Assembly: GCF_014640315.1 (NCBI RefSeq)
Contig: NZ_BMGS01000001.1
Coordinates: 1 to 64,000, forward strand
Length of the DNA stretch: 64,000 bases
From: Hymenobacter glacieicola
GTDB taxonomy: Bacteria > Bacteroidota > Bacteroidia > Cytophagales > Hymenobacteraceae
Reading direction: 5' to 3'
The notes under the pieces: model-generated
Database searches by the model: none
Told to the model about the DNA's origin: nothing
What the model saw: the letters and a program-made list of their open reading frames with translations, nothing else
Translations under genes and position numbers: made by a program
In this document: positions 1 to 64,000 of the stretch, piece by piece
Numbering within the stretch: the first letter of the stretch is position 1
How the letters are laid out: every line of letters begins with the position of its first letter

Positions 1-123
1 GGGCGTGAACACGGCCTGGTAGCGGCAGGCCGTACATTGGTACTTCGGCTGGCCTTTCAGGCTGCTGTTCTTGCGCAGGGCCGTGCTGCCGCACTTCTGG
101 CAGGTGAGAGTCGTCTGAAGCAT
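1..123 (-). CDS. IS1-like transposase, N-terminal zinc ribbon (partial)
   Basis: Forty-one codons are visible before the window ends. The product has a zinc-ribbon pattern with cysteines at 8, 11, 30 and 33, followed by an aromatic, basic segment (CRYQAVFTP). This is the layout of the InsA-type DNA-binding N-terminus of IS1-family transposases. The start ATG at 121-123 was chosen because it is the first in frame; another ATG four bases upstream is out of frame. The catalytic part is outside the window, so the family call rests on the zinc ribbon alone. A different zinc-ribbon transposase remains possible. Confidence 0.6.
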   Translation of the reverse strand, partial: MLQTTLTCQKCGSTALRKNSSLKGQPKYQCTACRYQAVFTP

Positions 124-161
124 CCATCAAGATAACATTCACCTGCTATTTTACCACTGCC
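1..161 (-). mobile_element. IS1-family-like insertion sequence, left part only
   Basis: The edge of the window carries the start of a transposase gene read leftwards. A GC-poor stretch of about 38 bases precedes it, beginning with GGCAGTGGTAAAATAGCAGG on the minus strand at about 161, which I take to be the terminal inverted repeat. The rest of the element lies outside the window, so neither its length nor its other end can be checked. The boundary at 161 is inferred from the distance usual between an IS1 end and the first ATG (about 40-55 bases). Confidence 0.55.
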
Positions 162-390
162 AAAAATCTATTATTCCAGTAGTGTACAAGAAGAATAGGC
201 CTGATATAATTTGTCTGTATTTTACAATATTATGCTTTTTAAGTTCTTGGGCAATGTCAAATATGTTTAACTTATTTGTCTTCTTTTTGTTAAAATGCTT
301 TAGTATCAATGATGCTATGTAAACCGATGAGGTGCGGAAATTTTCATCTTTTGAAATTAGCATGGCTATGTCATTGGAAAGACGTTGCAT
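151..390 (-). CDS. ABC-3C-type middle component, probably truncated by the IS
   Basis: A 79-residue AT-rich gene whose start lies inside the end of the SMEK gene (about 25 bases of overlap), so the two are probably translated together. The sequence has the size and pattern of small middle components of ABC-three-component systems: a hydrophobic opening (IAMLISKDENF), a conserved helix around SSVYIASLILKHF, and a final LFFLYTTGIIDF segment. The last codons (WQW-stop) fall in the presumed IS end, so the native C-terminus seems replaced. The family assignment is from recall of the pattern and is moderately sure. Function: predicted adaptor between the ATPase and the effector component. Confidence 0.55.
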   Translation of the reverse strand: MQRLSNDIAMLISKDENFRTSSVYIASLILKHFNKKKTNKLNIFDIAQELKKHNIVKYRQIISGLFFLYTTGIIDFWQW

Positions 391-1304
391 TTTATCATTT
401 CATCTAATAAGTAGAAATGTATTGCTTGTTTATCATAACTTGCGAATCCGTTTTTTGATAACTTATCTGCGAAATAATTAACTAATTCTCTTAATGCAGC
501 TTTGGGGTTATTATTGTGCTTAGTAAGCATTTCGTCGCTTTCATCCTGTAAGTAACTTGATATAATGGTTGCTTGGATTGAGTCCATGTTCGCTCTGCCT
601 AGCTCTAGAGTCTTGTAATATACAGGTGCTAGGTTTTGATATCTCTCTATAAGAAAAGATGAGTGTTCAGAGAATCTATTGTAGATCTTTTTTTCAGGAT
701 CTGCAACCTCCTTTCTTTGAATGAACTCTCTATTGCTGTCATTACTTAGATAAGCAATGAGGGTCATTATTGTTTCTACTTCATTGCATTCAGTCTCAGT
801 TCTGGGTGGTATTATTTCTTGTGTTAGAAAATTTGATAGTTGTATTAATTTAGGGGTTTCTTCGTTGTTAATTATAGCTGTCAATCTTGTTATGTCGATC
901 ACATCTTTTGTGTGATCAAAATTAAAGTTGCCGCCATCTGTGAAATCGGTTTTATAATCTTTAGCTTCTTTCGATATAAGTAATATTTTTAGGTTGTAAT
1001 CTTTGTACTCGTCGTTTTTGTAAAAGCCATTTATTGATTCAGATATTTTTGTATTTGTATTTTCTGATGTTACCTGTATTGCTTGTTTCTTATTATGATC
1101 TACTAAATCAATGTGTGCTGCGTTTTGTTGGGAGAAATTAGTGTTTATATAACTGTAGCCAAGTAGATTGAGAAAGTCTCGGTAAAAATTTTCTGCATAA
1201 ATATTTGAGCTAGTTAGGTTGAGGGATCCTGCTAAAGTGATTTCTGTTTTTAAGTAAGAAAGTTTCTTGATTATATTATTCATGCTTTCTTGTCTGACAT
1301 CCAT
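366..1304 (-). CDS. SMEK-domain protein with ABC-3C C-terminal region
   Basis: A 312-residue protein from ATG at 1304; a GTG at 1313 and an ATG at 1283 are alternatives. Residues about 10-165 match the SMEK domain pattern: an opening KLSYLKTEITLAGSLNLTS, then AENFYRDFLNLLGY, then IDLVDHNKKQAIQVTSE, which resembles the acidic-to-QxT core of restriction-endonuclease-like folds. The rest (DPEKKIYNRFSEHSSFLIER, then a terminal AIHFYLLDEMIKCNVFP) fits the conserved C-terminal region of ABC-3C proteins. These are predicted conflict systems in which an ATPase controls an effector. The gene is far richer in A+T than the rest of the window, indicating transfer. The ATPase expected downstream is missing. 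Confidence 0.7.
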   Translation of the reverse strand: MDVRQESMNNIIKKLSYLKTEITLAGSLNLTSSNIYAENFYRDFLNLLGYSYINTNFSQQNAAHIDLVDHNKKQAIQVTSENTNTKISESINGFYKNDEYKDYNLKILLISKEAKDYKTDFTDGGNFNFDHTKDVIDITRLTAIINNEETPKLIQLSNFLTQEIIPPRTETECNEVETIMTLIAYLSNDSNREFIQRKEVADPEKKIYNRFSEHSSFLIERYQNLAPVYYKTLELGRANMDSIQATIISSYLQDESDEMLTKHNNNPKAALRELVNYFADKLSKNGFASYDKQAIHFYLLDEMIKCNVFPMT

Positions 1305-1617
1305 TATTAACACATTAAGGTGAACTTAAATTCTTGAAATGAGCTACTTTCTAAAAAAATGAGATTTCTATTGTAGAATATTAATAGATGGTGTTGCTAC
1401 AGGATGCACAAATGTACTCGGTATAGATAATGTATTAGTAGCCAAAGTTGATGTATCATAACCTCTATAGTACTTCAAGTAAGTCTGCTACTTAGCATCA
1501 CTAGTTTAGAGCAGCTTATAACAGCGGGGTCAGACGGGCAGTTTAGCGTGGTACGTAGCGATGCTATCTGAGTTAGACTACTAAGATTACATGCAGTGCA
1601 AGGTAAGAGAATGGACT
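1305..1617. other. Non-coding stretch at the edge of the AT-rich island
   Basis: I see no credible gene. Base composition changes from AT-rich (about 1305-1500) to the GC-rich composition of the chromosome after about 1520, so the right boundary of the acquired segment probably lies here. Apart from the promoter-like site, nothing recognisable. Confidence 0.5.
1408..1416 (-). promoter_or_regulatory. Candidate -7 element for the SMEK operon
   Basis: The minus strand reads TACATTTGT, an exact match to the Bacteroidota -7 consensus TAnnTTTG, about 105 bases ahead of the SMEK start. The TTG upstream is 26 bases away, longer than the usual 19-23, so only the -7 match supports this. Confidence 0.35.
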
Positions 1618-3294
1618 TCACGTCTTCTGCATCAGCTTGAACCCGTCCTTGGTCACTTGGTACTGCTGGCCCTGGATGGTAATGGTTTCGCCTTCCAGCA
1701 GTTTGCTTAGGTTCTCAATGTCGCCCTCGATGGTGTGCAGGGTGAAGCCGTGCTTGCGGGCCAGGGCCAGGTACTTGGGGTTGATGTAGTCGTGGACGCC
1801 GCAGAGGATGATACGGACCTGGGCCGTGGTGTTTTTGAGGAGCTTGGCGTCGCGGGGGAAGGTGTAGTTGTCGGCAATCAGGATGAGGTCGGGGGAGGCA
1901 TCGGGGCCGGCAAGCTGCTGGGCGTAGAGCAAGGCTTCGGCGTCGTTTTCGGGCGCGTCGCCGCCCCCGCCGGCCTTCATGGTTTCAATCAGCTTGTTTT
2001 TGATGGCCTCGTAGCTGTCGGTTTTTACATGGTGGAAGCCGCCGGTTTTGCCCACGCGCTTGTCTTTGTCGGGCTGGTCGTTACCGTCGTTGAAGAACAC
2101 AAAGGTTTTGGGTTCTTCGAGGGCGCTGAGCTGCAGCCAGGCCAGCAGGTCGTAGGTGTAGGGGAACATGCTGCCGGTGGCGTCGGTAACTACTACCTCC
2201 TTGCTCCACTCGGGGTGGCGCTGCATCACGCGGGTTACTACGCCTGCATCGGGTGGCAGAGGCAGCTCAACGGCGGCGGTATCCGAAGCGGCCAGCAACT
2301 CGCCGGCTTTCGTGATGCGCGCTTCGCAGTAGTCGTTTTTGTGCTGCTTGTTCTTCTTTTTCAGGAAGACGCGGTAGAGCCGGGCCGCCGAATCGGGGAG
2401 GGCGAAGGTGGTGAAGCCCATGTCTGCTTCGCCTAGCAGTTGCAAGGGCCCGATGGGCAGGCGCACTACGCCTTTGGCGCTAAACGGAAACATCTTGCCC
2501 GCCACCGGGAAGCCTGAATTAAACGCCACGCTCCGCCGGATGGCTTCTTCCAACTCGGCCGTGCATACGGGCCGGGCGGAGGGTAGCACTTTCACGGTTT
2601 TAATAGTGCCATCGGCGGCTACCGTTAGGTCAAACTTCACCAGTTGGACGTCGCGCTGGGAGCAGTGGTAGTAGCGGCGCAGGCTGCGGGCCATCTGGCG
2701 GTTGCTAAAGCGGCTGATAGGTAGGTTGCAGGCCACCTTTTTGCCCGGAGACTTTTTAGCGGCTTTAGGGCGCTTCTTTTCCAGGATGCGCAGCTTGCGC
2801 GTGAGGCTGTCGAGGTCGGCGCGGGAGGTGGCGGCAGTGGCGTGCCGGGCCACGTACACCACAAATCCGTGGAAAAACGGCTGGCACTCGGTGGGGCTGT
2901 TGCAGCCGGTTTGCTCTACCAGCGTCCAGGTCACGGACTCATCCTGGAGCAGGCCCGGCACGCCCGCCGCTAGGTTGCGGATGCGGCTGAGGTTGAGCTG
3001 ACGCTGATTGAACGTGGGGTTCAGGCGAAAAGCGGTGTATACCAAATCAACGCGCACGATGTGGCGGTCTTGCAGGTGCAGGGCGCGTAAATCGGCACCC
3101 GAGAAGGTGGAAGGCAGCTGTAGCGCCTCCAGGTCGGGCAGGGGCTGGTAGCGGGCAGTGCGGTAGGCGTTGAGCTGGTCGTAGAAGGTGGTGAGCTCCG
3201 CCTCGGCTGGTGGCTTGGTTTGGGCCTTGGCAGCAACAGAGAATAGCAGGAGAATAATACCACTGACAAATGTCCGGACTGACACTGAAAACAT
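1618..3294 (-). CDS. Secreted vWA-domain protein with TonB-C-like middle region
   Basis: A 558-residue exported protein. The first ATG at 3294 opens a clear signal peptide (FVSGIILLLFSVAAKAQ); an in-frame TTG further upstream would spoil it. Residues about 205-300 (SQRDVQLVKFDLTVAADG, then a conserved cysteine in PVCTAELEEAIRR) resemble the TonB C-terminal/energy-transducer fold. Residues about 365-545 form a von Willebrand A-like domain with a MIDAS-like DATGS at 371-375, FFNDGND, and a GGGGD acidic turn. This suggests metal-dependent protein binding in the periplasm or at the surface. It stands alone on the minus strand. The precise role is unknown. Confidence 0.6.
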   Translation of the reverse strand: MFSVSVRTFVSGIILLLFSVAAKAQTKPPAEAELTTFYDQLNAYRTARYQPLPDLEALQLPSTFSGADLRALHLQDRHIVRVDLVYTAFRLNPTFNQRQLNLSRIRNLAAGVPGLLQDESVTWTLVEQTGCNSPTECQPFFHGFVVYVARHATAATSRADLDSLTRKLRILEKKRPKAAKKSPGKKVACNLPISRFSNRQMARSLRRYYHCSQRDVQLVKFDLTVAADGTIKTVKVLPSARPVCTAELEEAIRRSVAFNSGFPVAGKMFPFSAKGVVRLPIGPLQLLGEADMGFTTFALPDSAARLYRVFLKKKNKQHKNDYCEARITKAGELLAASDTAAVELPLPPDAGVVTRVMQRHPEWSKEVVVTDATGSMFPYTYDLLAWLQLSALEEPKTFVFFNDGNDQPDKDKRVGKTGGFHHVKTDSYEAIKNKLIETMKAGGGGDAPENDAEALLYAQQLAGPDASPDLILIADNYTFPRDAKLLKNTTAQVRIILCGVHDYINPKYLALARKHGFTLHTIEGDIENLSKLLEGETITIQGQQYQVTKDGFKLMQKT

Positions 3295-3666
3295 AGAATA
3301 GGGTAGCTGGGGCAAAGAAGTGCAAAATACAGCTTTGCCGGGCAGAGCCAACTGGTAACGGCAAAGCAGGAAAGCAGAACTGCGCTAAGGGTAGTGCACT
3401 TAGGGGGCGCCCGTACGGCCAGTTGACTACGCCTCAGCCTTTTTTGAGGGTAGGGGCATTATTTTCCAGTAGACTGAAAAACGTGGATGGTGCCTTCGCT
3501 GACAGGTAGGGGTATTCCTTCCGGCTGCTCGTAAGCAGAACTGTAGCCCTGATTATGAGGCGCATACGGAAACCTTCGGGCTGGCCCCTGCGAATACCGG
3601 AGTAGGGAATGGGCTGGTACCCGCCGGCCCGCCGGCCTGGAGCCGGACCCGTGGGCTCTATTCAGC
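3295..3666. other. Divergent intergenic region
   Basis: This region lies between the vWA gene (leftwards) and the lysine-rich gene (rightwards). It should hold promoters for both, but I find no exact TAnnTTTG match and no RNA gene. Confidence 0.4.
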
Positions 3667-4104
3667 ATGTCAATGGCTAAGCACAAGAAAAAGCACTCCA
3701 AGAAGAAGGACAAGGTAAAGGACAAGATCAAGGATGCCGTACCAGACGACGTGCTCGATGCGGCGGCCTTGTCCATCCGCAAGTTTCGGAAGGTGACCAA
3801 TGAAATTGCCAAGCTAAGCCTGGGCCAGAAACTGGCTGGCAGCGTGGCCTTGCTGGCCGCCGGCCTCATTTACCTGGACCAGCGCAAGGGTAGCGGCGAG
3901 AAGCCCCCGCACCCCCCCACGTTTGAGTGGCCCCGGCTGGGCGAAGCGCAAGAAACCACCGCTACCGAGGCAGCAGATGAGGACGAAGTAGCTGCTTCGC
4001 CCGTAACGCCCGCGCCTCCTCGGAAAAGCCACAAGAGTTCCAAGGCCGGAAAGTCGCACGGCGCCGGCAGTCGGAAGCCGCTGGCCACCGATGAAGTAGC
4101 GTAG
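3667..4104 (+). CDS. Lysine-rich single-pass membrane protein A
   Basis: A 145-residue protein not assigned to a known family. It opens with about 25 residues dominated by lysine (HKKKHSKKKDKVKDKIKD), then an amphipathic helix, one hydrophobic segment near residues 50-68 (LAGSVALLAAGLIYL), and a proline- and acid-rich tail ending in a basic stretch. The next gene has the same plan, so the two look like diverged tandem duplicates. The strongly basic N-terminus could sit on membrane phospholipid or nucleic acid; that is inference. A second ATG two codons in is an equally good start. Confidence 0.55.
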   Translation: MSMAKHKKKHSKKKDKVKDKIKDAVPDDVLDAAALSIRKFRKVTNEIAKLSLGQKLAGSVALLAAGLIYLDQRKGSGEKPPHPPTFEWPRLGEAQETTATEAADEDEVAASPVTPAPPRKSHKSSKAGKSHGAGSRKPLATDEVA

Positions 4105-4242
4105 TCAACAGGCGGCGGGTTGGGCGCGGGCTACCTGGACCCGCCCAGCTACACAACAACCTTCCGGAGCCGATTGCGAATACCATCTTCCGTCGGGCCT
4201 TTCCGTTTGCTACTCAGTTTCTTTCACTTTCCAGAATGCGTC

Positions 4243-4515
4243 ATGAAAAAGAATAAAACCAAAGTCAAGAAGAATAAAGCCGACAAGAAAAAGTCCCTGT
4301 TCGGGGGCGCGGCTAAGTCGCTGAAAAAGCTGGGCAAGGGTTCTGGCTTAGGCCGCCTGAGCACTACCCAAAAAGTGCTGGGCGGGGCCGCCCTGGTTGC
4401 CGTGGGGCTGGGCTACCTGGGCAAACGCCGTAGCAGCACGCCCGCTACCCCACCTAGCCCCGAGGCCGAGGCCGCGGAACAGAACTTGGCCTCACTGGAC
4501 GGAGGCGCCATCTAG
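4243..4515 (+). CDS. Lysine-rich single-pass membrane protein B
   Basis: A 90-residue relative of the preceding gene: a lysine-rich N-terminus (KKNKTKVKKNKADKKKS), a glycine/lysine-rich linker, then STTQKVLGGAALVAVGLGYL as a single hydrophobic segment near 50-65, and a short Ala/Pro/Glu tail. The ATG at 4243 begins the basic run that matches the neighbour; the upstream extension in the same frame shows no similarity and is rejected. A strong terminator follows about 35 bases downstream, so the two genes may form one transcript. Function unknown. Confidence 0.55.
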   Translation: MKKNKTKVKKNKADKKKSLFGGAAKSLKKLGKGSGLGRLSTTQKVLGGAALVAVGLGYLGKRRSSTPATPPSPEAEAAEQNLASLDGGAI

Positions 4516-4549
4516 CCTGTTGGCGGAGCATAGCCCAGCTAAGTAACAG

Positions 4550-4592
4550 AAAAGGCCCCGAGCAGCTTGGATGCGGCTTGGGGCCTTTTTTA
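4550..4592 (+). terminator. Rho-independent terminator after protein B
   Basis: A 9-base stem AAAGGCCCC / GGGGCCTTT with further Ts after it, lying between the small lysine-rich gene and the next plus-strand gene. Confidence 0.8.
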
Positions 4593-4602
4593 TCTTTAAG
4601 GG

Positions 4603-5061
4603 ATGAAGAAGCTGATCCGAGGGTTGCTGACCGGTGGCTGCCTGCTCTGGCCGGTACTGGCCGTGGCCGGGGAGCGGGAGGAAAAGTACGCCTTTCTGCT
4701 GACCGGAGGGGTAGGCGGCGTGGCTATTGGCCTGGGCATGTACGCTTTTTTTATGATTCTGGTGGCCGCCCTGTACCGCCGCAAGCAAGTGGTAGCGGCC
4801 CTGTTCGCGCTCTGCACCACCATCTTCCTATACCTGGAATACTGGTCGTTTCGGCTGCTGACGTTCTCGGTAAACTTCCTGCAAACCAAACAGGTGCAGC
4901 CGGTGCCTGGACAGTGGCCCCTGGTTCTGAAGTGGGGGCTGGCCGTAGTACTGGCATTGGCCGTGGTCATCTTCGTGCTGGCGTGCCGGATGTGGCGCAA
5001 GTGGCACCCGCCGCGCGGTGCTGTCCCAGCTACCTGGTTGGGGCCCGACCTGCACTCCTAG
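4603..5061 (+). CDS. Small integral membrane protein
   Basis: A 152-residue protein I do not recognise. It starts with a cleavable-looking signal or first membrane helix (LIRGLLTGGCLLWPVLAVAG), then shows hydrophobic segments near residues 33-56, 63-85 and 108-128, with basic residues (YRRKQ, RMWRKWH) on the presumed cytoplasmic sides. No catalytic motif is visible. The start is 11 bases after the preceding terminator's T-run, so it probably has its own promoter. Confidence 0.5.
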   Translation: MKKLIRGLLTGGCLLWPVLAVAGEREEKYAFLLTGGVGGVAIGLGMYAFFMILVAALYRRKQVVAALFALCTTIFLYLEYWSFRLLTFSVNFLQTKQVQPVPGQWPLVLKWGLAVVLALAVVIFVLACRMWRKWHPPRGAVPATWLGPDLHS

Positions 5062-5184
5062 GCACTACTGGCCTGGCTTCCGCCACAAGCTCCCTAAACG
5101 TGTTCCTTTCTTACTGTACTGGGTAGGCGCTTGCCGACTAAAAACGTGGGGTATGGGCTAGCTGACAGAAGGTCTTTTCCCTGC

Positions 5185-6039
5185 TTACAGCTTGAACTTG
5201 ATAGTGAACTGCTTGGCTGCGTAGGGTTCCAGGGCCGTGAGGTCCTGCGCTATTTTAGTTTGCCAGGCGGGCAACTTGTCGTTATCGGCGTACACTTCGC
5301 TGTCGTACTTATCCTGTAGGAGCTGGGCTTCCGATATAAGCTGGCGGTAAATTTCCTGCTGCTTGCGCTCCAGCTCCTGGGTGTTGGCTACCTGCTCCTG
5401 AAGGGCCTTGGCCAGACGCCGCGAGTACAGCTCGGTAATATCAAAGTGTACCTGCTCGTGGGCCAGGGTATAGGCCGCCTGGGAAGTGGGCTTGAAGTAA
5501 GATTCCTGGCAGTCGAAGTAGGTTTCGATGGTGAACTGCACTGTGCCCTGCAAGGGAGTGCCCGCGTAATGGTAGCGAATGTTGCTGCTGGTAGCAGCCG
5601 CGAAAGGGCGGTTATCGGTGCTGCCTTTAAAGTCGGCCTGCTTTAGCCGGCGGGCCGGATGCCAAATAATTTCCTTTTCGTAGGGGGTAATGTCGGCTAT
5701 CCGCAAGGCCTTGGCCCGGATGCGGTGGCAGCTGCTGCCGTAGAGGCTGGGTAGGCGGTGGTCATAAATCCGGAGCACGTTGGCGCCCATCTGCCGGGCT
5801 TTCTCGGCGGCCAGCTCCACTACCTTGTCATAGTCACAATCCAGGGTCAGGCCCGCATCCCGAATCTGGATGTCGCCTACCTCCTGGGCGGGTGCGGCAA
5901 ACGTCTCGGTTTCCTTCACTACCAGAAAGCCCTCGTGCACGGCTACTGGCGCTGCCGCCTGGGTGCTACGGACCACTATTTTCGGCGAGCAGGAAGCGAA
6001 GGCCAGGCCCAGGCAGGCAACGGCAAACGTATATTTCAT
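5185..6039 (-). CDS. DUF922-type lipoprotein with HExxH motif
   Basis: A 284-residue protein with a lipoprotein signal (CLGLAFASC). The C-terminal half carries AHEQVHFDI at 193-201, where HEQVH (194-198) is an HExxH zinc-site pattern as in the DUF922 group of predicted secreted Zn-dependent proteases. A helical, Glu/Gln-rich segment follows, then a YDSEVYADNDKLPAWQ stretch near the end. The middle region holds WHPARRLKQADFKG, which matches ARPLTWADFTG in a second DUF922 protein encoded at 13859-14989. Probably a periplasmic or outer-membrane metallopeptidase; substrate unknown. Confidence 0.65.
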   Translation of the reverse strand: MKYTFAVACLGLAFASCSPKIVVRSTQAAAPVAVHEGFLVVKETETFAAPAQEVGDIQIRDAGLTLDCDYDKVVELAAEKARQMGANVLRIYDHRLPSLYGSSCHRIRAKALRIADITPYEKEIIWHPARRLKQADFKGSTDNRPFAAATSSNIRYHYAGTPLQGTVQFTIETYFDCQESYFKPTSQAAYTLAHEQVHFDITELYSRRLAKALQEQVANTQELERKQQEIYRQLISEAQLLQDKYDSEVYADNDKLPAWQTKIAQDLTALEPYAAKQFTIKFKL

Positions 6040-6317
6040 AGGAAGGATAACCAGAAATCAGGCGCCAGGAGCGTGGCAGTTAAACCAAGTGAAACGGCCT
6101 ATGCAGCCAGTTACTACCACGGTTTACAGGCCCGGCCGTAAAGTTCTGGAAAACACCTTTCAAACCCTAGCGCAGAGCTCAGAAGCTAAACCATAGGGCC
6201 GCCTTGGTGGTTGTTTCCCTCCGGCGTTTCAGGGTCCGTTGGGCGGTTTCGCTCGCGTGTGGGCGCAACGCTCGGGCCTGCTAGCATCCTATCCCAAAAG
6301 CTCCGTACTTGCCTTTC

Positions 6318-7448
6318 ATGCTTTCTGAACCTACTTACTTGGCGGCCCGCATGGTAGCCCCCATGGTTGAAACTCACTTTGCCCGCCACCGGGCGGCGGC
6401 CAATGCCTGGGATATTGCCCATTTATCGGCTCCCCCGCCCGCCCAGTGGGTAGAGGTTATCATTGACGCCGCCTTTTGGGCCAGTTTGCGGCGCGAGGAA
6501 GGCCACCCGCCCCGCATATCCTTGGCGTTGCTGGAGCCTGCGCAGGCCGGGCAGCCGGTAGTGTTCGGGAAGCGCCGCCTTACGCCCTACAACCTGCTGA
6601 AGCTGGCCCCGGCTGTGGAGCAGCCCGGCATTCACCTGGGCGTGTGGTATGATGCCGAGGGCCTGTACGTGTGGGGCACGGCCACCGAAATTCCGCCCCT
6701 GTGCTTTGTGCTGGAAGTGGTAGAGCCGGGCCTGCTGGTGATAAAGCACCGCCGCGCCGATGGGTTCGGCAAGTTCGTGAACGTGGCCATCCTGCGCGGC
6801 GACCAGCTGCAGTTGGTGGATGCGGAAAACGTAGCCGTGGATGACTGCCCCGCCCTACGCATGTTTCTGCCCGGCGAAGGCCTGCCCTCCGCCACCGGCG
6901 CCACCGACAACGTGCTGGTAGAGCTGGCCGCCGCCATGCGGGCCCACGGGCGGGGCGGGCTGGTGCTGGTGGTGCCGCCCAACTCAACTCAGTGGCAGGA
7001 ATCTATTGTGCAACCCATGACCTACCCGGTGCTGCCCGTGTACATGGGCATTGCCGAGGGGCGGCAGCGGGAGCAGGCCAAGTGGCAGTGGCGCGAGGAA
7101 ATTCAGCGCGCCATTCACGTGGTAGGCGGTTTCACGGCCGTGGATGGGGCCACCATCATCACCCGCGACTACCACCTGCTGGCCTTCGGGGCCAAAGTAT
7201 CCCGGGCCGAATCCAGCGTGCCGGTTGATAAGATGGTGCTGACGGAGCCCGTGGTAGACAGCCCGGCCCGCTACCTGCACCCGGCCCAGAACGGCGGCAC
7301 CCGCCACCTGGCCGCCGCTCAGTTCGTGCACGACCAGCGTGACTCCCTGGCCCTGGTAGCTTCCCAGGATGGCTTCTTTACCCTGTTTGCCTGGTCACAA
7401 ACCCAGCAAATGGTGCACGCCCACCGCATCGACGTGCTGCTGCTCTGA
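6318..7448 (+). CDS. DACNV sensor domain / diadenylate-cyclase-like protein
   Basis: A 376-residue protein from ATG 6318; a TTG nine bases upstream is rejected. The N-terminal two-thirds match the DACNV type of predicted sensor domain found next to DisA-type diadenylate cyclase domains. The C-terminal part keeps cyclase-like landmarks: DGA at 276-278 and GTRH at 327-330, followed by LAAAQFVHDQRDSLALVASQ. In typical cyclases the second motif continues as RHR; here it reads RHL, so activity in making c-di-AMP is uncertain. The protein is soluble, with no membrane segments, and the gene stands alone. Confidence 0.6.
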   Translation: MLSEPTYLAARMVAPMVETHFARHRAAANAWDIAHLSAPPPAQWVEVIIDAAFWASLRREEGHPPRISLALLEPAQAGQPVVFGKRRLTPYNLLKLAPAVEQPGIHLGVWYDAEGLYVWGTATEIPPLCFVLEVVEPGLLVIKHRRADGFGKFVNVAILRGDQLQLVDAENVAVDDCPALRMFLPGEGLPSATGATDNVLVELAAAMRAHGRGGLVLVVPPNSTQWQESIVQPMTYPVLPVYMGIAEGRQREQAKWQWREEIQRAIHVVGGFTAVDGATIITRDYHLLAFGAKVSRAESSVPVDKMVLTEPVVDSPARYLHPAQNGGTRHLAAAQFVHDQRDSLALVASQDGFFTLFAWSQTQQMVHAHRIDVLLL

Positions 7449-7508
7449 GGTAACTCCGCCACAAGGCCCGCACGGACTATGTGCTGAGTAGCAAAACAAT
7501 ACCTAGAA

Positions 7509-7557
7509 ACGCCACGCGGCGCCCGTTCTTTCCGAAAGAGCGGGCGCCGCGTGGCGT
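7509..7557. terminator. Long GC-rich hairpin between convergent genes
   Basis: Perfect 16-base arms at 7510-7525 and 7541-7556 (CGCCACGCGGCGCCCG and its complement), with a partly paired loop. There is no T-run on the plus side. It lies between converging genes and probably ends or protects transcripts from both sides. Confidence 0.55.
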
Positions 7558-7692
7558 GTTGCGTACCAGGTTACCCATGTCCGGCGGGGCGGGCTTCAGC
7601 GCGAGGTAAAGCCTACGGAAAGGCGCTCCTCAGCCCCGAAGCCGCCGCGCAAGGCGGGCAGAATACGTACCAGTATCTGCATGCAGTGGCAG

Positions 7693-8151
7693 TTATACGG
7701 CCAGACGCACGCGTACTGCGTTCGGGCCCTTCTGGCCCATCTCAATCTCGAAGGATACTTTGTCGTTCTCCTTGATCTGGTTGATCAACCCGTTGGCGTG
7801 CACGAAAATGCTTTCCTGGGTTTTCTGATCCTTGATGAAGCCGTAGCCCTTGGAATCGTTGAAAAACGATACCGTGCCCTGGCGGATAGCGTCGGCCGGA
7901 TCTTCTTCCTCCTGCTTGCGCGCGCCCAAGGTGATATCCTCAATCTTGATTTCCTTTTTCTTCTTAGTCGGGTCTGGCGGGGTAGAGGTGATGTTGCCAT
8001 CCTCATCTACGTAGGCCAGCATCTCGTCCAGGTTGCTGCCGTTTTTGGCGTTGGCCTGACGCTCTTCCTTGCGCTCGGCTTTGTCGTTGCGCTTTTTCAG
8101 TCGTTTTTTCTCGTTTTCCTTTTTTCCAAAAGTGGCTTGTGATCTGCCCAT
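7693..8151 (-). CDS. Cold-shock-domain protein with charged N-terminal extension
   Basis: A 152-residue protein. Residues about 88-152 are a cold-shock domain with the RNP1-like KGYGFIKD and RNP2-like SIFVHANGL motifs that bind single-stranded nucleic acid. Before it is a long lysine- and glutamate-rich extension (KKENEKKRLKKRNDKAERKE), then an acidic stretch including DEMLAYVDEDGNI. Cold-shock proteins are usually about 65-70 residues; this extended form is seen in Bacteroidota. Likely an RNA chaperone acting on mRNA in the cytoplasm. Confidence 0.85.
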   Translation of the reverse strand: MGRSQATFGKKENEKKRLKKRNDKAERKEERQANAKNGSNLDEMLAYVDEDGNITSTPPDPTKKKKEIKIEDITLGARKQEEEDPADAIRQGTVSFFNDSKGYGFIKDQKTQESIFVHANGLINQIKENDKVSFEIEMGQKGPNAVRVRLAV

Positions 8152-8682
8152 GGCGTATGTCGTTTTGTGTGAGGTATCGGTGATGAAAGCGTAAGCGCAC
8201 TAGGAACTCCTAGCTAGTAGCTGGCCCTGATGAAGCTGACCAAGCACTTGCTGCGGGCTAGCATATGATAACTAGCGCCGCGGCTAATAAATTTCATTAT
8301 TACCCAAAATACGTGGGCAACAAGAAGATGGGTAAGGAAGGGCTACGGCTCGTAAAAACCGGGGCCTTGCCGCTGCCCCTAATTGTGGGAGCAGGCCGAG
8401 GAGCGCCCCTTGCCAGTTGCCGAACTGCCCTACTAAAAGGCAGGTTCAGCCCGCCCGCGGAAGTGGCGGCACCGTAGGCAGGAGCCCGTTCTCACAAATA
8501 TACTTTATCCTAGAAGCATTTCTTTCCCGCGGCCGGTTCAGTCGGGGAAAACTTCTGGAATATACGGTAGCCGAGGCAGCGCCGCAACGCCCGAAGCACT
8601 TGGCCGTGAAGGTCCTACCCACCGGGCGCCTCCTCGCGTGCCGCCCCGGATTTAAACCGCCCACCGGAAGTAGCCGATACGG
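8152..8682. other. Intergenic region without recognisable gene
   Basis: About 530 bases upstream of the cold-shock gene and downstream of the rluE-like gene. Short open frames on both strands show no start context, conserved motif or codon bias. A long untranslated leader for the cold-shock gene could lie in the left part, as is common for that family, but I see no defined structure. Confidence 0.4.
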
Positions 8683-9291
8683 TTACTCAGGCTGATCCTC
8701 AGTAGGGATGCCCAGGTCGGCTACTTCCCGCACTTCCCCGGGAGTCAGGTTGCCGAGCCAGATGGTTCCTACCCGCACGCGCACTAGGCGCAGGGTAGGA
8801 AAGCCGGCGGCGGCCGTCATCTTGCGCACCTGCCGAAATTTGCCTTCCCTGACGATGATGGAAACCCAGCTGGTGGGGCCGTGGCGGTCGGAGCGAATGT
8901 TGCGGCCGCGGGGCGGCAGCTCGGGCGCGGTTTCCAGGCGCCGCACGCGGGCCGGCAGCGTGTGGTACACCTGGCTGCGGTGGGCAATGCCGATGCCGGT
9001 CTGGAGCTGGGCTACGGCCTCATCGGTAATCAAGCCATCAACCTGGGCGTAGTACTCCTTTTCCACATCCTTGCGACGGATTCGCTCACTTACCCGGCCA
9101 TCGGTCGTGAGCAGCAACAGGCCTTCGCTGGGCTCGTCGAGGCGACCAATGGCCATGGTACCGGCCGGGAAATCGTGCAGGGCGCCGAGAAATTTCTTGC
9201 GCATCTCCCGCGGAAACTCGCTGGTAAACTGGCTGAGGTAGCCGTAGGGTTTGTAAAGCAGAAAGTGACGGTGGGCAACGGAAGAGGTCAT
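8683..9291 (-). CDS. rluE: 23S rRNA pseudouridine synthase, RluE/RsuA type
   Basis: A 202-residue cytoplasmic enzyme converting a uridine in rRNA to pseudouridine. It opens with FLLYKPYGYLSQF, holds the catalytic motif GRLDEPSEGLLLLT with the nucleophile Asp52, and later has KEYYAQVDG and GKFRQVRKMTAAAGFPTLRL, all typical of the RsuA/RluE/RluF branch. It lacks an N-terminal S4 domain, which fits RluE (E. coli target U2457). The exact target base is inferred from family. It stands alone on the minus strand. Confidence 0.85.
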   Translation of the reverse strand: MTSSVAHRHFLLYKPYGYLSQFTSEFPREMRKKFLGALHDFPAGTMAIGRLDEPSEGLLLLTTDGRVSERIRRKDVEKEYYAQVDGLITDEAVAQLQTGIGIAHRSQVYHTLPARVRRLETAPELPPRGRNIRSDRHGPTSWVSIIVREGKFRQVRKMTAAAGFPTLRLVRVRVGTIWLGNLTPGEVREVADLGIPTEDQPE

Positions 9292-9350
9292 ACGGGCGGA
9301 AAGCTGGCCGGAACGGCGGCCTGGGGCGAAGGTACAACCGGCTGGTGGCC

Positions 9351-10199
9351 CTAAGTGGTTTTGTACAGGTACCAGCCATTGCCCAGCGGTTTCATCACGA
9401 TAATCCGGTCCGGGCTCATGGCCGGAACGTGCGTAGCCTCCGGCTGGTAAAGCAGGCCCACCGTGTTACTTTTCACGCCCCCAATAACGAATTCCAGGCA
9501 CGTGCTGCAGCCCAGGGTGCGCTGGGTTACCCGGCTGATATATAGGGGCCGGAGCAGGGCCAGCACGGCCGTATCGGCGTTGGCGGCCTGCTCCCCGGCC
9601 CCAGTCGTATCGGCAGCGGGGGCTGCAAAGTAGCGGCGGCTCTGAATTAGGCGAAGGGCGCGCTGAAAAGCAGGTCGGTTGCGGGTGAAATGCTGGCGGA
9701 TGGTTTCATCGGAACCCACCCACAGGCGAATGTTGCCCAGCATAAACTCGTGGCTGGCCTCGGGGTGCTTCTGGTTGTACTGCGCTACTTCCGCGGGTGC
9801 CATTTCGGCGAGCAGCTTGAGCATGGGCGGCCCGAGCTGGGTCATGGACAGGCTGCGCACGGCGGCCAATTTCCAAGGGGTAGCGGCCGTGGTAGAGTCG
9901 CGGCGAAAGTGCAGGTAAATGTCGTTGCGGCTCACGGAGTCGCGCAACTCCACCGCTACTACGGCCGTGGCGGGGCCCTGCTGCACCAGCTCGCAGCGGC
10001 GCTGTAGGGTAGCCGGAATCTGCTGGCCCAGGCTCTGGCGGCGGGCCTGGCCGGCGGCTTCGCCACTGAGGTAGCTTTTCATGTCGGGCCAGCCGGTGGG
10101 GGCCACAAACTGCCGGGCAATTTGCAGGGGCTCCAGCAACGGCGCGGCCCCAACCAGCAGCGGGAGCCACCCCAGCACAAAGGCAAAAACATACTTCAT
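9351..10199 (-). CDS. Secreted protein of unknown function
   Basis: A 282-residue protein with a signal peptide (FAFVLGWLPLLVGAAP). I do not recognise its family. The middle region RNDIYLHFRRDST and WKLAAVRSLSMTQLGP resembles lumazine/lipocalin-like secreted proteins that handle an input pressure on charged beta strands, but this is weak. A GCSTC pair of cysteines near residue 225 could form a disulfide in the periplasm. It lies between rluE and an MFS gene in the same orientation with moderate gaps. Confidence 0.45.
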   Translation of the reverse strand: MKYVFAFVLGWLPLLVGAAPLLEPLQIARQFVAPTGWPDMKSYLSGEAAGQARRQSLGQQIPATLQRRCELVQQGPATAVVAVELRDSVSRNDIYLHFRRDSTTAATPWKLAAVRSLSMTQLGPPMLKLLAEMAPAEVAQYNQKHPEASHEFMLGNIRLWVGSDETIRQHFTRNRPAFQRALRLIQSRRYFAAPAADTTGAGEQAANADTAVLALLRPLYISRVTQRTLGCSTCLEFVIGGVKSNTVGLLYQPEATHVPAMSPDRIIVMKPLGNGWYLYKTT

Positions 10200-10303
10200 C
10201 AGCAGACCTCAGCTGCCCGCTTTTCCCACCCGGGCGCGGCCGCCGAACCTCTAAGGTACGCAGAAAGCCCATGAGATTGAGCCTCCTACGGGTAGCTTAT
10301 GTT

Positions 10304-10385
10304 GTCATTCCCGGCGGGAGGCAGGAATCTAGGGCAGCCTCAAGAATTCAACCCGGGCGACAGTAGCGCAGCGCAGCATGACAGC
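10304..10385. repeat. Degenerate copy of the dispersed palindrome
   Basis: The stretch from TGTCATTCCCGGCGGGAGGC to CAGCATGACAG, with AATTCAAC in the middle, keeps the ends and centre of the long palindromes at 11986, 15064 and 59135 but has lost most arm pairing. Confidence 0.35.
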
Positions 10386-10396
10386 GGCAAGAAGCG

Positions 10397-11548
10397 CTAA
10401 TCCGGCAGGCGGCGCACCAGCAGCACCACTACTGCACCCAGCACCGCCATTAGTCCGAACGACCACCGCAACCCGGCTGCTTCGGCAATAAAGCCTACCA
10501 CCGGCGGCACCAGCAAAAACCCCACGTACCCCACCATAGATACCGCCGCAATGGCCGAGCCAGAGCTGAGCGCGGCCGTGCGCCCGGCCAGGCCAAACAC
10601 CATTGGAATAACGCACGACACGCCCAGGCCCACCAGCGCAAACCCCAGCCCGGCGGCCAGTGGCACCGGCAGCAGGGCCGCCAGCAGCAGCCCGCTCAGC
10701 ATCAGCAGGCCGCTGTAGTGCAGAATGGACTTCACCCCGAAGCGGTTGGCCAGCGGGTCGCCGCTGAAACGGCCGGCCGTCATGGCTACCATGTAGATCG
10801 TGAAGCCCAGGGCCGCCGATTCCTTGGGCACCAGCACCGCCTTCTGAAAGTAGATGCCGCTCCAGTCATACATGGTGCCCTCACAGGCCATGGAGGCAAA
10901 GGCAATCAGACCGAATTTCAGCAGGGTTTTATCGGGCCAGGAAAAGCCACTGCGGCGGGCTTCCGGAGCGGGCGGCAGCACCAGGCTGTGGCGATACGTG
11001 AACAGGGCTACCCCGGTCAGCAGCACTGCCACGGTGGCAAAGTGCAGGGAGGTCGGTACTTGCCGGCCAATAAGCAAGGTGCCGAGGGCTGCTGCCGCAA
11101 AACCAGCCACGCTCCAGACCCCGTGGAAAGTAGCAATAATGGACGTGTCGTAGCGGGCCTGCACGCCCACCGACTGGGCATTCATGGACAGGTTGAGCAG
11201 GTTGCGCGAGGAGCCGAAGCAAAACAGCAGGCCCACCAGCTGCCAGGTGTGTTCCACCAGCCCCAGCAGGGCCAGGGCTACGTTGTAGAGGATGGCCCCC
11301 ACCAGCATCACCTGCCGGCTGCTGAAGCGCTGGAGCAGCCCCGCCGTGATGGGCAAAGTCAGCATCAGACCGGCCGGCAAGGCAAACAGCACAGCCCCCA
11401 ATTGGGCCTCGCTCAGGTGCAGCTGTTGCTGAATCACCGGAATCCGGGAGGCCCAGGTGGAGTACCCAAAGCCCGAAACAAAGAAAAACAGCGCAATGGC
11501 CCACCGCGCCTGCCGGGGCGTAGCCTTCTCCTCAACTACCTGTGTCAT
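10397..11548 (-). CDS. MFS transporter, YbjJ-like
   Basis: A 383-residue major facilitator protein with about 12 hydrophobic segments. The first helix reads WAIALFFFVSGFGYSTWASR, followed by IPVIQQQLHLSEAQLGAVLF, the pattern of the YbjJ/fucose-permease-like branch. The region between helices 2 and 3 (LLQRFSSRQVMLVGA) is the MFS signature loop. Substrate cannot be told from sequence; sugar or small-metabolite export are both possible. It has no partner gene nearby. Confidence 0.8.
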   Translation of the reverse strand: MTQVVEEKATPRQARWAIALFFFVSGFGYSTWASRIPVIQQQLHLSEAQLGAVLFALPAGLMLTLPITAGLLQRFSSRQVMLVGAILYNVALALLGLVEHTWQLVGLLFCFGSSRNLLNLSMNAQSVGVQARYDTSIIATFHGVWSVAGFAAAALGTLLIGRQVPTSLHFATVAVLLTGVALFTYRHSLVLPPAPEARRSGFSWPDKTLLKFGLIAFASMACEGTMYDWSGIYFQKAVLVPKESAALGFTIYMVAMTAGRFSGDPLANRFGVKSILHYSGLLMLSGLLLAALLPVPLAAGLGFALVGLGVSCVIPMVFGLAGRTAALSSGSAIAAVSMVGYVGFLLVPPVVGFIAEAAGLRWSFGLMAVLGAVVVLLVRRLPD

Positions 11549-11807
11549 GTGCTGGTGCTACCCTCTGTTCCGTGGCAAAACTACAACCCGCCCCGCGCCA
11601 GCGGGCGCACAACGAGTTGCCGCTTCGGGGTGCTACGGCGGCCGGCGGGGCTAAGGTTCGGCGGAGCTTGCGTTAGCGCCGGGTGTTTTGGTGGGCTTTC
11701 AACCTAGCCAGGAAATGCAGCGCTGCCTAGTACGCTTTGCTCTTCGTGCACCTCAGCACGGCCGCTACCTCGCTTCTTCGGTAGTTCCCACAATCAGTTA
11801 AACGGCA

Positions 11808-11966
11808 CTAGGCTGTGTGGACAGTAACAGCTTTTAGTTCAGGAAAGATGGTCATGCCGAGCGGGAGCGAAGCAGCTCGCGTAGTGTTGTTGCAGTCGTC
11901 AGCCAAGCGAGATGCTTCGCTCCCGCTCGGCATAACGGCCTGTTAAGTTAATGTCCACACAGCCTA
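11808..11966. repeat. Nested palindromic element (MITE-like), copy 1
   Basis: Outer inverted ends CTAGGCTGTGTGGACA / TGTCCACACAGCCTAG flank an inner perfect 21-base pair of arms at 11854-11874 and 11913-11933 (ATGCCGAGCGGGAGCGAAGC and complement). The whole 159 bases can fold on itself. The outer end recurs as CTAGGCTGCGTGGACTGTAA at about 15063, so this is a family rather than a single terminator. No transposase is inside, so it would move, if at all, with help from elsewhere. Confidence 0.75.
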
Positions 11967-11985
11967 GAAGAGTAAGTGACATTAA

Positions 11986-12070
11986 ACTGTCATTCCGAGC
12001 GAAACGAGGAATCCGGGTCTACCATTTCAACGGCTTAACCCAGATTCCTCGCTTCACTCGGAATGACAGT
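11986..12070. repeat. Dispersed palindrome, copy 2
   Basis: Arms of 28 bases at 11986-12013 and 12043-12070, starting ACTGTCATTCCGAGCGAAAC, differ at two wobble-compatible sites. The loop includes ATTTCAACGGC, close to the AATTCAACG of other copies. Confidence 0.75.
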
Positions 12071-12128
12071 TACTGGTTGAACGCGGCGCAGCATACGGAA
12101 TGAACGTGAATTCCATGAGAGTAGCCGG

Positions 12129-12168
12129 TAAAAGTGGCGGCAGCTCCTGACCAAGGAGCTGCCGCTGG
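12129..12168 (-). terminator. Terminator after the head-GIN gene
   Basis: A perfect 12-base stem (GCGGCAGCTCCT at 12137-12148 and its complement at 12154-12165) with a five-base loop. It is followed on the minus strand by CACTTTT, about 30 bases beyond the stop codon. Confidence 0.65.
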
Positions 12169-12197
12169 GTGTTCTTATAAGAAGTGAAACGAGCCGA

Positions 12198-12863
12198 CTA
12201 CTTGGTTACGCGCGGCTTGCCTTTGTAATGAATGTCGCTGGAGCCGGAGGCGTGCGAGGACAGCTCATCAGTGACGGCCACGTACGCATCGGAGGCGCCG
12301 CTGGCCTGCACCGTGGCCGTGCGGCTCTGCAGGTTGTAGCCCTGGTAGTCGCTGCTGCCACTTACTTGCACCTGCTGGCGCTCCACGCGGCCGGTCAAGC
12401 GCAGGTCGCTGGCTCCGGAGGCGGTGGCCGTCAGGGTTTTGGCGTTGATGGTCATGGTCACGTCGGACGCGCCGCTGGCCCGGATGGTAAACTCGTCGGC
12501 CGTGAAGGGGGTAGTGCTTTTCACGTCGCTGGCCCCGCTGACTTCAACCCCCGTGAGCGTGGGGCAAGTGATGTACACGTTTACCTTCTGGTTGCTGAGC
12601 AGCATAGAAAGGCCTTTCTCCCGATAAATGCTGAGCGTAGAACCCTGCACTTCGGTCTTGATGCGGTCCAGCAGCTCCGCGGGGGCATCTACTTTCACCT
12701 CAGTGCTGGCGCCCTGCTTCAGAAATACGTTGATGGCACCGCTGGCCCGGATGGTCTGGAATCCACTGACTGAGCGGGTTTGCTGAGCCAAAACTCCGCT
12801 AGTAGTCGCAGCACTGCAAAGGGCCGCCAGGGCCAGGGAACGAAGGAGGGTAGTTGGTTTCAT
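12198..12863 (-). CDS. Head-GIN domain (DUF2807) secreted protein
   Basis: A 221-residue exported protein; ATG 12863 opens a signal peptide (LLRSLALAALCSAATTSGVL). The mature part is the repetitive DUF2807 beta-helix: VSGFQTIRASGAINVFLKQG at the start, then repeated SGASD / SGSSD turns about every 20 residues (VEVSGASDV, IRASGASDV, ATASGASDL, VQVSGSSDY, VQASGASDA, HASGSSDI). Such proteins are common in Bacteroidota as putative surface or periplasmic adhesin-like auto-assembling structures. Molecular role unknown. Confidence 0.8.
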   Translation of the reverse strand: MKPTTLLRSLALAALCSAATTSGVLAQQTRSVSGFQTIRASGAINVFLKQGASTEVKVDAPAELLDRIKTEVQGSTLSIYREKGLSMLLSNQKVNVYITCPTLTGVEVSGASDVKSTTPFTADEFTIRASGASDVTMTINAKTLTATASGASDLRLTGRVERQQVQVSGSSDYQGYNLQSRTATVQASGASDAYVAVTDELSSHASGSSDIHYKGKPRVTK

Positions 12864-13091
12864 GGAAGGCAGGTAGGGAAAGTGGAAGGACAAGCGGGTA
12901 GATGCGCGGCGCTCCGCAGCCGTTGCCTCAGGGTTTCGGCTTTTTTAGAAGCGCTCAGCTTGAATAAGTTACTGCGTATAAACCATAATTGCTATATAGC
13001 TCCGTACGGCGCAGGTAACATCCGGGCGGCAGGCTGCGTAAGCGCCCCATCTTCCTTGTCAGGATAAATTTCTGACTGAACCTCTCCCCAT

Positions 13092-13781
13092 ATGAATAAG
13101 TCCTTGCTTTTCCTTTCCGCGGCGGCCAGCCTACTGGTGGCATCCTCCTGCAACCGCGACAAACAGGCCGCCGCCGATGCGGCCACGACTCCCTCCGCCG
13201 ACACCGCCGTGGTGGTGCGCGACGAAACGATGGCTACCGACGCCACGGCTACGGCTGACGGCGACACGGCGGCCTACCGCACCGAAGCCGACCGCCTCGC
13301 CGACCGGATTGCCCAGGACCTGCGCCTGACCGATACCGTGGTGGTAACCCGCGTCGAGAAAACTTACTACACCCGTGGCCGCCGCCTCAACGAGGTGAAC
13401 ACCCGCTACACCACCGATACCACTGGTCGCTACGCCGCCCTGCGCCAGGTAAACGACGACACCGACCGGGAGGTGCGCACCTACATTACGGACCCTGCTC
13501 AGTACCGCACTTACCAGGAAAACCGCAACAGCTACTACGCCGGCACGCCCTACAGCAACGCCACCATCACGACCACCACGGAGCGGGAGGAGGCCCCGGC
13601 CCGGCGCCGTGGCCCTTCCATCGTGAAATACGACAAGAAGGCCAATGGCGAAACCAAAATCGTGTACTCCAATGGCAAAACGGTGAAAGTCGATAAGGAC
13701 GGCGACACCAAAGTAGAGTACCGCAACGGCACCAAAGTAAAGCGCGACGCCGACGATGGCGAGGTAAAAGTAAAGCGCTAA
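13092..13781 (+). CDS. Lipoprotein with charged repeat tail
   Basis: A 229-residue lipoprotein (LLVASSC signal). The mature region is rich in Ala, Asp and Thr, then an unusual YRTYQENRNSYYAGTPYSN segment. The tail is made of short related units (GETKIVYSNGKTVKVDKDGD, then TKVEYRNGTKVKRDADDGE), like YD/MORN-style beta repeats. Codon use is heavily GC-rich. No family recognised. A terminator follows within 25 bases, making this a single-gene transcript. Confidence 0.6.
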   Translation: MNKSLLFLSAAASLLVASSCNRDKQAAADAATTPSADTAVVVRDETMATDATATADGDTAAYRTEADRLADRIAQDLRLTDTVVVTRVEKTYYTRGRRLNEVNTRYTTDTTGRYAALRQVNDDTDREVRTYITDPAQYRTYQENRNSYYAGTPYSNATITTTTEREEAPARRRGPSIVKYDKKANGETKIVYSNGKTVKVDKDGDTKVEYRNGTKVKRDADDGEVKVKR

Positions 13782-13802
13782 GCCGCTACCCCCCAACGCA
13801 TC

Positions 13803-13837
13803 AAAGCCCGCTTCCTGCCTCGGAAGTGGGCTTTTTT
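13803..13837 (+). terminator. Terminator after the lipoprotein gene
   Basis: Stem AAAGCCCGCTTCC / GGAAGTGGGCTTT with a short loop and six Ts. It also separates this gene from the converging DUF922 gene. Confidence 0.8.
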
Positions 13838-13858
13838 GTGGTGAGAAAGGCCGGCGGC

Positions 13859-14989
13859 TTACGGTATGATTCCGTACTGGCGCAGTTCCTCGTCGATGCG
13901 GCGGTTCCAGCGCTCCTGTGCCAGGGGGCTGCCGTGCGTTTCGGCGTCGTACTGCTCCTGGATGTGGTTCATCTCGGTGAAAGATTTCAGGTACTGCAGC
14001 TGTAGGATGCTGTTGTAATCTTCTACCGTGAGGCTGTCGGGGGTAGCCTTGCGGCGAAACCGCTCGGCTACCAGCCGCACAATATCAAAGTGGCGCTGCT
14101 CGTGGTTCAGGTGCTCGGCCGTTTGCTGGCCGGCATCAACCCAGGACGAACTGCGCACCACGAAAATTTTCAGAATCATGTCCAGCTCTATTACCCCATT
14201 TACTACCCGCGGCCGGCCCTGGTAAGCAAAGCTCGGAAACACGGAAGCTGCGTAGCGGCCTTTGGGCCGGGGTTGGCCCGTGAAGTCAGCCCAAGTCAGG
14301 GGCCGGGCCGGGTCATAAAACACCGTATCAGGTTCCGTTTGGCGGGTGTAGTAGCGGAAGGTAGGATGCACGGCCGTGGCCAGCCGCACATCGTGCGCGG
14401 CCGCGCGGGTCAGCCAGGTGTTAAAGTAAGCGAGGCTCCCTACCAGGGCCTGCCGCAGGGTTGGCTCCACCACGGCCCGGTTGGCCAGGGGGCGCAGGTA
14501 GCGGGCCCCACCGCGGTACTCGGTCAGCGTAATCGTGCGGCCCTCCGGGTTTACCCAGTCGAAGGCCAAGTGCAGGCTGATCTGGCCGGCGGCCTGGTTG
14601 GTGCCGACGGCGGTTTCCTGCACCCGGCACTCGCGCACCCGCATCGTTACTCCGTAGCGCGCCGGGCGGGCGGGCAGCGTTCGGGCCACAAACTGGCGCA
14701 GGGCAGCCTCGGTGCCTCCCTGCAGCTCCACTGCCCGGGCCGGGCTGGCCGCCACCGGCGGGGTAGCGGGCAGCAGCCACGCCACCGCCGGCCGGCCGGG
14801 GCGCTCATCGCGCACCTGCTTGATGGTGAACAGGGTAGGAGTAAAGGCGGGAGTAGCCGGCAGCAGTACCAGGGGCTTCTCGGAGGTAGGCGGTTGGGCA
14901 CCCATGAGCAGCAATAGCGCGAGCAGCACCCCGGCCAGCTGCCCCCAACCCCGCGCGCGTAACGCATTCATATTCATCAAAGCAGCCAT
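13859..14989 (-). CDS. DUF922-type predicted metalloprotease, second copy
   Basis: A 376-residue protein with an N-terminal membrane or signal segment (LAGVLLALLLLMGAQ). It carries NHEQRHFDI with HEQRH at 296-300, the same HExxH plus FDI pattern as the lipoprotein at 5185-6039, and also ARPLTWADFTGQP about 65 residues before it. The C-terminus again has a YDAETHGSPLAQERW stretch. Two distant paralogs within 9 kb suggests an expanded family. Here there is no lipobox cysteine, so the anchoring differs. Substrate unknown. Confidence 0.6.
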   Translation of the reverse strand: MAALMNMNALRARGWGQLAGVLLALLLLMGAQPPTSEKPLVLLPATPAFTPTLFTIKQVRDERPGRPAVAWLLPATPPVAASPARAVELQGGTEAALRQFVARTLPARPARYGVTMRVRECRVQETAVGTNQAAGQISLHLAFDWVNPEGRTITLTEYRGGARYLRPLANRAVVEPTLRQALVGSLAYFNTWLTRAAAHDVRLATAVHPTFRYYTRQTEPDTVFYDPARPLTWADFTGQPRPKGRYAASVFPSFAYQGRPRVVNGVIELDMILKIFVVRSSSWVDAGQQTAEHLNHEQRHFDIVRLVAERFRRKATPDSLTVEDYNSILQLQYLKSFTEMNHIQEQYDAETHGSPLAQERWNRRIDEELRQYGIIP

Positions 14990-15062
14990 TCACCTGCTAG
15001 ACAATTCTGCCCCCGCCGTGCGTTCCCCAGTGGTGAAATGGCGAGATGGCGAGTTGTCGTTC

Positions 15063-15172
15063 TAGGCTGCGTGGACTGTAAATCAGGAGAACGTCCTGCA
15101 GAGCCGGAGGCGAAGCATCTCGCGGGCTGACGTTGCTGGACTAATTCAACGAAGCCCGCGAGATGCTTCGTC
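15063..15172. repeat. Dispersed palindrome, copy 3
   Basis: Begins with CTAGGCTGCGTGGACTGTAA, matching the end of copy 1. The inner arms are perfect over 18 bases at 15111-15128 and 15153-15170 (CGAAGCATCTCGCGGGCT and complement), with ACTAATTCAACG in the loop. Confidence 0.75.
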
Positions 15173-15273
15173 TCTGCTTCATGCGCAGAGTGCTCTGCCT
15201 GACGGCAGCATGTAACTTACAAGCCCTGACCATTGACTTAACCCAGAACGACAACTCACCCTTTCACTACTTG

Positions 15274-16143
15274 CTACTTGCCCATGCGCTGGCGGCGGTA
15301 CTCGGTGGGGCTTTGGCCGGTGTACTTACGGAAGGTTTTGTTGAAGTGGGAGAGGTTGTTGAAGCCGCAGGAGTAACACACTTCCGTTACGGCCAGGTCA
15401 TCGTCGAGCAACAGGCGGCAGGCCTGGCCTACGCGGTATTCCTGCAGAAAGTCGGTGAGGGTGTGGCGGGTCATCTTCTTGAAGTAGCGGCAGAAAGCCG
15501 GCACCGAAAGGTGGGCCACGTCGGCCACTTCCTGCACCGAGAGGCTGGCGCGCTGGTAGTGCTGCTCCACAAACTGGTACACCCGGCTCAGGCGCTGCTG
15601 CTCCTTGCCGCTCAGGCCCTGGCCGCCGGTGCCCGCGTGCAGGGGCAAACAGTCGTTGGCGGGCGCCTGGGCCAGCTCTTGCAGCACCTGCAGCAAGAGC
15701 AGCAGGCGCATGAAGGGGGGCGCGTTCAGGAGCTGGCGCAGGGCTGGGCCCACGGCCGTGCGGGTGCTGCCCCGGAACGATAGGCCCTCGTGGGAGCGGG
15801 CCAGCAGCTGGCGGATGGCCGCCATTTCGGGCTTGTCCCAGAAATCAGCCCCCAGAAAGTCGCCCCGCAGCTGCACCACAATTTCCTCGAAGGGAGTGCC
15901 CGCTGGGTGGCCGTAGCTAAAAGTGAGGTGGGGTAGGTCCGGGCCAATCAGCACCAGCTCGCCGTCTTCGAAGCGGGAAATGTGCTGGCCGATGTGCCGC
16001 CGGCCGTGGCCCCGCGGAATGTACACCAGTTCGTACTCGGGGTGGTAGTGCCAGAGTAGCTCGGCTTTGCCTACTTCGGTGTAGTGCAGCAGGGTGAACG
16101 AGCTATCTACCGTAGGATGAATGGGTTCGAATTGTAGCTTCAC
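15274..16143 (-). CDS. AraC-family transcription regulator with cupin sensor
   Basis: A 289-residue DNA-binding regulator; the start is GTG at 16143, the only reasonable one ahead of the conserved part. Residues about 20-110 are a cupin-like fold (HYHPEYELVYIPRGHGRRHI). Residues about 185-285 are the double helix-turn-helix of AraC proteins (LSVQEVADVAHLSVPAFCRY, then VTEVCYSCGFNNLSHFNKTF). It probably senses a small ligand and activates a nearby or distant gene; no catabolic genes adjoin it, so its target is open. Confidence 0.85.
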   Translation of the reverse strand: MKLQFEPIHPTVDSSFTLLHYTEVGKAELLWHYHPEYELVYIPRGHGRRHIGQHISRFEDGELVLIGPDLPHLTFSYGHPAGTPFEEIVVQLRGDFLGADFWDKPEMAAIRQLLARSHEGLSFRGSTRTAVGPALRQLLNAPPFMRLLLLLQVLQELAQAPANDCLPLHAGTGGQGLSGKEQQRLSRVYQFVEQHYQRASLSVQEVADVAHLSVPAFCRYFKKMTRHTLTDFLQEYRVGQACRLLLDDDLAVTEVCYSCGFNNLSHFNKTFRKYTGQSPTEYRRQRMGK

Positions 16144-16284
16144 GGGGCGGTGGTGCCAGGATGGCGGAGTGGGAACGTGAAGTTAATACTTGCGGTCAAT
16201 ATAGCATCAAAACTGGCGAACCTGGCAGTAGCCAGCCCCCCACGCCGTCCCGAACTTGCAGGCTCAAATCACGCTACCTTTTCC

Positions 16285-16686
16285 ATGAAGGCTCTGCACA
16301 CCTTCGCTCTGACGTTTGCCATGCTGCTCCTGTTGGTTGTGGGTGCCCACTTCGCGCAGGCGGCCCGGCTGTCGTTGCCCGCCGGGCACGGCTCAGTGGA
16401 GCAGCGCACCCGCAACCTGACCAACTACCTCACCCGCGAGCTGCACCTTAGCCGCCCGCAACGGAAAATAGTTGAAAAAAGCACCCGCAATTACCTGCAA
16501 CAACTTGACCGACTGGCCGTAAAGCCCGGACTGGTGGCGGCGGTAAGTGAGGGGCGTTTGCTGGAAGGCAAGTCAATAACTGAAGTTGAAAACGAATACG
16601 ATACCGCGCTGGCCCGGGTGTTCACGCCCGGTCAGTACTCGGCATATAGCTGGCTGCGGGAGCACCAGCCCGAAGGCAGCCGCTAG
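16285..16686 (+). CDS. Small secreted protein, Spy/LTXXQ-like helical type
   Basis: A 133-residue exported protein; ATG 16285 opens a good signal peptide (FALTFAMLLLLVVGAHFAQA). The mature part is helical with TRELHLSRPQRKIVEKSTRN, a pattern like the L-x-x-Q helices of Spy/CpxP-type periplasmic chaperones, and FTPGQYSAY near the end. A similar plan occurs in the lipoprotein at 24110-24526 (TEELNLTGEQRRKVRAVF). The relation is weak and the function unproven. Confidence 0.55.
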   Translation: MKALHTFALTFAMLLLLVVGAHFAQAARLSLPAGHGSVEQRTRNLTNYLTRELHLSRPQRKIVEKSTRNYLQQLDRLAVKPGLVAAVSEGRLLEGKSITEVENEYDTALARVFTPGQYSAYSWLREHQPEGSR

Positions 16687-16775
16687 GCTTCTTTCACATC
16701 AGACATCCAGCGGCTTTGGGTGGGAATTTTAGCCGCTGGCCGTTTCCCGGGCACCTTTGGCACCCGGAAAACGCA

Positions 16776-16816
16776 AAAAGAGGTTGAGGCTGTGGGAGCT
16801 TCAGCCTCTTTTTTTT
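16776..16816 (+). terminator. Terminator upstream of the TPR gene
   Basis: Stem GAGGCTG / CAGCCTC followed by eight Ts, with matching As in front, so it may work in both directions. Confidence 0.75.
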
Positions 16817-16906
16817 GTTTCTGCACGTATGAGGGTGCCGGAACGTGGGGCCCGACAGTCAGGCTCCGCTCTTTTTCCCTATACTTAGGGTTCCAAGTTG
16901 TCCTTT

Positions 16907-18139
16907 ATGCGCCTATACTTGCTTGGCTGCCTGCTGCTGCTCTCCTTGGGAGCGTGGGCGCAGCGGCCCGACACCACTCGCCCGGCCCGTCAGATCAATT
17001 TGTCCAACGTAGATGTAGCTCCCGCCGCCGTTGATATTTCCGGCTGGCTGCTGCTCGACAAGGATATCCAGACGGAGCTGGACGGGGCCGTGCAGAACAT
17101 TTACAACTTCAAGCACGACCGGGCCGAGCGGCAGTTCCGCAGCCTGCGCCGGCGCTACCCCCAGCACCCCATGCCCTACTTTCTGCTGGGCCTGACGACC
17201 TGGTGGAAGATCATGCCCTCCAACATCACCTCCGAGCAGTACGACAAGGTGTTTCTGGCCTATATGGACACGGCCATTACCAAGGGCGAAGCGCTTTACA
17301 AGCGGGACCGGAACAACTACGAGGCCTGCTTTTTCCTGTCGGCGGCGTACGGGTTTTCGGCCCGCCTGAATGCCGAGCGGCACAACTGGCGCAAGGCCAC
17401 GTTCGCCAGTAAAAATGCCCTGGCCTACCTCGAGAAAAGCCAGGAAGCCAACGGTCTGAGCCCGGAATTCCTGTTCGGGCAGGCCCTGATCAACTACTAC
17501 GCCCCCTGGATTTCGGACAACTACCCGCTGCTGCGGCCCGTGCTGCTGTTCTTCCCGAAGGGCAACAAAAAGCTGGGCTTGGCTCAGTTGCGCAGCGTGG
17601 CCGCCAACGGCTTCTACACGGGCACCGAGGCGCGGGTTTTCCTGATGAAGATTCTGCAAAACCAGGAAAACAAGCCCGACGAAGCCCTGGCGCTGGCCCG
17701 CACCATGGCCACGGCCTTCCCGGATAACGGCTATTTCCAGCGCTTCTACGCCCTGATGAGCTACCAGGTAGGGGACCTAAACGAGTGCGAGCGGGTAAGC
17801 CGGGATATTCTGGACAAGATTAACCGGGGCCAGCCCGGCTACGAGGGCATCAGTGGGCGCTACGCCACGTTCTTTCTCGGCAGCCTGATGCAGAACCAGT
17901 ACAAGGACCTGACCAAGGCCAAGGAATACTACCAGCGCTGCATTGTGTTTGCCGAAAGCACGAACGACACCAAACAAGGCTTTTACTTGTACGCCTTGCT
18001 CAATTTGGGGCGTATTTCCGACAAGCAAAAGGATGTGGCAGCGGCCACGCGCTACTACAAGGAAGTACAGCAAAAGGCGGAGCGCAAGTCGGAGGCCTTT
18101 AACGAGGCGCGGGCCTACCTCAAAAAGAAGCGTAAGTAA
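16907..18139 (+). CDS. Secreted tetratricopeptide-repeat protein
   Basis: A 410-residue protein with a signal peptide (LLGCLLLLSLGAWAQ); ATG 16907 is used rather than a TTG nine bases upstream. The rest is helical and fits TPR-like repeats (DRAERQFRSLRRRYPQHPMP, KPDEALALARTMATAFPDNG, DLTKAKEYYQRCIVFAEST, then KQKDVAAATRYYKEVQQKAE). These act as protein-interaction scaffolds in the periplasm. Partner unknown. Confidence 0.7.
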   Translation: MRLYLLGCLLLLSLGAWAQRPDTTRPARQINLSNVDVAPAAVDISGWLLLDKDIQTELDGAVQNIYNFKHDRAERQFRSLRRRYPQHPMPYFLLGLTTWWKIMPSNITSEQYDKVFLAYMDTAITKGEALYKRDRNNYEACFFLSAAYGFSARLNAERHNWRKATFASKNALAYLEKSQEANGLSPEFLFGQALINYYAPWISDNYPLLRPVLLFFPKGNKKLGLAQLRSVAANGFYTGTEARVFLMKILQNQENKPDEALALARTMATAFPDNGYFQRFYALMSYQVGDLNECERVSRDILDKINRGQPGYEGISGRYATFFLGSLMQNQYKDLTKAKEYYQRCIVFAESTNDTKQGFYLYALLNLGRISDKQKDVAAATRYYKEVQQKAERKSEAFNEARAYLKKKRK

Positions 18140-18363
18140 TCCGGCTTAATTCCCATAATGGGCCGCAGAGGCGGTTGCTTACCTAAAAGGTAGGGCTGAG
18201 TGGAAGGGCTTGAATTTGGTCGAGAAAAGGTAGGCACTGGTAGAAAGCTGCCTGGGGGTTCATCGGGTAAATGAGGGTTGTGAGCGAAAAGGTAAATCGG
18301 GCACCTGGGGAAGCCTCGTATCTTCCATACAGTACCATTTCGATTAGCTAGGCTTACCCCATC

Positions 18364-18864
18364 ATGGAAAAGGAGGACGCTCCCCACTTAACATTTCGCT
18401 ACAACGTTCGTTTCTCGCTGCTCCGGTTCTGGTGGCAGCAGACCTCCGATACGGAGGCCCTGCCGCACTTGCTGACCCGGCTCCTGAAGGCCGTACGGCA
18501 CTACCAAGCTCGTCAGTTGCTGCTGGACCTGCGACCCATGCCCCCCCTGAACCCACAGGTGCAGCAGTGGCTGCAAACCAGTTGGCTACCCCGGCTGCGG
18601 CAGTGCGGCCTGCAGCGGCTGGCGCTGCTGCTGCCTACCAACACCTACAACATGCTAGTGGTGGAAAGCATCCTGTGGACTTCGGCCCAGGAACACCTGC
18701 CCTACGAAGTGCAATACTTTGCCGAGCTCCCCGCCGCCTTGGATTGGCTTACTAATTCCGAAGTAGCTACCTCTGATGCCGACTGGCCATGCTGGAAGCA
18801 GCAGCCCATGCACTTGCGCGTCCGGCGGCGTAACTGCCCTTCCCGGGGCCTAGTACATCTGTAA
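18364..18864 (+). CDS. STAS-like single-domain protein
   Basis: A 166-residue soluble protein. Residues about 45-130 have the layout of a STAS/SpoIIAA-like fold: YQARQLLLDLRPMPPLNP followed by a WLPRLRQCGLQRLALLLP strand-helix unit. The protein encoded at the right edge of the window has a similar plan (SIWIDCSHLRNLSF, then REIQIPLVLCHL-like). Such proteins act in stress signalling or lipid binding; no partner kinase lies next to it. The gene ends two bases before the converging beta-lactamase gene. Confidence 0.5.
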   Translation: MEKEDAPHLTFRYNVRFSLLRFWWQQTSDTEALPHLLTRLLKAVRHYQARQLLLDLRPMPPLNPQVQQWLQTSWLPRLRQCGLQRLALLLPTNTYNMLVVESILWTSAQEHLPYEVQYFAELPAALDWLTNSEVATSDADWPCWKQQPMHLRVRRRNCPSRGLVHL

Positions 18865-18866
18865 CC

Positions 18867-19676
18867 TTAGAGCTTGGTTTCGCGCAGGGCAGTAGGCGGC
18901 TTGCGGCCGGCTGCCTCGCGGAGCAGCTTTGCGGTGTGAGTTAGTAGCTCGGTCCCGCCCCATTGCCCGTGCCCGGGCACTACCACCCGGGCTTTGGGGT
19001 AGCGCGTGGCCACGGTGCGCAGTGAGGCAGGCCAGCGGGCGGGCTGCGCATCATCGAGGTTGCCTAGGGCGGTAGCCGCCTGTTCCCGAACCATACAGCC
19101 CCCGAACAGCACCTTCTGGCGGGGCAACCAGGCCACCAAGTTATCGGGAGCATGGGCCGGGCCCGGGAAGAAAAGCTCCAGGCGCGTACGGCCGGCCCGA
19201 ATCAGGGTGTAAGGTTTCAGCGCGGCGGTAGGAGGTAGGGCCTGCGGGTGCAGCTGCCGGAAGCGCCGGGCCGTAAGCGGAGTGCTGTACACCTTGATGC
19301 CGTTGGCTTGCAGCACGGCTAGCCCACCGGTACGGTCATCGTGGGCGTGCGTAACAATGGCTAGGCGCACCCGCTGGTGCAGGCTGTCGGCAATCCAACG
19401 CAGCAACCGCAGGGTTTGCTCCGGGTCCCAGGCCGTGTCAATCAGTACGGCGCCTTTGCTGGTTTGTACAATCAGGCCGTTGGAGGGCACTGGGGCAGTA
19501 GTGCCCGGGTAGGTATGGTAGGAAGTGTGTACGTACACGTGGGGCGCCACGGCGCGCACCCGCAAGGTGGGTGAAGGGCGCTTAGGACTTGCGTGAACAG
19601 CGCCGGCAACCAGGAAAAGCAGCGGTAGCAACTGCCGAAAGCGGCAAGCAGAGGCGAAAAAAGAAGCTGAAAACAT
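18867..19676 (-). CDS. Subclass B1 metallo-beta-lactamase
   Basis: A 269-residue exported enzyme that would hydrolyse beta-lactams, including carbapenems, in the periplasm. ATG 19676 is used; an upstream TTG lacks support. All six B1 zinc ligands are seen: H110, H112 and D114 (THAHDDRTGG), H175 (GPAHAPDN), C194 (GGCMVRE) and H236 (PGHGQWGG). Cysteine rather than serine at the fourth ligand separates B1 from B3. The residue three after the cysteine, usually Lys224 in B1 numbering, is Arg. No mobile element adjoins it and its composition matches the chromosome, so it is probably intrinsic. Confidence 0.85.
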   Translation of the reverse strand: MFSASFFASACRFRQLLPLLFLVAGAVHASPKRPSPTLRVRAVAPHVYVHTSYHTYPGTTAPVPSNGLIVQTSKGAVLIDTAWDPEQTLRLLRWIADSLHQRVRLAIVTHAHDDRTGGLAVLQANGIKVYSTPLTARRFRQLHPQALPPTAALKPYTLIRAGRTRLELFFPGPAHAPDNLVAWLPRQKVLFGGCMVREQAATALGNLDDAQPARWPASLRTVATRYPKARVVVPGHGQWGGTELLTHTAKLLREAAGRKPPTALRETKL

Positions 19677-19741
19677 CAAAAACGGAGAAGACAAGTTCCG
19701 CTAACGCCCTTGCGCCCGGAAAAAGTGCCCGCCCCTATTTG

Positions 19742-20197
19742 CTACCTGGGAGTCAGGTCCAGAATCTGTTGAACGTGGTGCTCTAAATGAACCGCGTAGT
19801 CCTCAATCAGCCAGCCCAAGGTTACGGTGTAGCCATCATCGAGCTGGCACCGAAAATCGTGGGCCGTGGCGGGCACCCGCTCTAGTAGCCGGATTAGCAG
19901 CCGATTGTAGCTGGTCCACAGGCTCAGTAGCTCCTCCGTGGGCGTGTTCTGGTAGTCAGCGGCCCGTACCCAGGCGTCCTGGTCATAGGACTGCACCAGC
20001 AGGGGCTCGGGGGTGCTGAGGGCCAGCACGAAACGGCGGTGGTTGTTGGCGGCCGAATCAATCAGGTGTCCTAAAATCTCCTTGCGCGACCAGCGACCCG
20101 GCGACGGGGCCTCGGCCAGTTCCTGCTCGGAGCAGGTGGAAAGATGATGACTTGTTACCTCCAAAAGCTCGCGCAAACGTTCACAAACTGCTTCCAT
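19742..20197 (-). CDS. DinB-like (YfiT/bacillithiol-transferase type) protein
   Basis: A 151-residue four-helix bundle protein from ATG 20197; the longer frame has a non-conserved start. It has RWSRKEILGHLIDSAANNH near residue 40 and a LGWLIEDYAVHLEHHVQQI helix near the end. The spaced histidines (GHLIDS, HLEHHVQ) would hold the metal site of the DinB fold. Many members transfer thiols or remove damaged small molecules; the substrate here is unknown. Confidence 0.8.
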   Translation of the reverse strand: MEAVCERLRELLEVTSHHLSTCSEQELAEAPSPGRWSRKEILGHLIDSAANNHRRFVLALSTPEPLLVQSYDQDAWVRAADYQNTPTEELLSLWTSYNRLLIRLLERVPATAHDFRCQLDDGYTVTLGWLIEDYAVHLEHHVQQILDLTPR

Positions 20198-20347
20198 AGT
20201 CAGGGCGGAGTAAGGGGAAGGAAACCAAGTGCTTACACTTTCCGTGCTGGGATACTGGCGCAAAGATGGCAGGATAAGATTGGAACTATGGTGAGTATCA
20301 GAGACTTTTAATTTCTTTCGCCGCCTCGTCGCTTATTTCGCCCTGCC

Positions 20348-21811
20348 ATGACTACCCTTGCTGCCACTGATCCGCTTGCGCCTACTCCCTCACCGGCCCC
20401 CGAACGTCCGCCCGTGGCGGAGCTGTTCAGGCGGCAGCAGGCCCGCGCGGAGGCTTTGCGCCGCGAGGCCGTGGAAACCCGCGCCGGACGGTTGCGCAAG
20501 CTCAGCGCCTGGATAACGGAAAACCGTACTGCCATTCAGCAGGCGCTCTACGCCGATTTTCGCAAGCCCGCCGCCGAAACCGACGTTACCGAAATCTGGT
20601 CGACGCAAACCGAGCTGAAGCACACGCTGCGCCACTTGCGGCACTGGGCCCAGCCCCGCAAAGTCGGGACGCCACTGTCCTTGGTGGGTACGCGCGGCTG
20701 GGTGCAGTATGAACCCAAGGGCGTGTGCCTGATTATAGCGCCCTGGAACTACCCCTTCTACCTGGCCCTGGATCCGCTGGTATCGGCGCTGGCGGCGGGT
20801 AACTGCTGCATTATCAAGCCTTCCGAAATGACGCCGACGGTTGCGGCCCTGCTGGCGCGCATGTGCCAAGAGCTGTTCGACCCGGCCGAAGTAACGGTGG
20901 TCGAAGGCGACAAGCAGGTAGCTACCGAGCTGCTGAAGCTTCCCTTCAACCACATCTTTTTCACGGGCAGCCCGCAGGTAGGAAAAGTAGTGATGCGCGC
21001 CGCCGCCGAACACCTGACCAGCGTGACGCTGGAGCTGGGCGGCAAAAGTCCGGTTGTGGTAGACGACACGGCCGACCTGCGCGATGCCGCCGAGAAAATC
21101 GTGTGGGGCAAGGGCATCAACGCCGGCCAGACCTGCGTGGCCCCCGACTACCTGCTGGTGCACGAAGCCGTCCGCGACCAGCTGATTGAGGAAATCCGCG
21201 GGGTAGTGCAGCGCTTCTACAACCCCAATGGTGAGGGGGTGGCCGCCTCTAACTCGTTTGCCCGCATTGTAAATGACCACCACTTTGCCCGGGTGGCGGG
21301 GTTGCTGGCTGAGGCCCAGGAGCAAGGGGCTACCGTGGCGCTGGGCGGCCAGCTGGATGCTGCGCAACGCTTCCTAGAGCCCACCGTGCTGGTTGACGTG
21401 CCAACCACCAGCCGGGCCATGCAGGAGGAAATTTTCGGGCCCCTGCTGCCGGTGCGCACCTTCCGCACCCTCATGGAAGCCGTGGACGAGGTGAACTCCC
21501 GCCCGCACCCGCTGGCCCTGTACGTGTTTACCCAAAATGCCGAGCATCAGCGCTATCTGCTGCAGAACATTCCTGCCGGCGGCGCCTGCGTCAATGAAAC
21601 AATTCTGCACTTGGGCCACCCCGAGCTACCCTTCGGCGGGCTGGGCAACAGCGGCCTGGGTCGGGCGCACGGCCTGGCCGGCTTCCAGGCCTTCAGCAAC
21701 GAAAAATCAGTGCTAAAGCAGCGCGTAGGCCGCACGGGCCTCAAACCCATCTATCCGCCTTACACGCCGCAGGTTAAAAAGTTGGTGAACTGGCTGGTGA
21801 AGTGGCTGTAA
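20348..21811 (+). CDS. Aldehyde dehydrogenase, class 3-like
   Basis: A 487-residue NAD(P)-dependent enzyme oxidising aldehydes to acids. It shows the Rossmann stretch FFTGSPQVGKVVMRAAAEHL, the active Glu229 in LELGGKSP and the nucleophile Cys263 in NAGQTCVAPDY. The end (KKLVNWLVKWL) is hydrophobic, as in the fatty-aldehyde branch (ALDH3) that sits on membranes. The next gene downstream, a GMC oxidoreductase, could supply aldehydes, so the pair may take long-chain alcohols to fatty acids; that pairing is inferred from position. Confidence 0.85.
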   Translation: MTTLAATDPLAPTPSPAPERPPVAELFRRQQARAEALRREAVETRAGRLRKLSAWITENRTAIQQALYADFRKPAAETDVTEIWSTQTELKHTLRHLRHWAQPRKVGTPLSLVGTRGWVQYEPKGVCLIIAPWNYPFYLALDPLVSALAAGNCCIIKPSEMTPTVAALLARMCQELFDPAEVTVVEGDKQVATELLKLPFNHIFFTGSPQVGKVVMRAAAEHLTSVTLELGGKSPVVVDDTADLRDAAEKIVWGKGINAGQTCVAPDYLLVHEAVRDQLIEEIRGVVQRFYNPNGEGVAASNSFARIVNDHHFARVAGLLAEAQEQGATVALGGQLDAAQRFLEPTVLVDVPTTSRAMQEEIFGPLLPVRTFRTLMEAVDEVNSRPHPLALYVFTQNAEHQRYLLQNIPAGGACVNETILHLGHPELPFGGLGNSGLGRAHGLAGFQAFSNEKSVLKQRVGRTGLKPIYPPYTPQVKKLVNWLVKWL

Positions 21812-21991
21812 GAGAGTAGTTGAGCCACGGCGTAATTCATGCTGCGTGCTGGCCTTGACAACTCACTCATTCACTGAATCACTGCTTCACTATTCGTATG
21901 CAAGCCGAGTATTTCTGCGGAAAAATGACGAACTTTTAGGGCCCCGGATTATCCCTTTTAGCCGTGGCCGCCCGATTGTTTTTACCTCGCT

Positions 21992-24052
21992 ATGCAGTTC
22001 ACCGATGCCCAGTGCGCTACCCTGCGTGCCCTTGCCGATACGTTTGTTCCTGGTTTGCCGGCGCCGGCGCCGTCGGCTGATGCGGCGTATTGGGAGCGAA
22101 GCGGCGCCGCCGGAGTCGACCTGACCAAAATAGCCTTGGTGCTGGAGGCCCAGCCCGCCGGGGCCCGCCAGGAATTTCTGCATCTGTTGCAGCTGCTAAA
22201 CACCCCCACACTGGGCCTGACGTGGTTTGGACCCTTACGGCCATTTGCCCGGCTGGCCCCGGAGCAGCGCGAAAAGCTGCTGCAAAGCTGGGCGGCCAGC
22301 AATGTGCCCCAATTGCGCAAAGGCTTTCACGCCCTGCGCAAGATGTTCGTGTTTCTGTTTTACGGCGGCTCCACGGCCGAGCAGGGCAACTTCGTGTGGG
22401 AGCATATTGGCTACCCCGGTCCGCAGGTGCCCGACCCCGCAGTGACGGCCGAAAAACCCATCCAGCTCCTGCAACCCACCCACGACGACGAGCACTATGA
22501 CTGCGAGGTGCTGGTAATTGGTAGCGGAGCCGGCGGTGGGGTAGTGGCCGGCGAGCTGGCCGCGGCGGGGCACGAGGTGCTGGTGCTGGAGAAAGGCCCG
22601 TACTTCCACGGGCCCGACTTCACCCAGCGCGAAGTAGATATGCTCGGGGCCTTGTACGATGCCCGCGGGGCCCTGAGTACCCAGGACGGTGGCCTGGCCC
22701 TGCTGGCTGGCTCTTGCCTGGGCGGGGGCACTACTGTGAACTGGGCCGGCGCGTTCCGCACGCCGGAGTATGTGCTGGAGGAATGGGCCCGGGAACACCA
22801 GGTACCCCACTTCACCAGCCCCGATTTCGCCCGCAGCCTGGATGCCGTGAGCGCGGCGCTGAGCGTTAACACGGACTACGTGCGCCACAACGGCCAGAAC
22901 CAGGCGCTGTGGAACGGCTCCCGGGCCCTAGGGCACGATGTGAAGCTGATTCCGCGCAATGAGAAGGGCCTGAGCGAGTCGGAGGTGCACTTCTGCGGCC
23001 TTGGGTACAGCGGCTTCGGCGACCGGCACGGCATCAAGCAGGGCACCCTGAACACCTACCTGCAAACGGCTTTCGAGCACGGGGCCCGGCTGCTCTGCCA
23101 AACCTGCGTGTCGAGGATAACCATAACCCAGGGGCGTGCTACCGGCGCGGAGGCCACGCACACCACTGCCGATGGTCGCACTATTCGGGTGACGGTGCGC
23201 GCCAAGCGGGTGGTAGTGGCCGGGGGCTCCGTTCAGACGCCCGCCCTGCTGCTGCGTAGCGGCCTGCGCCATCCTCACCTGGGGCAGCACCTGCATTTGC
23301 ATCCCACGGTGGCCGTTTCGGGCCTGTACGCCCAGGCCATAGCGCCCTGGCACGGCCCCATGATGTCGGTGGTAAACGACAGCTTCACGCGCCTGGAGGG
23401 TAGCAACTTTGGGGTGAAGCTGGAAACCCCGCCGGCTCACCCGGGCTTAATGGCCATGGTGTTGCCCTGGTGCTCGGGTCGGCAGCACAAAGCCTTGATG
23501 CAACAGGCCGCCCACCTGGGCTCCTTCATTGTGCTCACGCGCGACCGGGACGGGGGCCGGGTGTCCATCGACAAGCACGGCACACCCCTGATTGACTACA
23601 CCCTGAGCGAGTATGACCGGAACCACCTGCTGCAAGGCGTGCGCGCCGCCGCCGACGTTCACGTAGCCGCTGGGGCGCACACAGTTCTGCTGCCCCACAG
23701 TACCCTACCCACCCTGCACGCTGAGAACGGCCGCCTGCGCAACCCTGAGGTGCTGGCCGGCTTACCTTACCTAAGCTGGAAGCCCAACCAGTTTGGCCTC
23801 TACAGTGCCCACCAGATGAGCACGTGCCGCATGGGTGGGCCGGCCGCCACGCATCCTACCAGCCCCAGCGGAGAGCTATACGAAGTGGCCCACCTGTTTG
23901 TAGCCGATGCCTCGGCCTTTCCGGCTTGCAGCGGCGTAAATCCCATGCTGACCATCATGGCCTTGGCTCATCATACGGCCCAGCACCTGAAGGAAAGTTT
24001 GCGGGCGGAAACGGCCCGGCGGCCGGCCGCCCTGGCCGCCGGAATGGCCTGA
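21992..24052 (+). CDS. GMC-family FAD oxidoreductase, long-chain alcohol oxidase-like
   Basis: A 686-residue flavoprotein. The FAD dinucleotide fold is at about 172-210 (VLVIGSGAGGGVVAGELAAA from G177). The N-terminal 140 residues, including RKMFVFLFYGGSTAEQG, resemble the leader domain of long-chain fatty alcohol oxidases. Further motifs are GGGTTVNWAGAFRTP and SAHQMSTCRMGG near the C-terminal domain, with PACSGVNPMLTIMALAHH at the end. It probably oxidises alcohols with the aldehyde dehydrogenase just upstream. No signal peptide is evident. Confidence 0.8.
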   Translation: MQFTDAQCATLRALADTFVPGLPAPAPSADAAYWERSGAAGVDLTKIALVLEAQPAGARQEFLHLLQLLNTPTLGLTWFGPLRPFARLAPEQREKLLQSWAASNVPQLRKGFHALRKMFVFLFYGGSTAEQGNFVWEHIGYPGPQVPDPAVTAEKPIQLLQPTHDDEHYDCEVLVIGSGAGGGVVAGELAAAGHEVLVLEKGPYFHGPDFTQREVDMLGALYDARGALSTQDGGLALLAGSCLGGGTTVNWAGAFRTPEYVLEEWAREHQVPHFTSPDFARSLDAVSAALSVNTDYVRHNGQNQALWNGSRALGHDVKLIPRNEKGLSESEVHFCGLGYSGFGDRHGIKQGTLNTYLQTAFEHGARLLCQTCVSRITITQGRATGAEATHTTADGRTIRVTVRAKRVVVAGGSVQTPALLLRSGLRHPHLGQHLHLHPTVAVSGLYAQAIAPWHGPMMSVVNDSFTRLEGSNFGVKLETPPAHPGLMAMVLPWCSGRQHKALMQQAAHLGSFIVLTRDRDGGRVSIDKHGTPLIDYTLSEYDRNHLLQGVRAAADVHVAAGAHTVLLPHSTLPTLHAENGRLRNPEVLAGLPYLSWKPNQFGLYSAHQMSTCRMGGPAATHPTSPSGELYEVAHLFVADASAFPACSGVNPMLTIMALAHHTAQHLKESLRAETARRPAALAAGMA

Positions 24053-24109
24053 ATATAGCCATCGGCCCATTTTTCGCGTAGGGAGAGCACACGCCTTTCT
24101 CTCGCGCTT

Positions 24110-24526
24110 ATGTACGCCTCCCGCTTCACCCTTTCCCTGGCGCTGGCCGCCAGCCTGCTGGCCGGTTGCGCCCGCCGCCGCAACGCTACCATTCCTACGG
24201 CTAAATCGGCGCCGGTAGCAGCTCCTGCCCCGGTAGTGGCCTCTTCCGCTGCCCGCGACCTGACCGACGTCCTCACCGAAGAGCTGAACCTGACCGGGGA
24301 GCAGCGCCGCAAGGTGAGGGCCGTTTTTACCAATACCGCCGAGCAGGCCAACGCCGCCCAGCAACGGCTCAGCAGCAACCGCCCGGCCCTCCTGACCGAA
24401 CTCAAGCGCATCAACGCCGCCTCCGACCAGGAGCTGCAAACCATCCTCACCGTCACGCAATACAAGCAGCTCAAAGCCAAGCAGCGCCAAGTGCAAGCCC
24501 AGATGCAGGCCCGCAAAGCGCAGTAG
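24110..24526 (+). CDS. Small lipoprotein, Spy/LTXXQ-like
   Basis: A 138-residue lipoprotein (LAASLLAGC signal). The mature half is helical: DLTDVLTEELNLTGEQRRKV, then NTAEQANAAQQRLSSNRPAL, a pattern like Spy-type periplasmic chaperones, ending in a Gln/Lys-rich helix (YKQLKAKQRQVQAQMQARK). It resembles in plan the secreted protein at 16285-16686. It starts 57 bases after the GMC gene and may share its transcript. Confidence 0.55.
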   Translation: MYASRFTLSLALAASLLAGCARRRNATIPTAKSAPVAAPAPVVASSAARDLTDVLTEELNLTGEQRRKVRAVFTNTAEQANAAQQRLSSNRPALLTELKRINAASDQELQTILTVTQYKQLKAKQRQVQAQMQARKAQ

Positions 24527-24611
24527 CAGTAAGTCAGTAAGTTAGTGAAATGTCAGGGCGAGGTGGAGCCGAGGCCATCCTTCCACTCCTGTGCCAGCGC
24601 CCGAATGAAGT

Positions 24612-24651
24612 AACAAGCCCTTGGCGCCCGTGCTGGCATTAGGGGCTTGTT
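24612..24651. repeat. Hairpin downstream of the lipoprotein gene
   Basis: Inverted AACAAGCCC / GGGCTTGTT separated by 22 bases. It has no T-run, so termination is possible but unproven. Confidence 0.4.
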
Positions 24652-24811
24652 GCGTAAGCGGGCACGCATGGCCTTGTCCGGCATCCTCGCTACACAACGT
24701 ACTAAGTCACTAGCTCATCATCAGGCAACCCTTGGGGGGGTAGGCCTCATCTGGCTGGGTAAGAACCTGCTGAAGGTCAGCGGGTAGTAAATAATCTTAC
24801 CTCTTCTTCCG

Positions 24812-25327
24812 ATGAAAACGCTACTCCTTGTCGCCGGGCTGCTACTGGCTTCGGCGGCTTCGGCCCAAACTACCCCTACCGCTGCTGCCCTAACCAAGCG
24901 GCTAAACCACCTGATGCATCGGCCCGGGGAAACCGACACGGAAATCAGGGCGGTGCTGGAAGGCTGCCACTTCACCCAGATAATCCGCAAACATCGGCTG
25001 GACGGCAAGCAGGAGGCTACGGCCTTCCAGGTAAGTCACCGCAAAAACGGCGCCGACTGGGCCGTGAAGTCGGATGAAAAGGTAGAGTTTGAGTTGAAGC
25101 TAGGGGTGGAGTGGAGCCAGGTAACGTCCCTGACGTACGCGCCAGCCCAGGATGAGAAAACCCAGCAGCGCTACTACGAAGTGAAAATCCGGCGGGAACG
25201 ACCAAGCAAGGACGGCTCCGGGACCAACAGCACCACGCTGGAATTGCCTTTGTACACCACCGACGAGAGGGTGGCCCGCGACGTGGTGCAGCAGTTAGAG
25301 CAAGTACGCCGCCAGTGCGGGGAGTAG
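24812..25327 (+). CDS. Secreted protein of unknown function
   Basis: A 171-residue exported protein with a clear signal peptide (LLLVAGLLLASAASAQ). The mature part is mixed alpha/beta with a conserved-looking EGCHFTQIIRK and a terminal QQLEQVRRQCGE, so two cysteines could pair. Family not recognised. It precedes the DUF3616 gene by 66 bases in the same direction. Confidence 0.5.
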   Translation: MKTLLLVAGLLLASAASAQTTPTAAALTKRLNHLMHRPGETDTEIRAVLEGCHFTQIIRKHRLDGKQEATAFQVSHRKNGADWAVKSDEKVEFELKLGVEWSQVTSLTYAPAQDEKTQQRYYEVKIRRERPSKDGSGTNSTTLELPLYTTDERVARDVVQQLEQVRRQCGE

Positions 25328-25393
25328 GAGCTGGCTCAACCTTACGCGGCCTGGTGCGTTTGCCACAAGCATTCGCTTCCTAACCCCGCCTTC

Positions 25394-26509
25394 ATGGTCC
25401 GCCGTCAGCCTTATACCCTGCATTTCAACCCGAAGCACAGCCTGAACGCCTCCGGCAAGCACGTCCGCGACGGGCTGTCCTCCGCCTTGTGCACCGGCGA
25501 CAACCTCTGGCTTAGCTGCGACGAGCGAACCTCCATTGAGCGCCTGCGCCGGACCGGCCCCCGGGAGTTTGGTGAGCACTGCTCCTATCAGCTGTCGGAG
25601 TTGCTGGATTTGCCCTCGGCCAAAACAGAAGAAATTGATATTGAAGGCCTGGCCGAGGGCCAGCATTACCTCTGGATAGTGGGTTCCCACAGCCTGGCGC
25701 GCAAAAAGCCCGATGCCGATGGCGAAGACCAAGCCAAGGAAATTGCCCGCCTCACGCAGCTAAAGTCGGAGGCAAACCGCTACCTGCTGGCCCGGGTGCC
25801 CCTGTTGCTCAACCCCGCCACCGGCAACTACGAGCTGTTCCGCGAGGCCCCGCACCCTACCGATCCAACCCAAACGCTCCGGGCCGCCCAGCTTCGCTCC
25901 TCCGACAACTCCAACGACCTGCGCGACCTGCTTGCCAAAGATTGTCACCTGAAGCCCTTCCTCAACATTCCGGGTAAAGACAACGGGTTCGACATTGAAG
26001 GCTTGGCTGCAGCGCCCGACGGGCGGCTGTTCGTGGGACTGCGCGGGCCGGTATTGCGCGGCTGGGCCATGGTGCTGGAACTGCTACCCCGCGAGGATAA
26101 GCACGGCCGCCTGCGCCTGAGTGAGCTGCCCGGGGCCACGGAGGTATACTATAAAAAGCACTTCCTGGCCTTGGGCGGCATGGGCGTGCGGGAGCTGCGC
26201 CAGTGCGGCCCCGATTTGCTGCTGCTGGCCGGACCCACCATGGACCTGGATGGCACCATTGCCGTGTACCGCTGGCCCGAAGCCCTGCGCTGCTCCCAGG
26301 ACAGCCTCGTAGGGCCCGATAAGCTGGAGCGCCTGTTCGATGTGCCCCACGGCTTTGGCCCCACCGCCGGCCAGGACAAGGCAGAAGGAATGGCGCTGCT
26401 GGACCCGGAGCACGTACTACTTGTGTTCGACAGCCCCACCGACGCCCGCAAGCCAGCTGCCGACCACGTGCTGGCCGACCACGTAAAGGTGCAGGCCCAA
26501 GCTACCTAA
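25394..26509 (+). CDS. DUF3616 protein, beta-propeller-like
   Basis: A 371-residue protein matching the DUF3616 pattern: repeated blade-like units around LCTGDNLWLSCDERTSIERL, TEEIDIEGLAEGQHYLWIVG, KDNGFDIEGLAAAPDGRLF and GQDKAEGMALLDPEHVLLVF. The twice-used D-I-E-G-L-A unit suggests an internal repeat of a propeller fold. No signal peptide. Function unknown; members occur in many proteobacteria and Bacteroidota. Confidence 0.75.
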   Translation: MVRRQPYTLHFNPKHSLNASGKHVRDGLSSALCTGDNLWLSCDERTSIERLRRTGPREFGEHCSYQLSELLDLPSAKTEEIDIEGLAEGQHYLWIVGSHSLARKKPDADGEDQAKEIARLTQLKSEANRYLLARVPLLLNPATGNYELFREAPHPTDPTQTLRAAQLRSSDNSNDLRDLLAKDCHLKPFLNIPGKDNGFDIEGLAAAPDGRLFVGLRGPVLRGWAMVLELLPREDKHGRLRLSELPGATEVYYKKHFLALGGMGVRELRQCGPDLLLLAGPTMDLDGTIAVYRWPEALRCSQDSLVGPDKLERLFDVPHGFGPTAGQDKAEGMALLDPEHVLLVFDSPTDARKPAADHVLADHVKVQAQAT

Positions 26510-26578
26510 AGCCGGGGCCCCAACCGGCCTTGCCAGAGTGCCTTTTACCTTGCGCCCGCTAACCTGCTATTTCCCCTC

Positions 26579-27097
26579 ATGGCTTCTTCCCTGGTTCAAA
26601 CGCCCGAAACTACCCACCGCATTCAGTTTCAGGACTGTGATATGCTGGGTCACCTCAACAACGCCCGCTACCTCGACTACTTCCTGAATGCCCGCGAGCA
26701 GCACACCCTGCAGCACTACGCCCTGAATCTGGGGCAGGTAACCCGCGAATTGGGCGCCGGCTGGGTTATCACGAAACACTACCTGGCTTACCTGCGGCCT
26801 GCCAACCACGCCGAGCTGGTGCGCATCAAGACCCAGCTGATTCACTACGACAACTCCAACCTGGTAGTGGAAATGCAGATGCTCAGCGAGGATGGCCTGC
26901 GCCTAAAGGCCGTGCTGTGGTCAGAGATGGCGTTTGTGAAGGTTCCCGGCGGCACCCGCACCGAGCACCCCGACCGCCTCATGGACCTGCTGGAAGAGCT
27001 GGACGTGGAAGACGCCAGCTACGACCCGGATGGCTTTGATGAGCGGGTGCGGCGCCTGCGCAAGCAGCTCAAGCGTGAGCGAAACGAGCACGACTGA
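26579..27097 (+). CDS. Acyl-CoA thioesterase, hot-dog fold (4HBT type)
   Basis: A 172-residue enzyme releasing fatty or aromatic acids from CoA. The motif FQDCDMLGHLNNARYLDYFL near residue 20 contains the catalytic Asp of the 4-hydroxybenzoyl-CoA/YbgC class. The C-terminus adds a charged tail (LRKQLKRERNEHD), possibly for multimer contact. It is a stand-alone plus-strand gene between DUF3616 and a terminator; substrate chain length cannot be told. Confidence 0.8.
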   Translation: MASSLVQTPETTHRIQFQDCDMLGHLNNARYLDYFLNAREQHTLQHYALNLGQVTRELGAGWVITKHYLAYLRPANHAELVRIKTQLIHYDNSNLVVEMQMLSEDGLRLKAVLWSEMAFVKVPGGTRTEHPDRLMDLLEELDVEDASYDPDGFDERVRRLRKQLKRERNEHD

Positions 27098-27149
27098 GCC
27101 GTAAGGCCAAAATAATGCGCTAACTCTCCCGTGGTCGGCCCGTTAAACC

Positions 27150-27183
27150 AAAGCCCGCACTACTTCGCGTAGCGCGGGCTTTT
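27150..27183 (+). terminator. Terminator after the thioesterase gene
   Basis: Stem AAAGCCCGC / GCGGGCTTT with a 15-base partly paired centre and a short T-run. Confidence 0.7.
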
Positions 27184-27207
27184 CAATCTTATAACCCTGC
27201 TACTACG

Positions 27208-27765
27208 ATGAGTATTTTTGGAAGCAACGACCTGAAAGGTAAGAAAATAGCAATTGTCGCCACCGATGGCTTCGAGCAGTCGGAGCTGGAGAAGCCCAAG
27301 AAGTTTCTGGAAGGCGAAGGCGCCGAAACCCACGTCATTTCGCTGAAAAGCGGCTCGATTAAGGGCTGGGACGAGAAGGACTGGGGCAACAAAGTGGACG
27401 TGGACAAAGTTATCGGCGACGTGAAGGTGGCCGACTATGACGCCCTGGTGCTGCCCGGCGGCCAGATAAACCCCGATGTGCTTCGCACCGAGCCCGAGGT
27501 AATCAGCTTTATTGGCGAATTTGTGCGCTCCGGCAAGCCCGTAGCCGCCATCTGCCACGGCCCCTGGACCCTGATTGAGGCCGACGTAGTACGGGGCAAG
27601 CAGCTTACCAGCTGGCCCAGCCTGAAAACCGACATCAAAAATGCCGGCGGCCGCTGGGTCGATGAAACGGTAGTTGTGGATGGCAACATCATCACCAGCC
27701 GCAACCCCCAGGACATTCCCAACTTCAACGACAAAATCAAGGAAGCGCTGGTTGGTAAAAAGTAG
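27208..27765 (+). CDS. DJ-1/PfpI-family protein (YhbO-like)
   Basis: A 185-residue protein with the DJ-1/PfpI fold. The nucleophilic elbow AAICHGPWTLIEA carries Cys116, with LPGGQINPDVLR before it and VVDGNIITSRNPQDIPNFND after. These are the signatures of the YhbO/PfpI branch, described as stress-protective deglycases or glyoxalase-like enzymes, with peptidase activity debated. It is flanked by terminators on both sides and so forms its own transcript. Confidence 0.85.
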   Translation: MSIFGSNDLKGKKIAIVATDGFEQSELEKPKKFLEGEGAETHVISLKSGSIKGWDEKDWGNKVDVDKVIGDVKVADYDALVLPGGQINPDVLRTEPEVISFIGEFVRSGKPVAAICHGPWTLIEADVVRGKQLTSWPSLKTDIKNAGGRWVDETVVVDGNIITSRNPQDIPNFNDKIKEALVGKK

Positions 27766-27796
27766 CGGCCGTAGCCTCCTTAACCACTAGCCCAAG

Positions 27797-27836
27797 CAAC
27801 AGCCCCACCAGCTCTAGTGGCCGGTGGGGCTGTTTT
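27797..27836. terminator. Bidirectional terminator between convergent genes
   Basis: Stem AACAGCCCCACC / GGTGGGGCTGTT with a T-run on the plus side. It ends the PfpI gene and, on the other strand, the DUF6992-like gene. Confidence 0.75.
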
Positions 27837-28344
27837 ATAGAAGCCGGAGCAAATCGGCGGCGTACTGGTGGTAGATGAAGTAGAACCCGGTATCGAAGAG
27901 CAGCAGAAAACCGCCCTGCAGCCACAAGGAGCGGCCAAACCCCGCCAAACGCTCGGGCCGAATTGCGTTGGCCGCGGCGGACCGGGCGCGCAGCCAGCTG
28001 CCACAGCAGAGGTAGGCCACGTCGAGGCCCGCATTGAACAGCAGGATTTTCTCGAAGCCAAACTGCGCGCTCAAGCTGTTCGGAAGGGTAAGGTCTGCCA
28101 CCTGCTGCGGGTGGGCCTGCAGAATTCCCCACACGGCCAGCAGCGCATTCACTACGTTCCAGGCCACGTTCATGAGGTGGAAATGGTGGGCCTCTGAGCG
28201 AGTATCGGTGCGGGAAACGTGGTAGCCGCTCACCACCAAGTTCAGCAGCGCCCAGGTGCCGAGCACGGCCATGCCGCGTTCCGCGAGCAGCTCACGGGCC
28301 TGATTAATGGCGGGCAGCGCCGCGGTAGCAGCAAGTAGTATCAT
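27835..28344 (-). CDS. Four-helix membrane protein, DUF6992-like
   Basis: A 169-residue integral membrane protein. Hydrophobic segments sit near residues 22-42, 58-76, 97-115 and 140-160, with AHHFHLMNVAWNVVNALLAV and QFGFEKILLFNAGLDVAYLC as recognisable stretches that match a Bacteroidota membrane family I know as DUF6992. No catalytic residues can be assigned. The name is given with moderate confidence. Confidence 0.5.
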   Translation of the reverse strand: MILLAATAALPAINQARELLAERGMAVLGTWALLNLVVSGYHVSRTDTRSEAHHFHLMNVAWNVVNALLAVWGILQAHPQQVADLTLPNSLSAQFGFEKILLFNAGLDVAYLCCGSWLRARSAAANAIRPERLAGFGRSLWLQGGFLLLFDTGFYFIYHQYAADLLRLL

Positions 28345-28376
28345 CCCTGGCGGAAATAACGGTCCTGGCGGGCCCT

Positions 28377-28421
28377 CATAACAAAAGAGGAAGCCTCGCG
28401 GAGGCTTCCTCTTTTGTTATG
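28377..28421. terminator. Perfect 20-base bidirectional hairpin
   Basis: Arms at 28378-28397 and 28401-28420 (AACAAAAGAGGAAGCCTC core) around a GCG loop, with flanking T- and A-rich ends. It terminates the porin gene read from the right and may shield the DUF6992 gene upstream. Confidence 0.8.
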
Positions 28422-28438
28422 AGCACTAAACCGGTACA

Positions 28439-29158
28439 CTAGTTTGCAATACCAATGCCCACGTACACCTGGAAGGCGCCGTTCTTGATGTTGTCAATGG
28501 CCTGCGTGCCCGTTCTGGTGGGGTCTTTAATAATGTCATTGAAGCCGGCTACGTAGCGGCCGCCTACGCGGGCCGGACCTACCCGTGCTTCCAGGCCCGC
28601 GGCCAGACCGTAGTCGAGGCTGCTGTAGCTGTAGCCATAAATGGGGTTGCCGCTGGCGTCGTTTTCATCGGCAATTTTCCGCTCCTGACCTCCCTCACGT
28701 ACTTTCGTCAGCAGGGAAACCTGGGGGCCTACGTGCACGCTCACGTTATCGAGGAAGTTGTACACCAGCAGCACCGGTACCTGCACGTAATCAAGGCGCG
28801 TGAAGTACTTGCCGGTGTTGTTACGGGCCATGGAGCTACCCTCGAAACCCTGACGGGTATACAGGATTTCCGGCTGCACCGAGAATTTATCAGTGAAACC
28901 AAACTGAGCGTAAGCCCCGGCGTGGAAGTTCTGGTAAGTACCAACGTCGCCGTAGTTCTTTTTGTCGTCGCCGCGCACGTGCGCCGAGTTCAGGCCGGCC
29001 TTGATGCCGAAGCCGTTGTTGCGCGAGTCGCTGCCCGTACCGGGAGCGTAGTCAGTGGAGGAGCGCAGGCCGCTTACCCGGGGAGCTTCAGTAGGAGTCT
29101 GGGCCAGAGCAGAGGCGCTCAGGGCGCAGCCGGCGGCAAGGAGTGTAAGTTTTTTCAT
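28439..29158 (-). CDS. Porin-family outer-membrane beta-barrel (PorT-like)
   Basis: A 239-residue exported protein: signal peptide TLLAAGCALSASALAQ, then about eight alternating strands typical of an outer-membrane barrel (FGIKAGLNSAHVRG, AGAYAQFGFTDKFSVQPEIL, DYVQVPVLLVYNFLDNVSVH, ARVGGRYVAGFND) and a last strand FQVYVGIGIAN. This is the OMP_b-brl_2 / PorT-type pattern of Bacteroidota. It likely sits in the outer membrane with an unknown cargo. Confidence 0.85.
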   Translation of the reverse strand: MKKLTLLAAGCALSASALAQTPTEAPRVSGLRSSTDYAPGTGSDSRNNGFGIKAGLNSAHVRGDDKKNYGDVGTYQNFHAGAYAQFGFTDKFSVQPEILYTRQGFEGSSMARNNTGKYFTRLDYVQVPVLLVYNFLDNVSVHVGPQVSLLTKVREGGQERKIADENDASGNPIYGYSYSSLDYGLAAGLEARVGPARVGGRYVAGFNDIIKDPTRTGTQAIDNIKNGAFQVYVGIGIAN

Positions 29159-29318
29159 GGGGTGGAGAGGGAGTATGGCAGAAGGAAGCGTTGCTGACCA
29201 TAGTCAAAGCAACATCAGTAAGCCGCTATACTTACGAAAGCCCAGAAGGTTACAGCCCCTGCGTAGCGGAAGCAGAAATTTTGTACGCATCCGGGAGAGA
29301 TTATCTTTTACAAAAACC

Positions 29319-29327
29319 TACCTTTGA
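29319..29327 (+). promoter_or_regulatory. -7 promoter element for tRNA-Val
   Basis: TACCTTTGA matches TAnnTTTG exactly, 32 bases ahead of the tRNA, which would put the transcript start a few bases before the 5' end of the tRNA. No good TTG is seen at -33. Confidence 0.55.
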
Positions 29328-29358
29328 CTTTTTACGGCCGCCGCCAATAGGTTTTGCC

Positions 29359-29433
29359 GGGGCGTTAGCTCAGTTGGTTCAGAGCACTACCTCGACAAGG
29401 TAGGGGTCACTGGTTCGAGCCCAGTACGCCCCA
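29359..29433 (+). tRNA. tRNA-Val (GAC)
   Basis: A full cloverleaf can be drawn: a 7-base acceptor stem (GGGGCGT / ACGCCCC), D arm GCTC / GAGC with loop AGTTGGTTCA, anticodon stem CTACC / GGTAG around loop TCGACAA, variable GGGTC, and T arm ACTGG-TTCGAGC-CCAGT. The anticodon GAC reads GUC valine codons. Position 33 is C, not the near-universal U. CCA is not encoded. A terminator follows. Confidence 0.9.
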
Positions 29434-29456
29434 CGTCAAAACCCCCGAATCCGAAG

Positions 29457-29484
29457 ATAACCGCTTGCAAGGGCGGTTATTTTT
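29457..29484 (+). terminator. Terminator after tRNA-Val
   Basis: Stem AACCGC / GCGGTT with a T-run, 24 bases after the tRNA. Confidence 0.75.
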
Positions 29485-29542
29485 GTGTTAGTCCGGCCCT
29501 GGTCTGCCCGTTTCTGGGGCGGGAGGCGTAGGTTCGCAGCGT

Positions 29543-30451
29543 ATGATTTCTATTGCCTGGGCTCCCCTGTACGCCCACCCGCTGCCCGCCAACCACCGCT
29601 TTCCGATGCTCAAGTACGAGCTCCTGCCGGAGCAGCTGCTCCGGGAAGGCATAGCCCCGGAAAGTGCTTTCTTCCAGCCTTCATCCCCGCCCGACGAGGA
29701 TGTGCTGCGGGTGCATACTCCTGAGTACTACCACCGGCTGCAGGCCGGGCAGCTGACGCGGCAGGAAGAGCGCGCCACCGGTTTTCCCTGGAGCCCGGCG
29801 CTGGTTGCCCGCGAAACCACCATTCTGAGCGGCACGCTGGAGTGTGCCCGGCGGGCCTTGCAGCACGGGGTGGCCTTGAACATTGCCGGCGGCACTCACC
29901 ATGCCTTCCAGGATCGGGGCGAGGGGTTTTGCCTGCTCAACGACCAGGCTGCGGCGGCCGCCTACCTGCTGGCCCACCCCGAACTAGGCGTGCGGCGTGT
30001 GCTCATCGTGGACCTAGACGTGCACCAAGGCAACGGCACGGCCCGCATCTTTCAGCAGGAGGCGCGCGTGTTCACTTTCAGCATGCACGGAGCCCGCAAC
30101 TACCCCCACCGCAAAGAGCAGTCGGACCTGGACCTGGCCCTGCCCGATGGCACCGACGATGCCGCCTACCTCGGGCAGCTGCGCGCTACCTTGCCCCGCC
30201 TGCTAGACCAGCACCAACCCGATTTCGTGTTTTACCTCAGCGGCGTCGATGTGCTGGCCACCGACAAGCTCGGCCACCTGGCCCTCACCCCCGACGGATG
30301 CCGCCACCGCGACGAATACGTGCTGGGCTTGTGCCACGCCCACGGCCTGCCGGTCGTGGTTTGCATGGGCGGCGGCTATTCTCCCCGCATTGCTGACATT
30401 CTGGATGCCCACGCCAACACCTTTCGGGCCGCCGCTAACCTGTGGGGGTAG
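29543..30451 (+). CDS. Histone-deacetylase-superfamily protein
   Basis: A 302-residue protein of the arginase/deacetylase superfamily, which removes acetyl groups from lysine, polyamines or small molecules using zinc. Seen motifs: RVHTPEYYHRL, GGTHHAFQDRGEGFC with the paired histidines, DLDVHQGNGT with zinc ligands Asp and His, FSMHGARNYP, and YLSGVDVLATDKLG with the third ligand Asp. GGGYS near the end completes the pocket. No signal peptide: cytoplasmic. Confidence 0.85.
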   Translation: MISIAWAPLYAHPLPANHRFPMLKYELLPEQLLREGIAPESAFFQPSSPPDEDVLRVHTPEYYHRLQAGQLTRQEERATGFPWSPALVARETTILSGTLECARRALQHGVALNIAGGTHHAFQDRGEGFCLLNDQAAAAAYLLAHPELGVRRVLIVDLDVHQGNGTARIFQQEARVFTFSMHGARNYPHRKEQSDLDLALPDGTDDAAYLGQLRATLPRLLDQHQPDFVFYLSGVDVLATDKLGHLALTPDGCRHRDEYVLGLCHAHGLPVVVCMGGGYSPRIADILDAHANTFRAAANLWG

Positions 30452-30461
30452 TGGTGAACTA

Positions 30462-30510
30462 GTGATTGAGTAATTGAGTGAATCACTAGTTCACTCAATT
30501 ACTCAATCAC
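30462..30510. terminator. Perfect 21-base palindrome spanning a stop codon
   Basis: Arms 30462-30482 and 30490-30510 (GTGATTGAGTAATTGAGTGA and complement) pair perfectly around a 7-base loop. The stop codon of the methyltransferase gene (30507-30509) lies inside the right arm. Probably a shared transcription end for the two converging genes. Confidence 0.6.
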
Positions 30511-31217
30511 CATTTTCCTATCAGCACCTGCCAGCGGAAGGCCCAGCGCCAGCGCAGGTGGTAGTGCATGATGCCGGCTTGGGCAAGTAGCTGCTCCCAG
30601 TCGGGGCGGGTGAAGGCCCGGGCGACGGAAAGGGGCGCATCGTGGCGCACCAGACGGGAGCCGCCCAGCAGACGTGTAAGCCACCGGATGCTGTAGTAAG
30701 CCAGCGGGTGGCGGTGCAGGTCGTTGATGATGACGGCCAGACTGGCCTGCTGCTGCCACTGCCGCAGGAGCTGGGTGAGCTGCTCGTTGGAGAAGTGGTG
30801 GCAGAAGAGGCTGGCCGTTACTACGTCGAAGGGCTGCGCTTGGAACTCAGCGGAAAAAATGTCGGCCTGCTGATACCTGATTTCCGGGAACTGGGTGCTG
30901 CGGGTAGCGGCGTAGTTCAGCATAAACGGGTTGGCATCCACGCCGGTCAGCTCTACGGCTATGCCTCGCCGGCGGGCCCAGCGCGCAATATGGCGCAGGG
31001 TGTCGCCGCCGCCGCTGCCTACGTCGGCTAGGCGCAGGGGGCGGCCCGGGGGGAAGTGAGGCCGCAGCCGGGCCAGGGCATTCAGAACCGGCGCGTAGCC
31101 ACCCAACCACGTGTTGATGGTTTCCAGCTCGTCCAGGTTTTGCCGAAGCTCCTCGGTGGCCAGGGTCAGGTCATCCATGAGCTCTTCTTCCGGGGCGCGG
31201 ACGCGGAAATCAGGCAT
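30507..31217 (-). CDS. Class I SAM-dependent methyltransferase
   Basis: A 236-residue enzyme. Residues about 60-165 are the Rossmann-like methyltransferase core: ADVGSGGGDTLRHIARWARR (motif I), ELTGVDANPFML (post-I acidic), and FDVVTASLFCHHF (motif IV). It is encoded just downstream of the type III polyketide synthase gene in the same direction, 48 bases apart, so it likely methylates the synthase product. O- versus C-methylation cannot be told. Confidence 0.8.
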   Translation of the reverse strand: MPDFRVRAPEEELMDDLTLATEELRQNLDELETINTWLGGYAPVLNALARLRPHFPPGRPLRLADVGSGGGDTLRHIARWARRRGIAVELTGVDANPFMLNYAATRSTQFPEIRYQQADIFSAEFQAQPFDVVTASLFCHHFSNEQLTQLLRQWQQQASLAVIINDLHRHPLAYYSIRWLTRLLGGSRLVRHDAPLSVARAFTRPDWEQLLAQAGIMHYHLRWRWAFRWQVLIGKW

Positions 31218-31265
31218 AGCAGGGGTAAGGGCAAGGAACAGAAGGGTAGGGCCGGGCAGCGGGTG

Positions 31266-32444
31266 CTAGGCCGGCAGAACGGCCACGGTTTCCAATTGCT
31301 GGGCGCTACGCTCGGTTGCCAGCGGGGAAGTTGTGTCCCAGGCTACTGTCAGGAGCATGGCTTCCAGCGTCAGGCCGGGGCCAAAGGCGAAGCTCAGTAC
31401 CGGGGCGCCGGTATCGGCGGGCGTAAGAGCGCGCAGCAACTCCCGCATCACGAATAGTACCGTTGCTGAGGACATGTTGCCGTAGTCGCGCAGCACCTGA
31501 TAGGCAAAGCGGTTGTCATCGGCAGTCAGCCCCAGCGCCTGCTCAATCGACTCCAGAATTTTCCGGCCGCCCGGGTGAATGGCAAACGCCCGAATGTCGG
31601 CCAGCTGCACTGGCAAATCGGCCAGCAAGCCCGCCGTAAGCCGCCCAATGCCCTGCTTAATCATGCGGGGCACGTAGGAAGACAGGGTCATTTCGAAGCC
31701 GAAGTCATTGATGTGCCAAGCCATATCGGCGTGTCCATCGGGCTCCAGTCCGCAGTGGAAAGCCGTGAGGGCCAGGCTGGGGCCTACTACCCGGGGCTGG
31801 GCCTGCACTAGTACCGCCGCCGAGCCATCCCCGAACAAAGCATTGGATACTAAGTGGTCCTCCTCGGTGCTTTTCTGAAAATGCAGGGTGCAGAGCTCGG
31901 TGCACACCACCAATACCCGCGCCACGGGGTTGGCCCGGCAGAAGGCATCGGCCAGCTTGAGGGCATTTACGGCGGCGTAGCACCCCATAAAGTTGACGCA
32001 GGTGCGCTGCACATGCGAAGGCAACTGCAGGGCCGCTACCAACTCAATATCCAATCCTGGCGCGTACATGCCGGTGCAGCTCACGGTAATCAGGTGGGTG
32101 ATACTGCCCACGGCCACCTCCGGTACCTGGCTGAGGCAGTCCTGGGCGGCCTGCACCGAAAGTGGAAGCGCGTGCCGCCGGTACTCGGCCATGCGCTGCC
32201 CTACTGAGGGAAAGGGCTCCAGGTCAGGCGTATTGGCGAAAAACTCATAGCTGCCGTTGGCGCGGCCGTAGTCGGGAAGTACGGTGTAGCGCTGGCCAAT
32301 GCCCGAAACGCGGTACAGGGCCCGCAGTTTGCGCGTGCCGGCCTCGTCGAGCTGCAAGGCGCCCGCCATGAAGTCAGCAATTTGAAGTTGAGGGATGCGG
32401 TGGGGCGGATTGGCCGTGCCAATGGCACACAGGTAGCTACTCAT
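31266..32444 (-). CDS. Type III polyketide synthase
   Basis: A 392-residue chalcone-synthase-like enzyme that extends an acyl-CoA with malonyl-CoA units and cyclises the chain. The triad is complete: Cys155 (NFMGCYAAVNAL), His290 (FAIHPGGRKILE) and Asn323 (DYGNMSSATVLF). The tail holds the family GPG loop in SFAFGPGLTLEAMLL. In bacteria such enzymes often make alkylresorcinols or alkylpyrones. It is followed by a methyltransferase gene and preceded by a flavoprotein gene on the same strand, as in phenolic-lipid cassettes. Confidence 0.9.
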   Translation of the reverse strand: MSSYLCAIGTANPPHRIPQLQIADFMAGALQLDEAGTRKLRALYRVSGIGQRYTVLPDYGRANGSYEFFANTPDLEPFPSVGQRMAEYRRHALPLSVQAAQDCLSQVPEVAVGSITHLITVSCTGMYAPGLDIELVAALQLPSHVQRTCVNFMGCYAAVNALKLADAFCRANPVARVLVVCTELCTLHFQKSTEEDHLVSNALFGDGSAAVLVQAQPRVVGPSLALTAFHCGLEPDGHADMAWHINDFGFEMTLSSYVPRMIKQGIGRLTAGLLADLPVQLADIRAFAIHPGGRKILESIEQALGLTADDNRFAYQVLRDYGNMSSATVLFVMRELLRALTPADTGAPVLSFAFGPGLTLEAMLLTVAWDTTSPLATERSAQQLETVAVLPA

Positions 32445-32566
32445 CAGTGCAGTTTACGCAAAATACCCCCCGGGTGCTGTTCGTTATTTTGGGGTTGAGT
32501 GAGAGTTGAGTGAGAAAGGTGTACGCATATGCCGGCTTCAGGGGATGTAGCCAGGGTAGCCCTTGG

Positions 32567-33685
32567 CTAAAACTCCTGGCCGTGGGTGCGGCGCATAAGG
32601 GCCCGTACTGCCGCGGGCCAGAGTCGCAGGCCCGCCACGGCGGCCTCGCTCAGCAGCGGCTGCCCAAACAGGCGCTGCACCGCCCGCCCCACGCGCAGGC
32701 GCGGCCCAAAGTGCTGCTGCCAGTCGTGGTGGTAGGCCGCTTCCAGGGCCGGGCGCGGGAGTCCGCCCCGCAGAAACGCGTCGGTGCGGGCGGCGGCCAG
32801 CTGGGCCCCGTGGATGGCCATGGCCATGCCGTTGCCGCACAGGGGCGTGATAAGCCCGGCCGCATCACCAAGCAGCAGCACGTGGTTTTCCACGCAGGTT
32901 TTGGGGGCGAAGGAAATTTCGTTGATAACCTCCGGCTGGGGGTATAGAAACTCCGCGTGCTCCAGAATGTGCCGCAGGTGGGGGTTGCGGGCCAGCACCT
33001 CGGCCTCCATGTGCGGAATGCTGCCGTGGGCTTTCAGGTTGCGGCGGGTGGTGAGGTAGCAAAAGCAATACCGGTCCTGCTCCACGGCCGAGATGCCCGC
33101 GTACCCATCCGCAAAGTTGTGCAGGGCAATCAGGTTGCGGGGCATGGAGGGGTAGTGCAGGTGGTACTTCACCCCCAGATAAGGCGAGCGTTGGCTGAAA
33201 AACGGCCGTTGCAGCTGCCGGTCGAGGCTGCTGCGCTTGCCGTACGCCCCCAGTACCACCCGGGCCGTGAGCACCTGCCCGCCCGCCAAGGTTACGGTAT
33301 GCCGGCCCGCTGCTTCCTCGTACTCCACGGCCATGGCGGTCGTTTGCTGAAGCACCGTAACGCCGGCGGCCTCGGCGGCCTCGCACAAAAAGGCATCCAG
33401 CTGATACCGGCTAATACCAAAGCCGCCCAGATCAAGCGGTATGGAAAGCAGGCGGCCCGCCGGTGAGCTAAGCTGAAAGCGGGTAAGCTGAGCGGGGGCC
33501 AGCTGCGAAAGGTCGATGCCGAGGCGGCGCAGGTAGGGTAGCACCTCGTTGGAAATGTACTCGCCGCACACCCGGTGAAACGGGTAGCGTTGCCGCTCCA
33601 CCAGCGTTACGGCGTGCCCGCGCTGGCGCAAGTCCAGGGCCGCACAAAGCCCGCCCAGGCCACCCCCAATAATGACAACGTCCAA
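32567..33685 (-). CDS. FAD-dependent oxidoreductase, geranylgeranyl-reductase/hydroxylase-like
   Basis: A 372-residue flavoprotein; the start is TTG at 33685, the only codon in phase ahead of the FAD-binding strand DVVIIGGGLGGLCAALDLRQ. Further motifs: YPFHRVCGEYIS near residue 35 and VLLLGDAAGLITPLCGNGMA near 275, the DG-type FAD contact of aromatic hydroxylases and geranylgeranyl reductases. Lying 122 bases upstream of the polyketide synthase gene, it may oxidise its product to a quinone. Confidence 0.75.
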   Translation of the reverse strand: MDVVIIGGGLGGLCAALDLRQRGHAVTLVERQRYPFHRVCGEYISNEVLPYLRRLGIDLSQLAPAQLTRFQLSSPAGRLLSIPLDLGGFGISRYQLDAFLCEAAEAAGVTVLQQTTAMAVEYEEAAGRHTVTLAGGQVLTARVVLGAYGKRSSLDRQLQRPFFSQRSPYLGVKYHLHYPSMPRNLIALHNFADGYAGISAVEQDRYCFCYLTTRRNLKAHGSIPHMEAEVLARNPHLRHILEHAEFLYPQPEVINEISFAPKTCVENHVLLLGDAAGLITPLCGNGMAMAIHGAQLAAARTDAFLRGGLPRPALEAAYHHDWQQHFGPRLRVGRAVQRLFGQPLLSEAAVAGLRLWPAAVRALMRRTHGQEF

Positions 33686-33780
33686 CTTATTTCATCGGGT
33701 AAAGAGGTGAGAACGAAGATAAAGAGGGTTCTTTTATCGAAGATGAGTTATATTCTGCCCTGAGAAGATAAAACCTCTGT

Positions 33781-33789
33781 TACTTTTGC
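33781..33789 (+). promoter_or_regulatory. -7 promoter element of the short T9SS gene
   Basis: TACTTTTGC matches TAnnTTTG exactly, 71 bases before the ATG at 33860. The -33 position has no exact TTG. Confidence 0.45.
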
Positions 33790-33859
33790 TAACCTAAATC
33801 GGTGTCCGTCGTTAATACCCATTCCGCTCAGGCACTTTCCGTCGCTCCCACTACCGTAT

Positions 33860-34240
33860 ATGATGCAACCCTTACGCTGTTTAGTTTTATTCGTTCTACT
33901 GATCGGAGGGCTCCGTAGTAGCATGCAATCCGCCACAGCCCAGCCTGTCACGCCGCGGCCAGCGCCCGCCGCCCGCCCCGTTAGCGAGGAAAAGGCGTTG
34001 CTGGTGTATCCGAACCCTAGCACCGGCATTGTACACGTGGCCATCAATGGTTTTGAAGGCCGTAAGGTGGAGCTGCGGGTACTGAATGTAATCGGGACAC
34101 TTATGTACCGCGAGGTGCTCAGCGAGCTAAACGACCGGGAAACCCGAACCCTAGATCTAACCAAGTTCGCCAACGGACTCTACTACGTACGGCTGGAATC
34201 GGAGAATGCCAGCGAAATGCGCAAGCTCGTGATTCGCTAA
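33860..34240 (+). CDS. Minimal T9SS C-terminal-domain protein
   Basis: A 126-residue exported protein made almost only of sorting signals. After the signal peptide (residues about 1-28) there are about 20 Pro/Ala-rich residues, then a full type A T9SS sorting domain from residue 48: LLVYPNPSTGIVHVAI, ELRVLNVIGTLMYREV, LDLTKFANGLYYVRLES, MRKLVIR. There is almost no cargo. It would be exported by Sec and then by the type IX system and perhaps anchored at the surface. Terminator follows. Confidence 0.75.
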   Translation: MMQPLRCLVLFVLLIGGLRSSMQSATAQPVTPRPAPAARPVSEEKALLVYPNPSTGIVHVAINGFEGRKVELRVLNVIGTLMYREVLSELNDRETRTLDLTKFANGLYYVRLESENASEMRKLVIR

Positions 34241-34275
34241 CGCTACCCCTGCCGCCTACTTCCTAGGATAAACAG

Positions 34276-34303
34276 AAAGAGCAGCCTTCCGGGGCTGCTC
34301 TTG
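34276..34303 (+). terminator. Terminator after the minimal T9SS gene
   Basis: Stem AGAGCAGCC / GGCTGCTCT with TTCCGG between and TT after. Confidence 0.65.
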
Positions 34304-34336
34304 CTGTTTCCGGCTTCAAGGGCGGCGAACAGACGG

Positions 34337-34369
34337 ATAAAAAAACGCCCCTGCTACCAGCAGGGGCGT
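34337..34369 (-). terminator. Terminator of the 39-residue membrane-protein gene
   Basis: A perfect 11-base stem ACGCCCCTGCT / AGCAGGGGCGT with a 3-base loop and eight Ts on the minus strand. It lies 28 bases beyond the stop codon of the small gene and supports that gene being real. Confidence 0.8.
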
Positions 34370-34397
34370 CAGGTATAGCAAGGCTCGGACCGCCGAA

Positions 34398-34517
34398 TTA
34401 GCGGCCGTTCTGCGCGCGCACCGGAACAGGCTTCAGCGTAGCTTTCAGTTTGTTTACCGTGTCGAGAGCGAGCAGGGCAGTCGCTAGCGCAATCCCGAAG
34501 AAAATCAGCAACATCAT
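34398..34517 (-). CDS. 39-residue membrane miniprotein
   Basis: A short frame from a double ATG (34512-34517) to TAA at 34398-34400. The product has one hydrophobic helix at residues 3-18 (LLIFFGIALATALLAL), then a polar, basic tail (DTVNKLKATLKPVPVRAQNG). It sits between two hairpins, one of them a strong terminator 28 bases downstream, as expected for a small independent gene. Function unknown; small single-helix proteins often bind larger membrane complexes. A non-coding RNA reading remains possible. Confidence 0.5.
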   Translation of the reverse strand: MMLLIFFGIALATALLALDTVNKLKATLKPVPVRAQNGR

Positions 34518-34542
34518 ACAACAAAGAATTAAGGGAAAATGA

Positions 34543-34588
34543 AAAACTCAGCCCCCGGCAAAAGACAACCCGTGACCTGCGGCTGAGT
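34543..34588 (-). terminator. Hairpin after the flavin monooxygenase gene
   Basis: Stem AACTCAGC / GCTGAGTT with a run of Ts on the minus strand. It is 46 bases past the stop of the monooxygenase gene and 26 bases ahead of the miniprotein start, so it could end the first or attenuate the second. Confidence 0.6.
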
Positions 34589-34633
34589 TCATACAAGTAT
34601 AACCTAAAAGTGTGCCAGGTAGTTGCAGCATAA

Positions 34634-35713
34634 TTATGTCTTTTTCACGAGGTAGTCTACCACAAACTGCGCGTCGGCTCCGGCCCCGCCCATAAGCGCC
34701 GAGCGCCGGCTGTGCAGCCAGGGGAGCCCCAAAAAAGCCAGTCCCGGCACCGGACTCAGCCCCCGCTCGTGCCGGGGCTCCCCCTCGGGGCTAAGCGCCC
34801 CCGGCACCTGCAGCCAGTGGTAGTCGGGCCGGAAGCCAGTAGCCCAGATAACTGCGTCCAGAGCGGGGGTAGTAGCCAGCTTGCCGCGGATGGTAGCCTG
34901 GGAGGTAGCTGCCAAGGCCCGGCCCATAAACCGCACGTTCGGAAACTGCCGCAGCCGCCCCAGGTCGGCGCTAACCACCGGCTCGGGCTGACTGCGCATC
35001 AGGCGGCCAACCGGGGAGTTTCGGCTGGCCTGCAGCAGGCGGGTGCTCAGCAGAAGTGCCCACATGGCCGTGTTGTTGGGCATGGCCGGTGTGCTTTCAT
35101 CAAACGCTACCCATACGGGCCGGCCGGTAGCTGCCAGGTCGGCGGCAATCTGCAGGGCCGAGTTGCCGCTGCCTACTACGGCCACCGCCCCCGTGCCCCC
35201 GAGCTGAGCGGGCCGCTGGTACGCGCTGCTGTGCAGCTGCTGCACCGAGGCCGGAAGGTCACGGCTAAATTCGGGGACTTTAGGAGTAGAGTAGGGCCCG
35301 GTACACACTATAACGTGCTGAGCCTGCAAGCGGCGGCCGGTAGCAGTTATGACTTCAAACCCAACCGGCACCGGCCGCACGGCTTCCACGCGCTGGCCGG
35401 TTTCAATGGGAAGCTGGAAGTGGCGGGCGTACTGCTGCAGGTAGGCCGCGGCTTCGTGCTTGCTGGGGTAGCGGCGGGCGGCGCCCGGCCACGCCAGGCC
35501 CGGCAGGCGGCTGGCCCAGGCCGGAGAAAACAGCCGAAGCGAGTCGTAGCGCGTGGCCCACACTTCTCCCACGGCGGCCCGCTCATCCAGGACTACGAAG
35601 GGTACACCGGCTTGGCGGAGGTAGTAAGCAGCGGCCAGCCCCGCCTGCCCCGCCCCAATAACAAGCGTGTGCAGAGCAGGGGATGAGCCCGCCGGTTCAG
35701 GAGAAGAAATCAT
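34634..35713 (-). CDS. Flavin-containing monooxygenase-like oxidoreductase
   Basis: A 359-residue NAD(P)H- and FAD-dependent enzyme. The FAD fold is at about 17-45 (TLVIGAGQAGLAAAYYLRQA), followed by EVWATRYDSLRLFSP, the GxWxxRYdsL pattern of the YUCCA/CzcO branch. The NADPH fold is AVVGSGNSALQIAADLA near 180, and ATGFRPDYHWLQ near 300 is the family end motif. It could hydroxylate a nitrogen or sulfur compound or be a metal-reducing relative. Substrate unknown. Confidence 0.8.
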   Translation of the reverse strand: MISSPEPAGSSPALHTLVIGAGQAGLAAAYYLRQAGVPFVVLDERAAVGEVWATRYDSLRLFSPAWASRLPGLAWPGAARRYPSKHEAAAYLQQYARHFQLPIETGQRVEAVRPVPVGFEVITATGRRLQAQHVIVCTGPYSTPKVPEFSRDLPASVQQLHSSAYQRPAQLGGTGAVAVVGSGNSALQIAADLAATGRPVWVAFDESTPAMPNNTAMWALLLSTRLLQASRNSPVGRLMRSQPEPVVSADLGRLRQFPNVRFMGRALAATSQATIRGKLATTPALDAVIWATGFRPDYHWLQVPGALSPEGEPRHERGLSPVPGLAFLGLPWLHSRRSALMGGAGADAQFVVDYLVKKT

Positions 35714-35773
35714 GCCGCATAATACGACAGGCGTGGCGGATCAGGCTGGGGCGCGCCGCTTTGGTGGCGGTAC

Positions 35774-38700
35774 TCAATCGGCCGAGAATTCCTGCTGGAG
35801 CTGGCGGATAACTTCGTCGGTAATCTGGCGCACCTGCTGCACGCCGTGCGCCAATCTTTGCCAGTCGGCAGTAGCGGGCGCGTGGGCCGCGGCTTCCAAA
35901 TCGCGCAGGATAGTGCGTAAGGACTGAATCTGCAGGCCATCAACGGAGCTTTTCAGGTGGTGGGCCGCTGCCCCAAGCTTGGTCAGGCTTTGCTCCTGTA
36001 AGTGGTGTTCCAGCTCCTCCACTACCGGTGGGGTAGTGCTGATAAACAGGTTAGCCAAGCGCCGGATAAAGGTTTCGTCGTTGTTGGTGAACTGGCGCAG
36101 GCTGCTCATGTCGTAGAGCTTGCCGGGGGGAAAGGCGGGGGGTGTTTCCTCCACTACCGTTGCGGGGGGGGGCTGACTGGCAGCATCATCTATATTAAGC
36201 ACGCGGGCAATGGTGTGAAACAGGGCTTCCTGCTTGAAGGGTTTGGAAAGGTAGGCGTCGAGGCCGGCCTTCTGGTAGCGCTCCGCCTCGCCGTGCATGG
36301 CGTGGGCTGTAAGGGCCACCACGGGGGTAGCAGCCCGAACTGGGTCAGGGTGCTCCCGCAGCAGGTGGGTGGTTGCTACGCCATCCATGCCGGGCATCTG
36401 AATATCCATCAGCACCACGTCGTAGGGGTGCTGTCGAAACAGGGTCAGGGCCTCCGAGCCGGAGGACGCCGTATCGACGTGCAGGCCCCAGCCGCGGAGC
36501 ATTACTTGCACCAGCAGTTGGTTGACCCGGTTGTCTTCGGTGAGCAGCACCCGGCGGCCACGCAGGCGCTGGTAGTCGGGGGTGGGGGCGGCACTGCTGG
36601 CGGTGGGGGGAGTAGCAGCTCCGAAGCGCAGCGTAAACCGAAATGTGCTGCCATGATGCAGGCGGCTTTCGGCCGTTAACTCGCCGCCCAGCAGCTCAAC
36701 CAGGCCCCGCGAAATGCTCAGGCCCAGCCCCGACCCGCCGTATTCGCGGGCCGTGCTGGCCTCGGCCTGCGTGAAGGGCTCGAACAGCTGCTGCAACTGG
36801 TCTTCGGAAATGCCAATGCCGGTGTCAAGCACCGAAAACTGATATTCCGGCTCGGCCGTGGGGGCACTTACGCGGCGGCAGGTAAGCAGCACATGGCCCT
36901 TATCCGTAAACTTAATGGCGTTGCTAAGCAGGTTGAGCAGAATCTGCCGGAGCCGGTAGGGGTCGCCCTGCACCCAGGCAGACGTCAGGCCCGGGGGCAG
37001 CTGCAGGCGCAGGCTGATGCCTTTTTCGGCCGCCTTGGGCATGAGGGCCTGGCAGCTGGCTTTCAGCACTTCCTGCAAGTCGAAAGGCATTGATTCCAGC
37101 CGGACCCGACCGGCACCGAGCTGGGCCATGTCCAGAATGTCGTTGATGATAACCAGCAGGTTTTCAGCTGAATGCCGGATATGGTGCAGGTATTGCCGCT
37201 GCTCTTCGTCGAGTTCGGTCTTGGATAGCAGCTCCGCCAGGCCCATGATGCCGTTCATGGGCGTACGGATTTCGTGGCTCATGTTGGTCAGGAAGGTCTG
37301 GCGCGACTGGGCATTCTGCTCCGCGGCCTCTTTGGCCTGTTGCAAGGCCTGGCCTGTCCGCTTCAGCTCGGTAATATCATTGTCAACCCCGAGCACCTGA
37401 ACGGTGCCATCGGCCAGAATGAATGGGCGTTTGACGGAGTTAAACCAGTGTACCTCGCCTTGGGCATCGGTAAATGTGTCCTCGTGGGCTACCTCCTGGC
37501 GCGACTGGATAACGAGTTCATCCTGAGCCTGGTGGCGGATCAGGTCGGGAAACTGCTCCTGCAGCCAGGCGGCCGGCGTTTGCAGCAGGGCATCGTTGCT
37601 GAGGCCGTAGAGGTGGGCCGTCGATTGGTTGGCCAGGATGTAGTTGCCGCTACCGTCTTTCAGGTAGATGAGGTTGGGCACCGTATCAATCACCTGCCGG
37701 AATAGCCGGTTTTGCTCGGCCAGCCGCCGGTTAGCGGAGCGTCGTTGCTCGTCGGCTATTTTCCAGCGGGTAATGTCTTCCGCCGACCCTACAATTTTAT
37801 GGACACGGCCAGCCTCATCCCGCTCAAACGGCGTGCTGCTGATGCGCAGCCAGCGGATGGAGCCGTTGCGGTGGGAAAGGAAAAACTCCAGGTGCAGAAT
37901 CACCCCGTCCGCCACCCGGGTTACCTCCTCGAAGTGCTGCTGTACCCGGCGGGCTTCGGCAATGGGCATTAGACCTGCCAGCAGGCTAATGCCCATGTTC
38001 ATTAAATCAGCCGGCGAGTACCCCAGCATCGACTCCACGAAGCGGTTGCAGTACACGTTCGACCGGGTTTCTACATCATAGATGTAAATCAGGTTGGGCG
38101 TGGTGTTGGTGATGCGCTCCACAAACAAGCGGCTCTGGCGCAGCTCCTCTTCCGTGGTGCGGCGCTCCGTCACGTCGGCCGCCGAGCCGACGGCTTGCCA
38201 CACGGTGCCGTCGGGGTGGCGGGTAAAGCAGGTGCTTTTCAGGCTCAGCCAGCGCCACTCCCCGTTGCGGTGCTTAAACCGGTACTCCGAGGAAGCCACT
38301 TCCCCTTCTTCCATCCGCAGCATTTCTTCCTGCTTTTGCCGCAAGTCCGGCAAGTCTTCCGGGTGCACCAGCAGGGTAGCCAACTGCGGCCCCATTTCCC
38401 GAATTTCGGCTTCCGTATAGCCCAACATTTGCTCGGTTTGGCGGTTGCTGTAGAGTACGGCCTGGGTGTCCATATCGAACAGGAACACGATGTTGGGCAC
38501 CGTGTCGTTGATGCGGGCCGTGAACAGCTGGTTGCGCACCAGCTCCGCCTCCGCCCGCCGCCGGGCTGTAATGGTGGTCAGGTACACGTTGGCTTCCTGC
38601 TCCTGCAGCAGCGGGGCAATGGTCCAGAGGTAAAACTCGTCGCCGAGGCGTTTTTCCACCGTGCGCAGCTGGCCGTTGCTAAGGGCCAGCGCAATTTCCT

Positions 38701-39361
38701 GCCGGAGCAGCCGCACGATTTCCGCCCCTGCGGGCTGGTAGAGGGCCGTAAGGGCGGGGTTGGCGGCGGGGTTGGCGTACTGGGCCACCGCTTCGCGGTT
38801 AAACCGGATAATGGGCTGGGGGCTTTGCTCGGCCAGGCGGGAAAGCTCCTGCACCCGTTCCTGGGCTTGCTGGCGCACCGTCACGTCTTCGTAGCTCCAA
38901 ATGTGGAGCATGGTCACGCCGTTCTGCACTACGGGCAGGTAGTCCTGCTGCACAATGATGCCGTTGCGCAACCGGAACGTCTCGCCGCTGACCCGCTCCT
39001 GTTCTGCCTGCAGCTGCTGGTTTCTGAGGCGTACGGCCTGCTCATCCTGCAACTGGGCCCGGCTTTCCTGATACAGCAGAGAGGAGTGCTTGCCCAGGTA
39101 GTACCGGGGTGGGTGGGGCAGGCTGAATAAGTCGCAGAGGCGCTGGTTGAGCAGCGTAATCCCGTGGTCCTGGTCTTCGGCCAGGATAGCCGTGCTCATG
39201 GTTTCCAGCAGGGCCGTGGCCTGTTCTGTGGCCGCCAGCGACCGGGCCTTAAGCTCCGCTACCTGGCGCCGGGCCTCCGCGGTTTCGTGCTGGGCTTGTT
39301 GCCACGCTTTTCGGGTTACACGCAGTTGGCGCGCCACATGACGGATACCAATAGAACTCAT
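35774..39361 (-). CDS. Hybrid sensor histidine kinase with five PAS-like domains, REC and Hpt
   Basis: A 1195-residue cytosolic multi-domain kinase. Order: coiled coil (about 10-45), PAS units near 50-160, 170-260, 275-395, 400-525 and 540-650, HisKA with the phospho-accepting His696 in MSHEIRTPMNGIMGL, ATPase (ILLNLLSNAIKFTDKGHVLL, DTGIGISEDQLQQLF, GGSGLGLSI), receiver with Asp986 in VVLMDIQMPGMDG, and Hpt with His1134 in AAHHLKSSVDG. No membrane helix, so it senses an internal signal. It follows the sigma-54 regulator gene by 23 bases, so the two are one operon and likely partners. Confidence 0.9.
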   Translation of the reverse strand: MSSIGIRHVARQLRVTRKAWQQAQHETAEARRQVAELKARSLAATEQATALLETMSTAILAEDQDHGITLLNQRLCDLFSLPHPPRYYLGKHSSLLYQESRAQLQDEQAVRLRNQQLQAEQERVSGETFRLRNGIIVQQDYLPVVQNGVTMLHIWSYEDVTVRQQAQERVQELSRLAEQSPQPIIRFNREAVAQYANPAANPALTALYQPAGAEIVRLLRQEIALALSNGQLRTVEKRLGDEFYLWTIAPLLQEQEANVYLTTITARRRAEAELVRNQLFTARINDTVPNIVFLFDMDTQAVLYSNRQTEQMLGYTEAEIREMGPQLATLLVHPEDLPDLRQKQEEMLRMEEGEVASSEYRFKHRNGEWRWLSLKSTCFTRHPDGTVWQAVGSAADVTERRTTEEELRQSRLFVERITNTTPNLIYIYDVETRSNVYCNRFVESMLGYSPADLMNMGISLLAGLMPIAEARRVQQHFEEVTRVADGVILHLEFFLSHRNGSIRWLRISSTPFERDEAGRVHKIVGSAEDITRWKIADEQRRSANRRLAEQNRLFRQVIDTVPNLIYLKDGSGNYILANQSTAHLYGLSNDALLQTPAAWLQEQFPDLIRHQAQDELVIQSRQEVAHEDTFTDAQGEVHWFNSVKRPFILADGTVQVLGVDNDITELKRTGQALQQAKEAAEQNAQSRQTFLTNMSHEIRTPMNGIMGLAELLSKTELDEEQRQYLHHIRHSAENLLVIINDILDMAQLGAGRVRLESMPFDLQEVLKASCQALMPKAAEKGISLRLQLPPGLTSAWVQGDPYRLRQILLNLLSNAIKFTDKGHVLLTCRRVSAPTAEPEYQFSVLDTGIGISEDQLQQLFEPFTQAEASTAREYGGSGLGLSISRGLVELLGGELTAESRLHHGSTFRFTLRFGAATPPTASSAAPTPDYQRLRGRRVLLTEDNRVNQLLVQVMLRGWGLHVDTASSGSEALTLFRQHPYDVVLMDIQMPGMDGVATTHLLREHPDPVRAATPVVALTAHAMHGEAERYQKAGLDAYLSKPFKQEALFHTIARVLNIDDAASQPPPATVVEETPPAFPPGKLYDMSSLRQFTNNDETFIRRLANLFISTTPPVVEELEHHLQEQSLTKLGAAAHHLKSSVDGLQIQSLRTILRDLEAAAHAPATADWQRLAHGVQQVRQITDEVIRQLQQEFSAD

Positions 39362-39384
39362 AGGATGGCAGTTAACAGCCGAGG

Positions 39385-40752
39385 TCAGCGAATACGGATC
39401 TCGTTGTTCTGAACCATACGATAAATGGTAGACTTTCCGATTTGCAGTTTGGCCGCTACCTGCAGAATATTTCCGTTGTGTACATCGAGGTAGCGCTGCA
39501 CGATGGCCGCCATCTGCGTCCGCAACGACTCATTGGGCATGATGTCGGGGGCCGCCGCATCGGTAGCGCCGTGGCGCAGGGGCAAATCCTGGGGCTGAAT
39601 CTGGTCGTCTTCGGCCAGCACGGCGGCCAGCTCCACCACCGCCTTTAGCTCGCGTACGTTGCCCGGGAAGTTGTAGTGCAGCAGCTTCTGCTGCGCCGCG
39701 CCGGAGAGCGTGCAGGTAGCCATGTTATTCTGGGAGCAGAAATCCTTAAGAAAGGCATCAGCCAGCAGCAGAATATCGTCGCCCCGCTCCCGTAGCGGCG
39801 ACAACACAATGGGCAGGCCCAGCAGCCGGTAGTACAGGTCTTCGCGGAAGCGGCCCTCCTTCACTTCCTGGCCCAGGTCGCGGTGGGTAGCCACCATCAG
39901 GCGGGCATCGAAGGGTACGCGGGTGTTGCCGCCCACGCGCGAAACCTCCCGCTCCTGCAGCACCCGCAGCAGCTTGGCCTGCAGGCCCAGGTCCATTTCG
40001 GAAATTTCGTCCAAGAACAGCGTGCCCTTGTGAGCTTCCTCAAACCGCCCGATCCGGCGGCTGATGGCCCCGGTAAACGAGCCTTTCTCGTGCCCAAACA
40101 GCTCGCTCTCCAGCAAGTCGCGCGGAATGGCTGCCACGTTCACGGCCACAAAAGCCCCGTCGCGCCGGTCGGAGCGGAAATGAATGGCCTTGGCGACCAG
40201 CTCCTTGCCCGTGCCCGTTTCGCCGCTGATGGAAACCGTGATGTTTGTGCGGGCAGCCTTATCGATGAGGGTGTAGAGCTGCTTGATTTGGGGACTTTCG
40301 CCCAGAATGGCGCGCTGCGGATCGTACTTCTGTCCAATCTGCTCCTTCAGGCGGGTGTTTTCCTGGCGCAGCTCCAGCTGCTTGCGGATGTTGCCTACGG
40401 TGTTCCAGAGTCGGTCGGCGGTTTCCTCGTCCTTCACTAGGTAGTCGAAGGCGCCTTGCCGCAGCAGCCCAATGGCCGTGCGCACATCCTCCTGGCCGGA
40501 AATGGCAATAACCGCTACCTCAGGCAGGCGCTCCTTGATCTGGCGGAGCACCTGGTCGCCCTGGCCATCGGGTAAGGAATAATCGAGGGTGATGATATCG
40601 GGCTTGTCGCTTAAGTTATCCAAGCAAGCCTGCGCGGTGGTGAACCGTCGGATAACGTAATCCGGGTTCTGAGCCAGCTTGTACTCAAGTAGCTCACCAT
40701 ACCATGCATTGTCCTCGACAATAAAGATGGAAACAGGTAAAGGTACGCTCAT
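39385..40752 (-). CDS. Sigma-54-dependent response regulator (NtrC family)
   Basis: A 455-residue activator from ATG 40752; a longer frame has a non-conserved lead. An N-terminal receiver (SIFIVEDNAWYGELL, phosphate-accepting Asp in ITLDYSLPDG, then KDEE) leads to an AAA+ domain with Walker A GETGTGKELVAKA, GSFTGAISRRIGRFEEAHKG and Walker B LFLDEISEM. It ends in a Fis-type helix-turn-helix (VAAKLQIGKSTIYRMVQ). The loop that touches sigma-54 reads GSFTGA instead of the common GAFTGA. Phosphorylated by the adjacent hybrid kinase, it would activate sigma-54 promoters. Confidence 0.9.
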   Translation of the reverse strand: MSVPLPVSIFIVEDNAWYGELLEYKLAQNPDYVIRRFTTAQACLDNLSDKPDIITLDYSLPDGQGDQVLRQIKERLPEVAVIAISGQEDVRTAIGLLRQGAFDYLVKDEETADRLWNTVGNIRKQLELRQENTRLKEQIGQKYDPQRAILGESPQIKQLYTLIDKAARTNITVSISGETGTGKELVAKAIHFRSDRRDGAFVAVNVAAIPRDLLESELFGHEKGSFTGAISRRIGRFEEAHKGTLFLDEISEMDLGLQAKLLRVLQEREVSRVGGNTRVPFDARLMVATHRDLGQEVKEGRFREDLYYRLLGLPIVLSPLRERGDDILLLADAFLKDFCSQNNMATCTLSGAAQQKLLHYNFPGNVRELKAVVELAAVLAEDDQIQPQDLPLRHGATDAAAPDIMPNESLRTQMAAIVQRYLDVHNGNILQVAAKLQIGKSTIYRMVQNNEIRIR

Positions 40753-41093
40753 GGGAAGGGGGAAGGGAATAACACAAGAACTGCAGCACCCTTGTATACT
40801 CCCTTTTCGGGAAAGCAGACACATTGGGATTATTCAATTCCTGCGGCAAGGTTCTCAATAGCTCAGAAGGGGGAAAATCGCGCAATGCTGCGAGTATAAG
40901 CGGGAGAAACGGGTATAGCAAACTTTCTCAATTTTAGAAACCAAATCCCGGAATGAAACAATATAGCATTTTTCATTTCATATCAACATTCTGATAATCA
41001 GGTTTTTGATACTAAAACTGGGGTTTGGCGGCAGAATTGGTATAGGATGATTGGTTCTTCAATCCTAGTGATTATCAATTCATTGCCCCCTGT
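40753..41093. other. Divergent regulatory region
   Basis: 341 bases between the sigma-54 regulator (leftwards) and the T9SS surface protein (rightwards). The right half is AT-rich and contains a near-match to a sigma-54 promoter listed separately. No gene seen. Confidence 0.5.
41025..41041 (+). promoter_or_regulatory. Near-match to a sigma-54 (-24/-12) promoter
   Basis: TTGGCGGCAGAATTGGT follows the TGGC-N8-TTGC plan with the right spacing, but the -12 GC reads GG. It lies 53 bases before the ATG of the T9SS surface-protein gene and next to a sigma-54 activator gene. The mismatch at a key base keeps this tentative. Confidence 0.3.
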
Positions 41094-43322
41094 ATGAAGC
41101 TCCTCTACGCACACCTTATCCGTCCGCTGCTGCTGGCAGCAGTAGCACTCCTCGGTACTGGGGTCCAAACTACATGGGCAGCTAGTGCCCCCATCTATTC
41201 CAACACGGGCAGCGACGGGGCCCGCGTGACCCGAACCTGCACTACTTTCCTGGGTGCTACCACGTGCTTCGGCGAAATTACCAACCCCGAATTAGCTACC
41301 GACAATGACTTCAACTCGGCGGCGGTAATGAATGTTCCCGCCTCTTTGCTGGCCAGTTCCGTGCGGCTGCGGATGAATTTGTCGGCTACGGCTCCAGCCA
41401 ACTACCGGGCCGGTGTGGTGGTAGAGCGCAGCGGTACCGCCCTGAACCTCTTGTCATTAAACACGGCCAATCTGATAATTGTCCGCACGTATCTGCGCAA
41501 CGGCACGACCTCTACCTTGCAGGAGGAAAGAGCAGTAGACGCCTCCGTGGCTTCCGCGCTACTGGGCAGCAACACGGGCAAAATCCGGCTGGAATTTCTG
41601 GCCACCAAGTCATTCAACCAGATTGAGGTAGAAGCAGCTTCGGCCCTGAGCCTGGGTTACGACTTAAAGGTGTACTACGCCTACGCCATTGACGCCAACG
41701 TAATTACTTCGGCAAAAGGCTACGCTTCCCGTTTTGAGAATGCCGGGACTGCCAACTATAGCACCGGCGTCATCAAGGACGGTATTACCGTTTGTGTGAA
41801 CTCCGCGGTTACGAATCCACTCAACGCGGTTGACAAAAGCCTGACCAACTTCGCTACCATGAAGTCGGTGGTGGATGTGAGCTGCCCCCCTACCTTACAA
41901 ACCCAGTTGGAGGGCACGGCGCCGGCAGGCTACCAGGCTGGGTTCGTGCTGGGCAGTGGGAGCCTGCTCGACGCTACGGTGCTCGATGGCCTGCGCGTGA
42001 CTACTTACTTGGGCGGGGTGCCGCAGGAATCGGCGACTGGCGCCAACCTGCTGAACCTGGAAGTGCTGGGCAATCAGCAGTACAACGTCAGCTTCCCAAC
42101 TACCAAGCCCTACGACCGGGTAGAGATTCAGCAGACCAAGCTGCTGAGCGTGTTGGATGATTTGCGAGTATACTACGGATTCGGGCTGGAACCCCGCGTA
42201 TTCCGCGACTTGCAGCCGCGCGTGTCGGAGTTCGTGGAGCCGGCCGGTAACTACCAGGTGAATGGCAGCCTGGTGTGCGTGAACTGCTCGGTGATGAACC
42301 CGCAAAACGCCGCCGACCGTGACAAGACCAACAACTACGCTACCGTGCGCACGGGGCTGAGCGTGGGCGGAACTACCCGCCTGAAGCTCCGCTTGGATGG
42401 GCCTGGCCGCGCCGGTAACGTGGCAGGTGTCGTGCTGGGCTTGGGCACCGGTCTGCTCGATGCCAATCTGCTTTCCAACATCCGCATCAACACCTATACC
42501 GGTACCCAGAACGCTACGGGAAGTGGTACTACCGGAGCGGAACTGGTCGAAAGCGCCGTAGGTAGCTCACTGCTAAGCGTAGAAGTGCTGGCCGATGGCC
42601 GTCAGGAAGTTTCTTTCCGCACCACGCGCGACTTCGACTGGGTTGAAATTGAACTGACCAACGGGGTGGCATTGCTCGATAACACGCAGGTGTACTACGG
42701 CTTTGCCGAGGACCGGCCCATGGGTTTCCCCTCCAGCATTACGGCCCCAGCCCCTTTGCCCGTGCAGCTAGTGGGCTTCAGCGCCCGGGCCAGCGGCAGC
42801 GCCGTGAATCTAGTGTGGCAAACAGCTAGCGAGCTGAACAGCAGCCTCTTTGTAGTCGAGCGTTCCGTGCGGGCTTCTGCTGACTTCGAGCCAGTAGGCC
42901 AGGTAGCGGCGGCTGGTACTTCAGCCACGGCTCGGCAATACACCTTGCGCGATGCCGAAGCCGGCGCCCAGCAGGTACCAATGCTGTACTACCGCCTGCG
43001 CCAGGTAGACCTGGACGGGAAAGAAACCTACTCGGCGGTGGTGCCTGTGAGCCTTAAAACAGTCAACCTGGCCTTCACGGTGTACCCAAACCCTGCTTCC
43101 GCCGCCGACCATATCCAGGCTACGGTGCCGGTGCTGCCGGAAGGAAGCTACCACCTGGCTATTTACAACATGCAGGGTGGGCTGGTTAGCCAGCAAAAAG
43201 TTACTGGCCAACTCCTGGAAATCTCGGCATTGCGCCTGCGCGCCGGCCTTTACCAGCTGGTACTTGCCGATGCCACCGGGCAGCGCCTGGCTACACAACG
43301 GTTGGTCATACGGGGTCAATAA
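41094..43322 (+). CDS. T9SS-exported surface protein with three internal repeats
   Basis: A 742-residue protein: signal peptide (LLLAAVALLGTGVQTTWA), three repeats of about 160 residues and a type A T9SS sorting domain. Each repeat ends in a similar strand pair (FNQIEVEAASALSLGYDLKV / YDRVEIQQTKLLSVLDDLRV / FDWVEIELTNGVALLDNTQV) followed by YYA/GFG and a turn. The C-terminal domain starts at Y664 (FTVYPNPASAADH) after a short Ig-like region PLPVQLVGFSARASGSA. Likely a secreted or surface-anchored adhesin. A sigma-54-like site upstream suggests control by the divergent regulator. Confidence 0.75.
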   Translation: MKLLYAHLIRPLLLAAVALLGTGVQTTWAASAPIYSNTGSDGARVTRTCTTFLGATTCFGEITNPELATDNDFNSAAVMNVPASLLASSVRLRMNLSATAPANYRAGVVVERSGTALNLLSLNTANLIIVRTYLRNGTTSTLQEERAVDASVASALLGSNTGKIRLEFLATKSFNQIEVEAASALSLGYDLKVYYAYAIDANVITSAKGYASRFENAGTANYSTGVIKDGITVCVNSAVTNPLNAVDKSLTNFATMKSVVDVSCPPTLQTQLEGTAPAGYQAGFVLGSGSLLDATVLDGLRVTTYLGGVPQESATGANLLNLEVLGNQQYNVSFPTTKPYDRVEIQQTKLLSVLDDLRVYYGFGLEPRVFRDLQPRVSEFVEPAGNYQVNGSLVCVNCSVMNPQNAADRDKTNNYATVRTGLSVGGTTRLKLRLDGPGRAGNVAGVVLGLGTGLLDANLLSNIRINTYTGTQNATGSGTTGAELVESAVGSSLLSVEVLADGRQEVSFRTTRDFDWVEIELTNGVALLDNTQVYYGFAEDRPMGFPSSITAPAPLPVQLVGFSARASGSAVNLVWQTASELNSSLFVVERSVRASADFEPVGQVAAAGTSATARQYTLRDAEAGAQQVPMLYYRLRQVDLDGKETYSAVVPVSLKTVNLAFTVYPNPASAADHIQATVPVLPEGSYHLAIYNMQGGLVSQQKVTGQLLEISALRLRAGLYQLVLADATGQRLATQRLVIRGQ

Positions 43323-43377
43323 GCCTTCTACTTTTTATCCCTACTCTATCTTTTTCGCTTTATCATTATCGGACTGG

Positions 43378-43418
43378 GAGCCCCGCTGTTGCAGGTCAGC
43401 GGGGCTCTGTTCGTTTTA
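43378..43418 (+). terminator. Terminator after the T9SS surface-protein gene
   Basis: Stem GAGCCCCGCTG / CAGCGGGGCTC with an 8-base loop and TGTTCGTTTT after it. Confidence 0.75.
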
Positions 43419-43597
43419 GGACCATCAAGAGTGCAAACTTCTTAGGGTCAAGAATATACCCAGAATATAACAATTGTATTATTACAAGAAAATAATAATA
43501 TTTAGGTAACATTGGGCTAACTCTTGCTCACCAACTTTGCCTGCACAGAGCCCACTTCGCTCCTGCTTACCCTTCCCACCAACCAAACCCTGTTTAC

Positions 43598-44479
43598 ATG
43601 TACCGTACCTTTTCCCGCGTTCTGGGCCTGGCCTTGCTTACCAGCTGCGTTGTATCGTGCTCCAAAAATGAAGTAGCTCCTTCGGTTACTCCAGCTGCAG
43701 TAACCCAAAGCGCCGACGCTACCCGCGACAACCACCTGACAATGGGCAACCCCAGTGGCGCTACGGCTAACTCGGCTAACTATTGGAACTACTTGGTCTC
43801 GAAGTCGCAGTTCGCTATGTCGTATCACCGCGACCGGGGTACGCCAAACTGGGTAAGCTGGCACTTGAGCAGCGCGTGGCTGGGCTCCACTCCGCGTCAG
43901 GACAATTTCGCCCCCGATAACACGCTGCCCACGGGTTGGTACCGCGTTAGCAGCACCAGCTACACGGGTTCCGGCTTCGATCGGGGCCATAACTGCCCCT
44001 CCGCCGACCGCACCGGGTCCGTGGCCGACAACTCGGCTACCTTCCTGATGACCAACATGATTCCGCAGGCGCCCAACAACAACCAGCGCACTTGGGCCAA
44101 CCTAGAAAACTACTGCCGCACGCTGGTGAATGCGGGCAACGAGCTCTACATTATTTGCGGAAGCTACGGCAAAGGCGGTACCGGTTCCAATGGCTACGCT
44201 ACTACCCTCGATGCCGGTCGCGTAACAGTACCCGCTCAGGTATGGAAAGTAATTGTGGTGCTGCCTGAAGGTACCAGCGACGCTGCCCGCGTAACCACTG
44301 GCACCCGCGTTATTGCCATCAACACTCCCAACGACAACGGCCTGCTGACCACCTGGGGCTCTTACCGCACCACCGTTGATGCCATTGAAGCCGCCACGGG
44401 CTACGATATCCTGTCAGCCGTATCGGCTTCCGTGCAGAGCGTAGTAGAAGCCCGCGTTGATAACGGCCCAACGAGCTGA
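43598..44479 (+). CDS. DNA/RNA non-specific endonuclease lipoprotein (NucA family)
   Basis: A 293-residue exported nuclease that cuts DNA and RNA. Signal peptide with a lipobox (TSCVVSC), then the catalytic signature DRGHNCPSADRT with Asp128 to His131, followed by TNMIPQAPNNNQRTWANLE, which holds the metal-binding Asn. GNELYIICGSYG is a further family strand. It may degrade extracellular nucleic acid for nutrition or defence. A strong terminator follows the gene. Confidence 0.85.
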   Translation: MYRTFSRVLGLALLTSCVVSCSKNEVAPSVTPAAVTQSADATRDNHLTMGNPSGATANSANYWNYLVSKSQFAMSYHRDRGTPNWVSWHLSSAWLGSTPRQDNFAPDNTLPTGWYRVSSTSYTGSGFDRGHNCPSADRTGSVADNSATFLMTNMIPQAPNNNQRTWANLENYCRTLVNAGNELYIICGSYGKGGTGSNGYATTLDAGRVTVPAQVWKVIVVLPEGTSDAARVTTGTRVIAINTPNDNGLLTTWGSYRTTVDAIEAATGYDILSAVSASVQSVVEARVDNGPTS

Positions 44480-44499
44480 TCAGCGCTTCTTGATTACTG

Positions 44500-44543
44500 A
44501 AACCAACCGCCTAGTTCCGCCGGAGCTAGGCGGTTGGTTTTTA
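44500..44543 (+). terminator. Terminator after the endonuclease gene
   Basis: A perfect 14-base stem AACCAACCGCCTAG / CTAGGCGGTTGGTT plus TTT. Confidence 0.85.
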
Positions 44544-44667
44544 ATGCGCTACCCCCCGGATAGTCCTTCGTCAGAAAGCCGGAAACATTCGTCGGCTAAA
44601 GCCTGACATCCATCTTTAAGAATGCGTTATTAGTCTAAATTGAGCAGGTATTTCAGATGGCTCGCTC

Positions 44668-44745
44668 TACCTTTGCCATGAGTGAAGTGAAGAAGCAATT
44701 GAGGGGAAGATAATAGGAGAAGCCGCGCTGCAACGCGGCTTTTCG
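44668..44745 (+). ncRNA. Candidate small RNA: -7 element and terminator without a gene
   Basis: TACCTTTGC (44668-44676) is an exact -7 element. About 45 bases further a hairpin (AAGCCGCG / CGCGGCTT, 44720-44741) with TTTTCGC could end transcription. Only an 11-codon frame lies between (44678-44713). The TTG ahead of the -7 element is 25 bases away, longer than usual, so the promoter is uncertain. Confidence 0.3.
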
Positions 44746-45041
44746 CATTGTAAGGCAGCACCCAAAACTGACTCAGCAGGCAATAGCTGCGGTAACACCT
44801 GTAGCAGCCCAAGGGGCACTACGTTGAACTAGGCTCAGTGAGTAGGAAGTGCCTCTGATTCAGGCAAGCCCGTTCTGCACGGCGTTCTGCGCGTGAGGGC
44901 CACTTAACTTACAACCTGCCTTGCACGCATCCTAGTCAGTAACTGACAAGTCAACTCTAAGGGAGCTAGGTAGCGCTCTAAGCAATTAAGACGGTTGATT
45001 GGCCGACGTCTCGAGTGAGAACTGTTCGAACCGTCGGAAAA

Positions 45042-45093
45042 CACACATGCCACCGGCCCGGAACTCTTGCGTTCCAGACCAGTGGCATGCGTG
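45042..45093 (-). terminator. Nested hairpin after the DUF4468-like gene
   Basis: Outer stem CACACATGCCAC / GTGGCATGCGTG with one mismatch, and an inner GGAAC / GTTCC. It is followed by a short T-run on the minus strand, 27 bases past the stop codon. Confidence 0.5.
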
Positions 45094-45119
45094 AAAACAA
45101 TTTTGAGGGTACGGGTTGC

Positions 45120-45689
45120 TTAGTGTTCGCCGCCTGCTACCCCAACATGTCCTTCGGCCGGCGTGCTGTTCATGTAAGAACGAAACGACATAGCTGCTTC
45201 CGAGGCCAGCGACGACGTCTGGGCCGTTAGGCGACGTTCGTTGTGGGTTTTTTCATTGTTTTTATCGGCCCGAAGCTCAGTTCGATACTCATCAAACGTA
45301 ATAATCTGAGACGGCTGCTTGGGATCCGGCACTACCCGGAAAGAGCCTACGGTGTATTCGTACCCGTTATCGTTGGCCCGGAACACAAAGTCGAACAGCA
45401 CAGTAACCTCTTGGTCTTTGCCTTTATTGTCAACTCGCTTAACCTTGCTGGTGCCGGTTACCCGCACTGTTCCGGTTCCTTCATCGGCTTTCATTCCAGA
45501 TTTAGGACCGTACGCAAACTTGTTTTGAGTCCAGTCCAACGCCCGGCGGTACAGAGCGGTTTTGCCAGCGCCATCAGCGGGCACCCGCTCACTGTACTCG
45601 ATGGGGGCCGGAGCATCGGCTTGAGCTTTTACTTCCGGCGCTAGTGCAAGCATCCCACTCACCAACAAACCTAGTAGCACTTTTTTCAT
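45120..45689 (-). CDS. Secreted DUF4468-like protein
   Basis: A 189-residue exported protein; ATG 45689 opens the signal peptide (VLLGLLVSGMLALAPEVKA). The mature region has the DUF4468 (TBP-like fold) pattern: TALYRRALDWTQNKFAYG, a central strand TVRVTGTSKVKRV, and EVTVLFDFVFRANDNGYEYT, then FDEYRTELRADKNN. Such proteins are common in Bacteroidota; function unknown. An exact -7 element lies 48 bases upstream. Confidence 0.65.
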   Translation of the reverse strand: MKKVLLGLLVSGMLALAPEVKAQADAPAPIEYSERVPADGAGKTALYRRALDWTQNKFAYGPKSGMKADEGTGTVRVTGTSKVKRVDNKGKDQEVTVLFDFVFRANDNGYEYTVGSFRVVPDPKQPSQIITFDEYRTELRADKNNEKTHNERRLTAQTSSLASEAAMSFRSYMNSTPAEGHVGVAGGEH

Positions 45690-45736
45690 ATGGAACTGAG
45701 AAGAAAATGAGAAAATCAAGGAAAAAAGCCTGTGAG

Positions 45737-45745
45737 ACAAAGATA
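45737..45745 (-). promoter_or_regulatory. -7 promoter element of the DUF4468-like gene
   Basis: The minus strand reads TATCTTTGT, an exact TAnnTTTG match, 48 bases ahead of the start codon in an AT-rich region. Confidence 0.55.
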
Positions 45746-46146
45746 ACAGCAACCTATTGGTAGATATAAAAACTATGCCATTATAATTTTGTTAAGATAC
45801 TGGTCGGAAATAATTTTTGTATGTACAAACAGCATTTTTGCTAGCGTTGCTGATGAAAGAATGCATGTTTCATCGGTTTAAGCCGCCTGTGTACACTGTA
45901 GAATTAGCGTAAGTTCCGCAAGTTGAACATTTCTAATAATGGCACCTATTAACTCATTATGAACCGCTGCTGTTGGCGAATACGCAGAAGATGCATAAGG
46001 AGGGCGCATAGGTAGTAATAGTCTACTTGTCTTGTTTGGAACCAGTTGATAGGCAAGGGGATATAGGTAGGATTAGTAAAGTGGTCACGGTACGTGGAAA
46101 ACGAGCTACTTAACAGTTTGGTAACATAAAGTTAACCTGGCTTCTC
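45746..46146. other. AT-rich intergenic stretch
   Basis: About 400 bases upstream of the DUF4468-like gene and of the leader unit at 46147. No frame with protein-like character and no RNA gene seen. Confidence 0.4.
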
Positions 46147-46177
46147 TTGTCGGGTATAAGTGAAGTAGTACTTTTGC
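46147..46177 (+). promoter_or_regulatory. Full Bacteroidota-type promoter
   Basis: TTG (46147-46149), a 19-base spacer and TACTTTTGC (46169-46177): both elements exact at the ideal distance. This is the best promoter match in the window. Expected start of transcription is near 46184. Confidence 0.7.
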
Positions 46178-46183
46178 GACGTG

Positions 46184-46332
46184 CTTCACCTCAATCAATA
46201 TCCATTGAAGAAGCGCGGGACCCTTCAGGAAAGCGTCCTGCGAGATGACCGGAAGGTTGTTTCCCCCGTTAATTCCTTCGTTTTCACTGGTTTTGCCGCT
46301 TTTACCGCTTCGGTTTTCGAAGCGGTTTTTTT
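46184..46332 (+). ncRNA. Structured leader or small RNA ending in a terminator
   Basis: About 150 bases between a full promoter and a strong terminator. A hairpin CGCGGGAC / GTCCTGCG (46214-46221 with 46235-46242) sits in the middle, and the segment ACCGGAAGGTTGTTTCCCCC follows it. I could not match it to a known riboswitch, 6S, SRP or tmRNA. It may be an attenuating leader for the 44-codon frame after the terminator, or an independent small RNA. Confidence 0.45.
46305..46332 (+). terminator. Terminator of the leader RNA
   Basis: Stem CCGCTTCG / CGAAGCGG with a GTTTT loop, followed by seven Ts. Confidence 0.85.
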
Positions 46333-46415
46333 GTGCCCCTAGGTGCGGATAAGCTGCTCGAAATCAGCACGTTTTCTCTCATTTTCAAGGCCTTTACACC
46401 CCTACCGGTAAACTC

Positions 46416-46550
46416 ATGAACGACACCACTACCCTGGCCCAGCAGATGGTAACCGCTCCTGTTGCCAGCCGCCACGTAAACCTGGGCAAGGACCCCAAGC
46501 GGATAGCACCCGGTTGTCGGCCGGGCGCTTTGCTTTTGTTGGCTGATTGA
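46416..46550 (+). CDS. 44-residue frame between two terminator-like hairpins
   Basis: ATG 46416 to TGA 46548-46550. The first 32 codons look protein-like (NDTTTLAQQMVTAPVASRHV, then NLGKDPKRIAPG), but the last 12 lie in a GC hairpin (46506-46528) followed by T-rich sequence. This suggests a gene cut short, or a short regulatory peptide. It follows the leader and terminator by 83 bases. No family recognised; it may be a remnant. Confidence 0.3.
   Translation: MNDTTTLAQQMVTAPVASRHVNLGKDPKRIAPGCRPGALLLLAD
46506..46540 (+). terminator. Hairpin with T-rich tail inside the 44-residue frame
   Basis: GCACCCGG / CCGGGCGC (one mismatch) with a 7-base loop, followed by TTTGCTTTTG. The tail and position fit a terminator. 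Confidence 0.45.
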
Positions 46551-46567
46551 TTTAATAAAAAGTACGT

Positions 46568-46653
46568 CCTGCTGAGCTCTGCGAAGCATCTGTATCGTGA
46601 GTAACTCAATCGTTACAACGAAACAGTAAAGATGCTTTGCCAAGTGCAGCAGG
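46568..46653. repeat. Dispersed palindrome, copy 4
   Basis: Arms of 24 bases at 46568-46591 (CCTGCTGAGCTCTGCGAAGC...) and 46630-46653 pair with several mismatches. The left arm shares GCTGAGCT-(N)-CGAAGCATCT with copy 5 at 59135. Confidence 0.65.
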
Positions 46654-46921
46654 ATGGTCCGATTACATCCTGAAATAACCCGTTACCTACCCAACAGCGG
46701 CAACGGGGCGGGGTGGCGCAAGGCTGCGGGGTGATAGTAAATCAGGGGGGATTCTGACGTATGTCGGTCCGCGAATTGGCCACCCCGTGTTTTCGGGGCA
46801 GTACTAAGCTAGTGGTTTGGCTGCCTCGGGCCTCGGCCGGGGGTAGCGTACTCATCCGATATTGCCGGCCGCACCTGGCTTTGGCGGGGCGCGGCCGGCA
46901 ACATCATAACATTTTCAACCT
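46654..46921. other. Leader region of the nucleotide cluster
   Basis: Between the palindrome and the pyrD-like gene. A hairpin TTGCCGGCCGC / GCGGCCGGCAA lies at about 46862-46902, some 20 bases before the ATG, with no T-run. It might influence translation start. No gene or promoter match seen. Confidence 0.4.
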
Positions 46922-47767
46922 ATGCAACTCGGCAAAATCACGCTACAGAATCCGGTGTGCCTGGCGGCTGCCTCTTGGCAGCTGGATGGCACGGGCTACG
47001 AGCGGCTAGGGGCCATTTTCACCCGCACCGTCACGATGGAGCCGAAGCCCGGCCTCTACGAGGAAGGTATCTGGCAAGTCGCCGACCAGACCCTGCTCAA
47101 CGCCACTCACATGCGCACCGAAAGCGCCGAGATTCTGGTGCAGGAACACCTGCCCACCCTGCGGCGCCACGGGGTGCCGGTGTTTGTGAGCATCACGGCT
47201 CCCGGTATTCCGGGTTTTCGCAAAATTGCGCGCTTTCTGGCCCGCGAAGCGGCTGAGCTGATAGCTGGGGTAGAAGTGTACATGGCCCAGCCCGACACGG
47301 AGAAAGGCGAGGAACTGAACGCCAAGTTTGTGCGCGAAGCCACCCAGGCCGTACGCAACGAACTGGGGCCCGAGGCCGCCGTTATTGTGAAGCTGCCGCC
47401 CTGGCCGGAGCACATCAGGGGCTTAGCCCTGGGTGCCCAGGAAGGCGGCGCTACCGCCCTGGCGGCTACCAACCTGCTCAAAGCCCTGCACCTACCCGAC
47501 GATGCCACGGCCGCGCCTATAGCCGGTGGCCTCTCCGGCGAGGCGCTCCGGCCCGTGGCCCTGCGCTGCGTGTGGGAGCTGGCGCACGACGCGCGCATTA
47601 CGCTGCCCATCTTCGGGACGGGCGGGGTGTTCACGGCCAGCCATGTGACGGACTACTTGCGCTGCGGGGCCAGTGCCGTGCAAATTGCCAGTGGCGAGTG
47701 GCTGGAACCCGGCATTTCAGCCCGGCTGGCCGCCGAGTGCGGCCACTTGGTGCCAGCGAGTTTGTAA
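46922..47767 (+). CDS. Dihydroorotate-dehydrogenase-like protein lacking the catalytic cysteine
   Basis: A 281-residue TIM-barrel flavoprotein of class 1 dihydroorotate dehydrogenase type. It opens with LGKITLQNPVCLAAASW, has the FMN-contact VKLPPW, AATNLLKA, GGLSGEALRPVALRCVWELA and FGTGGVFTASHVTDYLRCGA. The active loop, normally N-(I/V)-S-(C/S)-P-N, reads Y120-M-A-Q123-P-D125, so the catalytic Cys/Ser and both asparagines are changed. Since pyrF and pyrE follow directly, a role in pyrimidine synthesis is likely, but standard activity is doubtful. The true PyrD may be elsewhere. Confidence 0.65.
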   Translation: MQLGKITLQNPVCLAAASWQLDGTGYERLGAIFTRTVTMEPKPGLYEEGIWQVADQTLLNATHMRTESAEILVQEHLPTLRRHGVPVFVSITAPGIPGFRKIARFLAREAAELIAGVEVYMAQPDTEKGEELNAKFVREATQAVRNELGPEAAVIVKLPPWPEHIRGLALGAQEGGATALAATNLLKALHLPDDATAAPIAGGLSGEALRPVALRCVWELAHDARITLPIFGTGGVFTASHVTDYLRCGASAVQIASGEWLEPGISARLAAECGHLVPASL

Positions 47768-47878
47768 CACGAAACAGTACTTCGCGAATTACTTGCGCTA
47801 ACCGGCACCTGCCACTGTATATAGAGTAGTCGTTCTTACGCTCGCGAAGTGCAACTTCGCGTTACACCTGCCCACCCC

Positions 47879-48664
47879 ATGCAAAAGCTTATTTCCCGCA
47901 CCCAAGCTGCCAACTCCCTGCTTTGCGTCGGGCTTGACCCGGTAGGGGAGGACGCGCAGGTGGCGCGCCGCCTGGCCGAGGTCATCGACCAGACCAGCGA
48001 GTACGCCGCCGCTTTCAAACCCAACCTGGCGTTTTTCCTGAGTCGGGAAGACGGGGTGAAGCTGCTGCGGGACACCGTGCAGCGCATTCCCGAAAGCATT
48101 CCGGTGATTCTGGACGGTAAGTTCGGCGACATTGCCAACACCGCCGACCACTACGCCCGTTTCGCCTACGACGTTATCGGGGCCGACGGCGTGACGGTGA
48201 ATCCCTACATGGGCGACGATGCCATTGTGCCTTTCGCCCGGCCCGGCAAGCTGGTGTTCGTACTGGCCAAAACCAGCAACAAACCGGCGCATTCCCTGCA
48301 AGATGTGGCCCTCACCCGCGGCGGCACCCTCTCAGACTGCGCTGCCCGCGTGACCCGGAAGCTTGATGAGCAGCACGGCGGCATCGGGCTGGTCGTAGGG
48401 GCCACTAACCCCGAAGCCGTAGCGCGCATCCGCAGCCTTACGCCGGAGCAGTGGTTCCTGGTGCCCGGCGTCGGCGCCCAGGGCGGCGACCTGCAGGCCA
48501 CGTTGAAAGCCGGCCTGCGGCCCGACGGCTCCGGCCTTCTCATTAATACCTCGCGCGCCCTGTGGCAAGCAACCGACGCCGGCGCCGCCGCGCGGGAGCT
48601 AGTCAAGCAGATCAACCAATTCCGCCCGGTCGTAGAGACGCAACATATTGCGTCTCCTCGTTGA
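47879..48664 (+). CDS. pyrF: Orotidine 5'-phosphate decarboxylase, type 2
   Basis: A 261-residue enzyme that turns OMP into UMP, the last step of pyrimidine synthesis. ATG 47879 gives the family start QKLISRTQAANSLLCVGLDP; an upstream GTG is rejected. The active site shows Asp79, Lys81 and Asp84 in LDGKFGDIANTAD, and VPGVGAQGGD and SGLLINTSRA bind phosphate. The last residues (VVETQHIASPR) and the stop codon come from a palindromic element that begins at 48632, so the native end has been replaced. Confidence 0.9.
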   Translation: MQKLISRTQAANSLLCVGLDPVGEDAQVARRLAEVIDQTSEYAAAFKPNLAFFLSREDGVKLLRDTVQRIPESIPVILDGKFGDIANTADHYARFAYDVIGADGVTVNPYMGDDAIVPFARPGKLVFVLAKTSNKPAHSLQDVALTRGGTLSDCAARVTRKLDEQHGGIGLVVGATNPEAVARIRSLTPEQWFLVPGVGAQGGDLQATLKAGLRPDGSGLLINTSRALWQATDAGAAARELVKQINQFRPVVETQHIASPR

Positions 48665-48746
48665 ACGGCCGGCTAGAACAACAGGACCTGCTCTACCTAA
48701 GAGAGCAACCTCAGCAACGACGAGACGCAAAATATTGCGTCTCTAC
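48632..48746. repeat. Palindromic element (GAGACGCAA family), copy A
   Basis: About 115 bases from GTAGAGACGCAA to TTGCGTCTCTAC. Each end holds a 22-base palindrome (GAGACGCAACATATTGCGTC... at 48635-48656 and GAGACGCAAAATATTGCGTC... at 48722-48743), with GTTGAACGGC and about 55 more bases between. The left end overlaps the last codons of pyrF; the rest lies between pyrF and pyrE. A shorter copy is inside purL. Confidence 0.85.
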
Positions 48747-48783
48747 AGCGTTCCGTTCACACCTTATATACTAGAGTAGACCC

Positions 48784-49398
48784 TTGACTTCCCCCCAACC
48801 CACCTTCACCCCCGAAACCCTGGAGCAGCAATTGTTGCAGGAGGACGCGCTGCTGCGCGGGCACTTCCGCCTGTCCTCCGGCCTGCACTCCGACACCTAC
48901 GTGCAATGCGCCCGGTTCCTGTGCCGCCCCGACCTGGCGGCCCCGGCTGCGGCGGAGTTGGCCCGACTAATTCAGGAGGCCGGATTACAGCCCGACGTAG
49001 TGGTAGGCCCGGCCATGGGCGGCGTGGTGATTGGCTACGAGCTGGCCCGGCAGCTGGGTGTGCCCGGCATCTTCACGGAGCGCGACGATGCGGGGCAGAT
49101 GACCCTGCGGCGGGGCTTTACGGTGGAGCCGGGCCAGAAAATTGTTATTGCCGAAGACGTCGTGACTACTGGCAAGAGCACCAAGGAAGTAGCGCGGGTG
49201 TTGGAGGGGCTGGGCGCAAAAGTTTTGGCCGTGGCCAGTTTAATTGACCGCACGGGTGCCCAAGCTGAGCTAAGTTTTCCGAACTTTGCCCTGCTGCCGG
49301 TTACGGCGGCCACCTACGCACCCGATGATTGTCCGCTTTGCCGGTCAGGTATTCCGGTGGTGAAACCCGGCTCTCGGCCGGAAAAAGCGTTTTCTTAA
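48784..49398 (+). CDS. pyrE: Orotate phosphoribosyltransferase
   Basis: A 204-residue enzyme joining orotate to PRPP to form OMP. No ATG is available; TTG 48784 is the likely start. The PRPP-binding loop is KIVIAEDVVTTGKSTKE, with TERDDAGQMTLRRGF, VVGPAMGGVVIGYELAR and FRLSSGLHSDTYVQ as further family stretches. It acts between the dehydrogenase step and PyrF, whose gene is just upstream. Confidence 0.9.
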   Translation: MTSPQPTFTPETLEQQLLQEDALLRGHFRLSSGLHSDTYVQCARFLCRPDLAAPAAAELARLIQEAGLQPDVVVGPAMGGVVIGYELARQLGVPGIFTERDDAGQMTLRRGFTVEPGQKIVIAEDVVTTGKSTKEVARVLEGLGAKVLAVASLIDRTGAQAELSFPNFALLPVTAATYAPDDCPLCRSGIPVVKPGSRPEKAFS

Positions 49399-49523
49399 AC
49401 CTACCGCAGTGGCAATCGGCCCGCGGCAAGGCATTTTCGGCGTACCTCCGCGCGAGGTGTGCTTCCTCACGCAGGCGACTGGCTTAGGCGTGGGAACCCG
49501 AAAAATAGATAACCACTCATCTT

Positions 49524-52500
49524 TTGGACGCTACCCAAAGAACCTTTCAGCTTCTGCTCAAGCCCGGCCAACATGATGGTGAGGGCCACCGTGTAGCCGA
49601 AGCTGCCCACCGCCACCTCGGCCTGACCACGGGCCGGGTGCAAAGCACCGCTCTCTACACGGTGCGCTACCCCGTAACGGGCGAGCAACTGCGCGACTTC
49701 GCCACCCATTGCCTTCAGGATCCGGTACTGCACGACGTGGCCCTCGACGAGTTCCGCCACGGCGCCGACTACAAAAGCTACATCCTCGTCGCTAAGCTGC
49801 CCGGGGTCACCGACGACGAAGGCATTTCGGCGCAGAACGCCCTCGGCGACTTCCTGAACCAGCCGCTGGATACGCATACCCAGCACATCTTCAGCAAACG
49901 GCTCTACTTCCTGGAGCACGAGCTGCCCGAGAGTAGTCTGCGCCAGCTGGCCGAAGAGCTGCTCGGCAACAAAATGATTAACCGCTTCGAGGTCGGCCCC
50001 ATCGCCCAGATTCGCGACTACACGCCGCGGCCGGGCGGTGGGGCCGAATCCATTACGGACACCGTGCGCCTCGTTGGCCTCTCGGATGAAGAGCTGGTGA
50101 AGCTGTCGAAAGACAACCTCTACGCCCTGAACCTGGAGGAAATGCGCGCCGTGCGCGACCATTACACCAGCATGGCCGAGGAGCGCCGGGCCGCCGGCCT
50201 ACCCCCGGACCCCACCGACTGCGAGCTGGAAATCATTGCCCAGACCTGGTCGGAGCACTGCAAGCACAAGGAGTTCAGCGCCGTTATTAAGTATCGGGAT
50301 GCAGACACGGGCGAGGAGTTTGAAGTCGACTCCTTGTTTAAGACCTACATCAAAAACGCTACCGCCGAGGTAGACCGCCAGCTGCGCGCCAACGGCAACG
50401 ACTGGCTGATTAAGGTATTCAGCGACAATGCCGGGGCCGTGCGCATCAACCCCGAGTCGTTGTTCGTGTGGAAGGTGGAAACCCACAATTCGCCCTCGGC
50501 CATCGACCCCTACGGCGGCGCCATTACCGGCATCCTGGGCAACAACCGCGACCCGCTGGCGACTGGCATCGGGGGCGCGAAGCTGCTGTTCAATACCAAC
50601 GTGCTCTGCTTCGGCAACCCCGAGTTCAACGGCACCTTGCTGAGCAACCAGCTCCACCCACGCCGCATTTTTGAAGGAGTCCGCAAAGGCATTGAGGATG
50701 GCGGTAACAAGTCGGGCGTGCCGACAGTGAACGGGGCCATTGTGTTCGATGACCGGTACGCGGGTAAGCCGCTCGTGTACTGCGGCACCGGCGCCGTGAT
50801 GCCCATGCAGCTGGCCGGCCTCGACTCCTGGGAAAAGAACATTGACGCCCAGGACCGCATCATCATGGCCGGGGGCCGGGTGGGCAAGGACGGCATCCAC
50901 GGCGCTACCTTCTCCAGCATTGAGCTGGACGAAACTTCACCCGCCACGGCCGTGCAGATTGGCTCGCCCATCACCCAGAAGCTGGCCATGGACTTCCTGA
51001 TCCTGGCTACCCGCCGCGGCCTGATCAAGTGCAGCACCGATAACGGCGCGGGCGGCTTGTCGTCGAGCATCGGGGAGCTGGCTACTATCAGCGGCGGGGC
51101 CGTGGTGGAGCTGGAAAAAGTGCCGCTAAAGTACCCCGGTCTGCGCCCCTGGGAAATCTTCGTGTCGGAGTCGCAGGAGCGGTTTTCGCTGGCCGTGGAA
51201 CCGAGCAAGATGACCGAGTTAATGGCCCTGGGCCAGGAAATGGAAGTGGAGTTGACGGATATCGGCTACTTCACCTCCGATGGCAGCCTCGACGTGCGCT
51301 TCGACGGTGAGTCGGTGGCGCGCCTCGACATGGAATTCCTGCACAACGGCGTACCGCGCAAAGTGCTGGAAGCCGAGTGGCAGAAGCCTGCGGCCCAGGA
51401 GCCCAAGGTGGAGCTCCGTTGGGAAGGTAGAGACGCAATATTTTGCGTCTCCCCATTGAACGACTCACTTAAACACTATCAGCAGACGGAAGACGCAAAA
51501 TATTGCGTCTCTACAACGGACGTGCTGAGCCGCCTGCTGGGTAGCCTCAACATCTGCTCCCGCGAGTCGGTAATTCGGCAGTACGACCACGAGGTGAAGG
51601 GCCGCACCATCATCAAGCCGCTCATGGGCGCTACCGGGCAGGCCCCGCAGGATGCCGCCGTGGTGCGTTTCAACTTTGAGAGCTGGGAAGGGGTAGCCGT
51701 GAGCAATGGCATTCTGCCCCGCTTCGGCGACCTGGACGCCTATGATATGTCGGCTGGGGCGTTTGACGAGGCCGTGCGCCAGATTGTAGCGGTGGGGGGG
51801 AAGCTGCCCAACCTCAGCTACGGCGACGGCAACTTCTGGTCCGTGAACGACAACTTCTGCGTGCCCGACTCGGTGTACGACCCCGCTACCAACCCCGACG
51901 GCAAGCTCAAGCTGGCCAAGCTGGTGCGCATGTGCCAGGCCCTGCGCGATGCCACGGCGGCCTACTGCATCCCGCTCACCTCGGGCAAGGACTCGATGAA
52001 GAACGACTTCAAGGCCGACGGCGTGAAGATTTCCGTTCCACCGACGGTCTTGTACTCGATGACCGCCAAAATCGAAGACGTCCGCCGCACCATCACCTCC
52101 GACTTCAAGCAAGCCGACGACGTGGTGTACCTGCTGGGCGAAACCTACGACGAGCTGGGCGGCTCGGAGTTCTACCAGCTCTTCGGCGAGCTGGGCGCCA
52201 ACGTACCCAAGGTGCGGTTCGAAGAAGCCAAAGCCCTCTACACGCTGATGGGCCAGGCCAACGACCAGGGCCTCATCCAATCCTGCCACGACTTGTCGGA
52301 TGGCGGTTTGGCCGTGGCCCTGGCCGAAGCCACGTTTGGTCACGGCTTTGGGGCGGAGGTAGAGCTGCCGGAAGGCCTGCCAGTGCACGTGCAGCTGTTC
52401 TCGGAGTCACACTCCCGGTTCGTGGCTACGGTGGCGCCTGAGGATGTAGTGGCGTTTGAGCAGCACTTTGGCACTCGTGCTACCCGCCTCGGTTGGGTAA

Positions 52501-52637
52501 CGCAAAACGGTCAATTGCATGTGCGGCAGTCTGGCAAAACCATCATTTCGGCCAGCACCGCCGCCCTGCGTTACGAGTGGACCAACGGCCCGGTGAACCG
52601 CATCATCGGCTTCGGCCAGCACGAAACCGTACAATAA
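49524..52637 (+). CDS. purL: Phosphoribosylformylglycinamidine synthase, synthetase part
   Basis: A 1037-residue enzyme making FGAM from FGAR with ATP and ammonia. The start is TTG 49524; an in-frame stop lies six codons upstream and there is no ATG. Residues 1-170 are a PurS-like duplicated region, followed by the synthetase core (TWSEHCKHKEFSAVI, ETHNSPSAIDPYGGA, GGNKSGVPTVNGAIVF, LTSGKDSMKND). Glutamine amidotransferase is separate (PurQ). Between KVELRWE and VLSRLLGSLNICSRES an insert of about 30 residues (GRDAIFCVSPLND... DAKYCVSTT) is encoded by a palindromic element. Confidence 0.9.
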   Translation: MDATQRTFQLLLKPGQHDGEGHRVAEAAHRHLGLTTGRVQSTALYTVRYPVTGEQLRDFATHCLQDPVLHDVALDEFRHGADYKSYILVAKLPGVTDDEGISAQNALGDFLNQPLDTHTQHIFSKRLYFLEHELPESSLRQLAEELLGNKMINRFEVGPIAQIRDYTPRPGGGAESITDTVRLVGLSDEELVKLSKDNLYALNLEEMRAVRDHYTSMAEERRAAGLPPDPTDCELEIIAQTWSEHCKHKEFSAVIKYRDADTGEEFEVDSLFKTYIKNATAEVDRQLRANGNDWLIKVFSDNAGAVRINPESLFVWKVETHNSPSAIDPYGGAITGILGNNRDPLATGIGGAKLLFNTNVLCFGNPEFNGTLLSNQLHPRRIFEGVRKGIEDGGNKSGVPTVNGAIVFDDRYAGKPLVYCGTGAVMPMQLAGLDSWEKNIDAQDRIIMAGGRVGKDGIHGATFSSIELDETSPATAVQIGSPITQKLAMDFLILATRRGLIKCSTDNGAGGLSSSIGELATISGGAVVELEKVPLKYPGLRPWEIFVSESQERFSLAVEPSKMTELMALGQEMEVELTDIGYFTSDGSLDVRFDGESVARLDMEFLHNGVPRKVLEAEWQKPAAQEPKVELRWEGRDAIFCVSPLNDSLKHYQQTEDAKYCVSTTDVLSRLLGSLNICSRESVIRQYDHEVKGRTIIKPLMGATGQAPQDAAVVRFNFESWEGVAVSNGILPRFGDLDAYDMSAGAFDEAVRQIVAVGGKLPNLSYGDGNFWSVNDNFCVPDSVYDPATNPDGKLKLAKLVRMCQALRDATAAYCIPLTSGKDSMKNDFKADGVKISVPPTVLYSMTAKIEDVRRTITSDFKQADDVVYLLGETYDELGGSEFYQLFGELGANVPKVRFEEAKALYTLMGQANDQGLIQSCHDLSDGGLAVALAEATFGHGFGAEVELPEGLPVHVQLFSESHSRFVATVAPEDVVAFEQHFGTRATRLGWVTQNGQLHVRQSGKTIISASTAALRYEWTNGPVNRIIGFGQHETVQ
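51427..51514. repeat. Palindromic element (GAGACGCAA family), copy B, in frame inside purL
   Basis: 88 bases from GTAGAGACGCAA to TTGCGTCTCTAC, with a palindrome at each end and CCATTGAACGACTC near the left one, like CTCGTTGAACGGCC in copy A. Read through as codons without a stop, it adds about 30 residues to PurL. Confidence 0.85.
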
Positions 52638-52639
52638 GC

Positions 52640-53743
52640 ATGGACGAACAACCCAAACTGCCAGACCTGAATACGCCCCCGCGGCCCCAGCTCGACCACG
52701 GCGGCCCCATCACGGATGCCAACGGCAACCTCATCGTGCTGGGCTTTAAAAGCGTGGACGCTGGCCACGAAACCACCGAGCCCCTGAAAGGCCACGCGGC
52801 GGAGCAAACCGGAGCCGAACACGCAGAGGCGGACGAGGAGCAGCCACAGGAAGGTAGCAGCCAACAACTAGCAACCACCAATCAATCATCAGTCAAGGCG
52901 CTCATCCTGACGGGCTTCGGTATTAACTGCGAAGAGGAGTTTGCCGCCGCCTACCAGTTAGCCGGCGCCGAGCCCACCATCGTGCACCTGAACCAGGTGC
53001 TGCACGGCCACGTCAGCATCCACGACTACGACATCCTGAACTTCCCCGGCGGCTTCAGCTTCGGCGACGACCTGGGCTCCGGCGTAGTACTGGCCAACAA
53101 ACTGCGCTACCGCAAAAACGCCGCGGGCCGCACCTTGCTTGATGAAATCAAGCAGTTCGTGGCCAATGGCAAGTTCGTGATGGGCATTTGCAACGGCTTC
53201 CAGGTGCTGGTGAAGCTCGGCCTGCTCCCCAACCTGAGCGGCGACGTGACGCCCGAAGTAACCCTCACGCACAACGCCTCGGGCCGCTACGAAGACCGGT
53301 GGGTGCGCCTGAAAGTCAACCCCAAGTCGAACTCGCCTTTCCTCAAAGGCATCGACACGCTGGAGGTACCCGTGCGCCACGGCGAAGGCCGCCTGATTAT
53401 CAAAGGCGAAGAAACCCTGGCCGAAATCGAAACCCGCGCCCTGAACTGCCTGGCCTACACTGATTTCGACGGCTCGCCGACGGACGTGTACCCGCACAAC
53501 CCCAACGGCGCCGACCTCAACTGCGCCGGCCTGACCGACACCACCGGCCAGGTGTTTGGGCTGATGCCTCACCCTGAGGCCTTCCTCTCGCTCTATAATC
53601 ACCCCGACTGGGCCCGGCGCAAGCGCCTAAATCCTGGCCTGAGCGAAGAGGGCGACGGCCTGCGCCTGTTCCGGAACATTGTGGAGCGCGTGCAGGGCCA
53701 AGCCGCCGCCGTTCCTCAGGAAGCCCGCCAGTTTTCATCCTAG
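52640..53743 (+). CDS. purQ: Phosphoribosylformylglycinamidine synthase, glutaminase part with long N-terminal extension
   Basis: A 367-residue class I glutamine amidotransferase that feeds ammonia to PurL. The nucleophile is Cys184 in VMGICNGFQVL; FPGGFSFGDDLGSGVVLANK and LMPHPEAFLSLYNHPDW are the oxyanion and His/Glu parts. The core starts at about residue 85 (KALILTGFGINCEEEF). Before it are about 85 residues unlike PurQ, partly Glu/Gln-rich (EHAEADEEQPQEGSSQQ). ATG 52640 is 2 bases after the purL stop, so translation is probably coupled and the extension made. Confidence 0.85.
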   Translation: MDEQPKLPDLNTPPRPQLDHGGPITDANGNLIVLGFKSVDAGHETTEPLKGHAAEQTGAEHAEADEEQPQEGSSQQLATTNQSSVKALILTGFGINCEEEFAAAYQLAGAEPTIVHLNQVLHGHVSIHDYDILNFPGGFSFGDDLGSGVVLANKLRYRKNAAGRTLLDEIKQFVANGKFVMGICNGFQVLVKLGLLPNLSGDVTPEVTLTHNASGRYEDRWVRLKVNPKSNSPFLKGIDTLEVPVRHGEGRLIIKGEETLAEIETRALNCLAYTDFDGSPTDVYPHNPNGADLNCAGLTDTTGQVFGLMPHPEAFLSLYNHPDWARRKRLNPGLSEEGDGLRLFRNIVERVQGQAAAVPQEARQFSS

Positions 53744-53791
53744 ACACCCCGCCTGCCGCCGCTGACCTAGTGCCGGCTGCTACCTCGTCGT

Positions 53792-54727
53792 ATGAACACC
53801 CTCAACCACTTCGATACCCCTCAGCTCGAACTCCTGCACCGCGGCAAAGTTCGGGACTCGTACCGCGCGCCTTCCGGTGAGCGGCTCATCGTAGTAACTG
53901 ACCGGCTGTCGGCCTTCGACTCGGTGCTGGAAACGCCGGTGGCTCACAAAGGCGCGGTGCTGAACGGGCTGGCGGCTTTCTGGTTCGAGAAAACCCAGCA
54001 CATCATTCCGAACCACGTGATTTCGCTGCTCGACCCGAACGTGACGCTGGCCAAGGAAGCCGAGCCGATTCGGGTGGAAATGGTGGTGCGCCACTACCTC
54101 ACGGGCTCGATGTGGCGCGGCTACCAGCAAGGCCAGCGCACCTTCTCGGGCGTAACCGTGCCGGATGGCCTGCGCAAGCACCAGCAGTTCCCCGCGCCCA
54201 TCGTAACGCCAACTACCAAGGAGGAGTCGGACCGCGAAATTACACCGGAGAACCTAGTGGCAGAAGGGTGGGTGACGGCGGAGCTCTACGAGCAGATGCG
54301 GGTGAAGTCCCTGGAGCTGTTCAACTTTGCCTCCAAGTGGATGGCCGAGCGCGGCATTATCCTGGTGGATACCAAGTATGAGTTTGGTTTGCTGGATGGG
54401 GAACTGATCCTGATTGACGAAATCCACACGCCCGACTCGTCGCGGTTCTGGAGCGCCGAGGACTACGCCAAGAACCCCGAGACCGTGGAGCAAATGGACA
54501 AGGAGTACGTGCGCCAGTGGCTGATTGCCAACAAGCAGGACGGCCAATATCCCCGCGCCCTTACCCCAGAAGTTTCCGCCGAAGCCAGCCGCCGCTACCT
54601 CGATATCTACGAGCGAATCACGGGCAGCCCGCTGCCCACCAGCAACGAAACCAACTCCGGCGACGACGTACAAGTCCGCCTCGTGGGGAACTTGGTGCGC
54701 GCCGGCATCATGAAAGACGCCATCTAA
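53792..54727 (+). CDS. purC: SAICAR synthase
   Basis: A 311-residue ATP-dependent enzyme joining aspartate to CAIR. It opens with LLHRGKVRDSYRAPSGERLI and has TDRLSAFDSVLETPV, RHYLTGSMWRGYQQGQR, VDTKYEFGLLDGELILIDEI and HTPDSSRFW. The length is the bacterial/yeast long type (about 300). It follows purQ by 48 bases and its stop codon touches the next ATG. Confidence 0.95.
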   Translation: MNTLNHFDTPQLELLHRGKVRDSYRAPSGERLIVVTDRLSAFDSVLETPVAHKGAVLNGLAAFWFEKTQHIIPNHVISLLDPNVTLAKEAEPIRVEMVVRHYLTGSMWRGYQQGQRTFSGVTVPDGLRKHQQFPAPIVTPTTKEESDREITPENLVAEGWVTAELYEQMRVKSLELFNFASKWMAERGIILVDTKYEFGLLDGELILIDEIHTPDSSRFWSAEDYAKNPETVEQMDKEYVRQWLIANKQDGQYPRALTPEVSAEASRRYLDIYERITGSPLPTSNETNSGDDVQVRLVGNLVRAGIMKDAI

Positions 54728-55111
54728 ATGGAGCCCTTGCAGGCAAAAAATCTGGTAACCAACTACATCGAAGCGTACAACCGCTTCGATGTGGCCGGTA
54801 TGCTGGCGCCGCTGCACGACGAGGTAACATTTCGGAACATAGCCAGCGGAGAAATCAGCCTGACCACCCACGGTAAGGCGGAGTTCCAAGCTCAGGCCGA
54901 ACAAGCCACCCGATATTTCTCCCAACGGGAGCAGCGCGTCACGAATTGGCAAGTAGCCGACAGCCGCGTGGAAGCCCTTCTGGACTACATAGCCGTTGCC
55001 GCTATGGACTTTCCCAATGGTCTGAAAGCTGGCGACAAACTACAACTGCAGGGCAAGTCCGTTTTTCAGTTCACTGATGGACTGATAGTTTCCATCGACG
55101 ATATCAGCTAG
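54728..55111 (+). CDS. NTF2/SnoaL-like protein
   Basis: A 127-residue protein of the nuclear-transport-factor-2 fold: TNYIEAYNRFDVAGMLAPLH near the start, DEVTFRNIASGE, and LQGKSVFQFTDGLIVSIDD at the end. The fold is used for steroid-isomerase-like and many other activities, so function is open. Its ATG begins on the base after the purC stop codon, which argues for coupled translation within the purine operon. Confidence 0.7.
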   Translation: MEPLQAKNLVTNYIEAYNRFDVAGMLAPLHDEVTFRNIASGEISLTTHGKAEFQAQAEQATRYFSQREQRVTNWQVADSRVEALLDYIAVAAMDFPNGLKAGDKLQLQGKSVFQFTDGLIVSIDDIS

Positions 55112-55120
55112 GCCTGTACG

Positions 55121-55498
55121 ATGGAAAAATTGTTGAAAGATTATGCGCTAAACGACGGGGAGATTATCTCGCTGAAGATAAATGCGGCCTATACTTTCAA
55201 CAGTGAGCCTGTGCTGCGCCAAGCTTCTGTGGAGCTTCTAATTCGCAAAAGAGCACGCAATGCATGGATGCCTTGCGTGCTGCAAATTGAGTTGGATGAA
55301 ATTCTGAGTTTGCGCCTTAATGAAGATTTCGCTTCCCCTCGTTACTCGGATATCGTCTTCAAAAGAATTGAGGATGACCGGTGGTATCTATCCTTAGACC
55401 CATATGGTAACTCCGGCGAGCCTCACGAAGAAGATAACTTGGTAATAGTGGCCAAGTCAGTGAAAATAGATGAAGGAGTAACACAAGACAGATTTTAA
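55121..55498 (+). CDS. Protein of unknown function, AT-richer than neighbours
   Basis: A 125-residue protein I do not recognise: KDYALNDGEIISLKINAAYT, VLQIELDEILSLRLNEDF, FKRIEDDRWYLSLDPYGNS. The pattern of short strands resembles immunity-type or single-domain accessory proteins. Its codons are clearly richer in A+T than those of the purine genes around it, so it may be a later arrival. It starts 9 bases after the NTF2-like gene and ends 3 bases before purD. Confidence 0.45.
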   Translation: MEKLLKDYALNDGEIISLKINAAYTFNSEPVLRQASVELLIRKRARNAWMPCVLQIELDEILSLRLNEDFASPRYSDIVFKRIEDDRWYLSLDPYGNSGEPHEEDNLVIVAKSVKIDEGVTQDRF

Positions 55499-55501
55499 GC
55501 A

Positions 55502-56794
55502 TTGACGACCTTGGCAACTCCTAAAACCATAGTACTCCTCGGCGGCGGGGCCCGTGAACACGCTATGGCGTGGAAGCTGACCCGCGACGGGGCCACCGTG
55601 CACGTGCTGCCCGGCAACGCCGGCATTCCGAACAGCCACCCCGAAATCAGCGCTACCGACTTTCCAGCCATCCAGAGCTTCTGCGAAGCCAACGGCGTGA
55701 AGCTGATTGTGGTGGGTCCCGAAGCTCCGTTAGCGGCGGGCGTGACGGATTACTTCACTGGTTCCGACATCCGGGTGTTTGGTCCCAGCCGGGCCGGCGC
55801 CACGCTGGAAAGCTCCAAGGTGTGGTCGAAGGACTTTATGCGGCGGCATGGGGTAGCAACCGCTATGTCGTGGCAGTACCGCAGCGATAAGCTGGACGAG
55901 GCCCGTGCCAAAGCCACGGAGTTGGATGGGCAGGTAGTAGTGAAGTACGACGGCCTGGCGGCTGGCAAAGGCGTGTATGTGTGCTCGTCTATTGATGAAG
56001 CGCAAGCTGCGCTAGACGATTTGCAGCAGCAGCACACCGGCTGGTTTAGCTTCCTGCTGGAAGAAAAGCTAACTGGCCCCGAAATCAGCATCATTGGCGT
56101 AACGGACGGTAACCGGGTGCGGCTGCTGGCTCCTTCTCAGGACCACAAGCAGCTGCTGGCCGGCGACCAGGGCCCCAATACTGGAGGTATGGGCGCCTAC
56201 TGCCCCGTCCCGTTCTGCGACGACAACGTGCTAGCAGCTATCCGCACTAGCATCGTGGACCCCACGCTAAGTGGCCTGCAGAACGAGCAATTCGATTTCA
56301 ACGGCTTCCTCTACTTTGGCATCATGCTCACGCCTCAGGGCCCGAAGCTGCTGGAATACAACGTCCGTCTCGGCGACCCGGAAGCGGAAGTGTTGTTGCC
56401 CGCGCTGGAGAGTAGCCTGTTGGAGTTGATAGAGGCTACCCTGAACGGCACATTGCAGCAAACAGTAGTGCGGCAGCGCCGCGGCTGCTACGTAGGGGTA
56501 GTGCTAGCCTCGGGTGGCTACCCCGCCGCGCAATTTCCTACCGGCTTCCCTATCACTGGCCTGGACCAGCTACACCCCAGCATCCTGGCGTTTCATGGAG
56601 CCACCAAGCGGAACGCTGAAGGTGAGCTAGTAACCAGTGGCGGCCGCGTGATGGTGCTGGTCGGCCACGGCGAGGAGCTGGAGGACGCCGTAGCGCATGT
56701 GTACCGGGAAGCTGAAAAAGTTACATTCCAGGATGTGTACATCCGTACCGATATCGGCCAGCGGCCGGAACCCACTCTTGCAAGCAACTGGTAA
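55502..56794 (+). CDS. purD: Phosphoribosylamine-glycine ligase
   Basis: A 430-residue ATP-grasp enzyme making GAR. The start is TTG 55502, ahead of the N-domain IVLLGGGAREHAMAWKL. ATP-grasp motifs: VVKYDGLAAGKGVYV, LAPSQDHKQLLAGDQGPNTG, and FLYFGIMLTPQGPKLLEYNV, with RLGDPEAEVLLP at the C-terminal end of the grasp. Its end overlaps the start of purN by 17 bases. Confidence 0.95.
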   Translation: MTTLATPKTIVLLGGGAREHAMAWKLTRDGATVHVLPGNAGIPNSHPEISATDFPAIQSFCEANGVKLIVVGPEAPLAAGVTDYFTGSDIRVFGPSRAGATLESSKVWSKDFMRRHGVATAMSWQYRSDKLDEARAKATELDGQVVVKYDGLAAGKGVYVCSSIDEAQAALDDLQQQHTGWFSFLLEEKLTGPEISIIGVTDGNRVRLLAPSQDHKQLLAGDQGPNTGGMGAYCPVPFCDDNVLAAIRTSIVDPTLSGLQNEQFDFNGFLYFGIMLTPQGPKLLEYNVRLGDPEAEVLLPALESSLLELIEATLNGTLQQTVVRQRRGCYVGVVLASGGYPAAQFPTGFPITGLDQLHPSILAFHGATKRNAEGELVTSGGRVMVLVGHGEELEDAVAHVYREAEKVTFQDVYIRTDIGQRPEPTLASNW

Positions 56795-57494
56795 CCATAG
56801 CAACCGTAAGCAGCGCCTGGCGATTTTGCTGTCGGGCCGGGGCTCCAACATGGTGGCCCTGGTGCAGGCTGTGCAACACGGCGTACTGCAGGATCTGGCC
56901 GAGGTAGCCGTGGTATTCAGCAACAAGCCCGATGCGCCAGGGCTGGAAACTGCGGCGGCGCTGGGTTGCCCCACGGCCAGCCTCAGCAGCCAGGGCCGCA
57001 AACGAACGGAGTTTGATGCTGAGGTAGTGGAGGTGCTAAGCCAGTATCAGCCCGATTACGTGGTGCTGGCCGGCTACATGCGTATCCTGTCGCCCACGTT
57101 CATTCGGGCGTTTGCGGGGCGCATTCTCAACATTCATCCCGCCGACACGCACCAGCACCAGGGCCTGCACGCCTACGAGTGGGCCTTTGAAAATCAGCTG
57201 CTTGAAACCAAAATAACGGTACACTTGGTTGATGAGGGTCTAGATACCGGACCTGTTCTGGCCCAGCATCCCGTGGATTTGCGTGGGGCTGCTACCCTGG
57301 CGGAGGTCGAGCGCCGCGGCCTGGCTGTGGAGCACTTTCTCTACGCCGATACCCTAGCCCGTCTTATCCGAGGCGAGCTACCCACCATCTTACCCGAAAC
57401 GGTAGCCACGGCTGCCGCTTCACCTCTTACCCCCGAGCCTCTGTTGCCTGCTCCCGCTACCCCCTCTCCGCAAGGAAAGGACGCGGGAAGCTAG
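56778..57494 (+). CDS. purN: Phosphoribosylglycinamide formyltransferase
   Basis: A 238-residue enzyme transferring a formyl group from 10-formyl-THF to GAR. No ATG suits; TTG 56778 gives a short lead to RLAILLSGRGSNMVALVQAV. The catalytic Asn and His are in RILNIHPADTH and the Asp in LVDEGLDTGPVLAQ. The loop after NIHP reads ADTHQHQGLHAYEW rather than the usual SLLP-F-GLHAYE form. The C-terminal 30 residues are Pro/Ala-rich and not conserved. It overlaps purD by 17 bases. Confidence 0.85.
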   Translation: MQATGNHSNRKQRLAILLSGRGSNMVALVQAVQHGVLQDLAEVAVVFSNKPDAPGLETAAALGCPTASLSSQGRKRTEFDAEVVEVLSQYQPDYVVLAGYMRILSPTFIRAFAGRILNIHPADTHQHQGLHAYEWAFENQLLETKITVHLVDEGLDTGPVLAQHPVDLRGAATLAEVERRGLAVEHFLYADTLARLIRGELPTILPETVATAAASPLTPEPLLPAPATPSPQGKDAGS

Positions 57495-57599
57495 GCCTAT
57501 CGTCCGCCTCAACTTAGGGAAGCCCAGTGCATTCCCGGAGTTACACTTACCACCCCGGTAGCGGGCTTTCCTGCTCACTACCACTTCCTGATACTTCCC

Positions 57600-59108
57600 A
57601 TGTGCGGAATTGTAGGTTTTTACGGTCCCGATGACGTCGCCCACGACATCGTATTTGGTTTGACGGCGCTTCAGCACCGCGGCCAGGACGCGGCCGGCAT
57701 AGCCACCTTCGACGACAACTTTCACCTCTGCAAAGGCAACGGCCTGATTTCCGACGTGTTCCGCCCCAAGCAGCTCAAGAAGCTGAAGGGCAACATCGGC
57801 ATCGGCCACGCGCGCTACACCACCCAGGGCTCCAACGATGCCGAGCTGGCCCAGCCGTTTACCACCAGCTACCCCTTCGGGCTGGCCATGGTGCACAACG
57901 GCAACGTCATCAACTTCCGGCAAGCGGCCAAGCGCCTGCACGAGAAGTACCACGTGCTGCCCAAAACCAGCAACGACCTGGAGCTGATCATGTACACCTT
58001 CGCCTCGGAGCTGCGCCTGAAAAACCTCGACAACCTCTCGGTTATCGACATTTTCGACGCGGTGGAAACCACCCAGGAGCTGGTGAAAGGTGCCTATGCT
58101 ACTATCACCGTCATTGCCGGCCACGGGCTGCTGGCCTTCAACGACCCGCTAGGCATCCGGCCCCTGGTGCTGGGCTGCCGCCAGACGGAAAAAGGCCCCA
58201 TCTACGCCTTCGCCTCCGAAAGTACCTGCTTCGACTACCTCGGCTTCGAGTTCATCAAGAACGTAGGGCCCGGGCAGGCCGTGTTTATCGACAAGGACTT
58301 CAAGGTTCACTACAAAAATCCCTACGCCCAGCCCAAAGCGTTCTGCGTGTTCGAGCACATTTACTTCGCGCGGGAGGATTCTACCATTCACGGCCGCTTG
58401 GTGGCGCGCGAGCGGGTGCGGCTGGGTAAGATGCTGGCCCGCAAGGTTATCGAATCGGGTATTCAGCCGGATATGGTGATTGATGTGCCGTCGTCGGGCT
58501 ACTTTTCTGCCTCTGGTCTGGCCGAAGCCATTGGGGTGCCCTACCGCCGGGCTCTGGTAAAAAACAACCACATGGGCCGCTCCTTTATCGTGAGCAGCCA
58601 GGCCGGCCGCGAGGACATCGTCAAGAAAAAGCTTAACCCCATTCGGGAGTTCGTGGAAGGCAAGAAGATTGCCGTGGTCGATGACAGCATTGTGCGCGGC
58701 ACTACCTCGCGGCGCATCGTGCGCATCCTGCGCGAGGCGGGGGCCACGGAGGTGTACTTCATCAGCAGCGCCCCGCCCATCGTCTCGCCCTGCATCTATG
58801 GCATTGACATGGCCATGAGCACCGAGCTGATTGCCGCCAACTACACGGAGGAGGAAATCTGCCGCTACATTGAGGCCGACAAGGTTATCTATCAGTCGAT
58901 TGACGATTTGCGGGACCTGTTTTCGGAGGAGCGCGGCCACGGTGGCAGCTGCTTCGCCTGCTTTACCGGCCAGTACCCCACCGGCGACGTGACCAAGTAC
59001 CTGCGCCACATCCAGGAGGAGCGCCAAAGCCACCGCTCCGACAAGAAAAACGACGCCAACGCGTTGCCCTCCGTCAGCGCCAAGGCTCCCGCACCAACGG
59101 AGCATTAA
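57600..59108 (+). CDS. purF: Amidophosphoribosyltransferase
   Basis: A 502-residue enzyme for the first step of purine synthesis, PRPP to phosphoribosylamine. It starts MCGIVGFYG, so Cys2 becomes the N-terminal nucleophile after Met removal. Motifs: GIGHARYTTQGSNDAELAQP, HNGNVINFRQ, and the PRPP loop VVDDSIVRGTTSRRIVRIL. GRSFIVSSQAGREDIVKKKL and the SCFACFTGQYP cysteines near the C-terminus suggest a Fe-S cluster as in Bacillus PurF. It follows purN by 105 bases. Confidence 0.95.
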   Translation: MCGIVGFYGPDDVAHDIVFGLTALQHRGQDAAGIATFDDNFHLCKGNGLISDVFRPKQLKKLKGNIGIGHARYTTQGSNDAELAQPFTTSYPFGLAMVHNGNVINFRQAAKRLHEKYHVLPKTSNDLELIMYTFASELRLKNLDNLSVIDIFDAVETTQELVKGAYATITVIAGHGLLAFNDPLGIRPLVLGCRQTEKGPIYAFASESTCFDYLGFEFIKNVGPGQAVFIDKDFKVHYKNPYAQPKAFCVFEHIYFAREDSTIHGRLVARERVRLGKMLARKVIESGIQPDMVIDVPSSGYFSASGLAEAIGVPYRRALVKNNHMGRSFIVSSQAGREDIVKKKLNPIREFVEGKKIAVVDDSIVRGTTSRRIVRILREAGATEVYFISSAPPIVSPCIYGIDMAMSTELIAANYTEEEICRYIEADKVIYQSIDDLRDLFSEERGHGGSCFACFTGQYPTGDVTKYLRHIQEERQSHRSDKKNDANALPSVSAKAPAPTEH

Positions 59109-59134
59109 TCGGTCAGACAGTTACTAATAGAGCA

Positions 59135-59228
59135 CGTCATGCTGAGCTTGTCGAAGCATCTTGCGTGCTGACCTTGCCATACTAATTCAACGGCGCGAGC
59201 GAGATTCCTCGGCAAGCTCGGAATGACG
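59135..59228. repeat. Dispersed palindrome, copy 5
   Basis: Left arm begins CGTCATGCTGAGCTTGTCGA and runs to GAAGCATCT; right arm GAGATTCCTCGGCAAGCTCG ends GGAATGACG. The two arms belong to different subtypes and pair imperfectly. ACTAATTCAACGGC is in the centre as in copy 3. It separates purF from purM. Confidence 0.7.
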
Positions 59229-59257
59229 GGCAAATAAGCATTGAACCCCTACAACGT

Positions 59258-60370
59258 ATGTCCTCTTCTTCCCAAAAACCCGCCGGCTACGACATCGACC
59301 TCGGCAATGAATGCTCCCGCAACGCCTACGCCTGGTCGAAGAAGACCTTTCCGAACCGCGCCGGCAAGCCCGGTGAGGCGGCCCAGGACCTGGATGGCGG
59401 CTTTGCCAACGAAATCCGCTTTGGCAACGCCCGGCTGGGCATCAGCTCCGACGGTATCGGGACCAAGATTGAGGTAGCAGAGCGGGTAGGAAAGTTCGAC
59501 ACGCTGGGCTACGACCTGGTAGCCATGACCGCCGACGACCTGATTGTGGGCGGTTTCGTGCCCACCAACCTTTCCAACATCATCGACGTGAACACGCTTG
59601 ATTACGAGGTGATTGACGAGATGATGCGTGGCCTGCACGATGCCTGCAACTTTGCGGAAGTAGCCATTACGGGCGGCGAAATTGCCGAATTAGGTAACCG
59701 CATTGGGGGCTGGCCAGGCGCCCGCATGAACTTCAACTGGTGCTCCACGGCCATTGGCAGCCTGCACCCCAGCCTGGAGCGGCCCTTGAGCGGGGCGGGC
59801 GTGCAAGCCGGACAAGCCGTCGTGGCGCTTCGCTCGCCCAGCTTCCGGTCCAACGGCTTCTCGCTGGCCCGCCGCACTCTTCAGAATCTATTCGGCGAGA
59901 ACTGGCACTCGGCCCCGTATGATGGCCCGGATGCTACCCCCCACGGCAGCGCCGGCCACACCTGGGGTGAAGTATTGCTCGCACCTTCCCTCATCTACTC
60001 GCCCGGCGTAGCGCGGGTGCTGGACGCGGGCTTGCCGCTCTATGCGGCGGCCCACATTACCGGCGGCGGCATTGCTGATAACTTCAAGCGGGTACTCAAA
60101 AACGGCGTGGGCGCCGAGCTAACCAACCTCTTCGAGCCCTTGCCCGCCATGCAGAAGCTCACGGAGCTGGCCGGCATTACCCCCGCCGATGCCTACCTCT
60201 ACTGGAACATGGGCAACGGTATGCTCCTGGTCACGGATGAGGCCCAGGCCGAAGCCGTAGCCGTCAGCCTCCGCAGCAACGGCTATGATGCTCAGGTTGC
60301 CGGCCGCATCACCCAGGAGCCCGGAATCCGGCTGCAAGTAGGTGCCGGCGAGCTACGCTACGAAGGCTAA
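59258..60370 (+). CDS. purM: Phosphoribosylformylglycinamidine cyclo-ligase
   Basis: A 370-residue enzyme closing the imidazole ring (FGAM to AIR). It shows LGISSDGIGTKIEVAE, DLVAMTADDLIVGGFVPTN, AITGGEIAELGNRIGG, HITGGGIADNFKRVL, and WNMGNGMLLV. This is the last gene of the cluster and is followed by a strong hairpin. The length is slightly above the usual 345, mainly in the N-terminal lead DIDLGNECSRNAYAW. Confidence 0.95.
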   Translation: MSSSSQKPAGYDIDLGNECSRNAYAWSKKTFPNRAGKPGEAAQDLDGGFANEIRFGNARLGISSDGIGTKIEVAERVGKFDTLGYDLVAMTADDLIVGGFVPTNLSNIIDVNTLDYEVIDEMMRGLHDACNFAEVAITGGEIAELGNRIGGWPGARMNFNWCSTAIGSLHPSLERPLSGAGVQAGQAVVALRSPSFRSNGFSLARRTLQNLFGENWHSAPYDGPDATPHGSAGHTWGEVLLAPSLIYSPGVARVLDAGLPLYAAAHITGGGIADNFKRVLKNGVGAELTNLFEPLPAMQKLTELAGITPADAYLYWNMGNGMLLVTDEAQAEAVAVSLRSNGYDAQVAGRITQEPGIRLQVGAGELRYEG

Positions 60371-60380
60371 GCTAGTGATG

Positions 60381-60436
60381 ATCCGAAAGCCGAAAGCCGC
60401 GCTATGTGAAGTCATAGCGCGGCTTTCGGCTTTCGT
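60381..60436 (+). terminator. Terminator of the purine cluster
   Basis: Perfect 16-base stem at 60391-60406 and 60413-60428 (CGAAAGCCGCGCTATG and complement). It lies after purM and before the convergent lipoprotein gene. Confidence 0.7.
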
Positions 60437-60495
60437 AGAAAAGCGTCTTACCAGAGGAAGACTAGTGAGTTTAAGCAGATGAGCGTTTGCAGGGG

Positions 60496-60837
60496 CTATT
60501 TTACAGCCAGGGGTGTAACCGTGCCTGTTTGCTTATCCACTTCGAAGGCCGCTTTGTCGGGCATCCGCCCGGCCCAGTCGGCACGCGGGACCAGCACTTG
60601 CCAGTGGTTTTCTACTTCCAGGGCGCGAGCCGAATCCACTTGGTACAGGGCGGCGCTGGGTTGTTGCTGCACATAGCGGGCCACGGCAGCGCGGGCGGTG
60701 GCTTCAGTAGGAGCTCCCGGGGTAGCGGCTGTTACGCTCGGTTGGGCGGAAGTAGTTGTTGCTGGTTGGGCGGGTTGGCAGCTGCTGAGCCCCACCAAAG
60801 AGGCCAGCACCCATAGGATGGTGAGAGGCGTATGCAT
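60496..60837 (-). CDS. Small lipoprotein of unknown function
   Basis: A 113-residue lipoprotein from ATG 60837 with signal TILWVLASLVGLSSC; the longer frame upstream is rejected. The mature half is Thr/Ala-rich, then ALYQVDSARALEVENHWQVL and VPRADWAGRMPDKAAFEVDK, ending GTVTPLAVK. This last part resembles a small PepSY-like or YbbD-like periplasmic domain, but I cannot name it. The gene converges with purM. Confidence 0.5.
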   Translation of the reverse strand: MHTPLTILWVLASLVGLSSCQPAQPATTTSAQPSVTAATPGAPTEATARAAVARYVQQQPSAALYQVDSARALEVENHWQVLVPRADWAGRMPDKAAFEVDKQTGTVTPLAVK

Positions 60838-60976
60838 GGGCGCAAGGTAGGCAAGGAGTAAGCCAATCTTGCGGGCATTCTCGGAGGGCTGCTGCGCGGA
60901 GCGGGTATAGTTGCGCGCAATACCAAAGCCCCAGCTTTCCGTAGAAAACCGGGGCTTCGGGAGTGTTGGCCGACGC

Positions 60977-61192
60977 TTAAGCCGCGAGCGGCTCAATGTC
61001 AAACCCAGCCTGCGACACGGCTTTCATGATGAGCTCGGGAATGGGATTTTCGCCTTCCACGGTCAGTACTTTATTGGGGTTGTTGGTGTCAACTTGCCAC
61101 TTGTCGATGCTGGCTTCGGCGTCGAGAAAGGGCGTTACGGCGCGCAGGCAATTGGCGCAGTTGATGCTGGTTTTGAATTGCAGAGTGGACAT
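60977..61192 (-). CDS. Heavy-metal-associated domain protein (copper-chaperone-like)
   Basis: A 71-residue protein of ferredoxin-like HMA fold: TSINCANCLRAVTPFLD holds the metal pair Cys12 and Cys15, then KVLTVEGENPIPELIMKAVS and AGFDIEPLAA complete the fold. Usual HMA motif is MxCxxC; here the residue before the first Cys is Asn, so metal choice may differ. Probably carries copper or another soft metal to a transporter not seen here. Confidence 0.8.
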   Translation of the reverse strand: MSTLQFKTSINCANCLRAVTPFLDAEASIDKWQVDTNNPNKVLTVEGENPIPELIMKAVSQAGFDIEPLAA

Positions 61193-61330
61193 AAGATACG
61201 AGGGGTTAGGCTGCCATAGCCATCAAAAAAACGACCAGCAGCCGGTGAGTTGTTCTCTAACAACGAAGTGCAGGCAAAAGTAGTGGTCGTAGCAGGGCTG
61301 GTAGGTATAGGCTTTGGCTGTGGTCGTGTA

Positions 61331-61339
61331 TAGTTTTGA
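61331..61339 (+). promoter_or_regulatory. -7 promoter element of the DUF4240 gene
   Basis: TAGTTTTGA matches TAnnTTTG, 60 bases ahead of the ATG. The -33 element is not clear. Confidence 0.45.
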
Positions 61340-61398
61340 CGTATCGGGCCGGCCAGAAGGCGGAGCGTAATCAACGAGGATAACTACTACACACCGCA

Positions 61399-61929
61399 AT
61401 GGATAAAAACGAATTTTGGCAGATCATTGATTCGACCAAGCAGGCTTCACAGGGCGACCAGCAGCGCCAGCAGCAGGCCCTGATCAGTTGCCTGGAAAGC
61501 TACCCGCCCGAGCAGATACTAGAGTTTGAGTGCCAGCTGCGCCAGCACGTGCTGGAGGCCGATACATTCCTGATTATGGCCGCCCAGAAAATCATCGACG
61601 GCTACGTTTCCGAGGACCCCTACCTGTACTTCCGGTGCTGGCTGGTAGGGCAGGGCGAAGCCGTATTCACGGAAGCTCTGCGCAACCCCGACTCTCTGGC
61701 TGCGCTGCTCGAGGAACCGTATCAGGAGTTTGAAGCGCTGCTCTACGTGGCCGGCATGGCCTACGCTGCCCGCACCGGCAAGCAAACGGAAGACGATACT
61801 TTTCCCCGGGCCGTGGCCATTACCCGCGGCCTAGACTACGCCGACTCCGTAACCAAGGGCGAAGACTGGACGGAAAACCAACTGCCCAAAATGCTACCCC
61901 GCCTCTGGAGAAAGTTCGGCACCTTGTAG
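61399..61929 (+). CDS. DUF4240 protein
   Basis: A 176-residue soluble protein matching DUF4240: MDKNEFWQIIDSTKQAS at the start, LESYPPEQILEFECQLRQHV, AAQKIIDGYVSEDPYLYFRC, and YVAGMAYAARTGKQ near 120. It is found widely in bacteria, sometimes next to toxins or immunity genes; role unknown. Confidence 0.8.
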   Translation: MDKNEFWQIIDSTKQASQGDQQRQQQALISCLESYPPEQILEFECQLRQHVLEADTFLIMAAQKIIDGYVSEDPYLYFRCWLVGQGEAVFTEALRNPDSLAALLEEPYQEFEALLYVAGMAYAARTGKQTEDDTFPRAVAITRGLDYADSVTKGEDWTENQLPKMLPRLWRKFGTL

Positions 61930-62039
61930 TAGCTGGCTGGCAATTACAGAAAAGAAACCTTCACCTTCTGATGCACACAAAATGCTGCTTAATTGGTGAA
62001 GAAAGCTCCCCACTTGCCAAGCAACCTGCCTACATACGG

Positions 62040-63527
62040 CTACGCCGGCCGCTGGGGCCGCTTCTCCAGAATCAGGTTGGTGCGGAAGGTGTTCAGGGTT
62101 TCCTCCAGGCCCACGGGGTAGGTGTGGGGGTTGAGGAAACGGCGGATGCTGGGGTCCAGGCTCAGAACCTCCCGGTGGGCGCGGGCGCGGCTTTCCTCCA
62201 GGCTCGGGAGTTGCTGCACCAGCTGGCCCCGACGAAACACCGGCTCCAGCAGCTCCCGGTAGGTAGCATCGGGGCGCACGGGGCGGCGGCGGGTGGCATC
62301 AAGCGGATCGACGATGGTGAGCTGCTCGGGTAAGGGTTCGGCCACGTTGTAGAGCATGTCGGCGCGGGGCTGGCCCTTGTCGCTCTCGTAACGGCGCACC
62401 TGCAGAATGCCCGGAATGCTGGTTTTCGCCAATTGCTCCGAGAGCTTGATGGTGAAATCCCAGCCTGAATCATCGGGTTTGCGCAGGGCTGCCATTTTAT
62501 ACACGCCTCCCAGGGCTGGCTGGTCGTAGGCCGTTACCAATTGGGTGCCAATGCCCCAGGTATCAATTTTGGCCCCTTGCTGCTTGAGGCTGGTAATGAG
62601 GTTTTCCTCCAGGTCGTTGCTGGCCACGATGCGCACATTCTCAAAGCCAGCTTCATTGAGCAAGGCCCGGGCCTCGCGGCTGAGGTAGGCCAGGTCCCCG
62701 GAGTCAAGGCGGATGCCGCTCAGCTCGTGGCCGTTGGCTCGCAACTCCCGGGCTACGGTAATGGCGTGGCGCACGCCTTCCAGCGTGTCGTAGGTGTCTA
62801 CCAGAAAAACCGAATCATCGGGGAAAGCTTGGGCGTAGGCGGCAAAAGCTTCCTGCTCCTGCTCGAAGGCCATAACCCAGCTGTGGGCGTGGGTGCCTTT
62901 CACCGGAATGCCAAAGCGTTGCCCGGCCAGCACGTTGGAAGTAGCATCGACGCCGCCGAGGTAGGCGGCACGGCTGGCGCTCAGGCCCCCATCAGGGCCC
63001 TGAGCCCGGCGCAGCCCAAACTCCAGCACCGTATCGGAGCCGGCCGCCTCCCGAATGCGGGAAGCCTTGGTGGCTATTAGCGTCTGGAAGTTGACGAGCG
63101 TCAGCAAGGCGGTTTCCACTAGCTGGGCCTGCAGTAGCGGGCCCTGAACCCTAATGAGCGGCTCATTGGCAAATACCACGGTGCCTTCGGCAATGGCGTC
63201 TACGTCGCAGGTAAACTTCAGCTCGCGAAGGTAGGTCAGGAATTCCGGCGGAAACATGACCCCACCTTTGGCGCTTTTCAGGCTGCCGAGGTAGTGCAGG
63301 TCATCTTCGGAAAACTGCAGATTCTGCAAGAAATCCACCACGTAAGCCAGGCCCGCGCCCACGGCGTAGCCCCCCGCAAAAGGCGGCCGGCGAAAGTACA
63401 AGTGAAATACGGCCTCGCGGTCCTGCATACCCTGGCGCCAATAGCCGTAGGCCATGGTAACCTGGTAGAGGTCGGTGAGCAGGCTCAGGGAAGGTGCGTA
63501 AAGGCCGGAAAGCGGAGCAGAATTCAT
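62040..63527 (-). CDS. pncB: Nicotinate phosphoribosyltransferase
   Basis: A 495-residue enzyme making nicotinate mononucleotide from nicotinate and PRPP in NAD salvage. ATG 63527 matches the family start SLLTDLYQVTMAYGYW; a longer lead is not conserved. Motifs: EFGLRRAQGPDGGLSASRAA, VKGTHAHSWVMAFEQE with the phosphorylated His, IRLDSGDLAYLSREARALL, and WGIGTQLVTAYDQPALGGVY. It stands alone on the minus strand between the DUF4240 gene and the STAS gene. Confidence 0.92.
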   Translation of the reverse strand: MNSAPLSGLYAPSLSLLTDLYQVTMAYGYWRQGMQDREAVFHLYFRRPPFAGGYAVGAGLAYVVDFLQNLQFSEDDLHYLGSLKSAKGGVMFPPEFLTYLRELKFTCDVDAIAEGTVVFANEPLIRVQGPLLQAQLVETALLTLVNFQTLIATKASRIREAAGSDTVLEFGLRRAQGPDGGLSASRAAYLGGVDATSNVLAGQRFGIPVKGTHAHSWVMAFEQEQEAFAAYAQAFPDDSVFLVDTYDTLEGVRHAITVARELRANGHELSGIRLDSGDLAYLSREARALLNEAGFENVRIVASNDLEENLITSLKQQGAKIDTWGIGTQLVTAYDQPALGGVYKMAALRKPDDSGWDFTIKLSEQLAKTSIPGILQVRRYESDKGQPRADMLYNVAEPLPEQLTIVDPLDATRRRPVRPDATYRELLEPVFRRGQLVQQLPSLEESRARAHREVLSLDPSIRRFLNPHTYPVGLEETLNTFRTNLILEKRPQRPA

Positions 63528-63696
63528 GCGGGCAACGGTTGAGATGCCGAAGCTTACGCAGAATATTTCATTCCATCGATGACAAGGTCGTTCTAGTTCT
63601 ACCCCGCCAGCGCGATGTTTCACCACCGGCATCAGTTACACGACCAAAAGCGCCTGGCAATCGGGGGATACCACGGGGGCTTGCCGGAGCCAACGG

Positions 63697-64000
63697 TTAA
63701 TGCACCGGCACGTGCTGACTCCGGCAATACCGCTCGGCATCGAGCAAGGAGGGAACCACGGGCGGGCAGCTGGTGGTAGGCAGGCGAGCCAGCAACTGGT
63801 GGGCAGAGTCGCCGAGGTGGCACAGCACCAACGGAATCTGCCGCTCCCGCAGGCGCTGGTAATAGCGCACCAGCAGGCGCAGGGTAGAAAAGGACAGGTT
63901 CCGCAAGTGGCTGCAATCTATCCAAATGCTCGGCTTGCCGCTACGAATGGCCCGGCGCAAGGCATAGGAGAGCTGGGCCCGCGCCGTGGGCTGGCTGTCA
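63697..64000 (-). CDS. STAS-like protein (partial, start outside the window)
   Basis: The C-terminal 100 residues are visible; the reading frame stays open to the window edge. A STAS-type strand-helix plan is seen: SIWIDCSHLRNLSFSTLRLL, then RERQIPLVLCHLGDSAHQLL. Its layout matches the single-domain protein at 18364-18864. No catalytic residue is evident. The start is upstream of the visible part (a TTG at 63960 is too late to be real). Confidence 0.5.
   Translation of the reverse strand, partial: DSQPTARAQLSYALRRAIRSGKPSIWIDCSHLRNLSFSTLRLLVRYYQRLRERQIPLVLCHLGDSAHQLLARLPTTSCPPVVPSLLDAERYCRSQHVPVH

Follow-up and report, generated by a model that had tools for sequence, protein, structure and literature searches.

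The pyrD-like gene and its neighborhood

The window (the whole 64,000-nucleotide stretch of Hymenobacter glacieicola DNA analyzed here) carries a pyrD-like gene at positions 46,922–47,767 of the forward strand. Its 281-aa product is an FMN-barrel protein of the Pfam family DHO_dh (E = 3e-27) that is derived from class 1B dihydroorotate dehydrogenase (DHODH) and from which the loop base is absent. The reading frame begins with an ATG at 46,922 and ends with a stop codon at 47,765–47,767, and the start methionine is invariant across the 57 family rows that we aligned (the window and 56 other loci). A frameshift or a mis-called reading frame was ruled out because the frame is open in all 57 rows.

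Three genes follow on the same strand: the constant downstream neighbor pyrF, encoding orotidine-5'-phosphate decarboxylase (47,879–48,664; TIGR02127), then pyrE, encoding orotate phosphoribosyltransferase (48,784–49,398; TIGR01367), and purL (49,524–52,637; 1,037 aa), assigned from NCBIfam and synteny. This order was found downstream of the pyrD-like gene at every one of the 57 loci, in line with the original prediction that the gene leads a pyr-pur cluster. Measured to the codon matching the window's pyrF ATG at 47,879, the distance from the pyrD-like stop to the pyrF start ranges from −13 to 178 nt; at 17 loci the two genes overlap by 13 nt. The pyrF, pyrE, and purL genes were also retained in all 24 Hymenobacter genomes without the pyrD-like gene, in which no homolog was found within 1.5 kb on either side of pyrF (best tblastn E = 0.02). 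In one of these 24 genomes (G005), pyrF is split in two frames.

Further along the cluster, the length of the window PurL falls between the small and large types, and a weak PurS match lies near its N-terminal part (residues 83–157, E = 0.026), suggesting that it is possibly a PurS-PurL fusion. Two small unnamed open reading frames (127 and 125 aa; 54,728–55,498) run in the same direction as the genes on either side, purC (53,792–54,727) and a purD-like frame that we named by eye (55,502–56,794).

Family, fold, and descent

The highest-scoring NCBIfam model was that of class 1B (NF005574), at 134.6 bits against a cut-off of 269, and the class 1B model TIGR01037 gave 102.7 bits against a cut-off of 270. 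The class 2, PreA, and PRK07565 models all scored lower than class 1B. The best solved relative by sequence was Lactococcus lactis DHODB (1ep3/5ue9; 9.3e-18), which was also the nearest fold of the AF2 model by both Foldseek and VIA-align (5ue9: VIA Z 20.6, rmsd 4.1, 235 residues aligned, 20% identity). The AF2 models were middling (pLDDT 65.1 and 69.9, with loop residues 124–130 below 50), the VIA values coming from the one at 69.9, and these structural comparisons served only for naming the nearest fold. Viral contigs were also searched for class 1B rows that might deepen the fold alignment, and none was found there.

In a quick tree using 27 of the 57 rows, the family formed one clade (SH-aLRT support 100) whose stem is 5.88 changes per column long, and it grouped with 25 class 1B rows, apart from two class 2 rows. 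These trees carry SH-aLRT support only and hold two class 2 rows (a third, L172, being left out) and no PreA rows. We read the long stem as a burst of change that was followed by constraint.

The gene was present in 77 of 101 Hymenobacter genomes, at 71–100% identity, and in one sister genus of the same family it was present in 8 of 8 genomes, a count that covers the listed genomes only, as four genomes without a match fall outside that listing. Among the four remaining genera of the family, no listed genome carries it. All 44 named records with a close relative belong to Hymenobacter, and across 241 genomes of the order, full-length matches came only from Hymenobacter (13), with five other genomes giving short matches to residues 151–257. 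The next-best match in the phylum was at 5.9e-36. Among the best 26 non-family matches of the 109 matching genomes in the phylum, 25 gave a canonical class 1B PyrD; the 26th locus (L149) has the same SCPN motif but yielded no row under our motif filter.

When presence and absence were placed on a PyrF+PyrE tree of 81 loci, only two changes were needed, which disfavors patchy horizontal spread. We read these changes as probable losses, in 21 and 3 genomes, although the count itself cannot separate gain from loss. Because the gene is absent from these two clades, it is dispensable. Where present, it is strongly constrained: 112 of 281 positions are invariant in the 57 rows, and the median pairwise dN/dS is 0.165, compared to 0.196 for the adjacent pyrF. 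Both values are simple pairwise Nei-Gojobori estimates from pairs with 0.1 < dS < 1.5 (1,426 pairs for the pyrD-like gene and 1,407 for pyrF, of 1,596 each).

A catalytic loop without a fixed base

The loop reads Y120-M-A-Q123-P-D125 (47,279–47,296, forward strand) in place of the class 1B N-x-S-C-P-N. The sequence and the alignments thus confirm the reported replacement of N-I-S-C-P-N by Y-M-A-Q-P-D. When aligned with L. lactis DHODB and with 25 class 1B proteins drawn from Bacteroidota, Y120 takes the position of the loop Asn, Q123 falls on the catalytic Cys, and D125 falls on the second loop Asn. These three residues (N, C, and N) do not vary among the 25 class 1B proteins, a count that is partly circular because the rows were chosen by a motif already requiring S-C/S/M-P-N/H.

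Within the pyrD-like family, the catalytic position is occupied by Q in 32 rows, S in 10, A in 5, C in 5, T in 4, and V in 1. The catalytic Cys or Ser had been described as missing, and this holds for the window protein, which has Gln, but not for the 15 orthologs with Cys or Ser. By contrast, position 120 is Tyr in 57 of 57 rows. Position 125 is also mixed (D 40, T 5, H 3, S 3, E 2, P 2, and N 2). When the loop was excluded from tree building, the resulting family tree called for no fewer than 8 changes at the catalytic position and for none at Y120. Ranked by entropy, the column of the catalytic position comes 21st in variability among 281, and eight of the columns that vary more are the last eight residues of the protein (274–281).

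We also used the alignment to look for a catalytic residue elsewhere in the loop, as had been suggested, and found none: positions 122–125 all vary, and the only fixed polar position among those checked is Y120. Because the catalytic position drifts while Y120 is fixed, a base that is no longer needed explains the pattern better than a new base does. The idea of a new mechanism is only partly upheld: the base is indeed lost, but no new residue is fixed in its place, and the genome has a canonical class 2 PyrD and no PyrK match.

Outside the loop, C13 and the stretches 92–104 and 159–162 (TAPG-PGFRKIAR and PPWP) vary little or not at all within the family; of the positions compared, C13, T92, and P159 are unlike class 1B. 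These stretches could possibly form a new ligand or partner surface.

Flavin and pyrimidine contacts

In excerpts of a study of Trypanosoma cruzi DHODH, orotate is held by Lys43, Asn67, and Asn194, with Asn67 reading N1-H/C2=O and Asn194 reading N3-H/C4=O of orotate (PMC4427443). Excerpts of a second study have FMN held by Lys44, Ser45, Asn128, Lys165, Asn195, three Gly, and Thr273, and its Table 2 gives the T. brucei contacts as Ser45 to N3/O4, Asn128 to N3/O2, Lys165 to N1/O2, and Asn195 to O2 (PMC5881531). In these same excerpts, Lys43/44 contacts both FMN N5 and the orotate carboxylate (PMC4427443, PMC5881531). The matching of residue numbers across the papers is our reading of the alignments.

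Most of these positions are kept. N60 (47,099–47,101), which aligns with class 1 Asn67/72, and N184 (47,471–47,473), which aligns with Asn194/195, are invariant in all 57 rows, and all 25 class 1B rows likewise have N where N60 aligns. K157 (47,390–47,392), the counterpart of T. brucei Lys165 at the FMN ring, is also invariant (57/57), as are T36, which aligns with Ser45 of T. brucei, and Q254. Position 35, aligned with Lys43/44, is R in 42 rows and K in 15, and position 257 is S or T, so the hydroxyl is kept. Both FMN-phosphate motifs are present on the forward strand: GGLSG at residues 202–206 (47,525–47,539), with G202, G203, S205, and G206 invariant and L204 found in 54 of 57 rows, and GTGG at residues 232–235 (47,615–47,626), invariant in all 57.

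Other positions differ from class 1B. Asn has become Ser90, Gly has become Asn, Asp, or His63, and Asn has become Thr66 (Ile in one row); in the loop, the counterpart of Asn128 is Tyr, and the catalytic Cys and the second loop Asn are lost. The alignment therefore supports the original prediction that the base and part of the substrate and FMN contacts have changed while the barrel and its FMN-phosphate motifs are kept. By homology, the FMN seat and the pair of ring-reading Asn residues would persist in the family, with the acid-base loop and one flavin contact rebuilt. A different substrate had been raised as one of two possible implications, but because the ring-reading N60 and N184 are invariant in 57 of 57 rows, a wholly different substrate is not required.

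Other PyrD, PyrK, and PyrB genes in Hymenobacter

A check of the genome for a second pyrD, proposed at the outset, turned one up on another contig (contig 5). It is a canonical class 2 PyrD of 344 aa whose loop, NVSSPN, has the Ser base. No match to PF10418, the Fe-S family of the PyrK partner, was found in the H. glacieicola genome, compared to 6 of 14 control genomes with a match. Class 2-strength matches (about 290–311 bits; L001 and L171 alone were inspected at the sequence level) occurred in nearly all of 120 Hymenobacter genomes. At full strength, class 2 pyrD was missing only in H. aerophilus and in G793, a genome that is 81% complete, and frameshifts break it up in G065 and G066. At least 13 genomes had two full-length class 2-strength matches (G004, G008, G027, G029, and G030, and further G070, G075, G089, G096, G100, G169, G191, and G792).

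In H. aerophilus DSM 13606, class 2 pyrD is a remnant (L176, on contig G016:C15, at 1,425–1,626) comprising codons 1–68 in two frames with no run of N, and the remaining codons were not found. The remnant adjoins the same neighbor as the intact copy (matched by eye), which we take to be a Mg-chelatase-like gene. The pyrD-like frame is intact in this strain (296 aa), and no other PF01180 match reaches E ≤ 1e-15 in the draft of about 60 contigs. Its dN/dS is 0.13–0.15 in comparisons with three relatives and 0.29 with the nearest one, and some relaxation is possible because pyrF is more constrained in the same pairs (0.06–0.11).

The pyrD-like protein could thus be a working DHODH in H. aerophilus. 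Yet pyrB was not found in this genome, where the search gave only a 38-bit match, and because pyrB is missing, it is likelier that the gene is kept for something else than that it serves as the DHODH there or is being slowly lost.

Absence of pyrB is not confined to this strain. No match to the aspartate carbamoyltransferase model TIGR00670 at E ≤ 1e-30 was found in 20 of the 120 Hymenobacter genomes, including H. aerophilus and the single-contig genomes G032 and G158, which could represent recurrent loss or an unrecognized replacement. Class 2-strength pyrD is nearly always retained despite these absences. We considered co-loss of pyrB and the pyrD-like gene and saw no link, as pyrB is missing in 13 of 77 genomes with the pyrD-like gene and in 3 of 24 without it.

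Interpretation and alternatives

We tentatively read the protein as an FMN protein descended from class 1B PyrD that would bind an orotate-like pyrimidine, do without the loop base, and not be the main DHODH of the cell, an explanation that we regard as quite possible but short of probable. The canonical class 2 PyrD of contig 5 most likely carries out the standard reaction, so the pyrD-like protein need not be the cell's DHODH, and its being the only PyrD was rejected for the H. glacieicola genome.

To account for this state, we suggest that the starting point was a class 1B-type PyrD encoded in the usual pyrD-pyrF-pyrE order. Once class 2 PyrD took over the work, this protein would have lost both its PyrK partner and its role as main DHODH, although the order of these events is our reconstruction. 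Its fixation in a new role would then date to the common ancestor of Hymenobacter and the sister genus. Most likely, FMN is still bound at the barrel mouth and a pyrimidine, either orotate or a near relative, is stacked on it via N60, N184, and Lys/Arg35, with Lys/Arg35 serving the ligand carboxylate. Tyr120 would replace the flavin-touching Asn. Because the loop is without a fixed acid-base residue, this protein would not be expected to oxidize dihydroorotate with Cys/Ser assistance at the usual rate. Instead, its most plausible activity would be FMN-dependent redox chemistry on a pyrimidine or a similar compound, in a reaction that needs no loop base and that would lie within or beside the orotate-to-UMP step. 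A redox role is favored over a pure sensor because the residues aligned with flavin-ring contacts are kept. Still, running counter to this explanation, the pyrD-like gene sits in an operon that uses orotate, and some members of the family might be ordinary DHODHs because they have Cys (5/57) or Ser (10/57) at the base position. The gene's dispensability in two clades also counts against it.

With more reserve, we can envisage a lineage-specific FMN enzyme of class 1B origin within the pyr-pur operon, marked by the invariant Tyr and the missing loop base, whose substrate would be some pyrimidine besides dihydroorotate, or orotate converted in a new direction. To our knowledge, such a pyrimidine redox step is in no known pathway.

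A different role, which we consider unlikely while taking it seriously, is that of a pseudoenzyme: a non-catalytic FMN- or orotate-binding partner or sensor that would bind or tune PyrF and PyrE. A degenerate catalytic loop in an otherwise strongly constrained protein speaks for this role, and the constant neighborhood and the 13-nt overlap with pyrF at 17 of 57 loci are consistent with it. Catalytically dead paralogs that activate their partners exist elsewhere, as described in excerpts of one report (PMC3663545). However, the residues aligned with flavin-ring contacts (K157, T36, N184, and K/R35) are kept, and all 24 genomes without the pyrD-like gene keep pyrF, pyrE, and purL.

We find it improbable that the protein is a slow DHODH or oxidase, or one in which solvent or Tyr120 stands in for Cys, acting as a second PyrD beside class 2. 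The gene does stand ahead of pyrF-pyrE, the ring-reading Asn pair and Lys/Arg35 are kept, 15 of 57 rows carry Cys or Ser where the base would lie, and the class 2 remnant in H. aerophilus also speaks for this explanation. Weighing against it, the base position is among the most variable (at least 8 changes), the loop Asn is Tyr in 57 of 57 rows, the H. glacieicola genome has no PF10418 match, and class 2-strength matches occur in nearly all Hymenobacter genomes searched. Cys and Lys mutants of a class 1A enzyme are both reported to have lost activity (PMC10395836). Moreover, because H. aerophilus has no recognizable pyrB, dihydroorotate may not be made there. Finally, a decaying relic without function is hardly credible: although the catalytic residue is not conserved and the gene is absent from two clades, its median dN/dS of 0.165 is close to that of pyrF, 112 of 281 positions are invariant, and identity is 71–100% across the 77 of 101 genomes that carry it.

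These results matter in part because automated annotation likely labels the gene "dihydroorotate dehydrogenase" and thereby treats it as a standard step. In this family, strong purifying selection holds the DHODH scaffold while the catalytic residue drifts freely; here is a naturally occurring flavoenzyme that has lost its acid-base residue and, by homology, would retain FMN and ring recognition. What the DHODH fold is capable of without Cys or Ser can be tested directly on it, as can whether Hymenobacter has an unrecognized pyrimidine reaction or regulator. If the more reserved reading of a new pyrimidine redox step is true, that step would be kept even in H. aerophilus, which is without class 2 PyrD and a detectable aspartate carbamoyltransferase.

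Comparison with known systems

Class 1B PyrD is the closest known system. L. lactis DHODB is the best match of the pyrD-like protein in both sequence and fold, and the two share the FMN-phosphate motifs, K157, N60, and N184. Class 1B pyrD also commonly stands ahead of pyrF-pyrE, as the pyrD-like gene does. However, compared to class 1B, the pyrD-like protein is without the loop Cys, has Tyr for one loop Asn and Asp for the other, has S90 for Asn and Arg for Lys, reaches only half the curated NF005574 cut-off, and is encoded in a genome without a PF10418 (PyrK) match.

Class 2 DHODH belongs to the same superfamily and supplies the other PyrD of the genome, but the pyrD-like protein scores at best 54.8 bits against a cut-off of 267, has Gln rather than the Ser base, and, at 281 aa, is without the N-terminal extension. 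Dihydropyrimidine dehydrogenase/PreA has the same barrel (1h7x_B: VIA Z 17.8, rmsd 3.6, 225 residues aligned), yet here the score is 57.3 bits against a cut-off of 335. Dihydropyrimidine dehydrogenase also carries Fe-S parts, for which 281 aa are too few.

DHODH-fold proteins without catalytic residues are already a known kind. The "dihydroorotate dehydrogenase-like protein" PRK07565/cd04739 (NF005741) has the DHODH fold and is also without them, but membership in this group was ruled out, as the pyrD-like protein scored 15.1 bits against a cut-off of 303. A precedent for DHODH misannotation comes from dematiaceous molds, whose DHODH-like proteins, found beside a class 2 DHODH, are dihydrouracil oxidases according to excerpts of the study describing them (PMC10395836); unlike the pyrD-like protein, these keep the catalytic Cys. 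Among the titles and opening abstract lines of the literature on DHODH in Hymenobacter, DHODH-like proteins in Bacteroidetes, DHODH pseudoenzymes, and pyrD paralogs, nothing concerned the present family. It is separate from PRK07565, derived from class 1B, bound to an operon, and drifting at the catalytic position.
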